The notes under the pieces were generated by a model, which saw only the letters and a list, made by a program, of their open reading frames with translations, was not told where the DNA came from and searched no databases. Both the position numbers and the translations under genes were made by a program. 64,000 bases of DNA from Pseudomonadales bacterium. GTDB lineage: Bacteria > Pseudomonadota > Gammaproteobacteria > Pseudomonadales > Pseudohongiellaceae. The stretch spans positions 36,613 to 100,612 of the forward strand of contig JAJDVS010000066.1 in assembly GCA_022825945.1 (NCBI GenBank), written 5' to 3'. Below, one piece after another: positions 1 through 64,000 of the stretch (its first letter is position 1; every line of letters starts with the position of its first letter).

Positions 1-147
1 GCCCGAGCCGTTGCCGCCCTTGACCTGCAGCGCCTGGCCGGCTTCGAGGGTAAATGACAGATCTCGGAACAGCAGCCGGTCATTCCGCTCACAGTTCAGC
101 GCGCGGACTTCAAGCATGGGGTGGGAATCCTGGGTCTCAGCGCTCAC
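1..147 (-). CDS. ccmA: Cytochrome c biogenesis ATP-binding export protein CcmA, N-terminal part (runs off window start)
   Basis: Reverse strand reads [42 protein letters not shown] ATPase N-terminus entering Walker A. Start at GTG 147 or ATG 117. Confidence 0.7.
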
Positions 148-214
148 TGCATGCCGTTCCGGTGGAAGGGCCCGGGCGGATTATAGCGAACCCGGCGACG
201 GACCATATGGACTG

Positions 215-275
215 GGAGCCTGCGCCGCAGGAATTCACGGCTGCAAATCCGCTCTCGTCCGCGTCCCTGGCTACT
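215..275 (+). repeat. REP-like GGAG-hairpin repeat, copy 1
   Basis: ggagcctgcgccgcaggaattcacggctgcaaatccgctctcgtccgcgtccctggctact; abuts the fliA stop codon. Confidence 0.85.
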
Positions 276-1005
276 GGCGCCAGACCAGCAGTTTTGATCG
301 CAGCCGCAGGGCCGCCTGGCTGTGGATCTGGCTTACCCGGGATTCGCTCACGCCGATGATCTCGCCAATCTCCTTCAGGTTGAGTTCTTCGTCGTAGTAC
401 AACGACAGCACCAGTTTCTCCCGGCCGGGGAGACCGTCGATGGCATTGCTCAGATCCTCGCGAAAACGGCGGTGCTGCATGTTGTCCATCGGGTCGGGCA
501 GATCGCCGTCCACCATTTCCAGCGCCGGGTCGGCATTTTCGCTGATCTCGTCAAAGCTGAACAGGCGGGTGCCGCTGGAATCCTGCAGGATATTGAAGTA
601 GGCGTTGAGGCCGATGTTCATTTCGCCGGCAATTTCCTGATCGCTGGCACCGCGCCCGGTGCGGGCCTCGACCTTCTGGATGGCTTTCGCCACATCACGG
701 GACTTGCGATGCACCGAGCGCGGCGTCCAGTCGCCCTTGCGCACTTCATCGAGCATGGCGCCCTGGATGCGGATGCCGGCATAGGTCTCGAAACTGGCAC
801 CCTTGCTATGGTCGTACTTCTTAGCGGCGTCGAGCAGGCCGATCATGCCGGACTGCACGAGATCGTCAATCTGCACATTGGCAGGCATCCGCGCCAGCAA
901 ATGCCGCGCAATGCGATTCACCAGCGGCGCGTGCTTCTCCACTGTCTGGCGAGCCCAGTCCCTGCTCTCCTCTCTCTCCGCCAGGTAGTCAATTGCCGAA
1001 CTCAT
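271..1005 (-). CDS. fliA: RNA polymerase sigma factor for flagellar operon FliA (sigma-28)
   Basis: MSSAIDYLAEREE...HAPLVNRIARHLLARMPANVQIDDLVQSGMIGLLDAAKKYD...SRVSQIHSQAALRLRSKL; sigma regions 2, 3 and 4 all present. Confidence 0.92.
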   Translation of the reverse strand: MSSAIDYLAEREESRDWARQTVEKHAPLVNRIARHLLARMPANVQIDDLVQSGMIGLLDAAKKYDHSKGASFETYAGIRIQGAMLDEVRKGDWTPRSVHRKSRDVAKAIQKVEARTGRGASDQEIAGEMNIGLNAYFNILQDSSGTRLFSFDEISENADPALEMVDGDLPDPMDNMQHRRFREDLSNAIDGLPGREKLVLSLYYDEELNLKEIGEIIGVSESRVSQIHSQAALRLRSKLLVWRQ

Positions 1006-1366
1006 GATTCCCTTGATTCCTGTTTCCCGTCCTGTTGTTCCGGCGTCGGCCCGCCTCCATTTCCGCCTCGAATCCCTTGGTCGCAATTCCCGCTAAACTT
1101 CCGCAACTTCCTGTCGATGTATGGATTAGCTGCCTGCTATTGCTTGCCGGACCTTCTGCCGCACCGCAAAATCAATGCGGGTAGGAAGGGCTCAGCAAGA
1201 TTCGTTCCAACATGGGCCACGGCGGCTATTCTTTAGAAAATAGCCGAAAAATCAGTTAGTTGGGGATTAGTTACGTCGCCACGCCGCGAACCGCGAGGCG
1301 ACAATTTCTTGACGCTATTGATTATGGCGTCAACTTTTTGCCTATTTGCCGGTTTTCTGGCGCGAT

Positions 1367-1936
1367 TCAGGCCTTGGGCAGGGTGACGCCCCGCTGGCCC
1401 TGATACTTGCCGCCTCGTTCCCGATAGGTGGTCTCGCAGCGCTCATCGCTTTCGAAGAAAAGCATCTGGGCTGCGCCTTCGCCAGCATAGATTTTGGCGG
1501 GCAAGGGAGTGGTGTTGGAGAATTCAAGGGTCACGTGGCCTTCCCATTCGGGCTCAAGCGGCGTGACATTGACGATGATGCCGCAGCGGGCATAGGTGGA
1601 CTTGCCGAGGCACACTGTCAGCACATTGGCAGGAATGCGGAAATACTCCACGGTGCGGGCCAGGGCAAAGGAATTCGGCGGGATGATGCACGATGGCTCC
1701 TCGATGCTGACAAAGCTCGTCTCGTCGAAGTTCTTCGGGTCCACCACCGCGGTGGTATGCACATTGGTGAAGATCTTGAACTCATCGGCGCAGCGCACGT
1801 CATAGCCATAACTCGAAGTGCCATAAGAAATCACCCGGTCGTCCCCCGCCTCCCGCACCTGACCCGGCGCAAAAGGCTCGATCATTCCCCGCTCCGCAGC
1901 CATCCTCCTGATCCACCGGTCGGATTTGATTGTCAT
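1367..1936 (-). CDS. dcd: dCTP deaminase
   Basis: [13 protein letters not shown]...[20 protein letters not shown]...[31 protein letters not shown]...[38 protein letters not shown]. Confidence 0.95.
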
Positions 1937-2102
1937 GCCAGTTCTCCAGGCTATGCAGGCCCCGCAACTGCCGCATGATAAAACCTTCACGCCAGTGCTG
2001 CATCCCCCGCCTGTCGCAAATCCCTGCCTTCGGGTGATTTCGGGGGGCTGTTCCGGTATGATGCCGCGCGGTTTGTGAAGCTTCGCGGCGGGAGAAAGAC
2101 CC

Positions 2103-2267
2103 ATGAGAAAGTGGGAATGCCAGGTTTGCGGATTCGTTTACGAAGAGGAGCACGGGCTGCCGGAGGAAGGCATTGCGCCGGGCACAGCCTGGGATGATGT
2201 TCCCGACGACTGGTGCTGCCCGGACTGCGGCGCGGGCAAGCACGACTTCGAGATGATCGAACTTTAG
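2103..2267 (+). CDS. Rubredoxin (54 aa; below the ORF-track cutoff)
   Basis: ATG 2103 to TAG 2267: [54 protein letters not shown] with two CxxC knuckles. Confidence 0.93.
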
Positions 2268-2297
2268 CGAGTTGTCCCCTGAATCGAGGACTTTTCG

Positions 2298-4355
2298 GTG
2301 AGCCAGCGCCAGATTCTAGTTACCAGCGCCCTGCCCTATGCCAATGGCGATATCCATCTCGGTCACATCATGGAGGCGATCCAGACCGATATCTGGGTGC
2401 GCCTGCAGAAAATGCGCGGCCACCGGTGCATCTACGTCTGCGCCGACGACGCCCACGGCACCGCCATCATGCTCAGCGCCGAAAGCCAGGGGATCACCGC
2501 CGAGGAATTGATCGGCCGGGTCCAGCGCGAGCACGAGCGCGACTATGCCGGTTTTCTCATCGGGTTCGACAATTTTCACAGTACCCACTCCGAAGAAAAC
2601 CGCGAACTCGCGGAATCGATCTATCTCGCGCTGGAAAGCAACGGCCATATCGCCCGGCGCAAGATTCGCCAGCTGTTCGACCCGGAAAAGAAGCTGTTCC
2701 TCGCCGACCGCTACATTAGCGGCGCCTGCCCGCGCTGCAAGGCCGAAGGACAATACGGCGACAACTGCGAGGTTTGCGGCTCCACCCACAGCCCGGCGGA
2801 GTTGATCAATCCCAAATCCGCGCTGTCCGGCGCCACGCCGGTGGAAAAGGAGTCCGAGCATTTCTTCTTCACCGTGCCCGCCTTCAGCGAAATGCTGCGG
2901 CGATGGATCCAGGGCGGGGCGGTTCACCAGGCGGTGGCCAACAAGCTCGGCGAATGGCTGGGAGAAGGCCTCCAGGATTGGGACATCAGCCGGGACGCGC
3001 CCTACTTCGGTTTTGAGATTCCCGGCCAACCGGGCAAGTACTTCTACGTCTGGCTCGATGCGCCCATCGGCTACATGGCGAGCTTTCTCGACTACTGCAA
3101 GCGCGAAGGGCTCGATTTCGACGCCTGGTGGCGGCCCGGCGGCGACAGCGAAATCTACCACTTCATCGGCAAGGATATCGTCAATTTCCATACTTTCTTC
3201 TGGCCAGCCATGCTGGACAGCGCGGGCTACAAGAAACCCGATGCGGTCTTTGTCCACGGCTTCGTCACCGTGGATGGCACCAAGATGTCCAAATCCCGGG
3301 GCACCTTCATCAACGCCGGCACCTATCTGAAGCACCTGAATCCCGAGTACCTGCGCTACTACCTCGCGGCCAAGCTGGGCCCCGGCGTGGATGATCTCGA
3401 CCTGAACCTGGAAGACTTCGTGCAGCGGGTCAATGCCGACCTGGTGGGCAAGCTGGTCAATATCGCCAGCCGCTGCGCCGGATTCATCGGCAGGAATTTC
3501 GACGGAAGACTCGCCGGCGCCGTTGACAACGAAGCCCTGATCGGGGAAATCCGGCAAGCGTCCGGCGTGATCGCCGAATTCTACGAGGCCCGGGAATACG
3601 GCAAGGCCATTCGCCAGATCATGGCCTTCGCCGACAAGGCCAACCAGTATCTCAACGAGCGCAAACCCTGGGAAATCGCCAAGACTGATCGGCGGGCCCC
3701 GGAACTGCAGGCCATTTGCACTACGGGAATCAATGCTTTCCGCCTGCTCGCCGGCTATCTGAAACCCGTGCTGCCAGCCCTGGCGGCAAGGGCCGAGGAA
3801 TTTCTCGCCATCGACCCACTCGCCTGGGCCGATCTCGACGTATTGCTGCTCGACCACCGAATCAACCGCTTCCGTCCGCTGCTGACCCGGGTCGAAGCGG
3901 ACAAGGTGCGGGCCATGGTGGATGAAACCCGCTGGGAATGGGAGGCCCGGCAAAAAGCGGGTGGCAAGACCGACGGGCAAGCGCAATCAGCGCCCACCGA
4001 AGCCTTTGCCGCGGAAATCGACATGGATACGTTCGCCAAAGTCGACTTGCGCGCGGCCCGGGTCGCCGAAGCCGATTTCGTGGAAGGGGCCGACAAACTG
4101 CTGCGCCTGAAACTCGACCTGGGCCAAGACGAGACCGGCAATCCCATCGAGCGCACGGTTTTCGCCGGCATCCGCAGCGCCTACGATCCCGCCGATCTGG
4201 AAAACCGCCTCGTGGTCGTAGTCGCCAACCTCAAATCCCGCAAGATGAAATTCGGCATCTCCGAAGGCATGATCCTCGCCGCCGGCCCCGGCGGCGGGGA
4301 AATCTGGCTGCTGTCCCCAGACTCCGGCGCCAAACCCGGCATGCGGGTTGGCTAG
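2298..4355 (+). CDS. metG: Methionine--tRNA ligase
   Basis: [18 protein letters not shown] motif ([12 protein letters not shown]), zinc knuckle and C-terminal tRNA-binding domain. Confidence 0.97.
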
Positions 4356-4404
4356 GAGCCTGCGCCGCAGGAATTCGCGAAGGCGAAAATTCGCTATCGC
4401 CGGT
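4355..4404 (+). repeat. REP-like GGAG-hairpin repeat, copy 2
   Basis: ggagcctgcgccgcaggaattcgcgaaggcgaaaattcgctatcgccgg; begins on the last base of the metG stop codon. Confidence 0.85.
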
Positions 4405-4504
4405 TTCCCTTTCCGCAAAAAAGTTCTTCTGATTCCAGGCGGGGCGGGGCGCAATGTTATAGACTTTGCCGCAGTACTTGAGCACGCGCATACGGGAGGT
4501 CATT

Positions 4505-4984
4505 GTGGCAGGTCGTGGTATCAACAAAGTGATTCTGGTTGGCAATCTGGGAAATGATCCTGAGATTCGCTATACACCTGGTGGGGCAGCAGTCGCCAAT
4601 GTCTCCATTGCGACTACCGAATTCTGGAAGGATCGCAATACCGGTGAGCGACAGGAGCGCACCGAATGGCACCGGGTGGTGTTCTTCAGCCGGCTGGCCG
4701 AAATCGTCGAGCAGTATCTGAAGAAGGGCGCCAAGGTCTACGTGGAGGGTAGTTTGCGAACGAATTCCTGGGAAAAAGACGGCATCAAGCGCTACACCAC
4801 GGAAATCATCGCCAACGAAATGCGGATGCTCGATACCCGGGGCGGCGGCGAAGGCGGCGGATTCGAGCCGCGGCAGCCCGCCCAGTCCGCGCCCGGCGGC
4901 GACAAGCCCCAGGCCAAGGCAGCCGAAGCACAGGGCGGCGGTTCGAGTTTCGACAACTTCGACGACGACGATATTCCTTTCTGA
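4505..4984 (+). CDS. ssb: Single-stranded DNA-binding protein
   Basis: GTG start: (M)[38 protein letters not shown]...; C-terminal acidic tip FDDDDIPF. Confidence 0.96.
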
Positions 4985-5056
4985 GCCCGGGCCGGTTCGC
5001 AACAGACGCCGTTCCAATCATCACAACATGCGCGAAAACGGTCCCGCCGCCCATCC

Positions 5057-5965
5057 ATGAAGCTGTTCCTCGTCGGCGCCAGAAGCCCCACCGGCAAGGC
5101 CCTGGTGGATATTCTGCGCAAGCGCAGGATTCCCTTTCTGGCGCCGGCGGAAAAGCATTTCACCCCGGACAACGCCGCCGCCATCGATACCATGATCGGC
5201 GAATACGAGCCGACCCAGCTTATCAACCTGGCGGACTTCATTTCCGGCAACCACAGCGCCCTGAAGCGCGCCCAATCCATGGAGGAACGCTGCTGTTCCA
5301 TCAATGCCGAACTGCCCGGGGTGCTCACGGAAATCTGCCAGCGGCGGGAACTCCCCCTGTTCCATCTATCCAGCGCCTATGTCTTCAGCGGCGGCAAGAA
5401 ACTCGCCTATGGCGAACACGATACACCGGACCCGGCCGGAATCTATGGCCGCTGCTCGCTGGAAGGAGAGCGGCGGGTGCGGGAGCTTGCCAGCCACATC
5501 GTGCTGCGTCCCGGCTGGCTGTTCGGGCCCCACAAGCGCGGGCTGATCAAATCCTGGATTCGCTCGATCAAGCGCCACGAGGGGGCGATCGACATCTGGC
5601 GCCGCCGCCTGAGCCCCACGAGCACCGAAGACCTCGCAGGCGCCATCGCCGCGGTCTGCCGGCAGGTGGACTGCGAGGCCAATGTCTGGGGTACCTACCA
5701 CTATTGCGGACTGACGCCAGGCTGGGAGAAGGAAATCGCCTTGCTCACGCTGGAATACGCCGCCGCCCAGGACGAGGAAATCTACAGCCTGCTGGACCGG
5801 GTGGAGCTTACCGAAAAACCCGTCCGCGCCCCGGAGATTTTCAATTCGGTCCTGTCGGGGAAGAAACTCTTCGACACTTTCGGCATCAAGGCCAGAAGCT
5901 GGCGGGAACAATTGAAGAAAACCGTGCAGTCCCTGTACGATGCGGGCAAACGCGCCGCCGCATGA
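5057..5965 (+). CDS. RmlD/dTDP-4-dehydrorhamnose reductase-like NAD(P)-binding protein
   Basis: MKLFLVGARSPTGKALVDILRKRRIPF...LFHLSSAYVFSGGKKLAYGEHDTPDPAGIYGRCSLEGER; SDR fold with YGR(C)S(L)EGE region. Confidence 0.75.
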   Translation: MKLFLVGARSPTGKALVDILRKRRIPFLAPAEKHFTPDNAAAIDTMIGEYEPTQLINLADFISGNHSALKRAQSMEERCCSINAELPGVLTEICQRRELPLFHLSSAYVFSGGKKLAYGEHDTPDPAGIYGRCSLEGERRVRELASHIVLRPGWLFGPHKRGLIKSWIRSIKRHEGAIDIWRRRLSPTSTEDLAGAIAAVCRQVDCEANVWGTYHYCGLTPGWEKEIALLTLEYAAAQDEEIYSLLDRVELTEKPVRAPEIFNSVLSGKKLFDTFGIKARSWREQLKKTVQSLYDAGKRAAA

Positions 5966-5995
5966 CGCGGCGCATATTGAATTCATGAAGCCTCC

Positions 5996-7225
5996 ATGAA
6001 ACAGAATCCCGGCAGTTCCCTGACCCCGGTGGATGTCGCCTGCCGGATGATCTGGAGCGATGCGCCGCGCATCAGCGGCGTGGAATGGGTCGAACTCGCC
6101 GCCGCCGGGGGCAGAATCCTCGCGGAAGACTTCCGCGCGGCCATCGACATGCCGCCTTTCGCCAACAGCGCCATGGACGGCTACGCCGTGCGCGCCGGGG
6201 ACGTGGCCAAGGCGCCGGCGCGGCTGCCGGTGCGTCGCCGGATTGCGGCGGGGGAGGCTGGCGGCGAACTGTCCCGGGGGGAAGCCGCGCGGATATTCAC
6301 CGGCGCCGCCATGCCGATGGGCGCCGACGCGGTGGTAATCCAGGAAAACTGCCGGGCCGGACCGGGCGAGGTGACCATTCTGGAATCCGTCTCTCCCGGC
6401 GAACATGTGCGCCCCGCGGGAGACGCCATGGGCAAGGGGGAATTGCTGTTCAGCGCCGGGCATCGCCTCTTGCCTCAGGACATCGGCGTTCTTGCCTCCA
6501 TGGGCAGCGCCAACGTCTGCGTGCGGCGCAAACTGCGCGTCGCCCTGTTCACCACGGGCAATGAACTCGTTGCGCCCGGCAATCCGCTGGGGCCAGGCCA
6601 GATCTATAACGGCAATTACTACGCGCTGGCAAGCCTGCTGCGCTCCTTGCCGATGGAATTGATCGATCTCGGCATCGCCGGTGACGATCTGGAAGGCACC
6701 AGGGCGCTGTTGCGCAAGGCTGCCGCAGGCGCCGACTGCATCATCTCCACCGGCGGGGTTTCCGTGGGCGAAGAAGACCATGCGCGGGCGGCGGTGGAAA
6801 GCGAGGGCGAGCTGCGGCTGTGGAAACTCGCCATCAAGCCCGGCAAACCGCTGGCCTGGGGCAAATTGGGGGATACGGGGTTCTTTGGCTTGCCGGGAAA
6901 TCCGGTGTCGGCCTTCGTCACCTTCTGCCTGATCGTGCGCCCCGCCCTGCTGGCGATGATGGGCGGCCTTGCGGCAGCACCCGCGGGCTACCGCCTGCCG
7001 GCGGGATTTGCCGCGCCGCGTTCGGGGGGGCGGCAGGAGTATCTGCGCGCTTCGCTGCTCACCGATGATCAGGGCAGGCAGCGCCTCTTCCCCGCCGCCA
7101 ATCAGAGTTCCGGCGCGAGCTCTTCCCTGAGCCGTTCCGACGGGCTGCTTGTGATGCCGCCGCATACCGCCGTGACACCAGATGAACTGCTGGCGTTCAT
7201 ACCATATTCCGAATTGCTGGCCTGA
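5996..7225 (+). CDS. moeA: Molybdopterin molybdenumtransferase
   Basis: MPPFANSAMDGYAVRAGD, ARIFTGAAMPMGADAVVIQE, ISTGGVSVGEEDH, GLPGNPVSAFVTF. Confidence 0.95.
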   Translation: MKQNPGSSLTPVDVACRMIWSDAPRISGVEWVELAAAGGRILAEDFRAAIDMPPFANSAMDGYAVRAGDVAKAPARLPVRRRIAAGEAGGELSRGEAARIFTGAAMPMGADAVVIQENCRAGPGEVTILESVSPGEHVRPAGDAMGKGELLFSAGHRLLPQDIGVLASMGSANVCVRRKLRVALFTTGNELVAPGNPLGPGQIYNGNYYALASLLRSLPMELIDLGIAGDDLEGTRALLRKAAAGADCIISTGGVSVGEEDHARAAVESEGELRLWKLAIKPGKPLAWGKLGDTGFFGLPGNPVSAFVTFCLIVRPALLAMMGGLAAAPAGYRLPAGFAAPRSGGRQEYLRASLLTDDQGRQRLFPAANQSSGASSSLSRSDGLLVMPPHTAVTPDELLAFIPYSELLA

Positions 7226-7228
7226 GCC

Positions 7229-7954
7229 ATGCCCATGCGACTGCCACCGCTGTCCAGCTTGCTGCTCGCCGCCTTGTTGCCGGCCTGCCAGTTGCAGTCG
7301 CCGGAAACGGAAACGACCGCGGACGATGCAATCGGGCTGCCTGATCTGCGCACGATTCCGGACGAAGAACTCCCGGTGGAGGAAATCTCCCCCGATGTGC
7401 GGCGATTGATCGCCGACCTGCTCTTCTCGGGTCTTCAGGCCCTCGATGAGGACCGCCTGTTAACGCCGGAGCATGACAACGCCTACGATTTTTTCCGCGA
7501 GGCGCTGCAATTCGAGCCGGACAATGAAATCGCCCTTGAAGGCATGCGGGGCATTGTGGAGCGCTATCTGGAACTGGCCCTGGATTCGGCCAATCGGGGC
7601 AATTTCGCCGGCGCCGACCGCATGTTGGGGCGGGCGGAAATCATCGACGCCGCCCATCCCGGCATTGCCGAAGCGCGCCGGGCCATTGCCATCGAGCGCA
7701 ATTCCGGCGATCTGTTCTACCCACTGGACGAGCGTGCGCTGCGCGGCCGCGGCGATGCGGTCCGCGCCACGCTGGCGGAAATCGCCGCCGAGGCCAGGGA
7801 GCGGGACGCATTCTTTCTCATCACCGCCCCCGACGATGAACTCGCCCGCTGGATCTATTCGGTGATGCGGGAATCGGTGCCGGGCCACCGCCTGCGGGGT
7901 AATATCGAAATATCCGGCATCGCCCTGATAAGACTGAGACTGCCGGATTCCTGA
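7229..7954 (+). CDS. TPR-like lipoprotein
   Basis: Signal peptide with lipobox (LLPAC), then helical repeats resembling TPRs (NAYDFFREALQFEPDNEIALEGM). Confidence 0.6.
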   Translation: MPMRLPPLSSLLLAALLPACQLQSPETETTADDAIGLPDLRTIPDEELPVEEISPDVRRLIADLLFSGLQALDEDRLLTPEHDNAYDFFREALQFEPDNEIALEGMRGIVERYLELALDSANRGNFAGADRMLGRAEIIDAAHPGIAEARRAIAIERNSGDLFYPLDERALRGRGDAVRATLAEIAAEARERDAFFLITAPDDELARWIYSVMRESVPGHRLRGNIEISGIALIRLRLPDS

Positions 7955-8000
7955 TTCCGGCGACCGATAGCTTTCCGCAAGCAGTGATTGCCCGACTCCT

Positions 8001-8161
8001 GGAGTCTGCGCCACAGGAATTCGCGAAAGCGAAAATTCGCTATCGCCGCGCCCCTGGCCGGTCGGTTGAGGCGAATATTGGTGAATATGCAACGAAATCG
8101 AGCGGCCAGGGGCGTGGACGGGAGCGGATTTGCAGCCGTGAATTCCTGTGGCGCAGGCTCC
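8001..8161. repeat. REPIN-like pair: two inverted GGAG-hairpin repeats
   Basis: Left ggagtctgcgccacaggaattcgcgaaagcgaaaattcgctatcgccg...; right is the reverse complement of ggagcctgcgccacaggaattcacggctgcaaatccgctcccgtccacgcccctggccg. Confidence 0.85.
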
Positions 8162-8232
8162 CTGAGCGCTGTAACCGCTTGTATTTCCGCTCGTCACATT
8201 CGTGGCGAGACAATTCATGTAGAATCCCCGCC

Positions 8233-9291
8233 ATGGGCGAATGGATTAAAAACCGCTGGAGCGGCCTGCGCGGGAAACTGCGATGGCCCGCCATGGGCGT
8301 TGGCGGCGGGGCGCTGCGACGAGTGTCGCTATGGGGCGGCGGCGTACTGATTCTGGCCGTGCTCGCCCTGGGTATTTACTGGAGCGATGAACCGGATGCC
8401 TTTTCCGTGCGGCTCAATACCAGCGAAAAACTCGCCCTCGGCGGCAGCGGGGAAGTCATCGGCGCGGCCACCACCGCCGCCATGATCCGTGTGGCGGAAA
8501 CCCTGCTCGAAAAGCCCGGCGGCTACCTGAGCAACGACATCATGCCGCCGGGCGTGTATCTGGACAATATTCCCAACTGGGAATTCGGCGCCCTGGTTCA
8601 GCTTCGCGACCTGTCCCGGGCCATGCGCGAGAGCTTCAGCCGCTCCCAGTCCCAGTCCACCGAAGACCCGGACCTGATCATCGCCGAGCCGAGCCTCCAT
8701 TTCGACAACAGCCGCTGGATTCTGCCCGCCTCCGAGAGCGAATACCGGGAAGCCGTGGACAGCCTCTATTCCTACCTCGGCAGGATTTCCGACAGCGGCG
8801 ACAGCGATGCCCAGTTCTTCGCCCGGGCCGACAATCTCGCGGCCTGGCTGGAAGACGTGGGAACCCGGCTCGGCAGCCTGTCCCAGCGGCTCAGCGCCAG
8901 CGTAAGCCAGAATCGCGTCAATACCGACACCGCCGGCGAGCCGGCCGCGGCCCAGTCCACCCCCGGGGCCGCGGAAATCCGGGTGCAGACTCCCTGGCTG
9001 GAAATCGACGACGTGTTCTACGAAGCCCGGGGCGCAGCCTGGGCGCTGATGCACTTTCTGCAGGCGGTGGAGATCGACTTCGCCGCGGTCATCGCGGACA
9101 AGAATGCCGGCGCCAGCCTGCGGCAGATCATCCGTGAGCTGGAAGCCAGCCAGGCCACGGTCTTTTTCCCGGTAATCCTCAACGGCTCGGGCTTCGGCAT
9201 GTTCGCCAACCACTCCCTGACCATGGCCAACTACCTCTCCCGGGCCAACGCCGCAATCATCGATTTGAGAAATCTCCTGGAATCGGGGTGA
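8233..9291 (+). CDS. DUF2333 family membrane-anchored protein
   Basis: MGEWIKNRWSGLRGK...TM...MIRVAETLLEKPGGYLSNDIMPPGVYLDNIPNWEFGALVQLRDLSRAMRESFSRSQSQSTEDPDL, recalled as typical of DUF2333. Confidence 0.8.
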   Translation: MGEWIKNRWSGLRGKLRWPAMGVGGGALRRVSLWGGGVLILAVLALGIYWSDEPDAFSVRLNTSEKLALGGSGEVIGAATTAAMIRVAETLLEKPGGYLSNDIMPPGVYLDNIPNWEFGALVQLRDLSRAMRESFSRSQSQSTEDPDLIIAEPSLHFDNSRWILPASESEYREAVDSLYSYLGRISDSGDSDAQFFARADNLAAWLEDVGTRLGSLSQRLSASVSQNRVNTDTAGEPAAAQSTPGAAEIRVQTPWLEIDDVFYEARGAAWALMHFLQAVEIDFAAVIADKNAGASLRQIIRELEASQATVFFPVILNGSGFGMFANHSLTMANYLSRANAAIIDLRNLLESG

Positions 9292-9293
9292 GG

Positions 9294-9453
9294 CCCGGTC
9301 GGCGCAGCCGATAAGAAGCGAAGCTTCTTAAGGGCCGAACGACTTGCCATGGATGGCAAGGCCGGGGTTTGGCGAAGCCAAAAGAGTCGCGCCAAGGATG
9401 GCAGGCACGACCTGACAAAGGCTGTCACCCGGTCGGCACAGCCGATAAGAAGC
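9294..9453. repeat. 26-bp direct repeat pair flanking a palindrome-rich spacer
   Basis: cccggtcggcgcagccgataagaagc (9294-9319) and cccggtcggcacagccgataagaagc (9428-9453). Confidence 0.85.
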
Positions 9454-9468
9454 AAGGCCCAACTATCT

Positions 9469-9552
9469 GTCATTCTGCGCGGAGCGAAGCGTAGTCGCAG
9501 AATCTCACGCAGTGGCCCCCAATGAGGTCCTGCGACTGCGCGCGGGATGACG
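9469..9552. repeat. GTCATTCTGCGCG inverted-repeat element, copy 1
   Basis: gtcattctgcgcggagcgaagcgtagtcgcagaatctc ... tgcgactgcgcgcgggatgac. Confidence 0.8.
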
Positions 9553-9608
9553 TGGGAAAAGGCGGCATTTGCGCATGGTTGCCAAACCGCCAGCATTGAG
9601 ATTGAGGC

Positions 9609-11315
9609 ATGACCATACCCAACTGGCTCCCGGCCCTGAACTGGGCCAGAACCTACACCCTCTCCGATTTCCGCAGTGACACAATCGCCGCCGTGGTCGT
9701 GGCGGTCATGCTCATCCCCCAGGGCCTCGGCCTTGCCCTGGTGGCCGGGGTTCCACCCCAGGCCGGACTGTACGCCGCCATGGCAAGCCTGGTGACCTAT
9801 GCCCTGTTCGGCAGCAGCCGCACACTTTCCGTGGGCCCGGTGGCGGTGCTTTCGCTAATGACCGCCACCGCCCTGTCCAGGCTACCATTGGAGACCCCGG
9901 CGGAATACGCCGGCGCCGCGCTGACGCTTTCCTTTCTGACCGGCGTCATTCTGTTGCTTGCCGGATTCCTGCGGCTCGGATTCATCGCCAATTTCATCCC
10001 GAGGCCGGTGCTCGTGTCCTTTGTCACGGCATCCGCGATTCTCATCGCCATGAGCCAGGCGGGATTGCTGTTCGCGGTTCCGGTAAGCGGCGGCAATGCC
10101 CTGGAACTGCTGCTGTCCCTGCTCGCCAACCTGCCAGACACGCATCCGCCGACCCTGGCCCTGGGGCTGGGTGCGATCGTTTTTCTGGCATTTTGCCGCA
10201 AGCGCCTCGCCCTGCTGCTCGTACGGCTTGGCCTGCGGCGCACGACGGCCCGGTCGCTTTCCCGCACCGGCCCCATCTTGCTGGCGGCGGTCACAATCTG
10301 GCTGAGTTGGCAATTCCAGCTCGACCAGGCCGGGTTTGCCCTGCTTGGCGAAATTCCCTCGGGCCTGCCCGCGGTCACGCTGCCGGATTTCTCCCCGGCC
10401 CTGCTTGGCGGGCTGTTCCTTTCCGCCCTGTCGCTGGCCATCGTCTGCTATGTGGAGTCGATTTCCGTGGCCCAGGCCCTGGCGGTCCGGCGGCGTCAGG
10501 CGATTGAGCCCAACCGGGAGTTGACCGGCCTCGGCGCGGCCAATCTGGCGACCGCATTCAGCGGGGGCATGCCGGTGGCGGGTGGCTTCACCCGTTCCCT
10601 GGTCAATTTCGAGGCCGGCGCCGTCACTCCCGCGGCAGGCATATTCGCCAGCCTGATGATCGCCCTGGTGGTGCTTTTCCTGACGCCGGTGCTGTATTGG
10701 CTGCCCAGGGTTTGTCTGGCCGCGGTGATTCTCGTCGCCGTGTACGCCCTGCTCGATTTCTCCATCGTCAGCCGCTCCTGGCGCCACTCGCGCAGCGATT
10801 TCCTGGCCGTGGCCATCACCCTGGGCGTCACCCTGTCCGTCAGCGCCGAAGCCGGTATCGGCGCCGGCATGCTTGCTTCGATTCTCCTGCATCTGTTCAA
10901 GACTTCCCGGCCGCATGTCGCCGTGGTCGGTCGGGTGCCGGGAACCGAACATTTTCGCAATATCAAGCATTACGAAGTGGAAACCAGCGACGCCCTGCTT
11001 TCGGTGCGAATCGACGAAGCGCTCTACTTTCCCAATACGCGCTACCTGGAAAGCTTGTTGTTCCGTCTCGTTGCCGAGCGGCCGGGGTTGAAACACGTGG
11101 TGCTGATGTGCCCGGCGGTCAATGACATCGACCTGAGCGCACTGGAAAGTCTTGAGAATATCAATGACTTGCTCGCTGAATCGGGAATTACTCTGAACTT
11201 GTCGGAGGTAAAGGTTCCCATCATGAACAAACTCGCCGGCAGCCGCTTCCTGGAACGCCTCAGCGGCCGCAGCTACCTGTCCCAAAATCAGGCCTTCGAG
11301 GACTTGCGTGAGTAA
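9609..11315 (+). CDS. SulP family inorganic anion transporter with STAS domain
   Basis: Multi-TM; FRSDTIAAVVVAVMLIPQGLGLALVAGVPPQAGLYAA; C-terminal STAS-like MCPAVNDIDLSALESLENIN. Confidence 0.92.
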   Translation: MTIPNWLPALNWARTYTLSDFRSDTIAAVVVAVMLIPQGLGLALVAGVPPQAGLYAAMASLVTYALFGSSRTLSVGPVAVLSLMTATALSRLPLETPAEYAGAALTLSFLTGVILLLAGFLRLGFIANFIPRPVLVSFVTASAILIAMSQAGLLFAVPVSGGNALELLLSLLANLPDTHPPTLALGLGAIVFLAFCRKRLALLLVRLGLRRTTARSLSRTGPILLAAVTIWLSWQFQLDQAGFALLGEIPSGLPAVTLPDFSPALLGGLFLSALSLAIVCYVESISVAQALAVRRRQAIEPNRELTGLGAANLATAFSGGMPVAGGFTRSLVNFEAGAVTPAAGIFASLMIALVVLFLTPVLYWLPRVCLAAVILVAVYALLDFSIVSRSWRHSRSDFLAVAITLGVTLSVSAEAGIGAGMLASILLHLFKTSRPHVAVVGRVPGTEHFRNIKHYEVETSDALLSVRIDEALYFPNTRYLESLLFRLVAERPGLKHVVLMCPAVNDIDLSALESLENINDLLAESGITLNLSEVKVPIMNKLAGSRFLERLSGRSYLSQNQAFEDLRE

Positions 11316-11322
11316 GGAGGCC

Positions 11323-11436
11323 GTCATTCTGCGCGGAGTGCGATCTTCCCCCGTCATTCTGCGCGGAGCGAAGCGAAGTCGCAGAATCTCCCCAAAAGGC
11401 CGCCGCATGAGATTCTGCGGCTTCGCGCAGAATGAC
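11323..11436. repeat. GTCATTCTGCGCG inverted-repeat element, copy 2 (partly duplicated left arm)
   Basis: gtcattctgcgcggag appears at 11323 and 11353; right arm gagattctgcggcttcgcgcagaatgac to 11436. Confidence 0.85.
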
Positions 11437-11576
11437 CGCTACCCCAACGAATCAAGGATACAGACGAGCATCGCATATACACATTGTTTATCCTGTGCGG
11501 TCCTGCGATACTTCGCACCATACCGAAAAAGAACCACGGGCTCGGGCGGTCGACCGGAAGCCGGAATAATCTCCAG

Positions 11577-13529
11577 ATGATTACCGACACCAGCAGCGGC
11601 GACCGGGAGATTCGCGCGGCACTCGCGGAAAGCTGGCGGCTGTTCGCCTCGGTGGGATTTTTCAGCATCTTCGTCAATCTGCTGATGCTGACCGGGCCGC
11701 TGTTCATGCTCCAGGTCTATGACCGGGTGCTCACCTCCCGCTCCGAAGCAACCCTGCTGACCCTGGTCATCATTACCGCTTTTCTCTTTCTGATGATGGG
11801 GGTGCTCGACTACGCCCGGGGCCGGGTGCTCGCCAGGGCTGGCGCGCGGCTGCAGGAAAGGCTCGATGACCGGGTGCTGCGGGCCACGCTGACCCGGGCG
11901 TTGTCGCCCGCCGAGCGGGCGCGCCCGGCAACCGGCCTCGGCGACCTCGAAGCCATGCAGCGCTTTTGCTCGGGGCCCGGGCCCTTCGCCTTCTTCGATG
12001 CGCCCTGGACGCCAATCTTCCTTTGCGCCCTGTTCCTGTTCCACTGGATGCTGGGTGTGTTCGCCCTTTTTTGCGGCCTGTTGCTGTTGTTCATCGCCCT
12101 CATCAATCAGGCGACCACGGGAAAACTGCGCCAGGAAGCCGGCGAAGCCACGGCGCGTTCGATGCATTTCGTCGAACAAATGCGCGCCAGCAGCGAAACC
12201 GTCCAGGGCCTTGGCATGCAGGACGCGGTGGTGGCCCATTCCGGCAAGCTGCGGGGCAAGCTGCTGGAGCAGACTCTGGCGGCCTCGGATCGGGGCGGTC
12301 TGTTCGGCGTCATGTCCAAGACCCTGCGGCTCTTCCTGCAATCCATGATGCTTGGGCTCGGCGCCTTCCTGGCGATTCAGGGCCAGGTAACTTTTGGCAT
12401 CATCATCGCGGCGTCGATCCTGCTTGGCAGGGCGCTGGCGCCCATCGACCAGGCGGTGGCCCAGTGGCCACAGTTGCAAAGAGCTTTCGGCGCCCGACGC
12501 TCCCTGGCCATGCTGTTGCAGGCAACGCCGCCGCCGATGCCCCGGACTTCCCTGCCCGACCCCAGGGCCCTGCTGGAAGTGCAGGGACTGGTGGTGGTTG
12601 CTCCGGGCGCCAAGACTCCCGCCGTGCGCGGCGCCACATTCCGCCTCGAACCCGGCAAGGCGGCGGGAATCGCCGGGCCTTCGGCTTCGGGCAAGTCGAC
12701 CCTGGCCCGGGCCTTGGCGGGCGTGTGGCCAACGGCTGCCGGCTCGGTGCGTCTCGATGGCGCGGAACTCGAGCAGTACGGTTCGGATATCAGCCGGCAT
12801 ATCGGCTTTCTGCCACAGGACATCGTGCTTTTTGACGGCTCGGTGGCGCAGAACATCGCCCGCATGTCGGCGGAGGCCAGGGACGAGGACATCGTCGACG
12901 CGGCCAAACGAACCGGCGCCCATGAAATGATTCTCAAGCTGCCGGGCGGATATGACTTCCAGGTTTCCGCGGGCGGCGCCGCGCTTTCCGGCGGCCAGCG
13001 CCAGCGCATTGCGCTGGCCAGGGCCTTTTATGGCTCTCCCGTATTCGTGGTCATGGACGAGCCCGATTCGAATCTCGACGCCGAAGGCACCATGGCGCTG
13101 GCCAAAGCCGTCGAAAGCCACAAGGCCCGGGGCGGAGCGGCGGTGATCGTCGCCCACCGCCACGGCGCTTTCGCCCAATGCGATATCGTCTATGTAATGC
13201 AGGGCGGACAACCGGTGCCGGCAACTTCCGGCCGCCGCAAGGAGCCGGTGCGGCAACTGCGGCAAAAACCCGGGCAAGCGGTTCCGGCCCAGCCCGAGGG
13301 CATCAGAGCATCTGATCCAGCCAAGGTACGGCCCGGCGCCCAGCCTGCCCGTCTGCAGGCCGCCGGCACCGAAGCCCCGGCGCCCCGCCCGGCGATTCCC
13401 GGCCGCGATCGGCAAATCGCCGACGCCATCGCCCGGGTCACCAGTGCGCGCTTCGAGGGCCGCAAGCCCGATGAAGATTCCGCCAAATCCGATCCACCGC
13501 GTACCGCCGCGGCGCAGGGCGCTTCCTGA
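11577..13529 (+). CDS. Type I secretion system permease/ATPase (PrtD-like)
   Basis: N-terminal TMs (LLMLTGPLFMLQVYDRVLTSRSEATL), Walker A GPSASGKSTLARALAG, signature LSGGQRQRIALARA. C-terminal Pro/Ala-rich extension. Confidence 0.9.
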   Translation: MITDTSSGDREIRAALAESWRLFASVGFFSIFVNLLMLTGPLFMLQVYDRVLTSRSEATLLTLVIITAFLFLMMGVLDYARGRVLARAGARLQERLDDRVLRATLTRALSPAERARPATGLGDLEAMQRFCSGPGPFAFFDAPWTPIFLCALFLFHWMLGVFALFCGLLLLFIALINQATTGKLRQEAGEATARSMHFVEQMRASSETVQGLGMQDAVVAHSGKLRGKLLEQTLAASDRGGLFGVMSKTLRLFLQSMMLGLGAFLAIQGQVTFGIIIAASILLGRALAPIDQAVAQWPQLQRAFGARRSLAMLLQATPPPMPRTSLPDPRALLEVQGLVVVAPGAKTPAVRGATFRLEPGKAAGIAGPSASGKSTLARALAGVWPTAAGSVRLDGAELEQYGSDISRHIGFLPQDIVLFDGSVAQNIARMSAEARDEDIVDAAKRTGAHEMILKLPGGYDFQVSAGGAALSGGQRQRIALARAFYGSPVFVVMDEPDSNLDAEGTMALAKAVESHKARGGAAVIVAHRHGAFAQCDIVYVMQGGQPVPATSGRRKEPVRQLRQKPGQAVPAQPEGIRASDPAKVRPGAQPARLQAAGTEAPAPRPAIPGRDRQIADAIARVTSARFEGRKPDEDSAKSDPPRTAAAQGAS

Positions 13530-14884
13530 TGAAACCCCAGGTCGACACCGACAGATTTTCCGCCAGGCGGCCCATGCTGCTCGGTTTTGGCGGCGCCGCC
13601 CTGTTGATCGGCGGGCTCGTGGGTTGGAGCCTGCTGTCCTCGATTTATGGCGCGGTAATCGCCAGCGGTCGGGTCGCCGTGGAAACTTACAACCAGGCCG
13701 TGGAACATATCGATGGCGGCACCGTGAGCGAAGTGCTCGCCCGCAATGGCGATCGGGTGGTCCCCGGCGATGTACTGCTCCGCTTCGATGATGAGTTGCT
13801 GCGCACTGAAGAGGCGATCCTGTCGGTGCAATACGCCGAACTCGCCGCCCGCCGCAATCGTCTCGAAGCCGAGTTCCGCGGCGATGAAGCCATCGTGTTC
13901 GACGAGGAACTTGCCGCCATGGCGGCTCGGCAAGCCAGAATCGAGCGGATTCTCGAAGGCCAGCGACGCCTGTTCGAAGCCCGCAATGCGGCCCGCGGCG
14001 GGGAGATCGAAAGGCTGCGCGAGCAGATCGGCCAGGCGCGGAACGAGATCGCCGGGCTTGAGGCGCAAACCGCCTCGCTCAAGGAACAGCGGGCGCTGAT
14101 CGCCAGGGAACTCGAAGCCGAGCAATCGCTGTTCGAGCGAGGCCTCTCGGAGTTGCCCATGGTGCTCGATCTGCAGCGCACCGCACAGAATCTCGCGGGC
14201 GAATCCGGCGCCGCGGAAGCCCGGATCGCCCGGGCCATGGGCCGCATCGCCGAACTGGAAATCCAGATTCTCCTGATCGATTCGCGCCATGTCGAGGAAG
14301 CCGAAGAGCAGGTCAACAATATCCGGGCACAGGAAAACGAGGTGGCGGAGCGGCTTGCCGCGGTGCGCGAGCGGCTGGGCAGAATGGAGTTGCGGGCGCC
14401 GGTGGCGGGGGAAATCTTCGGCGCCGCAGTGTTTGCGCCGGGTGAAGTCGTGGCGCCGGGCGAGCCCATTCTGCAAATCGTTCCCGATGATACCGATCTT
14501 GTGGTCATCGCCCAGGTGCAGCCATCGGACATCGATCAGATCTATCCGGGACAGGAGGCCCTGCTGCGATTCTCGAGTTTCCCGGCCCGCCTCACGGCGG
14601 AATTTGATGGCCAGGTCACGCGAATTTCGGCGGACGCCATGCGGGACCCCAACCTCGGCACCTCCTGGTACGAAGTCGAACTGAGCATGGAGGAGCCGCC
14701 GGAGTCCGCCGGAGAACCCGTGGCGGCAGTGAGCGGACAGCAGACGGGCCGCCCTTTCGGCGGACTGCTTTTGACCCCCGGCATGCCCGTGGAAGCCCAC
14801 ATCCGCACCACCGAGCGCACGGTGATCAGCTTTCTGGTGAAGCCGGTCACCGATTTCTTCTCCCGTTCCCTGCGCGAGGAATAA
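13529..14884 (+). CDS. HlyD family type I secretion membrane-fusion protein
   Basis: Single N-terminal TM, coiled-coil, LRAPVAGEIFGAAVFAPGEVVAPGEPILQIVPDDTDLVVIAQVQPSDIDQI. Confidence 0.9.
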   Translation: MKPQVDTDRFSARRPMLLGFGGAALLIGGLVGWSLLSSIYGAVIASGRVAVETYNQAVEHIDGGTVSEVLARNGDRVVPGDVLLRFDDELLRTEEAILSVQYAELAARRNRLEAEFRGDEAIVFDEELAAMAARQARIERILEGQRRLFEARNAARGGEIERLREQIGQARNEIAGLEAQTASLKEQRALIARELEAEQSLFERGLSELPMVLDLQRTAQNLAGESGAAEARIARAMGRIAELEIQILLIDSRHVEEAEEQVNNIRAQENEVAERLAAVRERLGRMELRAPVAGEIFGAAVFAPGEVVAPGEPILQIVPDDTDLVVIAQVQPSDIDQIYPGQEALLRFSSFPARLTAEFDGQVTRISADAMRDPNLGTSWYEVELSMEEPPESAGEPVAAVSGQQTGRPFGGLLLTPGMPVEAHIRTTERTVISFLVKPVTDFFSRSLREE

Positions 14885-14890
14885 GGCGTC

Positions 14891-15310
14891 ATGACCGAAG
14901 CGGCGACAGCGGCACTGGAACTCGGGCTCGTCAATGACCTGCGCCAGATCGCCGGCATTGCCGGAAAAATCGACCGCTTCTGCGCCGACCGGGAAATCTC
15001 TCCGGAAATCGCCTACGGCGTCAATCTCGCCCTGGAAGAACTCCTGTCGAACACCATCGAACACGGCTACCCGGACGACGAGCCGCACCGGATCGAAATC
15101 ATCCTGCGCCAGGAAGGCGAATCCCTGGTGGTCATCGTCGTCGACGACGGCAAAGCCTTCAACCCCGCCAGGGCCAGCGCCGCCGACCACGGCGCAAGCC
15201 TGGAAGATGGCCTCGGCCTCCTCCTCGTAAACCACATGATGGACCAGGTGGAACACCAGCGCCGCGCCGACTGCAACGTGGTCACCCTGCTCAAACGCAC
15301 CGCGGAGTAG
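14891..15310 (+). CDS. RsbW/SpoIIAB-like ATP-binding anti-sigma kinase
   Basis: HATPase_c_2 motifs: VNLALEELLSNTIEHGYPD, DDGKAFNP, GLGLLLVNHMMD. Confidence 0.85.
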   Translation: MTEAATAALELGLVNDLRQIAGIAGKIDRFCADREISPEIAYGVNLALEELLSNTIEHGYPDDEPHRIEIILRQEGESLVVIVVDDGKAFNPARASAADHGASLEDGLGLLLVNHMMDQVEHQRRADCNVVTLLKRTAE

Positions 15311-15466
15311 TTAAATTCCAGGAATTCAGCGCCGGAACAGCCGCCTCCCGACTTGCCCATCCTTGCAAATCCAGACTTGCACTCCAGAACAGCAAAGATA
15401 CATTTATGCTGGTAGGGGCAAGAGACCGGGGGCAACGCTTCAGATCTAGAAAATTCTCACAATTTG

Positions 15467-15519
15467 TTGACGCGCCCCATATATTGTGGTAAAAATCTTT
15501 TTGTACCACAATATATGGG
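15467..15519 (+). promoter_or_regulatory. Candidate promoter overlapped by a 16-bp perfect palindrome (operator candidate)
   Basis: TTGACG (15467-15472), 17-nt spacer, TAAAAA (15490-15495). Arms cccatatattgtggta (15476-15491) and taccacaatatatggg (15504-15519) are exact reverse complements, 9 nt upstream of ATG 15529. Confidence 0.6.
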
Positions 15520-15528
15520 TTTTCTGTT

Positions 15529-16221
15529 ATGAATAGCTCTCAAATTGAAGAGGAAGCCAGAAGGCTTCAGATTGAAATTTATCGTTCTGCGGAACTGCTA
15601 CATCCGAACTATAGTGGCGATCCACTAGAGTTATGCGAACCCCGACTGTTGGCGAAAGTTCTTGGAGCTCACTACTACGAACAATCCGGCCTTTCTGAGC
15701 AACCTTTCCCGTATCAAGGACGCAGAATGCAAACTGCCGGTCTGATCGAGCGGCAGTCTAACCGCATCGTTATCGAACCAAACTTCGGCATGGAGGTCTC
15801 TCGCTTTACAGGCGCCCATGAATGCGGCCATTGGACTTTACACCGACAACTAAACAGAATGCACAGAGATCTACCCCTAGACGGCAGCCCATTAAACTAT
15901 GCTAGACCGCCTATGGAAAGAGAGGCTGATTATTTTGCCGCCGCATTCCTCATGCCCAGAAAGTTAGTAATCGAACAATTCAAGATGAGATTCGGGACAG
16001 AACGACTTACATTCAACAACACAGTTGCGCACCTTCTTTGTCCCGAGCAACCTGATAAACTTCTGCATGCTGGAGAAAAATCTCTAGAGAAAGAGAAAGC
16101 GCTGGCAAGTTGCAGAATTACTCGAAGAGCGCATTATCTCTCGCTCTCGCAGGCCTTCCGAGTTTCCATAACAGCTATGGCGATCCGAATTCGAGAGCTG
16201 AACTTGATTCAATGGCCCTGA
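15529..16221 (+). CDS. ImmA/IrrE family metallo-endopeptidase
   Basis: FTGAHECGHWTLHRQ (HExxH) and downstream EADYFAAAFLMPRKLV. Confidence 0.9.
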   Translation: MNSSQIEEEARRLQIEIYRSAELLHPNYSGDPLELCEPRLLAKVLGAHYYEQSGLSEQPFPYQGRRMQTAGLIERQSNRIVIEPNFGMEVSRFTGAHECGHWTLHRQLNRMHRDLPLDGSPLNYARPPMEREADYFAAAFLMPRKLVIEQFKMRFGTERLTFNNTVAHLLCPEQPDKLLHAGEKSLEKEKALASCRITRRAHYLSLSQAFRVSITAMAIRIRELNLIQWP

Positions 16222-16226
16222 AAGTA

Positions 16227-16838
16227 TTAGATTTGCTCTGGCCAGAAATAGAAAATGGGGCAAAGCCAATAATTCTTAGGGTCTTGTTCGGCAGAATAGC
16301 GATCTTCCGACAAGTCGATATTCCATCTACCCTTGAACCCTTCTCTCGCGCAGATTCCGGCAATAATGGCATCTCTTTCATGTTCGTTTCGCCAACAATT
16401 TTCTTGGATACTGTATTCATTAGCAAACCTACTCCAATCATCAGAATAGAATGCCTTAAGCATAGCTTTCGGATGAGCCTCAGTGACGTTTGGACATACT
16501 TTACGAACATGATATGCGAGTAACGCACCACCGACCAATACAGCGCCTCTCAGAGAATTCACTGATTGCACAGTACCCGAAGGAATACCATAAGCATCTC
16601 TCAGCCGCTGATCAACTTTTCGCCCTCCCCCTTTGCTTCCACACCACCACATAGGCGCATCTATGCCGAGACCAGCTGGAGCCCCCTCAATTAGCATAAT
16701 CTTCTTAACTGCCTCATCTACGGAAGAAACAGTCACGCACTCAATCTCAGAAGATTCCTCATGGAAGAATGCAATGCCGAAACTATTTTCTCCTCCGGGA
16801 TCGGCGCCAATCCAGATTTTGCCTGAATTCTTGCTCAT
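16227..16838 (-). CDS. DUF429-like predicted RNase H-fold protein
   Basis: KIWIGADPGGENSFGIAFF, GLGIDAPMWW, TEAHPKAMLKAF, EHERDAIIAGICARE: acidic residue pattern of DUF429. Confidence 0.65.
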   Translation of the reverse strand: MSKNSGKIWIGADPGGENSFGIAFFHEESSEIECVTVSSVDEAVKKIMLIEGAPAGLGIDAPMWWCGSKGGGRKVDQRLRDAYGIPSGTVQSVNSLRGAVLVGGALLAYHVRKVCPNVTEAHPKAMLKAFYSDDWSRFANEYSIQENCWRNEHERDAIIAGICAREGFKGRWNIDLSEDRYSAEQDPKNYWLCPIFYFWPEQI

Positions 16839-16869
16839 TCATGGCTCCCACGATTTCCAGACTCTTTAA

Positions 16870-17736
16870 TTATTCGGCCGTCTCAAGTTCGTTTTGAGAC
16901 AACTCATCCAGAAAGAGCTTGAAGAGCTGTTCCACATCACGCCTTACCGCTGATGTCGAAAAATGTAATTGAAGGTCAGATATGATCCTGCCTTTATCTC
17001 GCGAATCCATCATGTCTGGATCTCTCCATGCCCACTCCCGTCCTGGATGCAAGGTGTCCCATGGCGAGCGCTTGTTTGATCGCGTCGAAGGTGAATCTCC
17101 GTGTTTGCCGACCCCATAACAGATACCTGTCTCGTTGTTCCAGATGGGTTTGAAAAAATCAATCAAGAACATTTCAGCAGCGTCCTGCCATCCGGTTTGA
17201 ACAACAAGGAATCGGCAATCGAAATCTTCCAGATTAAGCGAATCGCTGACTTTGCTAATGGAACGGAGATGATCCTTCAAGCGCCTTGAAACTCCGTCTC
17301 CCTGCTCAAGCGGGTTGCGGGCCGTATCTTGGGCGGGATTCGCTTTTCCGACATAGATAGGGGTTTCCGAGCCGGAAATTGGGCGATACGGCGCAAAATT
17401 CCCGTTGTAATACAGCGCGTACACTCCCGAACCATGAAATCGCTTTACTGCGGCCAACGAAATTCTCGGTTGAGCGATCAATGCCAATGCGACAAATCTG
17501 CCAACAACTGATGGATCTCCCGGATCGAATACAAATCGTGGCCATTCAATGGGGTCCAATTCTCTGGACAGGCGCTCGGCTCGTCCTACGAATGATCGTA
17601 ACTTGACGTCTAGCTTGAGGCGGGTTAATTCTGATGCCTCGCTTCCCTGTGCGATCTGGTTGAGCGCTTCCAGCTTTTCGTCGAGGTCATTGATTGCCTG
17701 CTTCGTAGCTTCCCTGGCTTCCTTGTTTGTACTCAT
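16870..17736 (-). CDS. Eco29kI-like type II restriction endonuclease (GIY-YIG fold)
   Basis: GVYALYYNGNFAPYRPISGSETPIYVGKANP (GIY-YIG); LIDFFKPIWNNETGICYGVGKHGDSPSTRSNKRSPWDTLHPGR; overlaps a C5-methylase gene by 4 bp. Confidence 0.85.
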   Translation of the reverse strand: MSTNKEAREATKQAINDLDEKLEALNQIAQGSEASELTRLKLDVKLRSFVGRAERLSRELDPIEWPRFVFDPGDPSVVGRFVALALIAQPRISLAAVKRFHGSGVYALYYNGNFAPYRPISGSETPIYVGKANPAQDTARNPLEQGDGVSRRLKDHLRSISKVSDSLNLEDFDCRFLVVQTGWQDAAEMFLIDFFKPIWNNETGICYGVGKHGDSPSTRSNKRSPWDTLHPGREWAWRDPDMMDSRDKGRIISDLQLHFSTSAVRRDVEQLFKLFLDELSQNELETAE

Positions 17737-18932
17737 CGTGTGTTCTTTCCATGCTCCAAATGAACTCGAATACTGTTTGCCACAACTTCGGCAAGTACCA
17801 CAGGGACAGCATTGCCGAGTTGACGCATACTTTCCGTCCATGTGCCATGAAATACATAGTCGTCGGGAAAGGTCTGCAGGCGGGCGCTTTCGCGTATTGA
17901 GAAGTATCGCAGACTGCCGTCCATCCGCCTCAGCATATTTTCTCCGCCCGGCACACCATGATCACCCGCCTTAAGCGTTTTCGCTGGTTCATCATGAGGG
18001 CTTCCGGTATGACCCGGATAGCTGCGTGCGCCGGGCTGGAATCCATGATTAAAGTGACAACTTGCGGCCTTTGGCTCGATCTCTGGGTCGGGCAAATCCG
18101 CCAATGCTTGCCGGACTGTCCGCCACGGCTTGAAGTTGGGCCGTTCGCGCAGTCGCCGTGCAAACTTCTCCGCCCGCTCCGCTACATCGCTATTGGGTTT
18201 CTTGACTTCCATTGATTTCCAATAGCTTCCAGATCGCCATTGATCCCATAGGAGCGCATCCCGTGAATGGGTCGGTGTCGGAAAGCTCCATTCGATTCCG
18301 AGATCGCTGCGAAATCCGACTATGAAGATTCGTTCCCGACGCTGGGGAACCCCAAAGTCTGCAGCATTCAGAATTCGCGTAACTACCCGATAAGTGGGGT
18401 TGCCACCCTGTCCGTCAGTATGGTGGCGCTCAAGTCGCGCAAGGTGTTCAGTCCATAACTCTCCGAGTTTACTTACAAAATCTGGATATGCCAATTGAAG
18501 GCGCATGTATTCGAAATAATTTGCGAACGCAGGTCGAGTCAACCCCTTGACATTCTCCAGCAGAAAAGCTCGCGGCTTCAGTTCGCGCACGGCGCGGATT
18601 GCCTCGGGAAACATGTCCCGCTTGTCCAGAATCCCCTTGTGCTTACCACCCAGCGAAAAGGGTTGGCATGGTGGGCCGCCGGAAACCATATCAATTTCAC
18701 CATTGATTTCCCGGTAATCGACATCTCGCACGTCTCCTTGCACGAGCGGCCATTCAGCCAGAGGCTTCAGCCCTCTTTCCTTGTTTTCTCGAATGGTGTC
18801 GCAGCAGTAACGGTCACGCTCCAGAACGACCGCCGCTTCGAAGCCCGCACGGCTCACGCCTATCCCCAAGCCTCCCGCGCCAGCAAACAATTCAACTGTT
18901 CGCATATCCTGACCCCTAAGTCGGGTTGCCAC
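17733..18932 (-). CDS. DNA (cytosine-5-)-methyltransferase
   Basis: TVELFAGAGGLGIG, SGGPPCQPFSLGGKHKG, LLENVKGL, FGVPQRRERIFIVG, LGNAVPV. Start may be the Met at 18905. Confidence 0.95.
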   Translation of the reverse strand: MATRLRGQDMRTVELFAGAGGLGIGVSRAGFEAAVVLERDRYCCDTIRENKERGLKPLAEWPLVQGDVRDVDYREINGEIDMVSGGPPCQPFSLGGKHKGILDKRDMFPEAIRAVRELKPRAFLLENVKGLTRPAFANYFEYMRLQLAYPDFVSKLGELWTEHLARLERHHTDGQGGNPTYRVVTRILNAADFGVPQRRERIFIVGFRSDLGIEWSFPTPTHSRDALLWDQWRSGSYWKSMEVKKPNSDVAERAEKFARRLRERPNFKPWRTVRQALADLPDPEIEPKAASCHFNHGFQPGARSYPGHTGSPHDEPAKTLKAGDHGVPGGENMLRRMDGSLRYFSIRESARLQTFPDDYVFHGTWTESMRQLGNAVPVVLAEVVANSIRVHLEHGKNTR

Positions 18933-19040
18933 ATCTACGCCTTAAAATCCTTTGGCGACATTGAGATGTCACCAAAAAGGCATTCAGTGGCAAATATAGC
19001 GCACTATGGGCCGAAAAACACAATATCTAGTGGCGCATCA

Positions 19041-19472
19041 TCAATTCTCGGCCGGGATTGGGCCGAGGAACCACTTGATTCTGGACTTGATCTCTTCCGG
19101 TTCACGGGCTTCGCATTCCCAGATTTCGAGCACTTCCCAGCCGAGGTCAGTGAGTTTCGCCTTGTTTTCACGGTCCCGGCGGCGGTTGCCTTCGAGCTTG
19201 GGCCGCCAAAATTCCTGTCGCGACTTGGGCATGCGGGCGTTTTTGCAATCCGGATCGGAATGCCAGTGCCAGAAGCAGCCGTGGACAAACAGAACCTTTT
19301 TTCGGCCAGGAAAAACAAGGTCGGGTTTGCCGGGAAGGTCCTTCCTGTGAAGCCGGAAACGGTAGCCCATGCGGTGCACGAGGCTACGGACCAGCAATTC
19401 AACCTTGCTGTTTTTGGAGCGGATGCCGCTCATCAGCTCGCTGCGCCGCTCCTTCGATATTGTGTCGGCCAT
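19041..19472 (-). CDS. vsr: Very short patch repair endonuclease
   Basis: MSGIRSKNSKVELLVRSLVHRMGYRFRLHRKDLPGKPDLVFPGRKKVLFVHGCFWHWHSDPDCKNARMPKSR. Confidence 0.95.
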   Translation of the reverse strand: MADTISKERRSELMSGIRSKNSKVELLVRSLVHRMGYRFRLHRKDLPGKPDLVFPGRKKVLFVHGCFWHWHSDPDCKNARMPKSRQEFWRPKLEGNRRRDRENKAKLTDLGWEVLEIWECEAREPEEIKSRIKWFLGPIPAEN

Positions 19473-19621
19473 GTTCCCAGCCGTTTGTTGATTGTGTGTT
19501 GTGTTTTTGTGCGGGTATTGCTCTGCCTGTTTCCGTCATCCTGCGCACAGTCGCGAATTCTCGCAGAAAACGGCGCTGCGCGCAGAAAGAAGTTGGAAAA
19601 CGCACAACTTGAGTCGACGTA

Positions 19622-20661
19622 GGCTGGTGGAGCGTTCATCGGGCGCGCAGGTTGAAAAACTCCAGCGGCGTTTTGGTTTGTCGAAGGTGGTGCTGGTGGG
19701 CGACCGGGGCATGTTGACCGAGGCGCGCATTCGGGAAGAGGTGAAGCCGGCGGGGCTGGACTGGATTGGGGCCTTGCGGGGTTCTGCGATCCGGTCCCTG
19801 GTCGAGTCGGGCGCGGTGCAACTGTCGCTGTTCGATGAAAAGGATTTGATCGAGGTGCGCAGCGATGTCTATCCCGGCGAGCGGCTCATGGTCTGCCGCA
19901 ACCCGCTGCTGGCGGAGGAACGGGCGCGCAAGCGCGGGGAACTGCTTGTGGCCACCGAACAGTTGCTCGCCCCCATCGGGGAGGCGACGCGGCGGGAAAA
20001 GCGTCGCCTGCGGGGCGCGGAGAGGATTGGGGAAAGGGTGGGCCACCACATCGGCAAATTCAAGGTGGCCAAGCATTTTGAGTGGTGGATCGATGCCGGA
20101 GGCGCCCTCCGGTATCGCAGGGATGCCGCCTCCATCGCCGCCGAGGCGGCGTTGGACGGGTTGTACGTCATCCGCGCCAGCGTGCCGGACAGCGAGCTTG
20201 ACGCGCGGGCCACGGTATCCGCATACCAGCGGTTGAGCGCGGTGGAGCGGGCTTTCCGCAGCCTGAAGACGGTTGACCTGCGGGTGCGTCCGGTGTTCCA
20301 CCGCACCGAAGGGCGGGTCCGCGCCCACGTGCTGCTGTGCATGTTGGCCTATTATGTCGAATGGCACATGCGCCAGCGCTTGGCGCCGCTGCTGTTTGAC
20401 GACGGGCATCCCGGCGGGGCGGGGCGCGAATCGGTGGTGGCGTCGGCGCGGCCATCGGCGTCCGCGATGGACAAGGCCAAGCGCAAGCGCAACGCCGATG
20501 GCGACCCGGTGCGGAGTTTCCGTTCCCTGCTTGCCGATCTGGCGACGATTGCCAGGAATACCGTGGTGGCCGGATCGTCCGGGGCGGAACCTTTCGAGAT
20601 GCTCACGCGTCCCACTCCCTTGCAACGCAAAGCCTTCGAGCTGCTTGGCGTCCGGCTGTAG
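19622..20661 (+). pseudogene. IS1634/IS4-type DDE transposase, 5'-truncated
   Basis: VVLVGDRGMLTEARI, YQRLSAVERAFRSLKTVDLRVRPVFHRTEGRVRAHVLLCMLAYYVEWHMR. The N-terminal third, including the first catalytic Asp, is absent. Confidence 0.85.
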
Positions 20662-20842
20662 CGTTCCCAGTAAACAACGGCTGGATTTAAATCAATATCA
20701 AGAAAAACAACAGCTTGGAAACCAATGGCTCTGGAAGTTCCGGCTAGGCAGGAAGCACTGCTTCGAGCGCAGCCAAAACAACGCCAAGCTGCGCTTGGCG
20801 GCTGGACCGTACTTACGGCGTCCGATCAACGCTCCACCAGCC
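19622..20842. mobile_element. IS remnant bounded by 21-bp inverted repeats (20/21 match)
   Basis: ggctggtggagcgttcatcgg (19622-19642) versus reverse complement of 20822-20842 (ggctggtggagcgttgatcgg). Confidence 0.55.
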
Positions 20843-20873
20843 AGCGGGGACGGATCGAAGCCACAGAGCGCCG

Positions 20874-21884
20874 CTAGAACCGCACCACCATTTTGCCGAA
20901 GTTTTCGCCTGAGAACAGGGCGAGGAAGGCGTCTACCGCGTTTTCCACGCCTTCATAGACGGTTTCCCGGGTACGGATCTTGCCGTCGATGATCCATTGG
21001 CTCATGTCTTTTTCGAAGTCCGGGCGCATGTCTTCGTGGTCGGAGATGATGAAGCCCTGGATACGCAGTTTCTTGCCGACGATGTACATGAGGTTGTTGG
21101 GGCCGGGGACGGGTTCGGAGTTGTTGTAGCCGGAAATCATGCCGCAGGCGACGATGCGGCCGAATGGGTTCATGACATTGATGGCGGCCTGAAGATGGTC
21201 GCCGCCGACGTTTTCGAAGTAGACGTCGACGCCATCGGGCGCCGCGGCATGCAGCACCCGGGTCAGGCTGCCGCAGTTGCGGTAGTTGATGGTGGCGTCC
21301 ACGCCGCATTCATCCCTGAGCCACTCGGCCTTGGCGTCGCTGCCGACGCTGCCCACCACCCGGCAGCCCTGCTGTTTGGCGATCTGGCAGACATTGGCGC
21401 CCACCGCTCCGGATGCCGCGGAGACGAACACCGTCTCGCCCTCCTTCGGCTCGCCGAATTTGCGCAGGCCCACGTAGGCCGTCATTCCCGGCATGCCCAG
21501 AGCGCCGAGATAGAGCGAGATTCGTTCGCGGTCGAAAGGCTCAAGTCGCTGCAGGTGGGAAGCCCTGGCCACGAACCGGTCCTGCCAGGCGGCGAAATTG
21601 AGGACGATGTCTCCCGGCTTCAGGCTCGGGTCCCTGGATTCCACCACCTCGCCCACGGCCCCGCCGTACATGGGAGCATTGAGTTGAAACGGCGCGGCGT
21701 ACACGGCGTCGGCGCGCATGCGACCGCGCATGTAGGGATCAACCGACATATAGCGGTTTTCCACCAGGGCCTCGCCCTCGCCGGGCGCGGGCAGGTCCAC
21801 TTCCACAAGCCGGAAGTGTTCGTGGCCCGGCATGCCGGCGGGTCGTTCAATCAGGTGAATCTGTTTTGCGGTGCGGGAAGTCAT
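20874..21884 (-). CDS. NADP-dependent oxidoreductase, MDR superfamily (CurA/prostaglandin reductase-like)
   Basis: SVDPYMRGRM, GALGMPGMTAYVGL, VSAASGAVGANVCQIAKQQGCRVVGSVGSDAKAEWL. Confidence 0.9.
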   Translation of the reverse strand: MTSRTAKQIHLIERPAGMPGHEHFRLVEVDLPAPGEGEALVENRYMSVDPYMRGRMRADAVYAAPFQLNAPMYGGAVGEVVESRDPSLKPGDIVLNFAAWQDRFVARASHLQRLEPFDRERISLYLGALGMPGMTAYVGLRKFGEPKEGETVFVSAASGAVGANVCQIAKQQGCRVVGSVGSDAKAEWLRDECGVDATINYRNCGSLTRVLHAAAPDGVDVYFENVGGDHLQAAINVMNPFGRIVACGMISGYNNSEPVPGPNNLMYIVGKKLRIQGFIISDHEDMRPDFEKDMSQWIIDGKIRTRETVYEGVENAVDAFLALFSGENFGKMVVRF

Positions 21885-21893
21885 GGTTACTCC

Positions 21894-23897
21894 TCAGTGG
21901 GTCGTTTTGGCGAATTGGTGTTGCCAGACGATGACGCCGGCAAGCAGGGCGGCGCCGGCGGCATGAAAATAGATCGGCAGCGGCATCCACATCAGCAGGG
22001 CCGCGCTGAGCGCGAGCAATACGGCGATGATGACATTGATGGGCTTCTCCAGGTGCCATTGCAATAGTCCCGCCAAGGCATACAGCCCCGGGCAGGCCCA
22101 GAGGAATACTTCCAGCCGCTCGGCCCAGCTTCCGGAAATCAGCGGCGAATAGGCGAACAGCACGGGTATCAGATACAGCCCCTTGGCGATTTTCCAACTC
22201 GTGAATCCCGTGGCGATGGGCCGGGTGCCGGCAATGCCCGCAGCGGCGAAGGATACCAGACATACCGGTGGCGTGACATTACTGTCCTGGGATAACCAGA
22301 ATATGATCAGATGGGCACTGAGCAGCATGCCCATGAGGAGTTCCGCCGGCAGCATTTCGGCGCGGATCAATTGCTTCATTTCCAATGGCATCTGTTGCAG
22401 GGCGAGCGCCGCGTCGCTGCCGAACAGGCCGATGGTGGCGGCCACGTTGGAAGGCAGGTCGGCGGCCCGCAAGGCTTCCAGCAGTTGCGACTGGCTGATC
22501 AGGTCGAAGATCAGCGGCGCCGAAAGCGTGGCCAGAACGATGTAAGAGGCGGTCACCGGCAGTCCCATGCCGAGCACCAGGGAGGCGAGGGCCACCAGCA
22601 ACAGGGTGATCAGCAGCGAACCGCCGGCCCAATCGGCGATCATCAGCGAAAAGGCGTTGCCGACCCCCGTGGTGGTGACCACATTGATGACGATGCCCAC
22701 CGCCACCAGCAGCAGGGCCGTGGAAACCATGGTTTTCACCCCATTGACCACGGCGTCGAAGATGTCGCTGAGCCCCATGGGGCGCGGCGAAATCCACGAG
22801 GCCGCAATCACGCTGAGGATGGCGAAAGCGGCCGAAGTCGTGGGGGTGCGCCCGCTGACCAGAAAAGCCACCAGGGTGACGATGGGAATGATGAAATGCC
22901 AGCCTTCCCGCAGCACCGCGGAAACCTTTTCGGCGTCGGCGGCAAGCTGCGGCGCGAGCCCCAGCCGTTTCGCCTCGATGCGGATAAAGAAAGATACGGT
23001 CAGAAAATACAGCACCGCGGGCAGCATGGAGGCGCCGATTACCGTGAGATAGGGAATCTGGGTATAGCTGGCCAGCACAAAGGCGCCGGCCCCCATCACC
23101 GGCGGCATCAGCGCGCCGCCGGTGGAAGAAGCCGCCTCGACCCCTGCGGCAAAGCGCGGCTGAAAACCCGATTTGCGCATCATGGGAATCGTGATGACTC
23201 CGGTGGAAACCGTATTCGCCACCGCCGAACCCGACACCGAGCCCATCAGCCCGGAACCCACCACCGCCACAAGCCCCGCCCCGCCGGTAAAACGCCCCGC
23301 CAGGCACTGGGCCAGCCGCACGATGAAATCCCCGGCGCCGGACTTGAGCAGGAAGGAGCCGAAGATGATGAACATGAATACGAAGGTGGAAGAAATCTGC
23401 GCGGTCAGCCCGAACATGCCTTCGCTGGTGAAATAGCTGCGATAGAGCACGGTTTCCAGGTTGAGACCGGGAAAGGCGAATACCCCGCCGATGTAGCGCC
23501 CGAGGAAGAGGATGTAGGAAAGGCTGACGGCGATCAGGACCGGCATGAACCAGCCCGTGGTGCGGCGGGTAAACTCGATGGCCAGGGCGATGGCGATCAA
23601 TGCGAACGCAAAATCGCCAAGGATGAATTCAGTCTCCCGGGCGTATAGCGCGTTCTCGAACAGGATGAGATAAGCAGCTACGGACACCGCAAGCAGCGCC
23701 AGGCCGATATTGGCCCAATAAGCCGGCGAGCGTCGCGTCAGCCCCGGAGCTTCATTGCCGAGCAGGGCGCAGATGGCGACAAAACCGCCAAAATGAATCG
23801 CCGACAGCCACAGTTCGGAAATGCTTGCGAACACATTGCAATAGATATGGAACAGGGCGAAAGCGAAGGCGGCCCAGCGCAGTGGAGTGGAATTCAT
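21894..23897 (-). CDS. TRAP transporter fused permease subunit (4TM/12TM)
   Basis: Long multi-TM protein; GSGLMGSVSGSAVANTVSTGVITIPMMRKSGFQPRFAAGVEAASSTGGALMPPVMGAGAF. Confidence 0.93.
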   Translation of the reverse strand: MNSTPLRWAAFAFALFHIYCNVFASISELWLSAIHFGGFVAICALLGNEAPGLTRRSPAYWANIGLALLAVSVAAYLILFENALYARETEFILGDFAFALIAIALAIEFTRRTTGWFMPVLIAVSLSYILFLGRYIGGVFAFPGLNLETVLYRSYFTSEGMFGLTAQISSTFVFMFIIFGSFLLKSGAGDFIVRLAQCLAGRFTGGAGLVAVVGSGLMGSVSGSAVANTVSTGVITIPMMRKSGFQPRFAAGVEAASSTGGALMPPVMGAGAFVLASYTQIPYLTVIGASMLPAVLYFLTVSFFIRIEAKRLGLAPQLAADAEKVSAVLREGWHFIIPIVTLVAFLVSGRTPTTSAAFAILSVIAASWISPRPMGLSDIFDAVVNGVKTMVSTALLLVAVGIVINVVTTTGVGNAFSLMIADWAGGSLLITLLLVALASLVLGMGLPVTASYIVLATLSAPLIFDLISQSQLLEALRAADLPSNVAATIGLFGSDAALALQQMPLEMKQLIRAEMLPAELLMGMLLSAHLIIFWLSQDSNVTPPVCLVSFAAAGIAGTRPIATGFTSWKIAKGLYLIPVLFAYSPLISGSWAERLEVFLWACPGLYALAGLLQWHLEKPINVIIAVLLALSAALLMWMPLPIYFHAAGAALLAGVIVWQHQFAKTTH

Positions 23898-24985
23898 GGG
23901 TTGGCGTCAGGCTCCTTGCCGGGACCGGGTGCCGCCATGGCGGAGGGTTCTTCCAGCAGCAACCTCTCCGGAATTTCCAGGCCCACCTCCCGGTAGTAGC
24001 GCAGGGCGCCGGCGTGCAGCGGGGCGCCGAGGCCGGCGATGGCGATTTCGGGCCTCATGTCCCGGGTGGCGCCATGGATTTCCTGCAGGGTGGCGAGGTT
24101 TTCCCAGATTACCCGGGTGATGTGATACACCGCCGCTTCGGGAATATCGACCCGGGTCACCAGCACATTGGGCGAGGCCACCGTGCGCACGGACTCGGTC
24201 TGATTGGGATAGGTCAGCGGCGGAAAATCGTACCAGTCCCACAGGGGATAGCGCGCATTGATCTGGTCCAGGGCCTGCTGGGACCAGTTCAGAATCCGCA
24301 TGCGCTCGCCCATGATGGCGTAGGCCTGGGTGATGGAACTTACCGGCGCGCCGGCGGGAATGTTCATGCCGACGATATTGCCGTCCTGGATGGCGCCCAC
24401 GGTGGGGCCGTAGCCCATGTAGCCCAGGGTGAACCTGTTCTCGTAGTCCACGCCCAGGGTTTCCAGAATGAAGCGCCCGGTCTGCTCGGCGCCGGAATTG
24501 CGCGCACCAAGCACGTAGCGTTCCCCGTCGAGATTGTTCAGGTCCATGATGTCGCCGGAGGTCGCGAGTTCGCTCAGCAATACGAAATGCTCGACGTTCT
24601 TCCACAGCGCGCTCACCGAGCGGATATGGCTCTGGGGCTCCCGTACCGGGCCTTCCCCGGCCCAGGACCAGGCGCCGAAAGGCCCCTGCAGAATCGCGAA
24701 CTGGGCCTGGTTGTCCCGCAACAGCTTGAGATTCTCCATGGAGCCGGCGGAGCTGATTGCCGTCAGGGAAACATTTTCGGTTTCGGACAACTCGGCATGG
24801 GCGATGGTGGCGATGGCGACTCCCACGGGATAAAACACGCCGCCGGTGGTGGCGGTGGTGAGCACATAGGGCCGCGCCCGGCTCAACTCGTCGCTGCAGC
24901 CGGTCAAAGCCGCCGCCAATACGGTGATGAGAACTGCGCGTCCGATCAAGAGCGGGCCCTCTTGGTATTTTCTGAAAAACTCCAT
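23894..24985 (-). CDS. TAXI family TRAP transporter solute-binding subunit
   Basis: LTTATTGGVFYPVGVAIATIAHAEL..., NLDGERYVLGARNSGAEQTGRFILETLG; 4-bp overlap with the permease gene. Confidence 0.88.
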   Translation of the reverse strand: MEFFRKYQEGPLLIGRAVLITVLAAALTGCSDELSRARPYVLTTATTGGVFYPVGVAIATIAHAELSETENVSLTAISSAGSMENLKLLRDNQAQFAILQGPFGAWSWAGEGPVREPQSHIRSVSALWKNVEHFVLLSELATSGDIMDLNNLDGERYVLGARNSGAEQTGRFILETLGVDYENRFTLGYMGYGPTVGAIQDGNIVGMNIPAGAPVSSITQAYAIMGERMRILNWSQQALDQINARYPLWDWYDFPPLTYPNQTESVRTVASPNVLVTRVDIPEAAVYHITRVIWENLATLQEIHGATRDMRPEIAIAGLGAPLHAGALRYYREVGLEIPERLLLEEPSAMAAPGPGKEPDANP

Positions 24986-25135
24986 CCATGGAGTTTTTCA
25001 TTATCGCAAAACAAAAGCGTGGTTTTGTTTTGCCGACGAATTCAATGGCTTGCGCTATCGAATTCGGCGGCACTTCCATGTGCCGCAGGACCAGGTAAGC
25101 TCTGATTTAATCAGGGCTTACCTGGTCCTGCGGCA
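24974..25135. repeat. Cluster of five successive inverted repeats (hairpins)
   Basis: 24974-24999 (11-bp arms); 25006-25033 (11-bp); 25032-25071 (12-bp arms, 11/12); 25067-25086 (7-bp); 25081-25135 (20-bp perfect arms plus inner 6-bp arms). Confidence 0.9.
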
Positions 25136-25600
25136 ATCATAAATGAATTGCCTGAGATATTCCGGGGTCTGGATGACCTGCTCGTTCAGGAACAACTCAG
25201 GATGTATCTCGCCCTCGCTATAGCCCACCGGACGCTGGGTGGCCGCTGCGACGACCCAGGACGCCGCGGGGCGTTTCGCGCCGAGAATGCGCTCGAGGTT
25301 TTGCGGAGGGATTCCCAGCAGGCCGGCTACCGCCACATCGGTGGCCCGGATCCTGCGCCGGTTCAGGCAGGAAAGCACTTCCCGGGGGCTGAAGCGGTCG
25401 GATACCGGGCGCTCGCCGCTCATCTTGCCTACCAGCAGGGCGGTTCCGGCGAATACCGTGGCGGCGATGGTAATGCCGAGCACCATGGTCAGGCGGTAGA
25501 ACATGGCGATTTGCACGCCGCCGAAATAGTACGCCGCCTCGGCAAGCGCATTGACAAGAATCAGGGCGGTAAAAAAAGTAATCCAGACCGCTTTCTTCAC
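25118..25600 (-). CDS. Small membrane protein of unknown function
   Basis: MKKAVWITFFTALILVNALAEAAYYFGG... two TMs, soluble basic C-terminus; co-oriented with the upstream operon. Confidence 0.55.
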   Translation of the reverse strand: MKKAVWITFFTALILVNALAEAAYYFGGVQIAMFYRLTMVLGITIAATVFAGTALLVGKMSGERPVSDRFSPREVLSCLNRRRIRATDVAVAGLLGIPPQNLERILGAKRPAASWVVAAATQRPVGYSEGEIHPELFLNEQVIQTPEYLRQFIYDCRRTR

Positions 25601-25633
25601 GGAATTGCCGTTACTCCGGGATGAACTCCGGGC

Positions 25634-27292
25634 TCAGTCGGAGCCCGCGCCGCCCGAGAGTAGCAGCAAACCCTCTATGTTCCCAATTTCATCGCGAGAC
25701 AGGAGGAAAATGTCGTGGATGCCGTCGTCGTTGAGATGGGCGCTGAGCACTTCGCCAGCCTCCGCCGCGGGGCCGGCGTCAAGGCGGATATCCGGCTCGC
25801 GGCCCGCCACTTCCCGCAGATGCCGGTTCTCGCCGATGCTGATGTCGTTGATCATCGCCCGCAGGTCGATGCGGTAGTCGTCGCGTTCGCGGCTGTAGTC
25901 CAGCGAGCCGAGAAACTCCCGCTGTTCGGGTTCCGGTTCGATGCTGTTGTAGAACACCTGCAACTGCCGGTCCACCAGGATCAGCAAGTCCAGCGGGTCG
26001 GCTTCATTGTCGAGCCGGGCCGTGGCCGATGAAACCAGGTCGGCGCTGCGGGTCGCCTCGGCGGCTTCGGTCAGTTCGCTGTAGTCGCCGGCAAGCCCCA
26101 CCAGGGAGGGAATTTGCAGCGACACGATGATTCTGCGGCTCGGGCGGCGGGCGAATCGCTCGCCGTCGTTGGGATAGATCAGCGCTTCCACCGCAATATC
26201 GCTGGACAGCACCAGCCAGAGGAAGATATCGCCGAGGGAAATCGATTCCACCCGCCAGAGCCACAGGTCCTTGAGACCGTCGCCGTCTTCGTCGTGGAGA
26301 AAACTGCCGAGCACATTGCCCCCGGAGCGCAGCACCTGCCGGGGGGTCGCCAGCTCCATGCCGGTGGCGGTTCCCGCGAACAGGGAAATCTTGCCGCCCT
26401 CCCGCAGCAGCAGATCGTCGATACCATCGCCGTCCACGTCTTCCAACAACTCCTCGTGGGTCAGGGCGAGAATGCCGGTGAGGTTGGAGAAATCGAGATT
26501 GTCCACGTCAAATTCGCCGAGACGCTCCTCGATTTCCGCAAGGTCGATACTGTAGCTTGGCGCGAGCGGGAAGTAACCCGGCGCTTCCGGGTCGGCGAGG
26601 AAGACCGCGAGCAATTCATCGGTTTCCGAAATCAGGTCCGGATCCCCGTCGGCGTTGAGGTCGCGCAGGCTCAGGGAGGGAATCGTCACCGCCTGACCCG
26701 TGCGCCAGAACAGGCTGCGGGAATTGAGATTGGTTCGCAGGCGGGTATCCGACTGCACCGGCAGCGGCGACCGGAAAGCGCCATCCGCCTCGCGCAAATG
26801 GATATGCAATGCGCCGGGGGCCGGGGTTACCAGGTCCATCAGGCCGTCGGCATTGATGTCCCGGGCGAAATGCAGGCGGTTGAGCCCGGGGCTGAGAAAG
26901 CCGTTCACGCCGCTGAGCAGGGTTTCCGATTCGCTCAGGGCGCCGTCCCGCAAACGCCAGGCGAGAACCCGCTTGCCATCGAGCAGGGCGAGGAGCGTCG
27001 CGGCCTCGCCGGAATCAATGCCCCGGGCAATATCCCAGCCAACCGAGCGCGCATCGAAGCCCAGGCTGATAAAGCCCCGGTCGAAATCAAAACCCTGCTC
27101 GCCCTGGGGGTAAATCCGCAGTTCCTCGTCGATGACCGCGATGATTTCCTGTCTGGCGTCGCCGTCGAGGTCGGCGAGCACCAGATTTCCGGTTTCGGCG
27201 GGCAGGCTCAGGGGCTGGGAGCGGAATCCCCAGTCATCGGCGCCCGCCAGGCAAGGCAGGCAGGCCAGCACGGCAATCAGGCAGCGCTTCAT
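25634..27292 (-). CDS. FG-GAP/VCBS repeat secreted protein (copy 2)
   Basis: Signal peptide; LADLDGDARQEIIAV, DINADGLMDLVTP, DLNADGDPDLISE, DVDGDGIDDLLLRE, DEDGDGLKDLWLW. Confidence 0.85.
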   Translation of the reverse strand: MKRCLIAVLACLPCLAGADDWGFRSQPLSLPAETGNLVLADLDGDARQEIIAVIDEELRIYPQGEQGFDFDRGFISLGFDARSVGWDIARGIDSGEAATLLALLDGKRVLAWRLRDGALSESETLLSGVNGFLSPGLNRLHFARDINADGLMDLVTPAPGALHIHLREADGAFRSPLPVQSDTRLRTNLNSRSLFWRTGQAVTIPSLSLRDLNADGDPDLISETDELLAVFLADPEAPGYFPLAPSYSIDLAEIEERLGEFDVDNLDFSNLTGILALTHEELLEDVDGDGIDDLLLREGGKISLFAGTATGMELATPRQVLRSGGNVLGSFLHDEDGDGLKDLWLWRVESISLGDIFLWLVLSSDIAVEALIYPNDGERFARRPSRRIIVSLQIPSLVGLAGDYSELTEAAEATRSADLVSSATARLDNEADPLDLLILVDRQLQVFYNSIEPEPEQREFLGSLDYSRERDDYRIDLRAMINDISIGENRHLREVAGREPDIRLDAGPAAEAGEVLSAHLNDDGIHDIFLLSRDEIGNIEGLLLLSGGAGSD

Positions 27293-28833
27293 GGGCTCGA
27301 CACCAGCACCGTGGTGGACGTTCCATGCCGCAGCACGAAATCGGGCAACTCATCGGCGTTCAGGCGCTCCACGGCAATCTGGAATACCGAACGCGGCGCG
27401 ACATATTCCCAGAAATCCTCGCTTTCAATCTGCAAATCCCCATTGATGCGCCGCGCCGCCAGCGTGCCCCGCCCGGTTACGTAGAGCGCGTCGGAGCGGC
27501 CATCGCCGTCGAGGTCATGGCCGAACTGGATGGGCTCGGCCAGCCCCCGCACATTGTCCACCGAAAAAGTCTCCTCCAGGCGCATGGCGGGACGGCGGTT
27601 GAATAACTGGCCGTCCGCCGCATCGGCTCCTTCGGCGCCGCGATAGAGCAGGCTCACCCGCTGCACGCCGGTATTGCGGATCGCCTCCATGGCGGGCACA
27701 GCGTACCAGGTCGCCGCCAGCACGGGCTCGCCATGAATCCGGACCGCTTCCAGCCCCAGATCGTATCCGCCGAAGCGCAGTACCTGGGCCGGGCTGTCCA
27801 GATCGAATTCGCCGCCCTGGTTCGGATACAGTCTGGCGTCCCGATCATCGCCCTGTTCGACTACCTGGATGAGATCGATTTGTTCGTCGCCGTCGAGATG
27901 GGCCAGCCGCCAGTCGCCCCTGGTTTCGAGTGGGCCGGACCAGTCGGGTTTTTCGGCGAAGTTGCCGGCTTGCTGAAAATGCACGTTGAGCCGACCCAGG
28001 CCGTCGACTCCCTGGTTCACATAGACCAGGTCGGGCAGCCCGTCGCCATCGAATTCAGCGAACAGGGCGCCGGGCATCCAGCTTTGGGCTTCGAACAGCG
28101 CCCGTCCGGTCTTGCCATCCCATTGCTCGATGAAATCGCCGAAAGCCGTGGGCGTTTCCGCGCGGAATTCGATCACTATGCCCTGCTCCGCGTCGATGCT
28201 TGCCCGGGCGTCCAGGTCGGTTGCAAAATTCTCGCGAACCAACCGCGGCACTTCGGGATTTTCGGTCGCAATCATCGCCGCCAGCGCAAAGCGCTCATCG
28301 CCGAGCCCGCGAAAATAACCGTAGCCTTCAGCTCCCGGCACAAGCAGGTCGACGTGGCCATCGCCGTCGAGGTCGGCGATGTCGCGCACGAACTGCACGC
28401 CTTCCCTGTCCGGCAAGGCGGCGATCAACTCCCAGGCGAATAGCTGGCGAATATTGCCGGCATAGCCCGGCGTGCCGCTGGCGAGGCTGTACACCCCGTC
28501 TCCGGCAAACAGCAGCAACTCCTTGCCCGGCCCGGAGCGCAGGTCGGCAAAACCGATGGCGACGATTTCGCTCTTGATTTCCACCCGGACGGGTTCCGCG
28601 GCAAAGCCGCCATCGGCCTGTTGATGGTGGATCAGCAGTTCCCGGCCCACGCCGGGGCGGTATTCCGCGAACAACAGGTCGGCGCGGCCATCGCCGTTGA
28701 CGTCCTCGGTAACCAGATCATCCCAGTTGTCGCCGCGCTGCAAGTCAAATGCGGTGTAGTTCTGGGCGGCGGCGCCGGTAGCCATAGCCACAGTCGCCAG
28801 CAGCAGAACGAATTGCAGGGAAAAAGTCTTCAT
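27289..28833 (-). CDS. FG-GAP/VCBS repeat secreted protein (copy 1)
   Basis: Signal peptide; EDVNGDGRADLLFAEY, DLDGDGHVDLLVPG, EFDGDGLPDLVYV, DLDGDGRSDALYV; 4-bp overlap with the next gene. Confidence 0.85.
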   Translation of the reverse strand: MKTFSLQFVLLLATVAMATGAAAQNYTAFDLQRGDNWDDLVTEDVNGDGRADLLFAEYRPGVGRELLIHHQQADGGFAAEPVRVEIKSEIVAIGFADLRSGPGKELLLFAGDGVYSLASGTPGYAGNIRQLFAWELIAALPDREGVQFVRDIADLDGDGHVDLLVPGAEGYGYFRGLGDERFALAAMIATENPEVPRLVRENFATDLDARASIDAEQGIVIEFRAETPTAFGDFIEQWDGKTGRALFEAQSWMPGALFAEFDGDGLPDLVYVNQGVDGLGRLNVHFQQAGNFAEKPDWSGPLETRGDWRLAHLDGDEQIDLIQVVEQGDDRDARLYPNQGGEFDLDSPAQVLRFGGYDLGLEAVRIHGEPVLAATWYAVPAMEAIRNTGVQRVSLLYRGAEGADAADGQLFNRRPAMRLEETFSVDNVRGLAEPIQFGHDLDGDGRSDALYVTGRGTLAARRINGDLQIESEDFWEYVAPRSVFQIAVERLNADELPDFVLRHGTSTTVLVSSP

Positions 28834-29771
28834 TGGACCTCTTCGATCAACTCGCCATAACCAGTACTGAAATGGATCAGGCCGAGGATGGAATGGGAGC
28901 GCTCGCCTTCGTTGCGGGCATAGGAGTACACCGAAAACAGCCAGAAATCCAGCACATCGAGGCTGGCGGAATCCGGGTCCAGGCTCGACCGGTATTGCAG
29001 CACCGGGCCGAGAGATATTTCGCTGAGGCGCCGGCCCGGGTTCCACAATTCGACTTCCGCCCGCCGCAGACTGCTGCCGTCCCAGACATCGAACAGCACT
29101 TCGCCGCCAAGTGCATGTTCCCGGCTGAGCCGGTTGACGAGTTCCTGGGCCGAGCCGAAACCCGCGCCGTCCAGGGCAAATATCCAGTCTCCCACGCCGA
29201 TGCCGGCCGCCGGCAGGGGACTGCCGGGAAACAGCGCCATCACCTGCGCTCCGCCTCTTGAGGCCTGGCCGGTTACTTCGATCACGCCACTGCGATAACC
29301 CGCCCGGGTGGCCACGGGATCGACCCGGTACAACTCTGTCGGGCCGGCATTCAAGGCGATTTCCCGGCCCGTCACGCTGGCCGAAAGCACGGCGGTATCG
29401 CGCCGCAAGATGAATGCATAGGGCGCTTGGCGATAGCTCGTCCGCTGGATGGCGAGCACGGCGTCCGGGCTGTTGGTTTCCATTTCGTCGATGGCGAGAA
29501 TCACGTCACCCACCTGGATTCCCGCCGCATCCGCCGGACCATTGGCGGCGACTTCCACCACCCGAACCCCGGGCAGAATCTCCACCGCGGCCAGGGAATC
29601 GCTTTCGTTCAGCGCCAGCCCAAGGCCGAAATCCACCAGCAAACCGGCATTGCTCCGCCCCAGGCTGAGCTGTTCCGGCGAAAGATTGATGGCGGGCGCC
29701 AGCCGCGCCGGCTCATATGCCGCACAACAAGCCATCAGGCCGCACAGGGCAAGGGATGACAGTCGCAACAT
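28830..29771 (-). CDS. PDZ-domain lipoprotein
   Basis: Lipobox LMAC; VRVVEVAANGPADAAGIQVGDVILAIDE (PDZ) and a second PDZ-like GSPLPAAGIGVGDWIFALDG. Confidence 0.8.
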   Translation of the reverse strand: MLRLSSLALCGLMACCAAYEPARLAPAINLSPEQLSLGRSNAGLLVDFGLGLALNESDSLAAVEILPGVRVVEVAANGPADAAGIQVGDVILAIDEMETNSPDAVLAIQRTSYRQAPYAFILRRDTAVLSASVTGREIALNAGPTELYRVDPVATRAGYRSGVIEVTGQASRGGAQVMALFPGSPLPAAGIGVGDWIFALDGAGFGSAQELVNRLSREHALGGEVLFDVWDGSSLRRAEVELWNPGRRLSEISLGPVLQYRSSLDPDSASLDVLDFWLFSVYSYARNEGERSHSILGLIHFSTGYGELIEEVQ

Positions 29772-29775
29772 CGGC

Positions 29776-30633
29776 CTACAACCTGCGCCGCAGGGCCAGC
29801 AGCACCGCGGCCGCGGCCAGCGTCAGGGCCGCAATGGCGGGCGCCCAGGTATTGAACACAAAAAAGCGGTCGGCCACGAGCACATCGGAAAATCCCCGCA
29901 CCAGCCTCGCCACTTCGCGCAAATACGACTGATCCAGCAGCGATGGATGAAAAGTCGCGTACAGATACCAGGCGCGCTCGCCGAGCAGCGCCTTGAAGAT
30001 ATCCATGGCCAGGGTCGCGCCCAGGGCAAGCGTTACCGCCTGGGTCGCCGACTGGGCCGCAACCGAAACCAGCATGCCGAAGGCGATCACGGCGGGCAGG
30101 GGGATGACCGCCATCAGCAGGCCCAGATGGATTTCATGGAGGATTTCATCCTCGCCGATCAACTCGAATCCATCCTCGACCACCGGCCCGAAATCCCAGA
30201 ACATTGCCGCCCCCGCCCAGGCCGCGAGCCCGAGCAGGGCCAAGGCCAGCAATCCGAGCAGATGCAGCCGCAGCAGTTTCGCCAACACGATGCTGGCGCG
30301 GCCGGCGCGGCGGATCAGCACATGGCGAATCGAGCCATTGTCGCGTTCGCCGCTGAAATCATGGGCGGCCACCGCCACCAGCAACAGCGCCAGAATCATC
30401 AGCCCGGTGTTGACGCCATCGACGAAATGCCCGTATGCGTTCCGAGACTGGATCAGGGCAAAGTCGTCGGCGCCGATCAGTCCCGCCCGAGCCCGCTCCC
30501 CCGCCTGATTGAGCCAGACCAGCACATAGCGCGCCAGACAAACCAGCGCCGGCGCCAGCACGGTGATTTTCGCCGCCAGCGAATAGCGGGCGAGGAACAG
30601 TTCGAGGCGCAGGGCCGCCAGCAGAGAGTTCAT
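29776..30633 (-). CDS. ABC-2 type transporter permease
   Basis: Six-TM pattern, HDFSGERDNGSIRHVLIRRAGRASIVLAKLL typical of ABC-2 permeases. Confidence 0.82.
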   Translation of the reverse strand: MNSLLAALRLELFLARYSLAAKITVLAPALVCLARYVLVWLNQAGERARAGLIGADDFALIQSRNAYGHFVDGVNTGLMILALLLVAVAAHDFSGERDNGSIRHVLIRRAGRASIVLAKLLRLHLLGLLALALLGLAAWAGAAMFWDFGPVVEDGFELIGEDEILHEIHLGLLMAVIPLPAVIAFGMLVSVAAQSATQAVTLALGATLAMDIFKALLGERAWYLYATFHPSLLDQSYLREVARLVRGFSDVLVADRFFVFNTWAPAIAALTLAAAAVLLALRRRL

Positions 30634-31550
30634 GCCGCCTCCCCCGCCGTCAGTTCGCGGAACAGGCCATCGAGAGAAGCTCGTTGCCTCACCAGTTCGC
30701 ATACCGGCACCCCGTGACGCACCAGATGCGCGGCAAGCTCATCGCTGCGCCAGTCCCCAAGCCGCAGGCTCAGACGGTCGTCCGGGCCGCCCTCGATAAT
30801 TTCGACCCGTCCGTCATCCGCCAGCAGTTTTCTGGCAGCGGTGGAGTCGCTGCTTTCCAGGACCACCCGCGAGCCGGCGTCCGCCAGCAGGCCCGCCAGT
30901 TCGCCACTCGCGGCAATCCTGCCGTCATGAAGAATCGCAATATGACTGCAGACCTGTTCCAGATAGGGCAACTGGTGGCTCGAAAGCAAGAAGCTCGTGC
31001 CACTGGCGCGATTCAGGTCCGCAATCAGGGCGAGTACCTGGTCCACGCCGCTGGCGTCGAGCCCATTGAAAGGTTCATCGAGGAGAATCAGCCGGGGTTC
31101 GCCGAGCAGGGCCTGGGCAATCGACACCCGCCGCCGGTTGCCGAGGGAGAGCTGACGGATGCGGTAGCGGCTGTAGGCTTCCACCCCAAGCATCCGCTCG
31201 ACTTCGGCGCAGCTTCGCAACGGTCGCGCACACAGCCGGCGGGCGTGTTCGAGACACTGGCGCACGGTCAGATGGGGAGGCACGCTGGGGCTGTCGAAAA
31301 TCGCCACGACCTCGCCCCGCAGGCGAAACAGGGCGTCGGGAGCAAAGCCCAGCACCGAAACTTCACCCTGCTGAAAATGCTGCAGGCCGAGAATGCACTC
31401 GATGGTGGTGGTCTTGCCCGAGCCATTAAGCCCCACGAGACCGAGCACGGCGGCGGCGGACAATTCCAGGTCCACGCCATGCAGTACCGGCACATCGCCA
31501 TAGCTTTTGCGCAGTCCGCTTACCCGCAGTACAGAACCGGTTTCATTCAT
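30630..31550 (-). CDS. ABC transporter ATP-binding protein (CcmA/BcrA-like)
   Basis: Walker A GLNGSGKTTTI, variant signature LSLGNRRRVSIAQALL, Walker B LILLDEPFNGLD. Confidence 0.92.
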   Translation of the reverse strand: MNETGSVLRVSGLRKSYGDVPVLHGVDLELSAAAVLGLVGLNGSGKTTTIECILGLQHFQQGEVSVLGFAPDALFRLRGEVVAIFDSPSVPPHLTVRQCLEHARRLCARPLRSCAEVERMLGVEAYSRYRIRQLSLGNRRRVSIAQALLGEPRLILLDEPFNGLDASGVDQVLALIADLNRASGTSFLLSSHQLPYLEQVCSHIAILHDGRIAASGELAGLLADAGSRVVLESSDSTAARKLLADDGRVEIIEGGPDDRLSLRLGDWRSDELAAHLVRHGVPVCELVRQRASLDGLFRELTAGEAA

Positions 31551-31589
31551 AAGCCGGGCTTGGCGCGAAGCGTCGCACCCGATTCCCTG

Positions 31590-34586
31590 TCAGTCCGCGA
31601 ACAATTCATCCACCCGGACCTGTTGGACCCGACCGAAGGGTTCGAGTTCCGCCAGATCGATCACCGACAGGTCGCCGACGATGGAAATCAGCTTGGCCCG
31701 GTCCTTGACGTGCTGCCGCTGGAATTCCACGAGATCGTCCATGCTCGCCTGCTGCAATTCGGCATAGCGCCGGCGCCGCGGGTCGCCTTCGAGGCCAAGC
31801 CGCTCCCACCCCCGCACCGCCGGCAGCACTTCCCGAAAACCGAGCTTGGAAGTGCGGTAGCGGTTGAGGGACGCATTGACGGTTTCCTCGAATCGTTCGG
31901 TGGAGACCGGCATATTGTCGATGAGGTCGATAAAGGCGGTGAGGGCCTCGGCGGTCTTGTCGGTCTGGGTGCCGATGGCGCCAAGCATCAGGTTCTGGTC
32001 ATTGCGCCGCCCGCCCTGGGCATAGCGCGCCGATGCCGAATAGGCCAGCGCCCGGGCTTCCCGCAGTTCCTGGAAAACCACGCTGGACATGCCGCTGCCG
32101 AAATAGCTGGTATATAACGAAGACAGCATGCTGTCGCCCTCGTCATACACGCCGTCTGCGAATTCGATCCGCACCTGGGCCTGGGCGGTTTGCTGATCGA
32201 CCACGTAGAGTTCGGTTTCCCCAATGTCCCGCGCCTGACGGAAGCGATACCCGGGCGGCGCCTGGAGTTCGCCGTCGTTGGGCAGGTGGCGGCGCAGGAT
32301 GGCCGCCACATCTTCCAGCGGCAGCGAACCGGTGTAGGCGATGGTCTGTTCGTATCCCAGCAGGCTCGCCGGCAAGCCGAGCAATTCCTCGAGTCCGGAC
32401 TGCATGATCTCCTCGCTGGTCAGCGATTCGAGCATTGGCGATTCCTCGCCGTAACGGTTGTACAGATACAGCGCCCGGGCGATGGCCGGCGGCGACTGCT
32501 TCTGGTCCTCCCTGGCCTTGAGGATGATGCCTTTCAATTGCTCCAAAGTGTTTTCGTCCGATACCGGTTCCCGCACGAGTTCCAGCATCAGGGCGAGGCT
32601 GTCCTCGAATTGGTCGTCGAGACCCGAGAGGTTGAAACTCGATGCATTCTCCGCCACCCGGAAGCCGAACTCCGAGCCCATGCGGTACCACTGTTTCTGC
32701 AAATCCTCATTGCTCAGGGAAGCGCTGCCGGCCACGTCCATCAGGGCGGCGGACAGGCTCAGCTTGCCCATTTCCTCCGAACCGGCGTCCACATTGATGG
32801 ACAGGGTGAACAGGTCATTGAGCGGATTGGGGGCGTAATACAGTTGCACGCCCCCGGCGAGGTCGAGGATGCGGTAGTCCCGGTCGGCCTCGACAAAAAC
32901 CGGCTCGATGGAATCATGGTCCATGGCGAGCACCCGGGCGGCGAACGCCGACTGCCGGGTGGGATCGATTTCCACCGGGTCGATCACGGGTTTTTCCACC
33001 AGCGGCACTTCATGCTGGCCGTTGACCTGCTCCACCGCCACGTAATCACCGCCAAAATAGCGGTTGGCCACGGCGACCACATCGTCCCGGGTCAACTCGC
33101 CCATGCGCTCGAGTTCGGCGACGCGGTAATCCCAGTCCACGCCGCGAATAAAGGCATCGCGCATGCGCGCCACCCGGGCGGTATTGGATTCCAGCCCGGC
33201 CTTTTCATTCCTGGCGAAGTCATTGATGATGGCGGGAATGATCCAGTCCTCGAACTCCCCCTCCTTGATGATTTCAATCTGCTCGAGCAGCAACCGCTCG
33301 ACTTCGGCGAGCGTCTGATCCTGCTTGGGCACGCCGTAGAGCAACTGGTAGCCGGCGTCCACAAGGAAAGCGGGCGAGGAGCCGGCCCGGGCCACCCGCT
33401 GCTGCTGGTTGAGATTGAGATTGATCAGCCCGGCGGTGCGATTGTCGAGAATCATGTCGAGCAGGATAAGGGCTTCCATATCGGGATGGGCATAGGGCGC
33501 CGTGGGAAAGGCGAGCTGTACCTGTTCCTCGCCAGGGTATTGCACCGTGGCCCTGCGCACGCCTTCCACGGGCGGATCGTTCCAGGGGCCGATCCGCGGC
33601 AATTCCCCCGGCTGCCAATGGCCGAATTTCCCGGCGATCAGGGCAATCGTTTCGGGAATGTCGATATCGCCGCTGACGAACACCGCCATGTTGTTGGGGA
33701 CATACCAGGTGTCAAAGTAGTTCTGGATATAGACCAGGGACGGATTCTTGAGATGGTCCACGGTACCGATGGTGGGCTGCTGGCCATAGGGATGTTCGGG
33801 AAACAGCAGGTCATTCAGCGCCTGGTAGATGATGAAACTGCGGTTGTCCAGGGCGCGGTTCTTTTCCTCGTAAACGGTTTCGAGTTCGGTGTGAAACAGG
33901 CGGAACACCGGATTGACGAAACGGTCCGATTCGATTTCCGCCCATTGCCGCAGGCGGTTGGAAGGCAGTCCCACCCGATACACGGTTTCCTCGTTGGAAG
34001 TATGGGCGTTCAGGCCGCTGGCGCCCATACTGTTGTAGAGCTTGTCGATTTCATTGGGAATGGCGTACTGCGCCGCCTGCTGGGCGGTGGCGTTGATTTC
34101 GGCGTAAATCGCGGCGCGCTCGGTCGGGTCTTCGCTGGCGAAATGCGCCTCGTACAATTCGACGATGCGGTCGAGATACGGCGCTTCGGCCTCGTAGTCG
34201 AGACTGCCGAGATTGCGGTTGCCCTTGAACAGCAGATGCTCGAGATAATGGGCCAGCCCGGTGGCGTCGGCCGGGTCGTGCTTGCTGCCCGCCCGCACGG
34301 CGATTTCCGCGTAGAACCGCGGCTCCTCATGATTTTCCGTCAGATAGACCAGCAGGCCATTGTCGAGCCGGTAGATATGGGTATCCATCTGGTCGAGCGG
34401 ATTGGGAGCATTGACGCGGATATACCCCGGCCCCGCCCCGGCTTCCGCAAGCTGGGCGCCTTCCATTGCGGCCGCATCTCCGCCAACCCCGCCGTCAGGC
34501 CCGGCTCCGGGCTCGCCACAGGCAGCAAGCAGCAACATTCCCGGGCAGGCAATGAAATAGCGCAATCCAGAAAACAAATCAGTCAT
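31590..34586 (-). CDS. M16 family zinc metalloprotease lipoprotein
   Basis: Lipobox LLAAC; HYLEHLLFKG (HxxEH inverted zinc motif); 998 aa with duplicated M16 halves. Confidence 0.93.
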   Translation of the reverse strand: MTDLFSGLRYFIACPGMLLLAACGEPGAGPDGGVGGDAAAMEGAQLAEAGAGPGYIRVNAPNPLDQMDTHIYRLDNGLLVYLTENHEEPRFYAEIAVRAGSKHDPADATGLAHYLEHLLFKGNRNLGSLDYEAEAPYLDRIVELYEAHFASEDPTERAAIYAEINATAQQAAQYAIPNEIDKLYNSMGASGLNAHTSNEETVYRVGLPSNRLRQWAEIESDRFVNPVFRLFHTELETVYEEKNRALDNRSFIIYQALNDLLFPEHPYGQQPTIGTVDHLKNPSLVYIQNYFDTWYVPNNMAVFVSGDIDIPETIALIAGKFGHWQPGELPRIGPWNDPPVEGVRRATVQYPGEEQVQLAFPTAPYAHPDMEALILLDMILDNRTAGLINLNLNQQQRVARAGSSPAFLVDAGYQLLYGVPKQDQTLAEVERLLLEQIEIIKEGEFEDWIIPAIINDFARNEKAGLESNTARVARMRDAFIRGVDWDYRVAELERMGELTRDDVVAVANRYFGGDYVAVEQVNGQHEVPLVEKPVIDPVEIDPTRQSAFAARVLAMDHDSIEPVFVEADRDYRILDLAGGVQLYYAPNPLNDLFTLSINVDAGSEEMGKLSLSAALMDVAGSASLSNEDLQKQWYRMGSEFGFRVAENASSFNLSGLDDQFEDSLALMLELVREPVSDENTLEQLKGIILKAREDQKQSPPAIARALYLYNRYGEESPMLESLTSEEIMQSGLEELLGLPASLLGYEQTIAYTGSLPLEDVAAILRRHLPNDGELQAPPGYRFRQARDIGETELYVVDQQTAQAQVRIEFADGVYDEGDSMLSSLYTSYFGSGMSSVVFQELREARALAYSASARYAQGGRRNDQNLMLGAIGTQTDKTAEALTAFIDLIDNMPVSTERFEETVNASLNRYRTSKLGFREVLPAVRGWERLGLEGDPRRRRYAELQQASMDDLVEFQRQHVKDRAKLISIVGDLSVIDLAELEPFGRVQQVRVDELFAD

Positions 34587-34680
34587 GAACAGGCTCCGCA
34601 AAAGAATTCCGAATCGATCCCGAATCTTACCAGCTTCGCTGGTTTTATTCGTCATGGAGAAAGTGAAGCCGCCTCTGCCC

Positions 34681-34711
34681 CGTCATTCTGCGCGCAGTCG
34701 CAGAATCTCAA
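34681..34711. repeat. GTCATTCTGCGCG element, half copy
   Basis: cgtcattctgcgcgcagtcgcagaatctcaa. Confidence 0.7.
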
Positions 34712-34722
34712 TCGGTTTCTCT

Positions 34723-36198
34723 TCAAAGAGCGATGGCTTCGATCAGGCTCATCAGGGATGCGGGGTACACGCCGAACAGGATCAGCAGGGCGAAAAGCGC
34801 CAGCACCACGGCGAATCCCGCACTGCCCCGCTCCAGAACAGGGGCGTTTTCGGGCTGCGGCAGCAACATGCGGTAGACTATTCGCAGGTAATAGTAGAGG
34901 CCAATGCCGCTGCCGATCACCAGCGCGCCAAGCAGCAGCCAGAGCCCGGATTCGACTCCCGCCAGAATGAGGTAGAACTTGCCGATAAAACCCGCGGTGA
35001 GCGGAATTCCCGCCAGTGACAGCAACATGCCGGTGAAGGAGGCGGCGAGCCAGGGCCGGCGCCAGAACAGGCCCTGATAATCGGCGATGCCGTCCCTTTC
35101 CCCGGCATGGCTGGAAACCAGCGTCACCACGCCAAAGGCCCCCAGGGTCATGACGACGTAGGCCAGCAGGTAAAAACTCACCGCTTCAATGCCGATGGGT
35201 CCGTCGCTGTAGAAACTGGCAATGATTGCGATCAGCAGATAGCCCATGTGGGCGATGGAGGAGTAGGCAAGTATCCGCTTGAGATTATCCTGCAACAGCG
35301 CAAGCAGATTGCCGGCGATGATGGACAGCAGGGCAAGCAGGGAGAACACGATGACCACTGGCGCCATGCCCAGGGCCCGGGTTTCCACCACGATGCGCAG
35401 CAGTACGATAAACACCGCGAGCTTGCCTATGGTGGCCAGAAAGGCGGTGGCCGGCGCCGGTGCGCCTTCATAGACATCCGGGGTCCAGATATGAAAAGGG
35501 AACAGCGAAAGCTTGAAGGCAATGCCGGCGGAAATCAGCAGCAGCGCCACGGTGGAAAAGGCGATGCCGGGGCCGGCGGGCAGCAATTCCAGGCCGGTGA
35601 ATGCGAGGCTGCCGGTCTCGGCGAAGACCAGGGCGACGCCGAACAGGATCATGGCGGTGGATACCGCCGACAGAATCAGGTACTTGATGGTGGCTTCCAG
35701 CGCATGGCCCTTGTGCTGTCGGCTCTGCACGGGATAGGCGAGCATGCCGTACAGCGACATGCTGAGGATTTCCAGTCCCAGCAGCAAACTCGCAAAATGG
35801 TTGGCGCCGGCCAGCACCACGGCGCCCAGCGTCGCCAGCAGCAATAACAGCAGAAACTCTTCCCGCTGGTCGTCGAATTCGGACCAGTAATTGTGTCCCA
35901 GGAGGCACACGCCGATGGCCGTTGCGCAAATCAGCACGGTAAAGAACTGGGCATGGCTGTCCATGCCCAGCAGTGGCATCGCCGCAAATTCGGGCTCCAG
36001 CATCAGGCCATGGGCCATCAACAGGGCAAGCAACAGGCCGTTCACCGTGGAACCCAGCGCAACGGCGTAATTGCGCTTTACGCCAATGGCCAGCATGACC
36101 CAGACCGACGCCGCGGTGAGAATAATCAGGGGCAGCAGCGGTATCAGGTCTCGCACGCCCATGGTGTAGCCGGCGAAGTCCATGCTGACCAGGTTCAT
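34723..36198 (-). CDS. nuoN: NADH-quinone oxidoreductase subunit N
   Basis: Multi-TM antiporter-like; FKLSLFPFHIWTPDVYEGAPAPATAFLATIGK; last gene of the nuo operon. Confidence 0.96.
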   Translation of the reverse strand: MNLVSMDFAGYTMGVRDLIPLLPLIILTAASVWVMLAIGVKRNYAVALGSTVNGLLLALLMAHGLMLEPEFAAMPLLGMDSHAQFFTVLICATAIGVCLLGHNYWSEFDDQREEFLLLLLLATLGAVVLAGANHFASLLLGLEILSMSLYGMLAYPVQSRQHKGHALEATIKYLILSAVSTAMILFGVALVFAETGSLAFTGLELLPAGPGIAFSTVALLLISAGIAFKLSLFPFHIWTPDVYEGAPAPATAFLATIGKLAVFIVLLRIVVETRALGMAPVVIVFSLLALLSIIAGNLLALLQDNLKRILAYSSIAHMGYLLIAIIASFYSDGPIGIEAVSFYLLAYVVMTLGAFGVVTLVSSHAGERDGIADYQGLFWRRPWLAASFTGMLLSLAGIPLTAGFIGKFYLILAGVESGLWLLLGALVIGSGIGLYYYLRIVYRMLLPQPENAPVLERGSAGFAVVLALFALLILFGVYPASLMSLIEAIAL

Positions 36199-37694
36199 GG
36201 CCGCGCCACTCCCGTCAGGGACTGCCCCAACTCTCCGTCAAGCAGGGCCTGCAAAGTCGGCGCCGAAAGATCGAGGAAAGACTGGGGATACACCCCCATC
36301 CACAGCAGGCCCAGCATCATGGCGGCATAGAAGGCCATTTCGCGGTTGTCCAGGTCGCGCAAGCCGCCGCCGTCGAAGGCATCGCCGGCATATTTGCCCT
36401 GAAACACTTTCTGCATGACCCACAGCGAATACACCGAGGCGAAAATCAGGCCAAAGGCCGAAACGATCGTCAGCAGCGGATTGGCCTGGAAAGCGCCCAG
36501 CAGGGACAGGAATTCGCCGATGAAGTTGCCCAGCCCGGGCATGCCCAGGGCGGCGATGGAAAAGAACATCGCCACCGCCGACATGCGCGGCACGCGGCCC
36601 CAGAAGCCGCCCATCTCGTGCATGTTGCGGGTATGGATCCGGTGCTGCAAACCGCCGGCGAGCATGAACAGGGCCGCGGAACTCAATCCGTGGGCGAGCA
36701 TGGTCATGACCGCCCCCTGCAGGGCAAGCTCATTCCAGGCGTACACCCCCAGGGTGACAAAGCCCATGTGGCTGACGCTGGTGTAGGCGATCAGCCGTTT
36801 CAGGTCCGCCTGGGCGAAAGCCACCTTGGCGCAATACAGAATACTGATGGCGGCCAGGGTCATGGCCACCGGGGCGAACTCCGCCGCGGCATTGGGGAAC
36901 AGCGGCACGGCAAAGCGGATCAGGCCATAGGCGCCGGTCTTGAGCAGAACGCCGGCGAGAATGATGCTGCCGGCGCTCGGCGCCTGGCTGTGGGCGTCGG
37001 GCAGCCAGTTGTGAAAGGGCGCGCTGGGCAGCTTGGTGGCGAAGCCGATGAAAAATCCGAGCATGACCCACATTTCCATGCCGCGGTTCATGCGCACGTT
37101 GAGCAGGTCGAAATAGTCGAAACTGAAAAAGCCGAGTTGCAGGTAGTGGAACCAGGCCAGCACGGCAATGGCCACCAGCATCAGCAGGCCGCTCACCTGG
37201 GTGAAGATGAAGAACTTCTTGGCGGCGTAGAACTTGTTCTCATGGCCCCAGATGGCGATGATGAAATACATCGGGATCAGCATGACTTCCCAGAAAAAGA
37301 AGAACAGGAACAGGTCCAGGGCGGTGAAAATTCCCACCACGCCGGCCAGGGTCCAGAGCAGGTTGAAATAAAAGAAACCCACGCGCTCGGTTATCTCGTT
37401 CCAGGCCGAACCCACCGCGATGACGCCGAGAAAGGCGGTAAGCAGGAGCAGGAGCAGCGACAGGCCGTCGGCGGCGAAATGCAGGGAGATGCCGAAGCGC
37501 GGCAGCCAGGCCCGGTTGTATTCCGCAAGCCAGCCGTTTTCCGGCGAAGCCCCCAGCAGGCCCAGCATCAGCAGCAGTTCCAGGCCGAGCGCCCCCAGCG
37601 CCACCCAGCGGGGCCAGGCGGGGTTGATGCGCTCGCTGAACCAGGCGAGCAAGCCGCCGAGGAACAGCAGGCCGATGAGCAGGGGCAGGATCAC
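36195..37694 (-). CDS. nuoM: NADH-quinone oxidoreductase subunit M
   Basis: GTG start VILPLLIGLLFLG; KLPSAPFHNWLPDAHSQAPSAGSIILAGVLLKTGAYG. Confidence 0.95.
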   Translation of the reverse strand: MILPLLIGLLFLGGLLAWFSERINPAWPRWVALGALGLELLLMLGLLGASPENGWLAEYNRAWLPRFGISLHFAADGLSLLLLLLTAFLGVIAVGSAWNEITERVGFFYFNLLWTLAGVVGIFTALDLFLFFFFWEVMLIPMYFIIAIWGHENKFYAAKKFFIFTQVSGLLMLVAIAVLAWFHYLQLGFFSFDYFDLLNVRMNRGMEMWVMLGFFIGFATKLPSAPFHNWLPDAHSQAPSAGSIILAGVLLKTGAYGLIRFAVPLFPNAAAEFAPVAMTLAAISILYCAKVAFAQADLKRLIAYTSVSHMGFVTLGVYAWNELALQGAVMTMLAHGLSSAALFMLAGGLQHRIHTRNMHEMGGFWGRVPRMSAVAMFFSIAALGMPGLGNFIGEFLSLLGAFQANPLLTIVSAFGLIFASVYSLWVMQKVFQGKYAGDAFDGGGLRDLDNREMAFYAAMMLGLLWMGVYPQSFLDLSAPTLQALLDGELGQSLTGVARP

Positions 37695-39535
37695 AGCAGC
37701 ACTCCCACCGCCACCAGCAGCACCAGTCCCGCGGCCATCGACAGGGCGTACCAGCGCAGATAACCGGTCTGGCTGCGGACGATCAGCATATGCCCCGCCC
37801 GGCTCAGGGAGGTCAGGCCATGGTAGAAGGCGTCGATCACATCTTTTGCATTGACCCGGGCAAGCCACAGGAAGGGATGGACGAACAGCGCATCGTACAG
37901 GCGGTCCATGCCCCAGCCGCTGTGCCAGAAGCGATGCAGGGCTTTCGCCCCGGGCAGTGCCATAATCCGCTCCGCCGGCAAGGCCCCGGTTCCGTAAATC
38001 AGGTAGCTGATGGCGATGCCGACCAGAGGCACGGCAATCATGACCCCGTGCAGCAGCGCGCTGACATGGTGCTCCCCGGCGTGATGGCCGAACACCGCGT
38101 CGAGGGGCAGCGGAATCCAGCCGCCCAGCAGGGACAGGACCATCAGGATGCCCAGCGGCAGGACGATATTCATTCCCTTGACTTCCGTGGCGTTGTGATG
38201 GTTCTTGCTCTGCCCGAAGAACACCACGAAGAACAGACGGAAAGTATAGATGCCGGTAAAGAATGCGCCCACCACGCCGCCCAGCCAGAGCCAGAAACCG
38301 GGACCTTCCACCTCCAGCGCCGCCAGCAGGATTTCATCCTTGCTGAAATAGCCCGAAGTATAGGGAAAGGCCGTCAGGGCCAGCCCGCCGATGAGAAAGC
38401 AGAAAAATCCCACCGGCAATTGCCTGCGCTTGCCTCCCATGCGGAAAATGTCCTGTTCGTGGTGCAGGCTGAGAATGACCGCGCCGGCGCCGAGGAACAG
38501 CAGCGCCTTGAAGAAGGCATGGGTCATCAGATGGAAAATCGCTCCGGACCAGGCGCCCACGCCGAGGCCGAGAAACATGTAGCCGATCTGGGAAACCGTG
38601 GAGAAAGCCAGAATGCGCTTGATGTCGCTCTGGGTCATGGCGGTGAAGCCGGCCATGAGCAGGGTGATCAGGCCCACCCAGGCCACCAGCATCTGCACAT
38701 CGGGCGCAAGTTCGAATAGCACATGGGTGCGGGCGATGAGATAGACCCCGGCGGTAACCATGGTGGCGGCGTGGATCAGGGCGCTGATGGGAGTCGGGCC
38801 CGCCATGGCGTCCGGCAGCCAGGTCTGCAGGGGCAACTGGGCGGACTTGCCCACGGCTCCGCCAAGCAGCAGCAGGGCGGTAATCGCCGGCAGGGTCGAA
38901 CCCGTGGCCCATTCCAGCTCGGCGGCGTGGAGCAGTTCCTGGATATTCAGGGTGCCAAGCTGGGCGAACAGCAGAAACAGGCCGATGGCCATGGCGGTAT
39001 CGCCCACCCGGGTAACCACGAAAGCCTTGCGGGCGGCATAACCGTTTTCGGGATTGTCGTACCAGAAGCCGATCAGCAGGTAACTGCAAAGGCCAACGCC
39101 TTCCCAGCCCAGATAAAGCAGCAGCAGATTGTCCCCCAGCACCAGCAGGAGCATGGCGAAGACGAACAGGTTCATGTAACAGAAAAAGCGCGCGAAATCC
39201 GGGTCGTCGGCCATGTAGCCGGTGGAATAGACATGGATCAGAAAGCCAACGCCGGTAATCACCAGCATCATCACCAGCGACAGGCCGTCGAGGTAGAGAT
39301 TCCAGCCCGGGTCAAAACCGGCCACGGACATCCAGGTCCACAATGGCACGGTATGGCTTTCCAGCCCGGATTGAAGAAAGGCCATCGCCGCCAGGGCGGC
39401 CACCACGAAGGACAGACCCACGCTGCCGGCGCTAACCCAGCCGGCGATGTTCTTGTTGAGGCGGCCTTCACTCAGCGCCAGGATCAGGAATCCCAGCAGC
39501 GGAAAAGTCGGCAGCAGCCAGATCAGGTCAAGCAC
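37691..39535 (-). CDS. nuoL: NADH-quinone oxidoreductase subunit L
   Basis: GKSAQLPLQTWLPDAMAGPTPISALIHAATMVTAGVYLI. Confidence 0.97.
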   Translation of the reverse strand: MLDLIWLLPTFPLLGFLILALSEGRLNKNIAGWVSAGSVGLSFVVAALAAMAFLQSGLESHTVPLWTWMSVAGFDPGWNLYLDGLSLVMMLVITGVGFLIHVYSTGYMADDPDFARFFCYMNLFVFAMLLLVLGDNLLLLYLGWEGVGLCSYLLIGFWYDNPENGYAARKAFVVTRVGDTAMAIGLFLLFAQLGTLNIQELLHAAELEWATGSTLPAITALLLLGGAVGKSAQLPLQTWLPDAMAGPTPISALIHAATMVTAGVYLIARTHVLFELAPDVQMLVAWVGLITLLMAGFTAMTQSDIKRILAFSTVSQIGYMFLGLGVGAWSGAIFHLMTHAFFKALLFLGAGAVILSLHHEQDIFRMGGKRRQLPVGFFCFLIGGLALTAFPYTSGYFSKDEILLAALEVEGPGFWLWLGGVVGAFFTGIYTFRLFFVVFFGQSKNHHNATEVKGMNIVLPLGILMVLSLLGGWIPLPLDAVFGHHAGEHHVSALLHGVMIAVPLVGIAISYLIYGTGALPAERIMALPGAKALHRFWHSGWGMDRLYDALFVHPFLWLARVNAKDVIDAFYHGLTSLSRAGHMLIVRSQTGYLRWYALSMAAGLVLLVAVGVLL

Positions 39536-39539
39536 TTCC

Positions 39540-39847
39540 CTATCCCTTCAATTCACTGAGCACATTGATGTCCACGGTCTGGTAACGCCGGTACAACTGG
39601 ATGATCAGGCTCAGGCCCACCGCCACTTCCGCCGCGGCCAGGGTCAGAATCAGAATGAACATGATCTGCCCGTCGGGATGGCCCCAGCGCGAGCCGGCGA
39701 CGATGAAGGCCAGCCCGCAGGCGTTGAGCATGATTTCCAGCGACATCAGCACAAACACGATATTGCGCCGGGTCAGCACGCCGATGAGCCCCAGGCTGAA
39801 CAGGATTCCCGCCAGGATCAGGCCATGGGCAATGGGTATGCTTCCCA

Positions 39848-39848
<1 letters not shown>
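39540..39848 (-). CDS. nuoK: NADH-quinone oxidoreductase subunit K
   Basis: [49 protein letters not shown], 102 aa. Confidence 0.95.
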
Positions 39849-40344
<496 letters not shown>

Positions 40345-40348
<4 letters not shown>

Positions 40349-40884
40349 GGCAGCAGGCTCCGCACGTCCACCGGCTCGGCTTCATTGAGCGCCTCGCCCT
40401 TGTCCTTGCCGGCGACCTGCTTGCCGGCAACCCGGTAGAAGTTGTAATCGTGGTACTTGCCGGTGCCGTCGATGAGCAGATCCTCCTTTTCCCAGACCAT
40501 GTCCTGACGCACGTATTCCGCCATTTCGAAATCCGGCGTCAATTGAATGGCGTTGGTGGGGCAGGCTTCCTCGCAAAAACCGCACATGATGCAGCGGGAG
40601 AAATTGATGCGGAAGAACTCCGGATACCAGCGACCGTCTTCGGTTTCGGTTTTCTGCAGGGCGATGCAATCCACCGGGCAGGCGACGGCGCAAAGATTGC
40701 AGGCCACGCAGCGCTCTTCGCCGTCCGGGTCCCGGCTGAGAATGATGCGGCCGCGCCAGCGGGGAAACATGTAGGGCTGCTCGTCGGGATACTCCACCGT
40801 GTCCGCCTTGACGAACAGCTTGCGGAACACGCGCCACAGGGTCACCGCCTGACTGAGCAGGGTATCCCGGATCAGGCTGAACAT
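40345..40884 (-). CDS. nuoI: NADH-quinone oxidoreductase subunit I
   Basis: Two 4Fe-4S motifs: [12 protein letters not shown] and [12 protein letters not shown]. Confidence 0.96.
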
Positions 40885-40931
40885 ATCGGTCTCCCGCAAT
40901 GTTTTTCCGGCTGCTTGCGCATCGTCTCCTC

Positions 40932-41891
40932 CTACAGGGTATTCAGCACCGCCACGCCGGTAATCAGCAAATTGAGCAGCGACAATGGCAAGAGGAACAG
41001 CCAGCCATAGCTCATGAGCTGGTCATAGCGTGGCCGCGGCAGCGCGGCGCGCATGAGAATGAAAAAGGCGATGAAAAATCCCGCCTTGAGGGCAAACCAG
41101 ACAATCGGCGGCAGAAACGAAGGCCCGAGCCAACCGCCGAAAAACAGCACCGTGATCAGCGAGGAAATCAGCACGAGGCCAAGATACTCGCCGACGAAAA
41201 ACATGCCGAATTTCATGCCCGAATACTCGGTGTGATAGCCGGCGCAGATTTCCTGCTCCGCCTCGGGAATATCGAAGGGCAGCCGGTGGCTTTCCGCCAC
41301 GCCGGCGATCAGGAAAATCAGGAATCCGATGCACTGGGGAACGATATACCAGCCGTCGGCCTGGGATTCCACGATCTCCCGCAGGTTGAAACTGCCGGCG
41401 AGCACGATGACGCCCAGCAGGGAAATGCCCATGAAGACTTCGTAGCTCACCATCTGGGCCGCCGCCCGCAGGCTGCCGAGCAGGGCGTACTTGTTGTTCG
41501 AGGAAAGCCCCCCAAGCATGACGCTGTAGGCGCCGAGGGAAGCCATGGCGAGCACGAACAGCACACCGATATTGGAATCGATGACGCCGATTTCCGGCGT
41601 GAAGGGAATCACCGCAAAACTCATCAGCACCACCACCATGATGATGGCCGGGGCGAGCACGAAACTGAGCCGGTCGGCGAATGGCGGCACCCAGTCTTCC
41701 TTGGTGAATATCTTGATCATGTCCGCCACCACCTGGAAGATACCGAACCAGCCCACCCGATTGGGGCCGAGCCGTTCCTGCCAGAAGCCGAGCAGGCGCC
41801 TTTCGACCCAGATCAACATGGCGGCAAGCACGATCACCGCCAGCAGAATGCTGGCGATACTGAGGCCGGACCCCACTGCGAAAGCGAACAT
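40932..41891 (-). CDS. nuoH: NADH-quinone oxidoreductase subunit H
   Basis: [64 protein letters not shown]. Confidence 0.97.
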
Positions 41892-41894
41892 GTC

Positions 41895-44648
41895 CTAGCT
41901 CCCTTGCGCCAGGTCGGAGACGATCAATTCGCCGAGGCCGCGGTCAAGCGCCACGGCAGCGTCCCCGGCGGCCGGCGCCAGACTGACCCGGGCGCCAAGC
42001 CCGTGAAAGTCGATTTCCCGGTCGCTGGCATGCAGGGCGGCGACGCCGGGCGGCATGCTGCCGCGGACACAGGCGAGCACGGTGACGCTGGCGTCTTCTC
42101 CCCGCACGCTCACGGCGGCGCCGTGGGTAAGGCCATGCCCGGCGGCAAGCCCGGGGGAAATCGCCACATAGGCGTCGCCCATGCGCTTGCGAATCGCTTC
42201 GCTGCGGGCACTGAGTTCCTCGCTGCCGAATATCTGCCGCGCCGGCGTCAGTTCAATTCCGGTGGCCTCGTCCGCTTCGGGTACCGGATGGAATCCGCCG
42301 CCCGCTCCACGCTCAAGCAGCAAGGCGCCGACATGACCCTGGCGAAGCGGCCCATTGATCTCATCCTGAAACTTGCTGATGCTCTGATTGGAATTCCACT
42401 GGGGCGCCCAGGGCGAGGCAAGCAGGGTCGCGTCGCGCCGCGCGGGAACGCCTTCCATGGAAAAGGCCAGCGCCGAATCCGGGTCCTGGGCCTGTTTCGG
42501 CTCGTGCACATTCAGATTGGCCTTCATGGCGGTTCTGCCGCTGTAGCGTTCCGGCTGCCGCGGCAGCTTGCCGCCGCCGGGCAAATGGGAGGTATCCGGC
42601 AAGACTTTCCCCAGGGTCTTCATGGCGGGCGCGCTGGCGGCGCAGTCATGCAGGGCTTCGCGGAAATGGGCGAATTCCCCGGTCCATTGCCATGCCGGTC
42701 GCGCCGCGCTGTGATTGCGGTGCACCTGCCAGGCGAGTTGCGCCCTGCCCTCATAATTCACATACGTCGCCTGCTGTTCGGAGAAGGCGGTAACCGGCAG
42801 GACGAGGTCGGCCCTGGCGGTGGTGCGATTGGGCAGCAGATCCAGCGCCACAGTGGTTCTGGCGGCTTTCAGGGCGGCGTCCACCCGGGCATGGGGGGCG
42901 CGGCGGTAGAGATCGTTTTCCAGCACGATGAGGTTTTCCGCCTCGCCACTGGCGAGTTTGTCCAGCGCGGCTTCGAGGCTGTTTTCCGACCTGGTGAGCA
43001 GATGCAGCCCCATGCTGTTGACTTCCCCGGTGAGCAGGCACAGGTCCAGCGGTTTCTGTTCGTCATTGCCGCGACGCTTGCGCAGCGCCCGGGCGATATT
43101 GCCCGCGGCCCGGATCAACTCGACCCGGCCGTTGCCCGCGCCGGCAACGATCAATGGCCTTTTCGCCGCGGCCAGTCGTTCGGCGATCTGCTCAAGCTGC
43201 GCCGAATTCCCTCCGCCATCGCCACTCGCCGCCGGCGCATCGGCATGAATCCGGTGGGCCAGGGCGAAGGCTTGCCGCGCCAGACCGGAAGGCGTATCGA
43301 TGACGCTTGCTTCCGCCACGTCGTCAAGCCGGGTGGCGCCGGTGGCGAACAGGTACAGGGGGCTGCGCTCGTGCTGGGCGATTTCACGCACGGCGGCGTC
43401 CTGCCAGTGGGGAATTCTCGCTGAATCCGCCAGTTCATAGGCCCGGTTGCGAACCGACTGGCGCAGGGCCAGGGCGATCCTCGGCGCGGTATTGGTCACG
43501 TCCTCACCGAGTACGAGTACGGCGTCGGCCTGTTCGATTTCCCGGATCGAAGGGTTGTGAAAGGCCGGATCCCCGGCGAATGCGGCGATTTCATCCATGC
43601 AGGCCTGTTCCGCGGCGGAAAATCCCCCATGAAAATTCGCCTCGCCCACGAGTTTGCGCAGCGCATGATTGGCCTCATTGCCCGCCCGGGGCGAGCCGAT
43701 GGCAATGGCCTTGCCGGCGATTTCCCGCAGCCGCGACACCGCCGTTTCGGCGTCAAGCGTCTTGCCTTGGGCGTCTTGCGGCTGTTGCAGGCGCTCGGCA
43801 TGGTTCACGTAGCCCGTGCCGAACCGTCCCCGGTCACAGATGAAGTAGCCGTTCAATTCGCTATGGTAGCGATTGACAATCCTGCGCAGTTCGCCATAGC
43901 GCTCGCCGGGTGCGGTATTGCAGCCCACGCCGCAGCCGGTGCAGATCGAAGGCGCGGTCTGCAAGTCCCATTTTCGGCTGTAGCGCTCGCTGAAAACCTT
44001 GTCGGTAAAGACCCCCGTGGGGCAGACTTCCACGAGATTGCCGCTGAATTCGCTTTCCAGGGCGCCTTCCTCATGACGGCCGAAATAGGTGTGGTGGTGC
44101 GCCGCCTGGGCCGCAAGGTCCACTCCGCCAGCGTATTCGGAATAGAAGCGCACGCAGCGGTAGCAGGTGATGCAGCGGTTCATCTCGTGATTGATGAAGG
44201 GGCCGAGATACTGGTTGCGGTGGGTGACTTTCTTCTTGTCGTAGCGGCGGTAGTTGTGGCCCGACATCAAGGTCATGTCCTGCAGATGACATTCGCCGCC
44301 CTCCTCGCAGACCGGACAGTCGTGTGGATGGCTGATCATCAGGCTTTCGATGACTCCCGCGCGGAAATCCACCGCCCGCGGGTCGGCAATGGAAATTCTC
44401 GCACCGGCCTGCACCGGCGTCATGCAGGCCATGGTGAGCAGGCCGTCCCGGTCTTCTTCGTTGCGATACTGTTTCACCGCGCACTGGCGGCAGGCGCCCA
44501 CGGAACCCATGCAGGGGTGCCAGCAGAAATACGGCAGGTCCAGTCCCAGGGACAGGCATTCCTGCAACAGGTTGCTGTCGGCGTTCACCTGGTAGGCAAC
44601 GTCGTCGATGATGATTTCAACTTTCGTCTTTTCTGTCATTGTCGTCAT
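41895..44648 (-). CDS. nuoG: NADH-quinone oxidoreductase subunit G
   Basis: 2Fe-2S N-terminus, SHPHDCPVCEEGGECHLQDMTLMSGHNYRRYDKKKVTHRNQYLGPFINHEMNRCITCYRCVRFY. Confidence 0.96.
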   Translation of the reverse strand: MTTMTEKTKVEIIIDDVAYQVNADSNLLQECLSLGLDLPYFCWHPCMGSVGACRQCAVKQYRNEEDRDGLLTMACMTPVQAGARISIADPRAVDFRAGVIESLMISHPHDCPVCEEGGECHLQDMTLMSGHNYRRYDKKKVTHRNQYLGPFINHEMNRCITCYRCVRFYSEYAGGVDLAAQAAHHHTYFGRHEEGALESEFSGNLVEVCPTGVFTDKVFSERYSRKWDLQTAPSICTGCGVGCNTAPGERYGELRRIVNRYHSELNGYFICDRGRFGTGYVNHAERLQQPQDAQGKTLDAETAVSRLREIAGKAIAIGSPRAGNEANHALRKLVGEANFHGGFSAAEQACMDEIAAFAGDPAFHNPSIREIEQADAVLVLGEDVTNTAPRIALALRQSVRNRAYELADSARIPHWQDAAVREIAQHERSPLYLFATGATRLDDVAEASVIDTPSGLARQAFALAHRIHADAPAASGDGGGNSAQLEQIAERLAAAKRPLIVAGAGNGRVELIRAAGNIARALRKRRGNDEQKPLDLCLLTGEVNSMGLHLLTRSENSLEAALDKLASGEAENLIVLENDLYRRAPHARVDAALKAARTTVALDLLPNRTTARADLVLPVTAFSEQQATYVNYEGRAQLAWQVHRNHSAARPAWQWTGEFAHFREALHDCAASAPAMKTLGKVLPDTSHLPGGGKLPRQPERYSGRTAMKANLNVHEPKQAQDPDSALAFSMEGVPARRDATLLASPWAPQWNSNQSISKFQDEINGPLRQGHVGALLLERGAGGGFHPVPEADEATGIELTPARQIFGSEELSARSEAIRKRMGDAYVAISPGLAAGHGLTHGAAVSVRGEDASVTVLACVRGSMPPGVAALHASDREIDFHGLGARVSLAPAAGDAAVALDRGLGELIVSDLAQGS

Positions 44649-45925
44649 TGCTTGTACGGACAGCGTTGCTCGCTGATATGGCGTTCAAAATCCTCGCGAA
44701 AATAGCGCAGGCCGCTGCCCAGGGGCGCGGTGGCGCCGGGGGCCAGGGCGCAGAAGGTCTTGCCCGGGCCCAGGTAATCCACATGTTCCTCCAGAATCGC
44801 CAGATCCCGGTGGCTGCCCTTCCCCGCCTCGAACGCCCGGAAAATTTCATCGACCCATGGCAGGCCGTCGCGGCAGGGCGTGCAGTAGCCGCAGGACTCG
44901 TGGGAGAAAAAAGTCATCAGGTTGCCGATCATTCCCACCGGGCAGGTCTGGCTGTCGAGCACGATCATGGTGCCGGTGGCGAGCCGGCTGCCGGCGCCGG
45001 CGATGTCGTCATAATCCAGATTGAGGTCGAGATGCTCGGGCAGCATGAAATCGGTGGAGCCGCCGCCGGGCAGAAAGCCCTTGAGTTCGAGACCGTCGCG
45101 CATGCCGCCGGCATAGACTTCCATCAGTTCCCGGATCGGCGTGCCCAGGGGCAACTCCCAGCAGCCCGGGCTGCGCACCTTGCCGCTGACGCCGAACAGC
45201 TTGGTGCCGTGGTCATTGCCCTTTGTCAGACTGCGGTACCAGTCGATGCCCCAGGCCATGATCCCCGGCAAATTGCACACGGTTTCCACATTGTTGACGA
45301 TGGTGGGCTTGCCCCACAGCCCGCTGACCTGGGGAAAGGGCGGCTTGGCCCGGGGATTGGCGCGCTTGCCTTCCAGGGCATTGAGCAAGGCGGTTTCCTC
45401 GCCGCAGATGTAGCGGCCGGCGCTGGTGTGGAGAATGATTTCGAGATCGAAGCCGGTGTCGAGAATGTTGTTTCCAAGATAGCCGCGCTCACGGGCTTCC
45501 GCCAGGGCCTTGCGCAGGATGCGTTCGGATTCGGTGTATTCGCCCCGCAGGAAGATATAGGCGGTATTCGCCTGGATGGCGTAGGAGGCGATGATCATGC
45601 CGTCGATGAGCAGGTGCGGGTCACCTTCCATGAGCAGGCGATCCTTGAAAGTTCCCGGCTCCATTTCGTCCGCATTGACCACGAAATATTTCTGTTTCGG
45701 CGCATCGTCGCCCATGGGGACGAAACTCCATTTCAGCCCAGTGGGGAAGCCGGCGCCGCCGCGACCCTTGAGGCCCGAATCCTTGACCTTGTCGAGCACG
45801 TCCGAAGGCTCGAGCCCACGGGCGATTTCGCGCAGGCCGCGATAGCCGTCCACGGCCTCATAGGCGGCGAGGTCGAAAGGCGGCCGCGACAGGTCGATGT
45901 TCCGGGTGAGTGGATTGCTGACCAC
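44645..45925 (-). CDS. nuoF: NADH-quinone oxidoreductase subunit F
   Basis: LKGRGGAGFPTGLKWSF (NADH-binding), ESCGYCTPCRDGLPW (4Fe-4S). Confidence 0.97.
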   Translation of the reverse strand: MVSNPLTRNIDLSRPPFDLAAYEAVDGYRGLREIARGLEPSDVLDKVKDSGLKGRGGAGFPTGLKWSFVPMGDDAPKQKYFVVNADEMEPGTFKDRLLMEGDPHLLIDGMIIASYAIQANTAYIFLRGEYTESERILRKALAEARERGYLGNNILDTGFDLEIILHTSAGRYICGEETALLNALEGKRANPRAKPPFPQVSGLWGKPTIVNNVETVCNLPGIMAWGIDWYRSLTKGNDHGTKLFGVSGKVRSPGCWELPLGTPIRELMEVYAGGMRDGLELKGFLPGGGSTDFMLPEHLDLNLDYDDIAGAGSRLATGTMIVLDSQTCPVGMIGNLMTFFSHESCGYCTPCRDGLPWVDEIFRAFEAGKGSHRDLAILEEHVDYLGPGKTFCALAPGATAPLGSGLRYFREDFERHISEQRCPYKQ

Positions 45926-45926
45926 C

Positions 45927-46454
45927 TTATTCCGCGCCTTTCCGGTATTGGGCGAAAATCGCGCCGAGGTCGGCCCGGTCGAGATTGCGGTGCTGATCGG
46001 GACCCACCATCATCACCGGCGCCCGGTCGCAGTCGCCGAGACAGGGCACGGGGATCAGGGTGAAATTTCCGTCCGTGGTGGTTTCGCCAAAATCGATACC
46101 CAGTTCGCCGGCGATTTTGTCCTTCACCTGCTCGCAGCCCATGATCCAGCAACTGACGCTGTTGCAATACAGAATGACGTTCCTGCCCACGGGCCGGCGA
46201 TAGATCAGATTGAAAAAGGTCGCCACCCCTTCGAGTTCGGCGATGGGCAATCGCAGGTATTCCGCCACCGCCCGCAGGGATTCGTCGGAAACCCAGCCCC
46301 GGTGCTTTTGCACGATCTTGAGCGCTTCCAGTCCCACGGCCCGGGCGTCCGGATACAACGTCCGCTCGTGCTCGATTTCGGCGATTTCCGTCTCCCGCAG
46401 ATAGTCCGCCGCTACGGTGGTGGAGGCGATAAGCTGATTTTCCCCTGTATTCAC
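45927..46454 (-). CDS. nuoE: NADH-quinone oxidoreductase subunit E
   Basis: GVATFFNLIYRRPVGRNVILYCNSVSCWIMG... PVPCLGDCDRAPVMMV. Confidence 0.95.
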   Translation of the reverse strand: MNTGENQLIASTTVAADYLRETEIAEIEHERTLYPDARAVGLEALKIVQKHRGWVSDESLRAVAEYLRLPIAELEGVATFFNLIYRRPVGRNVILYCNSVSCWIMGCEQVKDKIAGELGIDFGETTTDGNFTLIPVPCLGDCDRAPVMMVGPDQHRNLDRADLGAIFAQYRKGAE

Positions 46455-46463
46455 GCTTGTCCC

Positions 46464-48242
46464 CTACCTGTCCACATCGGCCATGACAAAATCGATGCTG
46501 GCGATGATCGCGATCAGGTCCGCCACCATGAAGCCGTTGCTGATATGGGGAATCATCTGCAAGTGGGCGAAGGACGGAGTGCGGATGCGGGTGCGATAGG
46601 AACCGCCGCTGCCATCGCTTACCAGGTAGTAACTGTTGATGCCCTTGGTCGCCTCGATGGCCACGGTGGCCTCGTCCGGCGGCACCACGGGCCCCCAGCT
46701 CACGCTGAGAAAGTGGTTGATGAGGGTTTCGATATCGCGCAGGGTCTCTTTCCTGCGCGGCGGCGTGGTCAGGGGATGTTCGGACTTGTATGGGCCGCCC
46801 GGCATATTGTCAAGACATTGCTTGATTATCCTCAGACTTTGCCGCATTTCCTCCACCCGCACCGCGCAGCGGTCGTAGCAATCGCCGTTGACGGCGATGG
46901 GCACGTCGAACTCGAAATTGTCGTAACCGGCGTAGGGGCGCTGCTTGCGGAAGTCCCATTCCAGACCGGTGGCCCGGAGGCCGGCGCCGGTGACGCCCCA
47001 GTCAAAGGCTTCCCGGGTATCGTAGGCGCCGATGCCCTGGGTGCGGCGCTTGAGCACGCCATTGTTGAGCACCATGGCGTCATATTCGTCTATGCGCGGC
47101 GGCATGAATTCCAGCAGTTCGCGCACTCTCATGTCCCAGCCTTCGGGCAGGTCCTGGGCCACGCCGCCAATGCGGAACCAGCCCGGATGCATCCGCGCGC
47201 CGCAGATCGATTCGATGATATTGAAGATGCGCTCGCGCTCCACGAACATGTAGAAGATCGGCGAAAGCTGGCCCACGTCCTGGGCGAAGGTGCCGTAGAA
47301 CAGCAGGTGGCTGCAGAGCCGGAACATCTCGGCGAGCATGATGCGGATCACCTTCGCCCGCTCGGGCGCCTCGATGCCCGCCATTTTCTCCACCGCCATG
47401 ACATAGGGCAGGTTGTTCATCACCCCGCCGAGATAGTCGATGCGGTCGGTGTAGGGAATGAAGGTGTGCCAGGACTGGCGTTCCGCCATTTTCTCCGCGC
47501 CGCGGTGGTGGTAGCCGATGTCGGGCACGGCATCGACAAGAATCTCGCCATCGAGTTGCAGGGCGATGCGGAAGGCGCCGTGTACGCTGGGATGATTGGG
47601 GCCGAGATTGAGGAACATGAACTCGGAGTTTTCCGACTTGCGCCGCATGCCCCATTGTTCGGGGTTGAACAGCAGCGCGCCCTGCTCGTAGCCCGCCTGA
47701 TCGTCGTCGAGCGAGTACGGGTCCATTTCCGTCGCCCGGGCGGGATGTTCCTTGCGCAGGGGGTGGCCTTCCCAGGTGGGCGGCAGGATCAGCCGGAACA
47801 GGTTGGGATGGCCGGAGAAGTCGATACCGAACATGTCCCAGGCTTCCCGTTCGTACCAGTTGGCCGCGGGCCACAGACCGGTTGCCGTGGGTACGCTGAG
47901 GTCCGCGTCGAACAGCGCCACCTTGACGCGAAAATCGCAGTTGCCGGAAAAAGACATCAGATGGTAGACCACAGTGAATTCGCTGGCTGGCTGCCCTTCC
48001 CGGCGGGTTCGCAGCCGCTCGTCGATTGCGCTCAGGTCGAATAGCATCTCGAAGCGGGGTCTTTCGCCATCGCGCAGTTCGCGCAGAAACTCCACCACAT
48101 CGGCCCGGTCAACCCAGACTGTCGGGATGCCGTCGCAAGTGAACTGTTCCGCAACGATGCGACCGGCGAATTTTGCCTGCAACCCGGGCGGAATACGGCT
48201 GGCGAGGTCTTGCTTCGGACTGGCGGCGACTGCGACTGACAT
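46464..48242 (-). CDS. nuoC: NADH-quinone oxidoreductase fused subunit C/D
   Basis: NuoC-like N-terminal part ([23 protein letters not shown]) continuous with NuoD ([48 protein letters not shown]). Confidence 0.96.
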
Positions 48243-48267
48243 GTGGATGCAGGTTCCCCGAGCCGTT

Positions 48268-48909
48268 TCAGACGCGATCCGGCGAGCGCAATTCCGTGGC
48301 CGCGATACGCTCGGCCTGACGGAACTCGCGCTGCACGGTTCTCGGCTTCTTCTGGATGACGCCCTGGTCGTTGATGACCCAACTCAGGGGACGACGTTGC
48401 CTGCCCACCTGTTCCTGCAACAGGATCAGCCCCTGCAGCAGGGCCTCCGGGCGCGGTGGGCAGCCGGAAACATACACATCCACGGGCAGAAACTTGTCCA
48501 CCCCCTGCACCACCGAATAAATATCGTACATTCCCCCGGAATTGGCGCAGGAGCCCATGCTGATCACCCATTTGGGTTCGAGCATCTGGTCATGAAGCAG
48601 GCGCACCACCGGCGCCATCTTGCGAAACACCGTACCGGCAATGACGATCAGGTCAGCCTGCCGCGGCGTGCCGCGGATGACTTCGGCGCCGAAGCGGGCA
48701 AGGTCGTGGCGGGCGGTGAACGCGGTGGCCATTTCCACATAACAGCAGGAAAGGCCGAAATTGAATGGCCAGATGGAATTCTTGCGGCCCCAGGCGACCA
48801 TGTCCTCCAGATTGGCCATGACCACATTACGGCGCAGGAATTCGTCGATACTGGACCCGCCGGGCTGGCCCGAGGCCGCATCTTCGGCTTTCTGCAACTG
48901 CCAGCTCAA
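48268..48909 (-). CDS. nuoB: NADH-quinone oxidoreductase subunit B
   Basis: [50 protein letters not shown]. Confidence 0.97.
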
Positions 48910-49334
48910 AGCTCGAACTCCTTGCGGTTCACCACGCCGCCGCTGCCGCGCAACTCGCGCAGTCCGCGTCGCTGGATATCCGTGCGCCAGTCCAGCGCGC
49001 CCACGCGCCAGAGATAGAACAGCGCCGCAAGCAGAATCCCGATAAATACCGTGATCTCGACAAAACCCACCCAGCCGGTTTCCCGCACTCCCACTGCCCA
49101 GGCGAAAAGGAACACCACTTCGAGATCGAAGATGATGAACAGGATCGCCGGCAGATAGAAATGCACCGAGCTGCGGAACTGGGCCGAACCCACCGAAACG
49201 ATGCCAGACTCAAAAGGCGTTCCGGTGTATTTTCCGGCCGCGCTCTGGCCCAGAACGAACGACAGGCCGAGCATGACGCCGACAATCGCCAGCACGGCGG
49301 CGGAATATATGAAAAAAGGCGCCAGATCGCTCAT
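48906..49334 (-). CDS. nuoA: NADH-quinone oxidoreductase subunit A
   Basis: [43 protein letters not shown]. Confidence 0.96.
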
Positions 49335-49470
49335 GGTTTGGAGTAGGTGGCAGATCTCAAAAATTCAGATTTGGCGACGTCAAAAATTGGTCGGGGAATT
49401 TACACGGAACGCCAGCGCAAGGCAAGCGACCCGGAAACGACGGAGAAAACCTCCGGCTATGGAGTTGGGC

Positions 49471-50430
49471 TCAGGGGTCCGCCTGTTCGAATTCCGTGAT
49501 GACTTCCTGGGTGCGCCAGCCGGCCATGATGCCGGCCATGCTGTAATTGCCTTCGTGGCAGGCGTATTCGTAGATCGGCCCGGCGGCCCGGCGCATGGGG
49601 AACATGACGGTCCAGGAGTCGGTCCAGGTGGTCGGGTCGCTGATGGTGAATTCGTAGCCCAGGGTGTCGGAGTCGATGAGCCAGAACTTCTCGGTCAGTT
49701 CCATATTGGCGCTGGAATTGCCAAAAGATGTCGCCCTGGCGAAATATCGGGTTTCCACCACCAGGGTGTCGCCGTCCCAATAGCCGATGGAATCGCCTTC
49801 CCAGTCCCGGGGCGTCTCGCGATACCCGCCGGCGCCCATCTTGACGATGCGGGCGTTGTGGACCATTTCGTTGTGGATGACGAAATGATCTCCGGCCTGG
49901 ACAAGCTGCACATTGTTGTTGTAGGCGCTGGGCAGCATGGGCGGGCCGGAGTTGAAACCCATGATGCAGCGTTCCGACAGGGGCCGCGCTTCGATTCCCG
50001 CATTGCGCGCGGCGGCTTCGCGCCGGTCGGCGTTGCGCCGCTCGGCCTGTTCGGTGAGTTTCGGGATGCGCCCGTCGGCTGGATACGTGATCAGCGAAGT
50101 CCGGTTGGAATCGAGGATTTCGCTGCCCCGATCGTACCAGAACTGGTTATAGTCGCCGGTGGTGCTGGTGTCGGTGAAATTGTCCCGGTCGAGCTGTTCC
50201 TGCCGGGCGGCTTCAAAGGCTGCGGCTTCCTCCTCCGTGAGCACTTCCCGGTCGCCGAATTCCAGTGGCCGCTGCAGCGGCGTGATGGTGCGAAAATCCC
50301 AGGTGCCTTGCAGGTCGGGCGTACCATCGGCAAGCCGGGGAAGATCGCTCTGAGCCAGCGTCGGGAGCGTGGCGGCGACTAATAATGAAATGAACAGCAG
50401 GAAGCCGGGGCGGTGCGAACGGCGGAACAT
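49471..50430 (-). CDS. Secreted protein of unknown function (paralog of 55025-56074)
   Basis: Signal peptide; shared motifs LSERCIMGF, HNARIV, IYEYACHEGNYSMAGIMAG. Confidence 0.7.
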   Translation of the reverse strand: MFRRSHRPGFLLFISLLVAATLPTLAQSDLPRLADGTPDLQGTWDFRTITPLQRPLEFGDREVLTEEEAAAFEAARQEQLDRDNFTDTSTTGDYNQFWYDRGSEILDSNRTSLITYPADGRIPKLTEQAERRNADRREAAARNAGIEARPLSERCIMGFNSGPPMLPSAYNNNVQLVQAGDHFVIHNEMVHNARIVKMGAGGYRETPRDWEGDSIGYWDGDTLVVETRYFARATSFGNSSANMELTEKFWLIDSDTLGYEFTISDPTTWTDSWTVMFPMRRAAGPIYEYACHEGNYSMAGIMAGWRTQEVITEFEQADP

Positions 50431-50569
50431 GGCATGCCTCCAGAAATTGGAATCATCGGCCCTCCGCGGAGCATCCCGCGGATGTCCTGTGCGGATACTG
50501 TACACATCGGGCATTGTGGGTACAAATACATTGAACTGGAAATTTTCATTTTGTCGCTCCAGTTTTCCT

Positions 50570-50653
50570 GTCATTCTGCGCGAAGCGAAGCGCAGTCGCA
50601 GAATCCCGAGCAGTGGCCTTGCGATGAGATTCTGCGACTGCGCGCAGAATGAC
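50570..50653. repeat. GTCATTCTGCGCG inverted-repeat element, copy 3
   Basis: gtcattctgcgcgaagcgaagcgcagtcgcagaatccc ... gagattctgcgactgcgcgcagaatgac. Confidence 0.85.
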
Positions 50654-50796
50654 GGGAGAACCCGGCGCGGGGCCATGCCATGCTTGTTGACAACGGGTTG
50701 GATGCAGGTTTAGACTGGCAGCCTTGGCATGTGAAATTGGTGGGAAAATTGCATCGCGATGGTGGCGTGGTCTTCCCTGGTTACCAGGAGAGGGAC

Positions 50797-51057
50797 ATGG
50801 ACGCGATTACTGCCTTGATCAATAGCGGGCAGGCTGTGTTGTGGGTTGCAGGCATCGGCTTTGCGATCCATCTGGTGAAGTGGTACGCCAATGTGAACAG
50901 CGACCGGGAACAGTTTCGTGAGTTCATGACGCGCATTGACAGGAACATCTTGCGCATCGACGGCAACATACGCGATATACTCAGCCGCCTGCCGCCGCCC
51001 CGGGCGCCCCGGAACAAGAGTCCGGATTCCTGGGCCAGGAAACAACAAGGACCATGA
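50797..51057 (+). CDS. Small TM/coiled-coil hypothetical protein
   Basis: MDAITALINSGQAVLWVAGIGFAIHLVKWYANVNSDREQFREFMTRIDRNILRIDGNIRDIL; 4-bp overlap with yciB start. Confidence 0.55.
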   Translation: MDAITALINSGQAVLWVAGIGFAIHLVKWYANVNSDREQFREFMTRIDRNILRIDGNIRDILSRLPPPRAPRNKSPDSWARKQQGP

Positions 51058-51662
51058 AACAGGTAGTGAGTTACCTTCCCCTGCTGGCCTTCTTTCTTGT
51101 CTGGGCCATGGGCGAGAGGCCGGTGAGCATCGCCGGCTTCGAGCACAGCGTGGGCGGTATCTACAGCGCCGCCGAAGTGCTGCTGCTGACTTCGGTGCTC
51201 GTCTACGGCGGGCTGTTTCTGGCCTACAAGCGCCTCGACAAGTTCGAATGGATCACCCTGGCCGCCGTGGTGGTGTTCTGCATTCCCACGTTCCTCCTGC
51301 GCGACGTGAATTTCCTCAAGTGGAAGGCGCCGCTGGTCAACTGGATTTTCGCGGCGATTTTCCTGGGCTCGCGCCATATCGGCGCCAGACCGGCGCTGCA
51401 GCACATGCTCGGCCATGCGGTAAACATGCCGCGGGAGTTGTGGCTCAAGCTCAACAATGTCTGGATCGTGTATTTCGTATTGCTTGGGGCAATCAATCTT
51501 GCAGTGGCTTTCGGCCTCAGCGAAGCGGCGTGGATCCAATTCAAGGTCTTTGGCAATCTGATCATTACCGCAGTCTTCATTTTCGGTCAGATGCCTTTTC
51601 TGGCAAAGCATATGGAAGCGCCGGAACAGGCCGAGGCGGCCACCGGCGGCGAATCCGAATAA
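51054..51662 (+). CDS. yciB: Inner membrane-spanning protein YciB / septation protein A family
   Basis: LPLLAFFLVW...IYSAAEVLLL...FLRDVNFLKWKAPLVNWIFAAIFLGS...MLGHAVNMPRELWLKLNNVWIVYFVLLGAINLAVAF. Confidence 0.9.
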   Translation: MKQVVSYLPLLAFFLVWAMGERPVSIAGFEHSVGGIYSAAEVLLLTSVLVYGGLFLAYKRLDKFEWITLAAVVVFCIPTFLLRDVNFLKWKAPLVNWIFAAIFLGSRHIGARPALQHMLGHAVNMPRELWLKLNNVWIVYFVLLGAINLAVAFGLSEAAWIQFKVFGNLIITAVFIFGQMPFLAKHMEAPEQAEAATGGESE

Positions 51663-51696
51663 CTCGAATCGGAACCGGCGGCAACAAGGAGCCCAT

Positions 51697-51739
51697 GCGA
51701 CAGGAATTTGCGGCTGTGAATTCCTACGGCGCAGGCTCC
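51697..51739 (-). repeat. REP-like repeat, copy overlapping the ppiA 3' end
   Basis: Reverse complement ggagcctgcgccgtaggaattcacagccgcaaattcctgtcgc. Confidence 0.8.
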
Positions 51740-52341
51740 TGGAATTCCGGCGCCGGCTTCAGGTCCGGAAACTCCCGGTCGAGAATCGCGTTCCATTCCG
51801 CAAGCTGCTCCTGCCTGCGGCGAAAGACCGGCGCCGGATCGCCCTCGATAGTTATCGAGTTGATCAGGTCCCTGCGGGCAATCCGCCGCACTACTGCCAG
51901 CCCTTCCACCACCCTGCCGAAAACCGAATGGAGGCCGTCCAGATGCGGTGTGGCCACATGGGTGAGGAAAAACTGGCTGCCATCGGTTCCCGGGCCGGAA
52001 TTGGCCATGGAGAGTATCCCGGGCTGGTTGTGCTTCAGAATCAGTTCACCGGTGAAACGGTAGCCCGGCCCGCCCATGCCGGTGCCGAGCGGGTCGCCGC
52101 CCTGGGCCATGAAATTGCGCTCGACGCGGTGGAAACTGAGGCCATCATAAAAACCGCGCAGGGCGAGATTGGCGAAGTTGGCCACGGTGGTGGGCGCCGC
52201 GCGATGATTCAGTTCGACCCGCATCACGCCCTTGCTGGTATCGATTAGCGCAAACAACCCCTGGGCGGAAGCCACCGCGCTGAATCCGAAGGCGCCGGCG
52301 AGCAGCAGGCCAGCAATGAGATATCCCGGTCTGTTCCACAT
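51724..52341 (-). CDS. ppiA: Periplasmic cyclophilin-type peptidyl-prolyl isomerase
   Basis: LNHRAAPTTVANFANLALRGFYDGLSFHRVERNFMAQGGDPLGTGMGGPGYRF; GTDGSQFFLTHVATPHLDGLHSVFGRV. Confidence 0.92.
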   Translation of the reverse strand: MWNRPGYLIAGLLLAGAFGFSAVASAQGLFALIDTSKGVMRVELNHRAAPTTVANFANLALRGFYDGLSFHRVERNFMAQGGDPLGTGMGGPGYRFTGELILKHNQPGILSMANSGPGTDGSQFFLTHVATPHLDGLHSVFGRVVEGLAVVRRIARRDLINSITIEGDPAPVFRRRQEQLAEWNAILDREFPDLKPAPEFQEPAP

Positions 52342-52346
52342 GGCTT

Positions 52347-53159
52347 TCAGTCCATCTCCAGATCGTATTCCAGGGTCAGGGGCGCGTGATCGGAAAAATT
52401 CTCCCCCGGGTTGGCGATGCCGTCAACAATTTCAGCGGATCGCACGCTTTGCGCGAGACCCGGGGTGATAACCTGCAAATCCAGCCGCCAGCCCACATTC
52501 TTCGCCCTGGCGGCGCCGCGCTGGGACCACCAGGTGTATTGTTCTTCGCTCTGGTTGACCAGGCGGAAGGCGTCGGCGTAGCCCACTTCATCGTAGAGTT
52601 CATCGAGCCAGGCGCGCTCTTCCGGCAGAAAGCCCGAGTTTTTCTGGTTAGAACGCCAGTTTTTCAGATCGATCTCCCGGTGGCAGATGTTCCAGTCGCC
52701 GCAGATGATGTATTCCCGGTCATGGCTTCGCATCTCACGCAGATGGGCCATGAATGCGTCCATGAAGGTGAATTTGCGCTGCTGCCGCTCCTCGCCGGCG
52801 GAGCCTGACGGCAAATACAGCGAAATGACGCTGAGGCCGGCAAAGTCGGCCTGCAGGTAGCGCCCTTCGCTGTCGGCCATGGCAAAGCCAAAACCCCGCC
52901 GCACCGCCAGCGGCTTACGGCGGCTGAAAATCGCGGTGCCGGAATAGCCTTTCTTCTCCGCGTCGAAATAATGGCAATGGAAGCCGGCGGGATGAAAGAC
53001 CGGCTCGCCGGTCTTGTCTTCCAGCGCAATCAGTTGCGATTCCTGGGCCTTGGTTTCCTGCAGGCAGACGAGGTCCACATCCTGCCGCGCAAGCCAGCCG
53101 AAAAAGCCCTTGCGCTCGGCGGCGCGGACGCCGTTGCAGTTGAAAGTCGTGATTCGCAT
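52347..53159 (-). CDS. xthA: Exodeoxyribonuclease III
   Basis: MRITTFNCNGVRAAERKGFFGWL, LVCLQETKAQ, GDWNICHREIDLKNWRSNQKNSGF, NPGENFSDHAPLTLEYD. Confidence 0.92.
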   Translation of the reverse strand: MRITTFNCNGVRAAERKGFFGWLARQDVDLVCLQETKAQESQLIALEDKTGEPVFHPAGFHCHYFDAEKKGYSGTAIFSRRKPLAVRRGFGFAMADSEGRYLQADFAGLSVISLYLPSGSAGEERQQRKFTFMDAFMAHLREMRSHDREYIICGDWNICHREIDLKNWRSNQKNSGFLPEERAWLDELYDEVGYADAFRLVNQSEEQYTWWSQRGAARAKNVGWRLDLQVITPGLAQSVRSAEIVDGIANPGENFSDHAPLTLEYDLEMD

Positions 53160-53174
53160 GGCTGCTCCGAAAAA

Positions 53175-53222
53175 TGTTACCAAAAGCTGAAACAGTGTTA
53201 CCTTTTCCAAATATGTGTTACC
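53175..53222. promoter_or_regulatory. Three direct TGTTACC repeats upstream of xthA
   Basis: tgttacc at 53175-53181, 53196-53202 and 53216-53222; spacing 21 and 20 bp. Confidence 0.6.
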
Positions 53223-53287
53223 ATTCGGAACGTTTTGAGGAAGCATCCAGCATTCTCAGTTTGGGGGACCGATACGGGAGAACAGGA

Positions 53288-53401
53288 ATGCCCTATGTGG
53301 CTCGCCAGCTCCTGCCAGTTCCGGAGTCTGCCGTAGTCAGTTCGGCGCAGGTCGCGGCCGCCCTGGCCTTTCCGGCGCCGATCGCTCTTGCTGCGGTCTG
53401 A
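53288..53401 (+). CDS. Candidate small protein (37 aa) or leader ORF
   Basis: GGGAG Shine-Dalgarno 7 nt before ATG; MPYVARQLLPVPESAVVSSAQVAAALAFPAPIALAAV*; followed by an intrinsic terminator. Confidence 0.45.
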   Translation: MPYVARQLLPVPESAVVSSAQVAAALAFPAPIALAAV

Positions 53402-53447
53402 TTCTCCTCTGGAAGGGCTTTCCTCAAGTCCTTCCTTTTGTCCGTTT

Positions 53448-53477
53448 GCCGGGCCAATCGCGGCCCGGCATTTTTTT
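53448..53477 (+). terminator. Intrinsic terminator
   Basis: gccgggcc-aatcgc-ggcccggc stem-loop followed by a and T7. Confidence 0.88.
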
Positions 53478-53483
53478 GCCCAA

Positions 53484-53990
53484 TCAGGGCTTCCAGATTC
53501 TTTCCGCGAAATTGCAGGGCTTGTGGCCGCTGTCGAGTTGTTCGCGGATGATGTGGTCCCAGCCGGTGCGGCAGGCGCCGGTGGAGCCCGGCAGGCAGAA
53601 TATCGCCGTGCTGTTGGCCAGGCCGCCGAAAGCCCGGGACTGCACGGTGGAAGTACCGATTTCGGTAAATGAAATTTGCCTGAACAATTCGCCGAATCCT
53701 TCGATTTCCACGTCGAACAGTGGTGTGATGGCCTTGCGGGTATTGTCCCGGACAGTGAATCCGGTACCGCCGGTGGTGAGAATGGCCTGGGCTTTCGGGT
53801 CGGCAACGAGATTCGAGATCAGGGCGCGCAACTGGTAGACATCGTCCCTGACGATATGGCGCGAATGCAGGCGGTGCCCCTCTTCCACGAGCCGGTCGGC
53901 AAGGAAGGCGCCGGAAGTGTCGGTCTCCCGGTTGCGGGTATCGGAAACCGTCACCACGGCGATATTCAGTGGAGTTTGCGCCGCCATCAA
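53484..53990 (-). CDS. moaB: Molybdenum cofactor biosynthesis protein B
   Basis: VVTVSDTRNRETDTSGAFLADRL, ILTTGGTGFTVRDNTRKAI, FCLPGSTGACRTGWDHIIREQLD. Confidence 0.93.
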   Translation of the reverse strand: MMAAQTPLNIAVVTVSDTRNRETDTSGAFLADRLVEEGHRLHSRHIVRDDVYQLRALISNLVADPKAQAILTTGGTGFTVRDNTRKAITPLFDVEIEGFGELFRQISFTEIGTSTVQSRAFGGLANSTAIFCLPGSTGACRTGWDHIIREQLDSGHKPCNFAERIWKP

Positions 53991-53992
53991 TC

Positions 53993-55003
53993 CTATCCGC
54001 CGGTCATGTTCATCAGCCGCACCGGCTGGGCATGGTCCTTCTCATAGAAATAATGGCGCTCGGGCTTGAGTTCCATGGCGGCAACCATGGCGTCCTTGAG
54101 GTCTTCGTGACTCCTGCCGGAGTCCCGCAGGATCGCCCGCAGGTCCATGGAGTGCTCATTGCCGAGGCAGAGCAGCAGGCGGCCTTCCACGGTCACTCGC
54201 ACCCGGTTGCAATCGGCGCAGAAATTGTGGGTCACCGGAGAGATGAATCCGATGCGGGATTTTCTGCCGATGACCTGGGCATAGCGCGAAGGCCCGGCAG
54301 TCTTGACCGCGCTGTCGAGCAGCGGATAGCGGCTTTCGATCTGCTCCCGCACCCAGGCGTTGCTGCAGGTAGTGTCTTCCCGGGCATGATCCGAGGCTTC
54401 GCCGAGCGGCATTTCCTCGATAAAGGCGATATCGATGTCGCGCGCAAGGGCGTATTCCACCAGCGGCAACACTTCGTCCTCGTTATAGCCCCGCATGATC
54501 ACCGAGTTGAGTCGCAGGTGGTCAAAGCCCGCATTCACGGCGGCGTCGATTCCGGCAAGCACCCGTTCGAGTCTGCCCACCCGGGAAATGCGGCGGAAGC
54601 GCCCGGCGTCAAGACTGTCGAGGCTGATATTGATGCGGTTCACCCCCGCGGCCCGCAAGGGCCCAGCGTACTTTACAAGCTGATTGCCATTGGTGGTGAG
54701 CAGCAGTTCATCTAGCCCGGGCAACTTGCCGAGGCGTTCGACAAGATGCATCACATTGGAACGCACCAGCGGCTCTCCGCCGGTAAGGCGGATGCGCCGA
54801 ACGCCGAGTTCGGTAAACGCCCGGGCGACGGCATACAGCTCTTCCAGGGTCAGCACCTGATGGCGCGGGACGAACTGCATCTCCTCGGTCATGCAATAGA
54901 CGCAACGGAAATCGCAACGGTCGGTGACCGACAGGCGGATATAGTCCACCCGCCGACCGAACCTGTCGATCAACTCCCGCGTCTTTGCCACTGGCCCGGC
55001 CAT
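53993..55003 (-). CDS. moaA: GTP 3',8-cyclase
   Basis: [36 protein letters not shown] (radical SAM CxxxCxxC); [24 protein letters not shown]. Confidence 0.96.
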
Positions 55004-55024
55004 GGGGTTCGCGTCCGGTCGCTG

Positions 55025-56074
55025 CTATTCTTCCGAACCGGCGCCGAATTCGGCTTCCACTTCCTGGATGCGGGCGCCGGCGAGAATGCCCGCCATGGAG
55101 TAATTGCCCTCGTGGCAGGCGTACTCGTAGAGGTTTCCGTCCATGGCGTGATAACTCAACTCGGCGGTCCAGGGCTGGCTGTAGAGATTGTCGTCCTCCA
55201 CGGTGAAGGTGTAGACGATCTCGGTATCGGAATAACGCTCGAAGCGCTCGATGATGCGCCCGCCCCGAGTGATGGGCACCGAGCTTTCGGACAACTGCAG
55301 CTCGTTGATATTGACGGTCTCCACCACAAGTGCGCCATCCTCGTACCAGCCGCGGGAATCGCCGAACCAGGGCTGGTGCGATGCCGGCCGCAGACTGGCC
55401 CTCGCTTCCCCGGGGGAATCGAACAGGGGAACGATGCGGGCGTCGTGGGCCATTTCCACCGAAATGACCACATAGTCGTCCGTCTGCACGAACTGGTAGC
55501 TGCTGTTGTACAGCGTTCCCATCATGCCGGGGCCGGCGGTATTGCCGAAACCGATCAGGCAGCGCTCGGAAATGGGGATGGCTTCCGGGCCCCGGGCATC
55601 GCCAACTCCGGTCAGGTAGCGGGCGCCGTAACTGGCGCGCTCGAAATCCAGCCGCGGAGTTTCGAGCCTGGGTACGCGTCCGCTGGGCGGGTCAACAATC
55701 AGCGATGTGCGGTACTCCCCCTTGACATAGGCCAGGGTGGAGCCGGGATCAACCCAGAACAGGTTGTAGCCCCGCAGGCCGAAATCGTAGGCCCCTTCCG
55801 GCGGCGCGCCGGTTTCCGGGTCGACTGCCGGACCGGCCTCGATGTTCTCGGCGGATATGCCGGCAATGGCCATCTGCCCGACAATCCGGGCCGCTTCCTC
55901 GGCGCCGACCACGAGCCGGTCGATCCCCTGGGGCCGAGACAGCGGCGTCCGCGAGGCATTGGTCCAGACTCCTTCCAGATCAGGCCTTGCGCCCTCCTGG
56001 GCCAGCGCCGAGCCACCGGAAACCGCCAGGGCCAAAGAGAGGGGAACGGCTGCCAACTTGTTGATCTGTGCCAT
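55025..56074 (-). CDS. Secreted protein of unknown function (paralog of 49471-50430)
   Basis: Signal peptide; ISERCLIGFGNTAGPGMMGTLYNSSYQFVQTDDYVVISVEMAHDARIVPLF; YEYACHEGNYSMAGILAGARIQEVEAEF. Confidence 0.7.
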   Translation of the reverse strand: MAQINKLAAVPLSLALAVSGGSALAQEGARPDLEGVWTNASRTPLSRPQGIDRLVVGAEEAARIVGQMAIAGISAENIEAGPAVDPETGAPPEGAYDFGLRGYNLFWVDPGSTLAYVKGEYRTSLIVDPPSGRVPRLETPRLDFERASYGARYLTGVGDARGPEAIPISERCLIGFGNTAGPGMMGTLYNSSYQFVQTDDYVVISVEMAHDARIVPLFDSPGEARASLRPASHQPWFGDSRGWYEDGALVVETVNINELQLSESSVPITRGGRIIERFERYSDTEIVYTFTVEDDNLYSQPWTAELSYHAMDGNLYEYACHEGNYSMAGILAGARIQEVEAEFGAGSEE

Positions 56075-56250
56075 ATCGGTTTACCTTCTTTGATTCAGCC
56101 ATATGATGTAAACGCTCGATTGTACAACCCTGCCCCACCGGTGTCAGTAGCTGCCGAGTTTTGCGCGCTGGGTGGAGCGTACCGGGAAGAGGAGACTGGG
56201 TTACAATTCGCGGCCCTTGACTCGTTCCGTCCGGTTCACCACGAATTTTC

Positions 56251-59200
56251 ATGCCTGAAGTATTCAATCCTCCGTTGCCTGCCGGCGCGGGACAGGCCAG
56301 CCATTGGCCTTTGCGGCAGGACTCGGCCAACAGTCTGGCGCTGGCCCAGGCGGCCCGGCGCGCCAGGGGGCCGCTGCTGGTGGTCTGTGAAGATACCGAG
56401 GCCACGGACCGGCTGCTGCGCGAATTGCGCTATTTTCTTTCCCGCCATGAAGAACTGCCGGTGCTCAGCCTGCCCGACTGGGAAACCCTGCCCTATGAAA
56501 ACTTTTCGCCGCATCAGGACATCATCTCCCAGCGTCTGGGCGCCCTGCACCGCCTGCCCTCGCTCAGGCGGGGCGTTATTGCGGTACCCGTCACGGGCCT
56601 GATGCTGCGACTGCCGCCCCGGTCCCATGTGGCGGCGAACAGCCTCGGTCTGCGCATCGGCCAGAAACTGCCCATTGGCGAATTGCGTGAGCAACTCATT
56701 ACCGCCGGCTATCACGCGGTGGATACCGTGCTCGACCATGCCGAGTTCGCCGTGCGCGGCTCGGTGGTGGACCTGTTTCCCATGGGCAGCCATGTGCCGG
56801 TCCGTATCGACCTGTTCGATGAGGAAATCGAGTCCTTGCGCAGTTTTGACCCGGAAACCCAGCGCACCCGGGAGCGACTCGAAGAGGTTCGCCTGCTGCC
56901 GGGGCGGGAATTTCCCATGGACGAAGCCGCCGTCAGCGGCTTTCGCGGGCGCTTCCGGGAACGCTTTGACGTGGATCCCATGCGCTGCCCGGTATACCGC
57001 GATGTCAGCGATGGCCTTGCCTCGCCGGGTCTCGAATACTATCTGCCGCTGTTTTTCGATTCGCTGTACAGCCTGTTCGACTATTTGCCGGAATCCACCC
57101 TCGCCGTGCAGATCGGCGACATTCACCAGGCCGGCGAGGAATTCCGCAATGAAGTCGCCAGCCGTTACCGGGACCGGGCCCACGATAGCCTGCGGCCGAT
57201 TCTCGAGCCCGATGAAATCTTCCTGCCGGTAAATGAGGCGCTGGCCGGGCTGAAGCGCTATCCACGCATCCGCATGACGGATTCCGACCGGGACGTGTTC
57301 CACTTGCAGCCCCTGCCCGAGGTGGCCATGAATCCCAGGCTGCCGCGGCCCATGGATGCCCTGGCGGAGTTTCTCGAATCCTGTGAATCCCGGGTGCTGT
57401 TCTGCGCGGAAAGCCCCGGCCGCCGGGAGAATCTGCAGCGACTTCTCGGCCAGATTGACGTGCAGCCCCGCCAGTTCGATCACTGGGAGGAATTCATCGA
57501 AGCCGATGCGAGGACCGGCATCGCCGTGGCGCCCATCGACCGCGGCCTGTGGCTTGCCGGGGAAGGCCTCGTCCTGATCACCGAGGAAATGCTGTTCGGC
57601 GACCGGGTCGCCCAGCGGCGGCGAAGGCGGCCTTCGGAACAGCATCCGGATCTGGTGCTGAAAAACCTGTCGGAACTGCATCTCGACGATGCGGTAGTCC
57701 ACGTGGAGCACGGCGTGGGCAGATATCGCGGTCTCGCCACCATTCTCAGCGACGGCCAGCACGCGGAATTTCTCATCATTGAATACGCCAGGGGTGCGAA
57801 GCTCTATGTTCCGGTGGCCGACCTGCAACTCGTCAGCCGGTACGGCGGCATGGGGGAATCGGGCGAAGATGCCGCGCCGCTGAATGTGCTCGGCACCGAG
57901 CACTGGCAACGCGCCAAGAAAAAGGCGGCGGAGAAAATCCGCGACGCCGCCGCCGAACTGCTGGAAATCCACGCCCGCCGGGAAGCCGGCAAGGGTTTCG
58001 CCTATCGCTGCGATTCCCCGGATTACGACCGTTTCGCCGCCGGCTTTCCCTTTGAGGAAACCGCCGACCAGCAAACCGCCATCGACGCCGTCAAGGCCGA
58101 CCTGTCCTCATCCCGCCCCATGGACCGCCTGGTCTGCGGCGATGTGGGTTTCGGCAAGACCGAAGTCGCCATGCGGGCCGCCTTTTTCGCCGTGAGCAAT
58201 GGCCGGCAGGCCGCGGTGCTGGTTCCCACCACCCTGCTGGCCCAGCAGCATTTCGAAAATTTCCGCGACCGCTTCAGCGACTGGCCGTATACCGTGGAAG
58301 TCCTGTCCCGCTTCAAGACCGCGGCGGAACAGGCGGCGATTCTCCAGCGGGTGAAATCCGGCGGCATCGACATCCTCATCGGCACCCACAGCCTGCTCAC
58401 CGCGAAAATCGACTACAGCAAGCTCGGCCTGCTGATCATCGACGAGGAACACCGTTTTGGCGTGCGGCAGAAGGAAAAGCTGAAATCCCTGCGCGCCAAT
58501 GTGGATATTCTCACCCTCACCGCAACACCGATTCCGCGCACGCTCAACATGGCCCTTGCCGACATGCGCGACCTGTCGCTGATCGTCACGCCGCCCGCCA
58601 GGCGGCTGTCGATCCGCACCTTCGTCCGGGAACACGAATACGCCATCGTCAAGGAGGCCATCAGCCGCGAACTGCTGCGCGGCGGCCAGGTTTTCTACCT
58701 GCACAACGAGGTGCGCAGCATGGAGCGCGCCCTTGAGCGGCTTGCTGAAATCGTGCCCCAGGCGAGGCTTGCCATGGCCCATGGCCAGATGCCCGAGCGC
58801 CAGCTTGAGAAAGTCATGGCGGACTTTTATCACAAGCGCTACAACGTGCTCGTCTGCTCCACCATTATCGAAACCGGCATCGACATTCCCAGCGCCAATA
58901 CCATCATCATCCACCGGGCCGACAAGTTCGGGCTCGCCCAGTTGCATCAGTTGCGGGGCCGGGTGGGACGTTCCCACCACCAGGCCTACGCCTATCTCCT
59001 CATTCCCGACCGGCGCGCCCTCAGGGCCGACGCCCGCAAGCGCATTGAAGCCATCGAGACCGCCACCGAACTCGGCGCCGGCTTCACCCTGGCCTCACAC
59101 GACCTGGAAATCCGCGGCGCCGGCGAATTGCTCGGCGAAGAGCAAAGCGGCCACATGCAGAAAATCGGCTTCACGCTCTACATGGAAATGCTGATGGATG

Positions 59201-59739
59201 CGGTGCGCGCCATCCGCGAGGGCAGAATGCCGAGCAGCAGCCCGGAACGGGAAGACGCGGTGGAGATCAATCTGCGAATCCCCGCGCTGATTCCCGAAAG
59301 CTACCTGCCCGATGTGCACACCCGGCTCATCATGTACCAGCGAATCGCTTCCTGTGGAAGTGGGGAGGAGCTTGAAGAACTGCAGGTGGAGATGATCGAC
59401 CGCTTCGGCCTGTTGCCCCGGCCCCTGAAATCCCTGCTGCAACTGCAGCGGCTCAAGCTGCGCTGCCGCGATTTCGGCATTCGCAAGATTGATGCTACTG
59501 TGTCCGGCGGACGAATCGAATTTGCGGAGAATGCCCCGGTGGACGCCGCCGCCCTGGTCCAGCTGATCGAAACCGAGCCGATGAACTTCAGCCTGGGAGG
59601 TGACAACCAGTTGCGGCTCAAGGCGGAATTCCTGGGCAGCGGCGACAAACCCGGCTATATCGACGCCCTGCTCGACCGCATTGCGTCGCGGGAAACCGCC
59701 AAAAATCAGCAGAACCCAGCCATTGCCCGAACCGCATGA
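56251..59739 (+). CDS. mfd: Transcription-repair coupling factor
   Basis: 1162 aa; CGDVGFGKTEVAMRAAFFAV, IDEEHRFGVRQKEKLK, LTATPIPRTLNMAL, GRVGRSHHQAYAYLL. Confidence 0.97.
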   Translation: MPEVFNPPLPAGAGQASHWPLRQDSANSLALAQAARRARGPLLVVCEDTEATDRLLRELRYFLSRHEELPVLSLPDWETLPYENFSPHQDIISQRLGALHRLPSLRRGVIAVPVTGLMLRLPPRSHVAANSLGLRIGQKLPIGELREQLITAGYHAVDTVLDHAEFAVRGSVVDLFPMGSHVPVRIDLFDEEIESLRSFDPETQRTRERLEEVRLLPGREFPMDEAAVSGFRGRFRERFDVDPMRCPVYRDVSDGLASPGLEYYLPLFFDSLYSLFDYLPESTLAVQIGDIHQAGEEFRNEVASRYRDRAHDSLRPILEPDEIFLPVNEALAGLKRYPRIRMTDSDRDVFHLQPLPEVAMNPRLPRPMDALAEFLESCESRVLFCAESPGRRENLQRLLGQIDVQPRQFDHWEEFIEADARTGIAVAPIDRGLWLAGEGLVLITEEMLFGDRVAQRRRRRPSEQHPDLVLKNLSELHLDDAVVHVEHGVGRYRGLATILSDGQHAEFLIIEYARGAKLYVPVADLQLVSRYGGMGESGEDAAPLNVLGTEHWQRAKKKAAEKIRDAAAELLEIHARREAGKGFAYRCDSPDYDRFAAGFPFEETADQQTAIDAVKADLSSSRPMDRLVCGDVGFGKTEVAMRAAFFAVSNGRQAAVLVPTTLLAQQHFENFRDRFSDWPYTVEVLSRFKTAAEQAAILQRVKSGGIDILIGTHSLLTAKIDYSKLGLLIIDEEHRFGVRQKEKLKSLRANVDILTLTATPIPRTLNMALADMRDLSLIVTPPARRLSIRTFVREHEYAIVKEAISRELLRGGQVFYLHNEVRSMERALERLAEIVPQARLAMAHGQMPERQLEKVMADFYHKRYNVLVCSTIIETGIDIPSANTIIIHRADKFGLAQLHQLRGRVGRSHHQAYAYLLIPDRRALRADARKRIEAIETATELGAGFTLASHDLEIRGAGELLGEEQSGHMQKIGFTLYMEMLMDAVRAIREGRMPSSSPEREDAVEINLRIPALIPESYLPDVHTRLIMYQRIASCGSGEELEELQVEMIDRFGLLPRPLKSLLQLQRLKLRCRDFGIRKIDATVSGGRIEFAENAPVDAAALVQLIETEPMNFSLGGDNQLRLKAEFLGSGDKPGYIDALLDRIASRETAKNQQNPAIARTA

Positions 59740-59743
59740 GGCC

Positions 59744-60595
59744 ATGAACCATTTTTCGCTCCCTGGCCGTTGTGCCGCCCTGCTCCTGCTGGGCTGGCTA
59801 TCCGGCGCAGCCAATGCCCAGGGATTCGAGCGCTGGTTTCAGGTGGAAATGACCGTATTCAGCAATGAATCCGGCGCGGAACGCGAGCGGGAAAGCTGGC
59901 AGGCGGAAGGCCGGCAACTCGCCTACCCCGAGAATCCGGTTCGCCTGGGGCAGTTGCTGGATCTGCTGTTGCTGGATTCGTTTGCGCCCCCGGCCGAAAT
60001 CAGCTTGTCCCGGGGCGTCGAAGCGATGGACCCGGAAGGCGCAAGACTGCGCGACACGGGGCCGCACCCCGCCCGGGGAGGCGCCGATTTCCGCTTTCCC
60101 GATCTCCAGCGGGACGCCTTCATCGCCCTGCCCGCATCCTACAGCGATTTCCGCCAGACCAATCTGGCTATCGAGAGGGCGCCACAGCATCGCATCCTGT
60201 ACCACGCTGTGTGGCGTCAGCCCGTGGGCGACACCGGCAATACCATCCCGGTGCTGGTGAGCGGCGGCGATGCATACGGACCGTACCGGGAACTGCAGGG
60301 ATCCATTGCGCTGGAATTCAACGCCAACCGCGACCGGGTGGTATTCAGCGCCGACCTGTGGCTCGCCACATTCGGCGGCGACAACGAAGCCGGGTGGGCT
60401 CTGCCCGAACTGCCGCCTGACCTGTCTCCCACCGCCGAAACGGCAAATCCACCGGTCATTGGCCGAATCTATCCCATGCGGCAGAATCGCGATCTGCGCA
60501 GCGGCGAGTTCCACTATCTCGATCATCCGGCGATGGGAATTCTGGTCCAGATCGTTCCCTATGTCGTGCCTCCTCCGGAATCGATTCCAGAATAG
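59744..60595 (+). CDS. CsiV-like periplasmic protein
   Basis: Signal peptide, RWFQVEMTVFSNES..., directly downstream of mfd (an arrangement recalled for gammaproteobacterial csiV). Confidence 0.7.
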   Translation: MNHFSLPGRCAALLLLGWLSGAANAQGFERWFQVEMTVFSNESGAERERESWQAEGRQLAYPENPVRLGQLLDLLLLDSFAPPAEISLSRGVEAMDPEGARLRDTGPHPARGGADFRFPDLQRDAFIALPASYSDFRQTNLAIERAPQHRILYHAVWRQPVGDTGNTIPVLVSGGDAYGPYRELQGSIALEFNANRDRVVFSADLWLATFGGDNEAGWALPELPPDLSPTAETANPPVIGRIYPMRQNRDLRSGEFHYLDHPAMGILVQIVPYVVPPPESIPE

Positions 60596-60685
60596 GCGGG
60601 AAACTTGCAACTTCGAGCCTCAGCTGACATTGCGGCCATCCTGATGTCCCGCCGCAGACCGCTCCCACTGCCATTTTGATGGAGT

Positions 60686-61432
60686 TCAACCCCGCATTTC
60701 GATACACGCTTCCAGAATCCCGATCAGTTCCACCGTGCCGAAGCCGTGCACTCGCTTGATGTCCTTCATGTCGATCAGGCCTTCGCCGATTCCCGCGGCC
60801 CAGTTGACGGAGAGCGCGAGGCAGGCGTAAGGGATTTCGAGTTCCCGCGCCAGGACCGCTTCGGGCATGCCGGTCATGCCGACCATGTGGCAGCCGTCCC
60901 GGCGCAGGCGCTGGATTTCGGCTGCCGTTTCCAGGCGCGGCCCCTGCAAAACGCCATAGACTCCGCCGAACTTGATATTCTTGTCCACCCTGGCCGCAGC
61001 CCCGGCCAGGGCTTCGCGCAGGGAAAGATCATAAGGCCAGGTAAAATCGATGTGCCTGGGCGGTTGATCTTCGCTGTCGAAAAAACTGGTTTCCCGCCCC
61101 CAACTGTAGTCGATCAACTGTTCCGGCAAGGCCATGGCGCCGGGAGGAAGATCGTCGCTGATGCCGCCGACGATATTGGTGGCAATGATCCGGCTGACGC
61201 CGAGGCTGTGCAGGGCCCAGATATTGGCCCGATAATTGACCTTGTGGGCTGGCACCCGGTCACCGGCGGCGTGGCGCGGCAGGAAGGCGATCCGGCTGGC
61301 GTCCTTGCGACAAATGTCGACTTGCGCCGGGCCGCCGTAGGGCGTGCGGATCGTTTCGATGGTTTCGACTTCCAGCCCGCGAATTTCCCCCCGCAATGAG
61401 CCAAGCCCGGACCCGCCGATAATCGCCAGCAT
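60686..61432 (-). CDS. S-methyl-5'-thioinosine/thioadenosine phosphorylase family protein
   Basis: MLAIIGGSGLGSL, FLPRHAAGDRVPAHKVNYRANIWAL, GVYGVLQGPRLETAAEIQRLRRDGCHMVGMTGMPEAVLAREL. Confidence 0.9.
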   Translation of the reverse strand: MLAIIGGSGLGSLRGEIRGLEVETIETIRTPYGGPAQVDICRKDASRIAFLPRHAAGDRVPAHKVNYRANIWALHSLGVSRIIATNIVGGISDDLPPGAMALPEQLIDYSWGRETSFFDSEDQPPRHIDFTWPYDLSLREALAGAAARVDKNIKFGGVYGVLQGPRLETAAEIQRLRRDGCHMVGMTGMPEAVLARELEIPYACLALSVNWAAGIGEGLIDMKDIKRVHGFGTVELIGILEACIEMRG

Positions 61433-61463
61433 TGCTGTCTCCTGTAGCGCAGGCTTCTGGAAA

Positions 61464-61540
61464 TGGCGCGCCCGGCAGGACTTGAACCTGCAACCACCGG
61501 CTTAGAAGGCCGGTGCTCTATCCAGTTGAGCTACGGGCGC
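61464..61540 (-). tRNA. tRNA-Arg (anticodon TCT), CCA encoded
   Basis: Reverse strand gcgcccgtagctcaactggatagagcaccggccttctaagccggtggttgcaggttcaagtcctgccgggcgcgcca folds as a cloverleaf. Confidence 0.95.
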
Positions 61541-61546
61541 AGGAAT

Positions 61547-61623
61547 TGGGGTGACCGATGGGGATCGAACCCACGACAACCGGAGTCACAGTCCGGGGCT
61601 CTACCAACTGAGCTACGGTCACC
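61547..61623 (-). tRNA. tRNA-His (anticodon GTG), CCA encoded
   Basis: Reverse strand ggtgaccgtagctcagttggtagagccccggactgtgactccggttgtcgtgggttcgatccccatcggtcacccca; C73 with an extra 5' G. Confidence 0.95.
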
Positions 61624-61639
61624 ATATCAAACCGGAAAT

Positions 61640-61716
61640 TGGTCGGGGTAGAGAGATTTGAACTCCCGACATCTTGCTCCCAAAGCAAGCGCGCTACCAG
61701 ACTGCGCTATACCCCG
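61640..61716 (-). tRNA. tRNA-Pro (anticodon TGG), CCA encoded
   Basis: Reverse strand cggggtatagcgcagtctggtagcgcgcttgctttgggagcaagatgtcgggagttcaaatctctctaccccgacca. Confidence 0.95.
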
Positions 61717-61821
61717 ATACGGGCCTGCCGACCCTCTCCGCCAAGCGGCGCATGATACTTTCCCGCCCCAGCCCCGTCAAACAAAAACCAGCCAACTTAC
61801 AGCCCGAAACATCCATTCACG

Positions 61822-61853
61822 CTCCCTGGGGGCTTGCGCCGCAGGCTCCTGGC
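61822..61853. repeat. Degenerate REP-like hairpin
   Basis: ctccctgggggcttgcgccgcaggctcctggc; same cctgcgccgcagg core. Confidence 0.5.
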
Positions 61854-62041
61854 GAACATCGTCAGCCGCTGCCTCGAACGAAGTACGGGACATGGCACAA
61901 TACGCAGAGCACAATACAGCGATGGAAATCGGCTCCGGCTTCACTTAAAATGACGACCCGCCCGGCGCAGCCCTGTAGCCGGAATTTCATCCGCTTTTTC
62001 TGCGGCGCGCAGCCGTGGCATCCATCAGGAGGGTTTTCAGT

Positions 62042-64000
62042 TTGTTGCAGGAGTATCGCAAGCACGTCACCGAAAGAGCGGAGATCGGCATTGATCCCCT
62101 GCCCCTTTCCGCAGCCCAGACCGCCGAACTCGTTGAACTGCTGCGGCAGCCACCGGCTGGCGAAGAAGCATTCCTGCTCAACCTGATTGCCAGCCGGGTG
62201 CCTCCCGGCGTGGACGAGGCGGCCTACGTCAAGGCTGGCCTGTTGTCGGCCATCGCCCGGGGCGAGGCGGAGTCGCCGCTGATTGACCGCGCCAGAGCCG
62301 TTCGCCTGCTCGGTACAATGCTTGGCGGCTACAATGTCTCCACCCTGGTGGAATTGCTTGACGACGAGGAAATGGCCGCCGCCGCGGCCGATGAGTTATG
62401 CCATATCTTGCTGATTTTCGATGCTTTTCACGATATTGAAGAGCGCGCCAGGAAAGGCAATGCACAGGCCCGGCGCGTCCTGCAAAGCTGGGCCGACGCG
62501 GAATGGTTCACTTGCCGGGCGCCCCTGCCGGAAAAGCTGACCATGACCATATTCAAGGTCCCCGGCGAAACCAATACCGACGATCTTTCCCCCGCCCAGG
62601 ACGCCTGGTCGCGCCCCGATATCCCCTTGCATGCCCTGGCGATGTACAAGAATCCCCGGGAAGGCGTCAGCAATGCCGTGGAGCAGATTGCCGAGCTGAA
62701 GAAGAAAGGCCATCCCGTGGCGCTTGTGGGCGATGTCATGGGCACGGGCTCTTCGCGCAAGTCAGCCACCAATTCGGTGCTCTGGCATATTGGCGACGAT
62801 ATCCCCCATATCCCCAACAAGCGCTCCGGCGGCGTCTGCATCGGCGGCAAGATGGCGCCGATCTTCTTCAATACCATGGAAGACGCTGGCGCCCTTCCCC
62901 TCGAATGTGATGTGGACCGGCTCGAAACCGGCGGTGTCGTCGATATCGACGCTTATGCGGGAACCATACGCGATCACGCCAGCGGCGAATTGCTGGCAAG
63001 CTTCCAGTTGAAGACCGAGGTGCTGCTCGACGAAGTCCAGGCCGGCGGCAGGATTCCGCTGATCATCGGCCGCGGATTGACCGGCCGCGCCCGCGCCGCG
63101 CTCGACCTGCCGCCCAGCGATGTTTTTCGCTCGCCGGTGACCGGGCAGGAATCGGACAAGGGATTTACCCTCGCCCAGAAAATGGTCGGCCGCGCCTGCG
63201 GCGTCGAAGGCGTACGTCCGGGCAGTTATTGCGAACCGCATATGACCACCGTCGGCAGCCAGGACACTACCGGTCCGATGACGCGGGACGAATTGAAGGA
63301 TCTCGCCTGCCTCGGCTTTTCCGCCGATCTGGTAATGCAATCCTTCTGCCACACGGCGGCCTATCCCAAGCCCGTGGATATCGAAACCCAGCATTCCCTG
63401 CCGAGTTTTTTCCAGACCCGGGGCGGCGTTTCCCTGCGCCCCGGCGACGGCATCATCCATAGCTGGATGAATCGCATGTTGCTGCCGGATACCGTCGGCA
63501 CCGGCGGCGACTCGCATACCCGCTTCCCCATCGGCATTTCCTTCCCGGCCGGCTCGGGCCTCGTCGCCTTCGCCGCCGCCACCGGCGTCATGCCGCTGGA
63601 CATGCCGGAATCGGTACTCGTGCGCTTCACGGGCGAAATGCAGCCCGGCATCACCTTGCGCGACCTCGTCAACGCGATTCCCTATGCGGCGCTGCAATCC
63701 GGCGACCTGACCGTCGCCAAGAAAGGCAAGAAAAACATTTTCTCCGGCCGGGTGCTGGAGATCGAAGGCCTGCCCAATCTGAAAGTGGAACAGGCGTTCG
63801 AGATATCCGACGCGTCGGCGGAACGCTCGGCCGGCGGCTGCACGATCCTGCTCGACGAAGAGCCGATCGTCGAATATCTCAAGTCGAACGTCACCTTGCT
63901 GCGCTGGATGATCGACAACCACTACGGCGATGCGCGCACCCTGGAACGCCGCGCGCGGCAGATGGAAGAATGGCTTGAGAATCCGGTATTGCTGCAGCCC
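62042..64000 (+). CDS. acnB: Aconitate hydratase B (3'-truncated by window end)
   Basis: SD aggaggg (62027-62033) and TTG start; LLQEYRKHVTERAEIGIDPLPLSAAQTAELVELL...GDVMGTGSSRKSATNSVLWHIGDDIPHIPNKRSGGVCIGGKMAPIFFNTMEDAGALPLE. Absent from the ORF track because the start is not ATG. Confidence 0.95.
   Translation, partial: MLQEYRKHVTERAEIGIDPLPLSAAQTAELVELLRQPPAGEEAFLLNLIASRVPPGVDEAAYVKAGLLSAIARGEAESPLIDRARAVRLLGTMLGGYNVSTLVELLDDEEMAAAAADELCHILLIFDAFHDIEERARKGNAQARRVLQSWADAEWFTCRAPLPEKLTMTIFKVPGETNTDDLSPAQDAWSRPDIPLHALAMYKNPREGVSNAVEQIAELKKKGHPVALVGDVMGTGSSRKSATNSVLWHIGDDIPHIPNKRSGGVCIGGKMAPIFFNTMEDAGALPLECDVDRLETGGVVDIDAYAGTIRDHASGELLASFQLKTEVLLDEVQAGGRIPLIIGRGLTGRARAALDLPPSDVFRSPVTGQESDKGFTLAQKMVGRACGVEGVRPGSYCEPHMTTVGSQDTTGPMTRDELKDLACLGFSADLVMQSFCHTAAYPKPVDIETQHSLPSFFQTRGGVSLRPGDGIIHSWMNRMLLPDTVGTGGDSHTRFPIGISFPAGSGLVAFAAATGVMPLDMPESVLVRFTGEMQPGITLRDLVNAIPYAALQSGDLTVAKKGKKNIFSGRVLEIEGLPNLKVEQAFEISDASAERSAGGCTILLDEEPIVEYLKSNVTLLRWMIDNHYGDARTLERRARQMEEWLENPVLLQP

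Follow-up and report, generated by a model that had tools for sequence, protein, structure and literature searches.

An undescribed five-gene ABC transporter block of OM182/Pseudohongiella-type bacteria, with genes for a PDZ lipoprotein and a pair of FG-GAP propellers, behaves as one unit in retention, loss and relocation

Which genes of a tightly packed, co-directional run work together, and at what, is the question raised by the locus described here. The window, by which we mean the whole 64,000-nucleotide stretch of Pseudohongiellaceae DNA that was analysed, carries seven open reading frames on its minus strand at 25118-34586. A preliminary description had read all seven as one envelope operon, perhaps for the export or processing of a peptide or lipid at the cell surface or for resistance to it. 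The genes are listed here in the order in which they are read.

31590-34586, minus strand: M16, a zinc-peptidase-type lipoprotein of 998 aa with an HxxEH motif (H113, E116, H117); flanks the core and is separable from it
30630-31550, minus strand: ATP, an ABC ATPase of 306 aa with Walker A, signature, Walker B and H-loop motifs; core gene 1
29776-30633, minus strand: PERM, an ABC-2 permease of 285 aa (PF12679); core gene 2
28830-29771, minus strand: PDZ, a two-PDZ-domain lipoprotein that ends in a beta-rich domain (Pfam, lipobox); core gene 3
27289-28833, minus strand: VA (VCBS1), a secreted FG-GAP/VCBS beta-propeller of 514 aa (PF13517); core gene 4
25634-27292, minus strand: VB (VCBS2), a secreted FG-GAP/VCBS beta-propeller of 552 aa (PF13517), distantly homologous to VA; core gene 5
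25118-25600, minus strand: P7, a small, probable two-TM protein, 160 aa here; flanking gene

In the window, all seven genes stand exactly as first described in order and direction, and the three 4-bp ATGA overlaps that join ATP to PERM (30630/30633), PDZ to VA (28830/28833) and VA to VB (27289/27292) are confirmed; the gaps between genes in the window measure 4-79 nt. Pfam assigns an M16 peptidase, an ABC ATPase, an ABC2_membrane_2 permease, a PDZ protein and two FG-GAP proteins, with no assignment for P7, and no NCBIfam model scored above its cut-off for any of the seven proteins. The export signals reported at the outset recur among relatives: in the alignments the lipobox cysteine never varies among orthologues of M16 or of PDZ (Cys16 in PDZ, which is a lipoprotein in all orthologues), and by eye the orthologues of both VCBS proteins have signal-peptide-like N-termini.

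Neighbourhood conservation had been suggested as one way to check the operon, and across genomes the five genes from ATP to VB are co-conserved with their order kept, with M16 and P7 separable from them. The complete block stands in the same order in 79 of 105 loci scanned, the remainder being mostly contig ends. A PDZ query found matches in 35 of 36 same-genus relatives, with the neighbouring block kept in the loci read, and a scan of the species genome collection yielded 80 loci, all in records from Pseudomonadales or Gammaproteobacteria (one of them OM182 and several Pseudohongiella sp.), with the same gene order wherever the contig was long enough. The same order is found in divergent genera (Pseudohongiella-type genomes) and is near-constant in the OM182/Pseudohongiella-type genomes sampled; such an arrangement is far beyond chance. 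In a family-wide search of 137 genomes, strong matches to the PDZ profile came from 80 of the 84 genomes in the window's genus, from 14 of 15 and 13 of 14 genomes of two other genera, and from two genera with one genome each; the block is near-universal in these five genera. The profile gave no strong match in 22 genomes of three further genera of the family, of which 17 were also tested for the M16 orthologue and the permease and lack both. Wider searches returned no true match for the VA and PERM profiles in samples of the phylum, only weak FG-GAP matches when 369 genomes of the class were searched with the VB profile, and no plasmid copies of PERM or VB. The best of the weak VB matches, in genome G062, was rejected as a distant copy of the block because it adjoins an RND pump and has no ABC block beside it.

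Several other genes lie close by. Just upstream of M16, and mostly divergent from it, many same-genus genomes have an operon of a TolC-type lipoprotein, a MacA-type protein, a MacB ATPase and an FtsX-type permease (loci L176, L177, L181 and L182; by eye); the TolC-MacA-MacB genes are present in part of the genus only and were for that reason not counted in the unit. Many genomes of the genus also have, upstream of M16, a gene for a conserved same-strand coiled-coil protein to which we assigned no function (1326-2465 in locus L093, and similar). After the block, in most same-genus genomes, come genes for a TAXI solute receptor, a fused 4TM/12TM TRAP transporter and a quinone-oxidoreductase-like protein (qor), at 20874-24985 in the window; these were excluded from the unit because they are not adjacent to it in Pseudohongiella-type genomes or in f273, another family of the order. 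The nuoN gene (34723-36198) lies directly upstream of M16 in the closest relatives only, which suggests that a rearrangement put the end of the nuo operon here, and it was excluded likewise. Further along, an IS4/IS1634-like transposase ORF recognised by eye (19492-20661) adjoins a stretch of low G+C content (0.487 at 16-18 kb vs about 0.62).

M16 lies directly upstream of the block in every complete locus of the family, and it was given a place in the machine in the preliminary description. However, genomes in which the locus is broken up argue against that place. In G790 the genes ATP, PERM, PDZ, VA and VB are all missing and M16 is followed directly by P7, 45 nt away. This genome is a MAG of 77% completeness, in which the deletion could be an assembly fault, a weakness common neither to G722 nor to the two f273 genomes. 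G722, of the genus Pseudohongiella and 100% complete, has kept M16 and lost the other six genes. Conversely, in G1011 and G1095 of f273 the genes ATP-PERM-PDZ-VA-VB stand in order with neither M16 nor P7, at two different loci with different neighbours, and the presence of the block in only 2 of the 91 genomes sampled of f273 would fit its transfer as a unit. The junctions differ in the same sense, in that stop and start signals overlap in 72 of 84 cases between ATP and PERM and in 87 of 96 between VA and VB, but in only 4 of 81 between M16 and ATP (counts that include some near-duplicate genomes). M16 also evolves at about half the block's rate, with a median protein distance of 0.32 vs 0.59-0.78 for the five core proteins. 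Once the background given by the three neighbours TAXI, TRAP and qor was removed, the distance matrices from 16 genomes correlated at 0.92 for VA and VB, 0.84 for ATP and PERM and 0.58-0.75 for the other pairs within the block, as against 0.25-0.57 for core proteins with M16. The five core proteins thus co-evolve more among themselves than with M16, and VA and VB, whose matrices track closest of all pairs, may well work as a pair. Given the separable M16, the losses and relocations of the block and the overlaps at its junctions, the seven-gene unit was rejected in favour of a five-gene unit, ATP-PERM-PDZ-VA-VB, with M16 and P7 as separable neighbours. Since its genes stay, disappear and move together, the block very likely encodes one cell-envelope machine.

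The two neighbours are best explained as genes that are kept at the same place but have functions of their own. In M16, H113, E116 and H117 as well as E234, E236, E240 and E241 are invariant in the alignment, and the third zinc ligand would be sought among these downstream glutamates. Its closest solved structures are 3amj and 3ami, with much weaker matches to 6b03 and 6brs, which we take to be FusC-type entries. P7 has about 82 aa in most relatives and ~160 aa in the close relatives of the window, where it has an extra C-terminal stretch.

Within the core, ATP has Walker A (GLNGSGKTT), signature (LSLGN), Walker B (LLLDEP) and H-loop (SSHQ) motifs, all invariant in 14 orthologues, and scores 86.7 bits with PF00005. 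PF12679 is found in PERM in 14 of 14 members, and no PDB relative of PERM was found by sequence. Judged by these features, an ATPase with all four motifs and an ABC-2 type permease, the two proteins are predicted to be an ABC-2 transporter. The AlphaFold model of PDZ (pLDDT 74.6) is matched by Foldseek to the PDZ regions only of DegQ, DegP and RseP. It thus shares with these proteins the fold of two PDZ domains but has neither a serine-protease nor a site-2 protease domain (PDZ models alone match, and no trypsin-like domain was found), and its C-terminal beta domain is new. Both propellers score well above the PF13517 cut-off (67.7 and 56 bits vs 26.9) and are distant homologues of each other (hhalign E 5e-18). 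In VA, which gave no PDB match by sequence, PF13517 covers five stretches, and the protein has about six DxDxDG-type loops. VB is modelled as an FG-GAP propeller (pLDDT 77.5), and its Foldseek matches, to the propellers of PVL lectin, KICSTOR, TcB and integrin alpha, are at fold level only (TM about 0.27).

While the kinds of component are known, their combination and the behaviour of the block are new to the sources searched. The combination of an ABC pair, a PDZ lipoprotein and FG-GAP propellers was not found in the papers searched, and the set is named in no library, paper or annotated record searched; the earlier reading of the locus as an undescribed, co-conserved and co-directional envelope set stands, matching no named system in these libraries and papers. 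We propose with moderate confidence that the genes at 25634-31550 encode one Gram-negative envelope machine that moves cargo or hands it to periplasmic partners. ATP and PERM would form an inner-membrane ABC-2 transporter, the PDZ lipoprotein would serve as docking and hand-over factor, probably on the periplasmic face of the outer membrane, and VA and VB, as paired beta-propellers of the calcium type, would sit in the periplasm or on the cell surface. Powered by ATP hydrolysis, the transporter may then move or release the cargo from the inner membrane to the PDZ/VA/VB set, although extraction or a part in maturation may fit the observations as well as export. In this proposal it is the physical complex, the outer-membrane location and the direction of transport that we infer. 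We would only tentatively go further and suggest that ABC-driven envelope machines include a new class here, its inner-membrane ABC-2 motor working with a PDZ lipoprotein and a heteromeric FG-GAP pair across the periplasm, in a function that none of the known ABC systems has.

Among the closest known systems is NosDFY-NosL, the ABC system for nitrous oxide reductase maturation, in which the CuZ centre is matured by NosDFY and the lipoprotein NosL is putatively placed at the outer membrane (PMC7660919). The ABC pair of the block might likewise supply the power for assembling an extracytoplasmic protein or for loading it with its cofactor, VA and VB then taking the place of NosD and PDZ that of NosL. 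The solved chain closest to ATP in the PDB search is in fact NosF, over the full length (E 3e-46), NosY and PERM both belong to PF12679, and the nos operon has a similar layout, with a periplasmic beta-rich protein and an ATPase, permease and lipoprotein in 4-bp overlaps, which shows that such a layout can serve protein maturation. However, PERM and NosY stand far apart in sequence (hhalign E 0.086, over 25 columns), the PF12679 superfamily being all that the two have in common. Pfam and NCBIfam scans found no NosD, NosL or NosZ among the seven proteins, and the block instead has a two-PDZ lipoprotein and two FG-GAP propellers, folds unlike the beta-helix and NosL. In addition, no candidate client enzyme adjoins the block in all genomes. 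We therefore regard a maturation role of this kind as possible but rather unlikely.

An envelope machine of five genes also has to be weighed against the original seven-gene system, in which M16 would act as the protease of a system exporting, processing or resisting a peptide or lipid. The constant position of M16 upstream of the block, its co-direction and the Fus ferredoxin system, in which an M16 protease and an ABC transporter are encoded in one operon (PMC7593965), all speak for it. In contrast to Fus (FusABCD), M16 is separable here, being kept where the block is lost and absent where the block stands alone, with about half its distance and a weaker correlation; its nearest solved relatives are 3amj/3ami, and none of the seven genes encodes a TonB-dependent receptor or a TonB-like protein. 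The signature of ATP had been read as a sign of lantibiotic or BcrA-type immunity. LSLGN is indeed kept in 81 of 83 orthologues (LSFGN in the other 2) and is the sole LSLGN among ~20 readable ABC signatures of this genome. This LSLGx-type signature presumably resembles that of BcrA, and the ABC-2 layout is shared with LanFEG and BcrAB. However, with the LanF model TIGR03740 (cut-off 309.75) ATP reaches 117 bits, no more than with the generic drrA and PQQ_ABC models, and the nearest solved ATPase is NosF rather than an immunity protein. Unlike LanFEG/BcrAB, the locus has no LanE or LanG match and has dedicated secreted propellers and a PDZ lipoprotein. A small precursor peptide, which the preliminary description had proposed to look for in or near the operon, was not seen either: no recurrent precursor-like ORF was found in the flanks of 75 loci, where the search took in ORFs from 60 aa upwards on the downstream side and from 90 aa upwards on the upstream side, and the gaps in the window are too small. 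Near-universal retention in five genera is also unlike a patchy immunity trait. Taken as a whole, the seven-gene system appears improbable.

Surface display or adhesion, with the propellers as adhesins or lectins whose surface anchor the ABC transporter supplies or modifies, is more doubtful still, since the resemblance of the VB model to PVL lectin and integrin alpha is at fold level within a very broad class, and neither a signal for export to the outer membrane nor an anchor for the cell wall was recognised. An anti-phage defence system was rejected because PADLOC returned generic ATPase matches for ATP only and none for the other six proteins.

The five-gene envelope machine that we prefer is encoded by OM182/Pseudohongiella bacteria, which are common in seawater metagenomes and mostly uncultured. 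Because nearly all members of five genera keep the block, it must serve something important for these bacteria. FG-GAP propellers, usually annotated just as repeats, gain here a testable set of partners, namely an ABC transporter and a PDZ lipoprotein.
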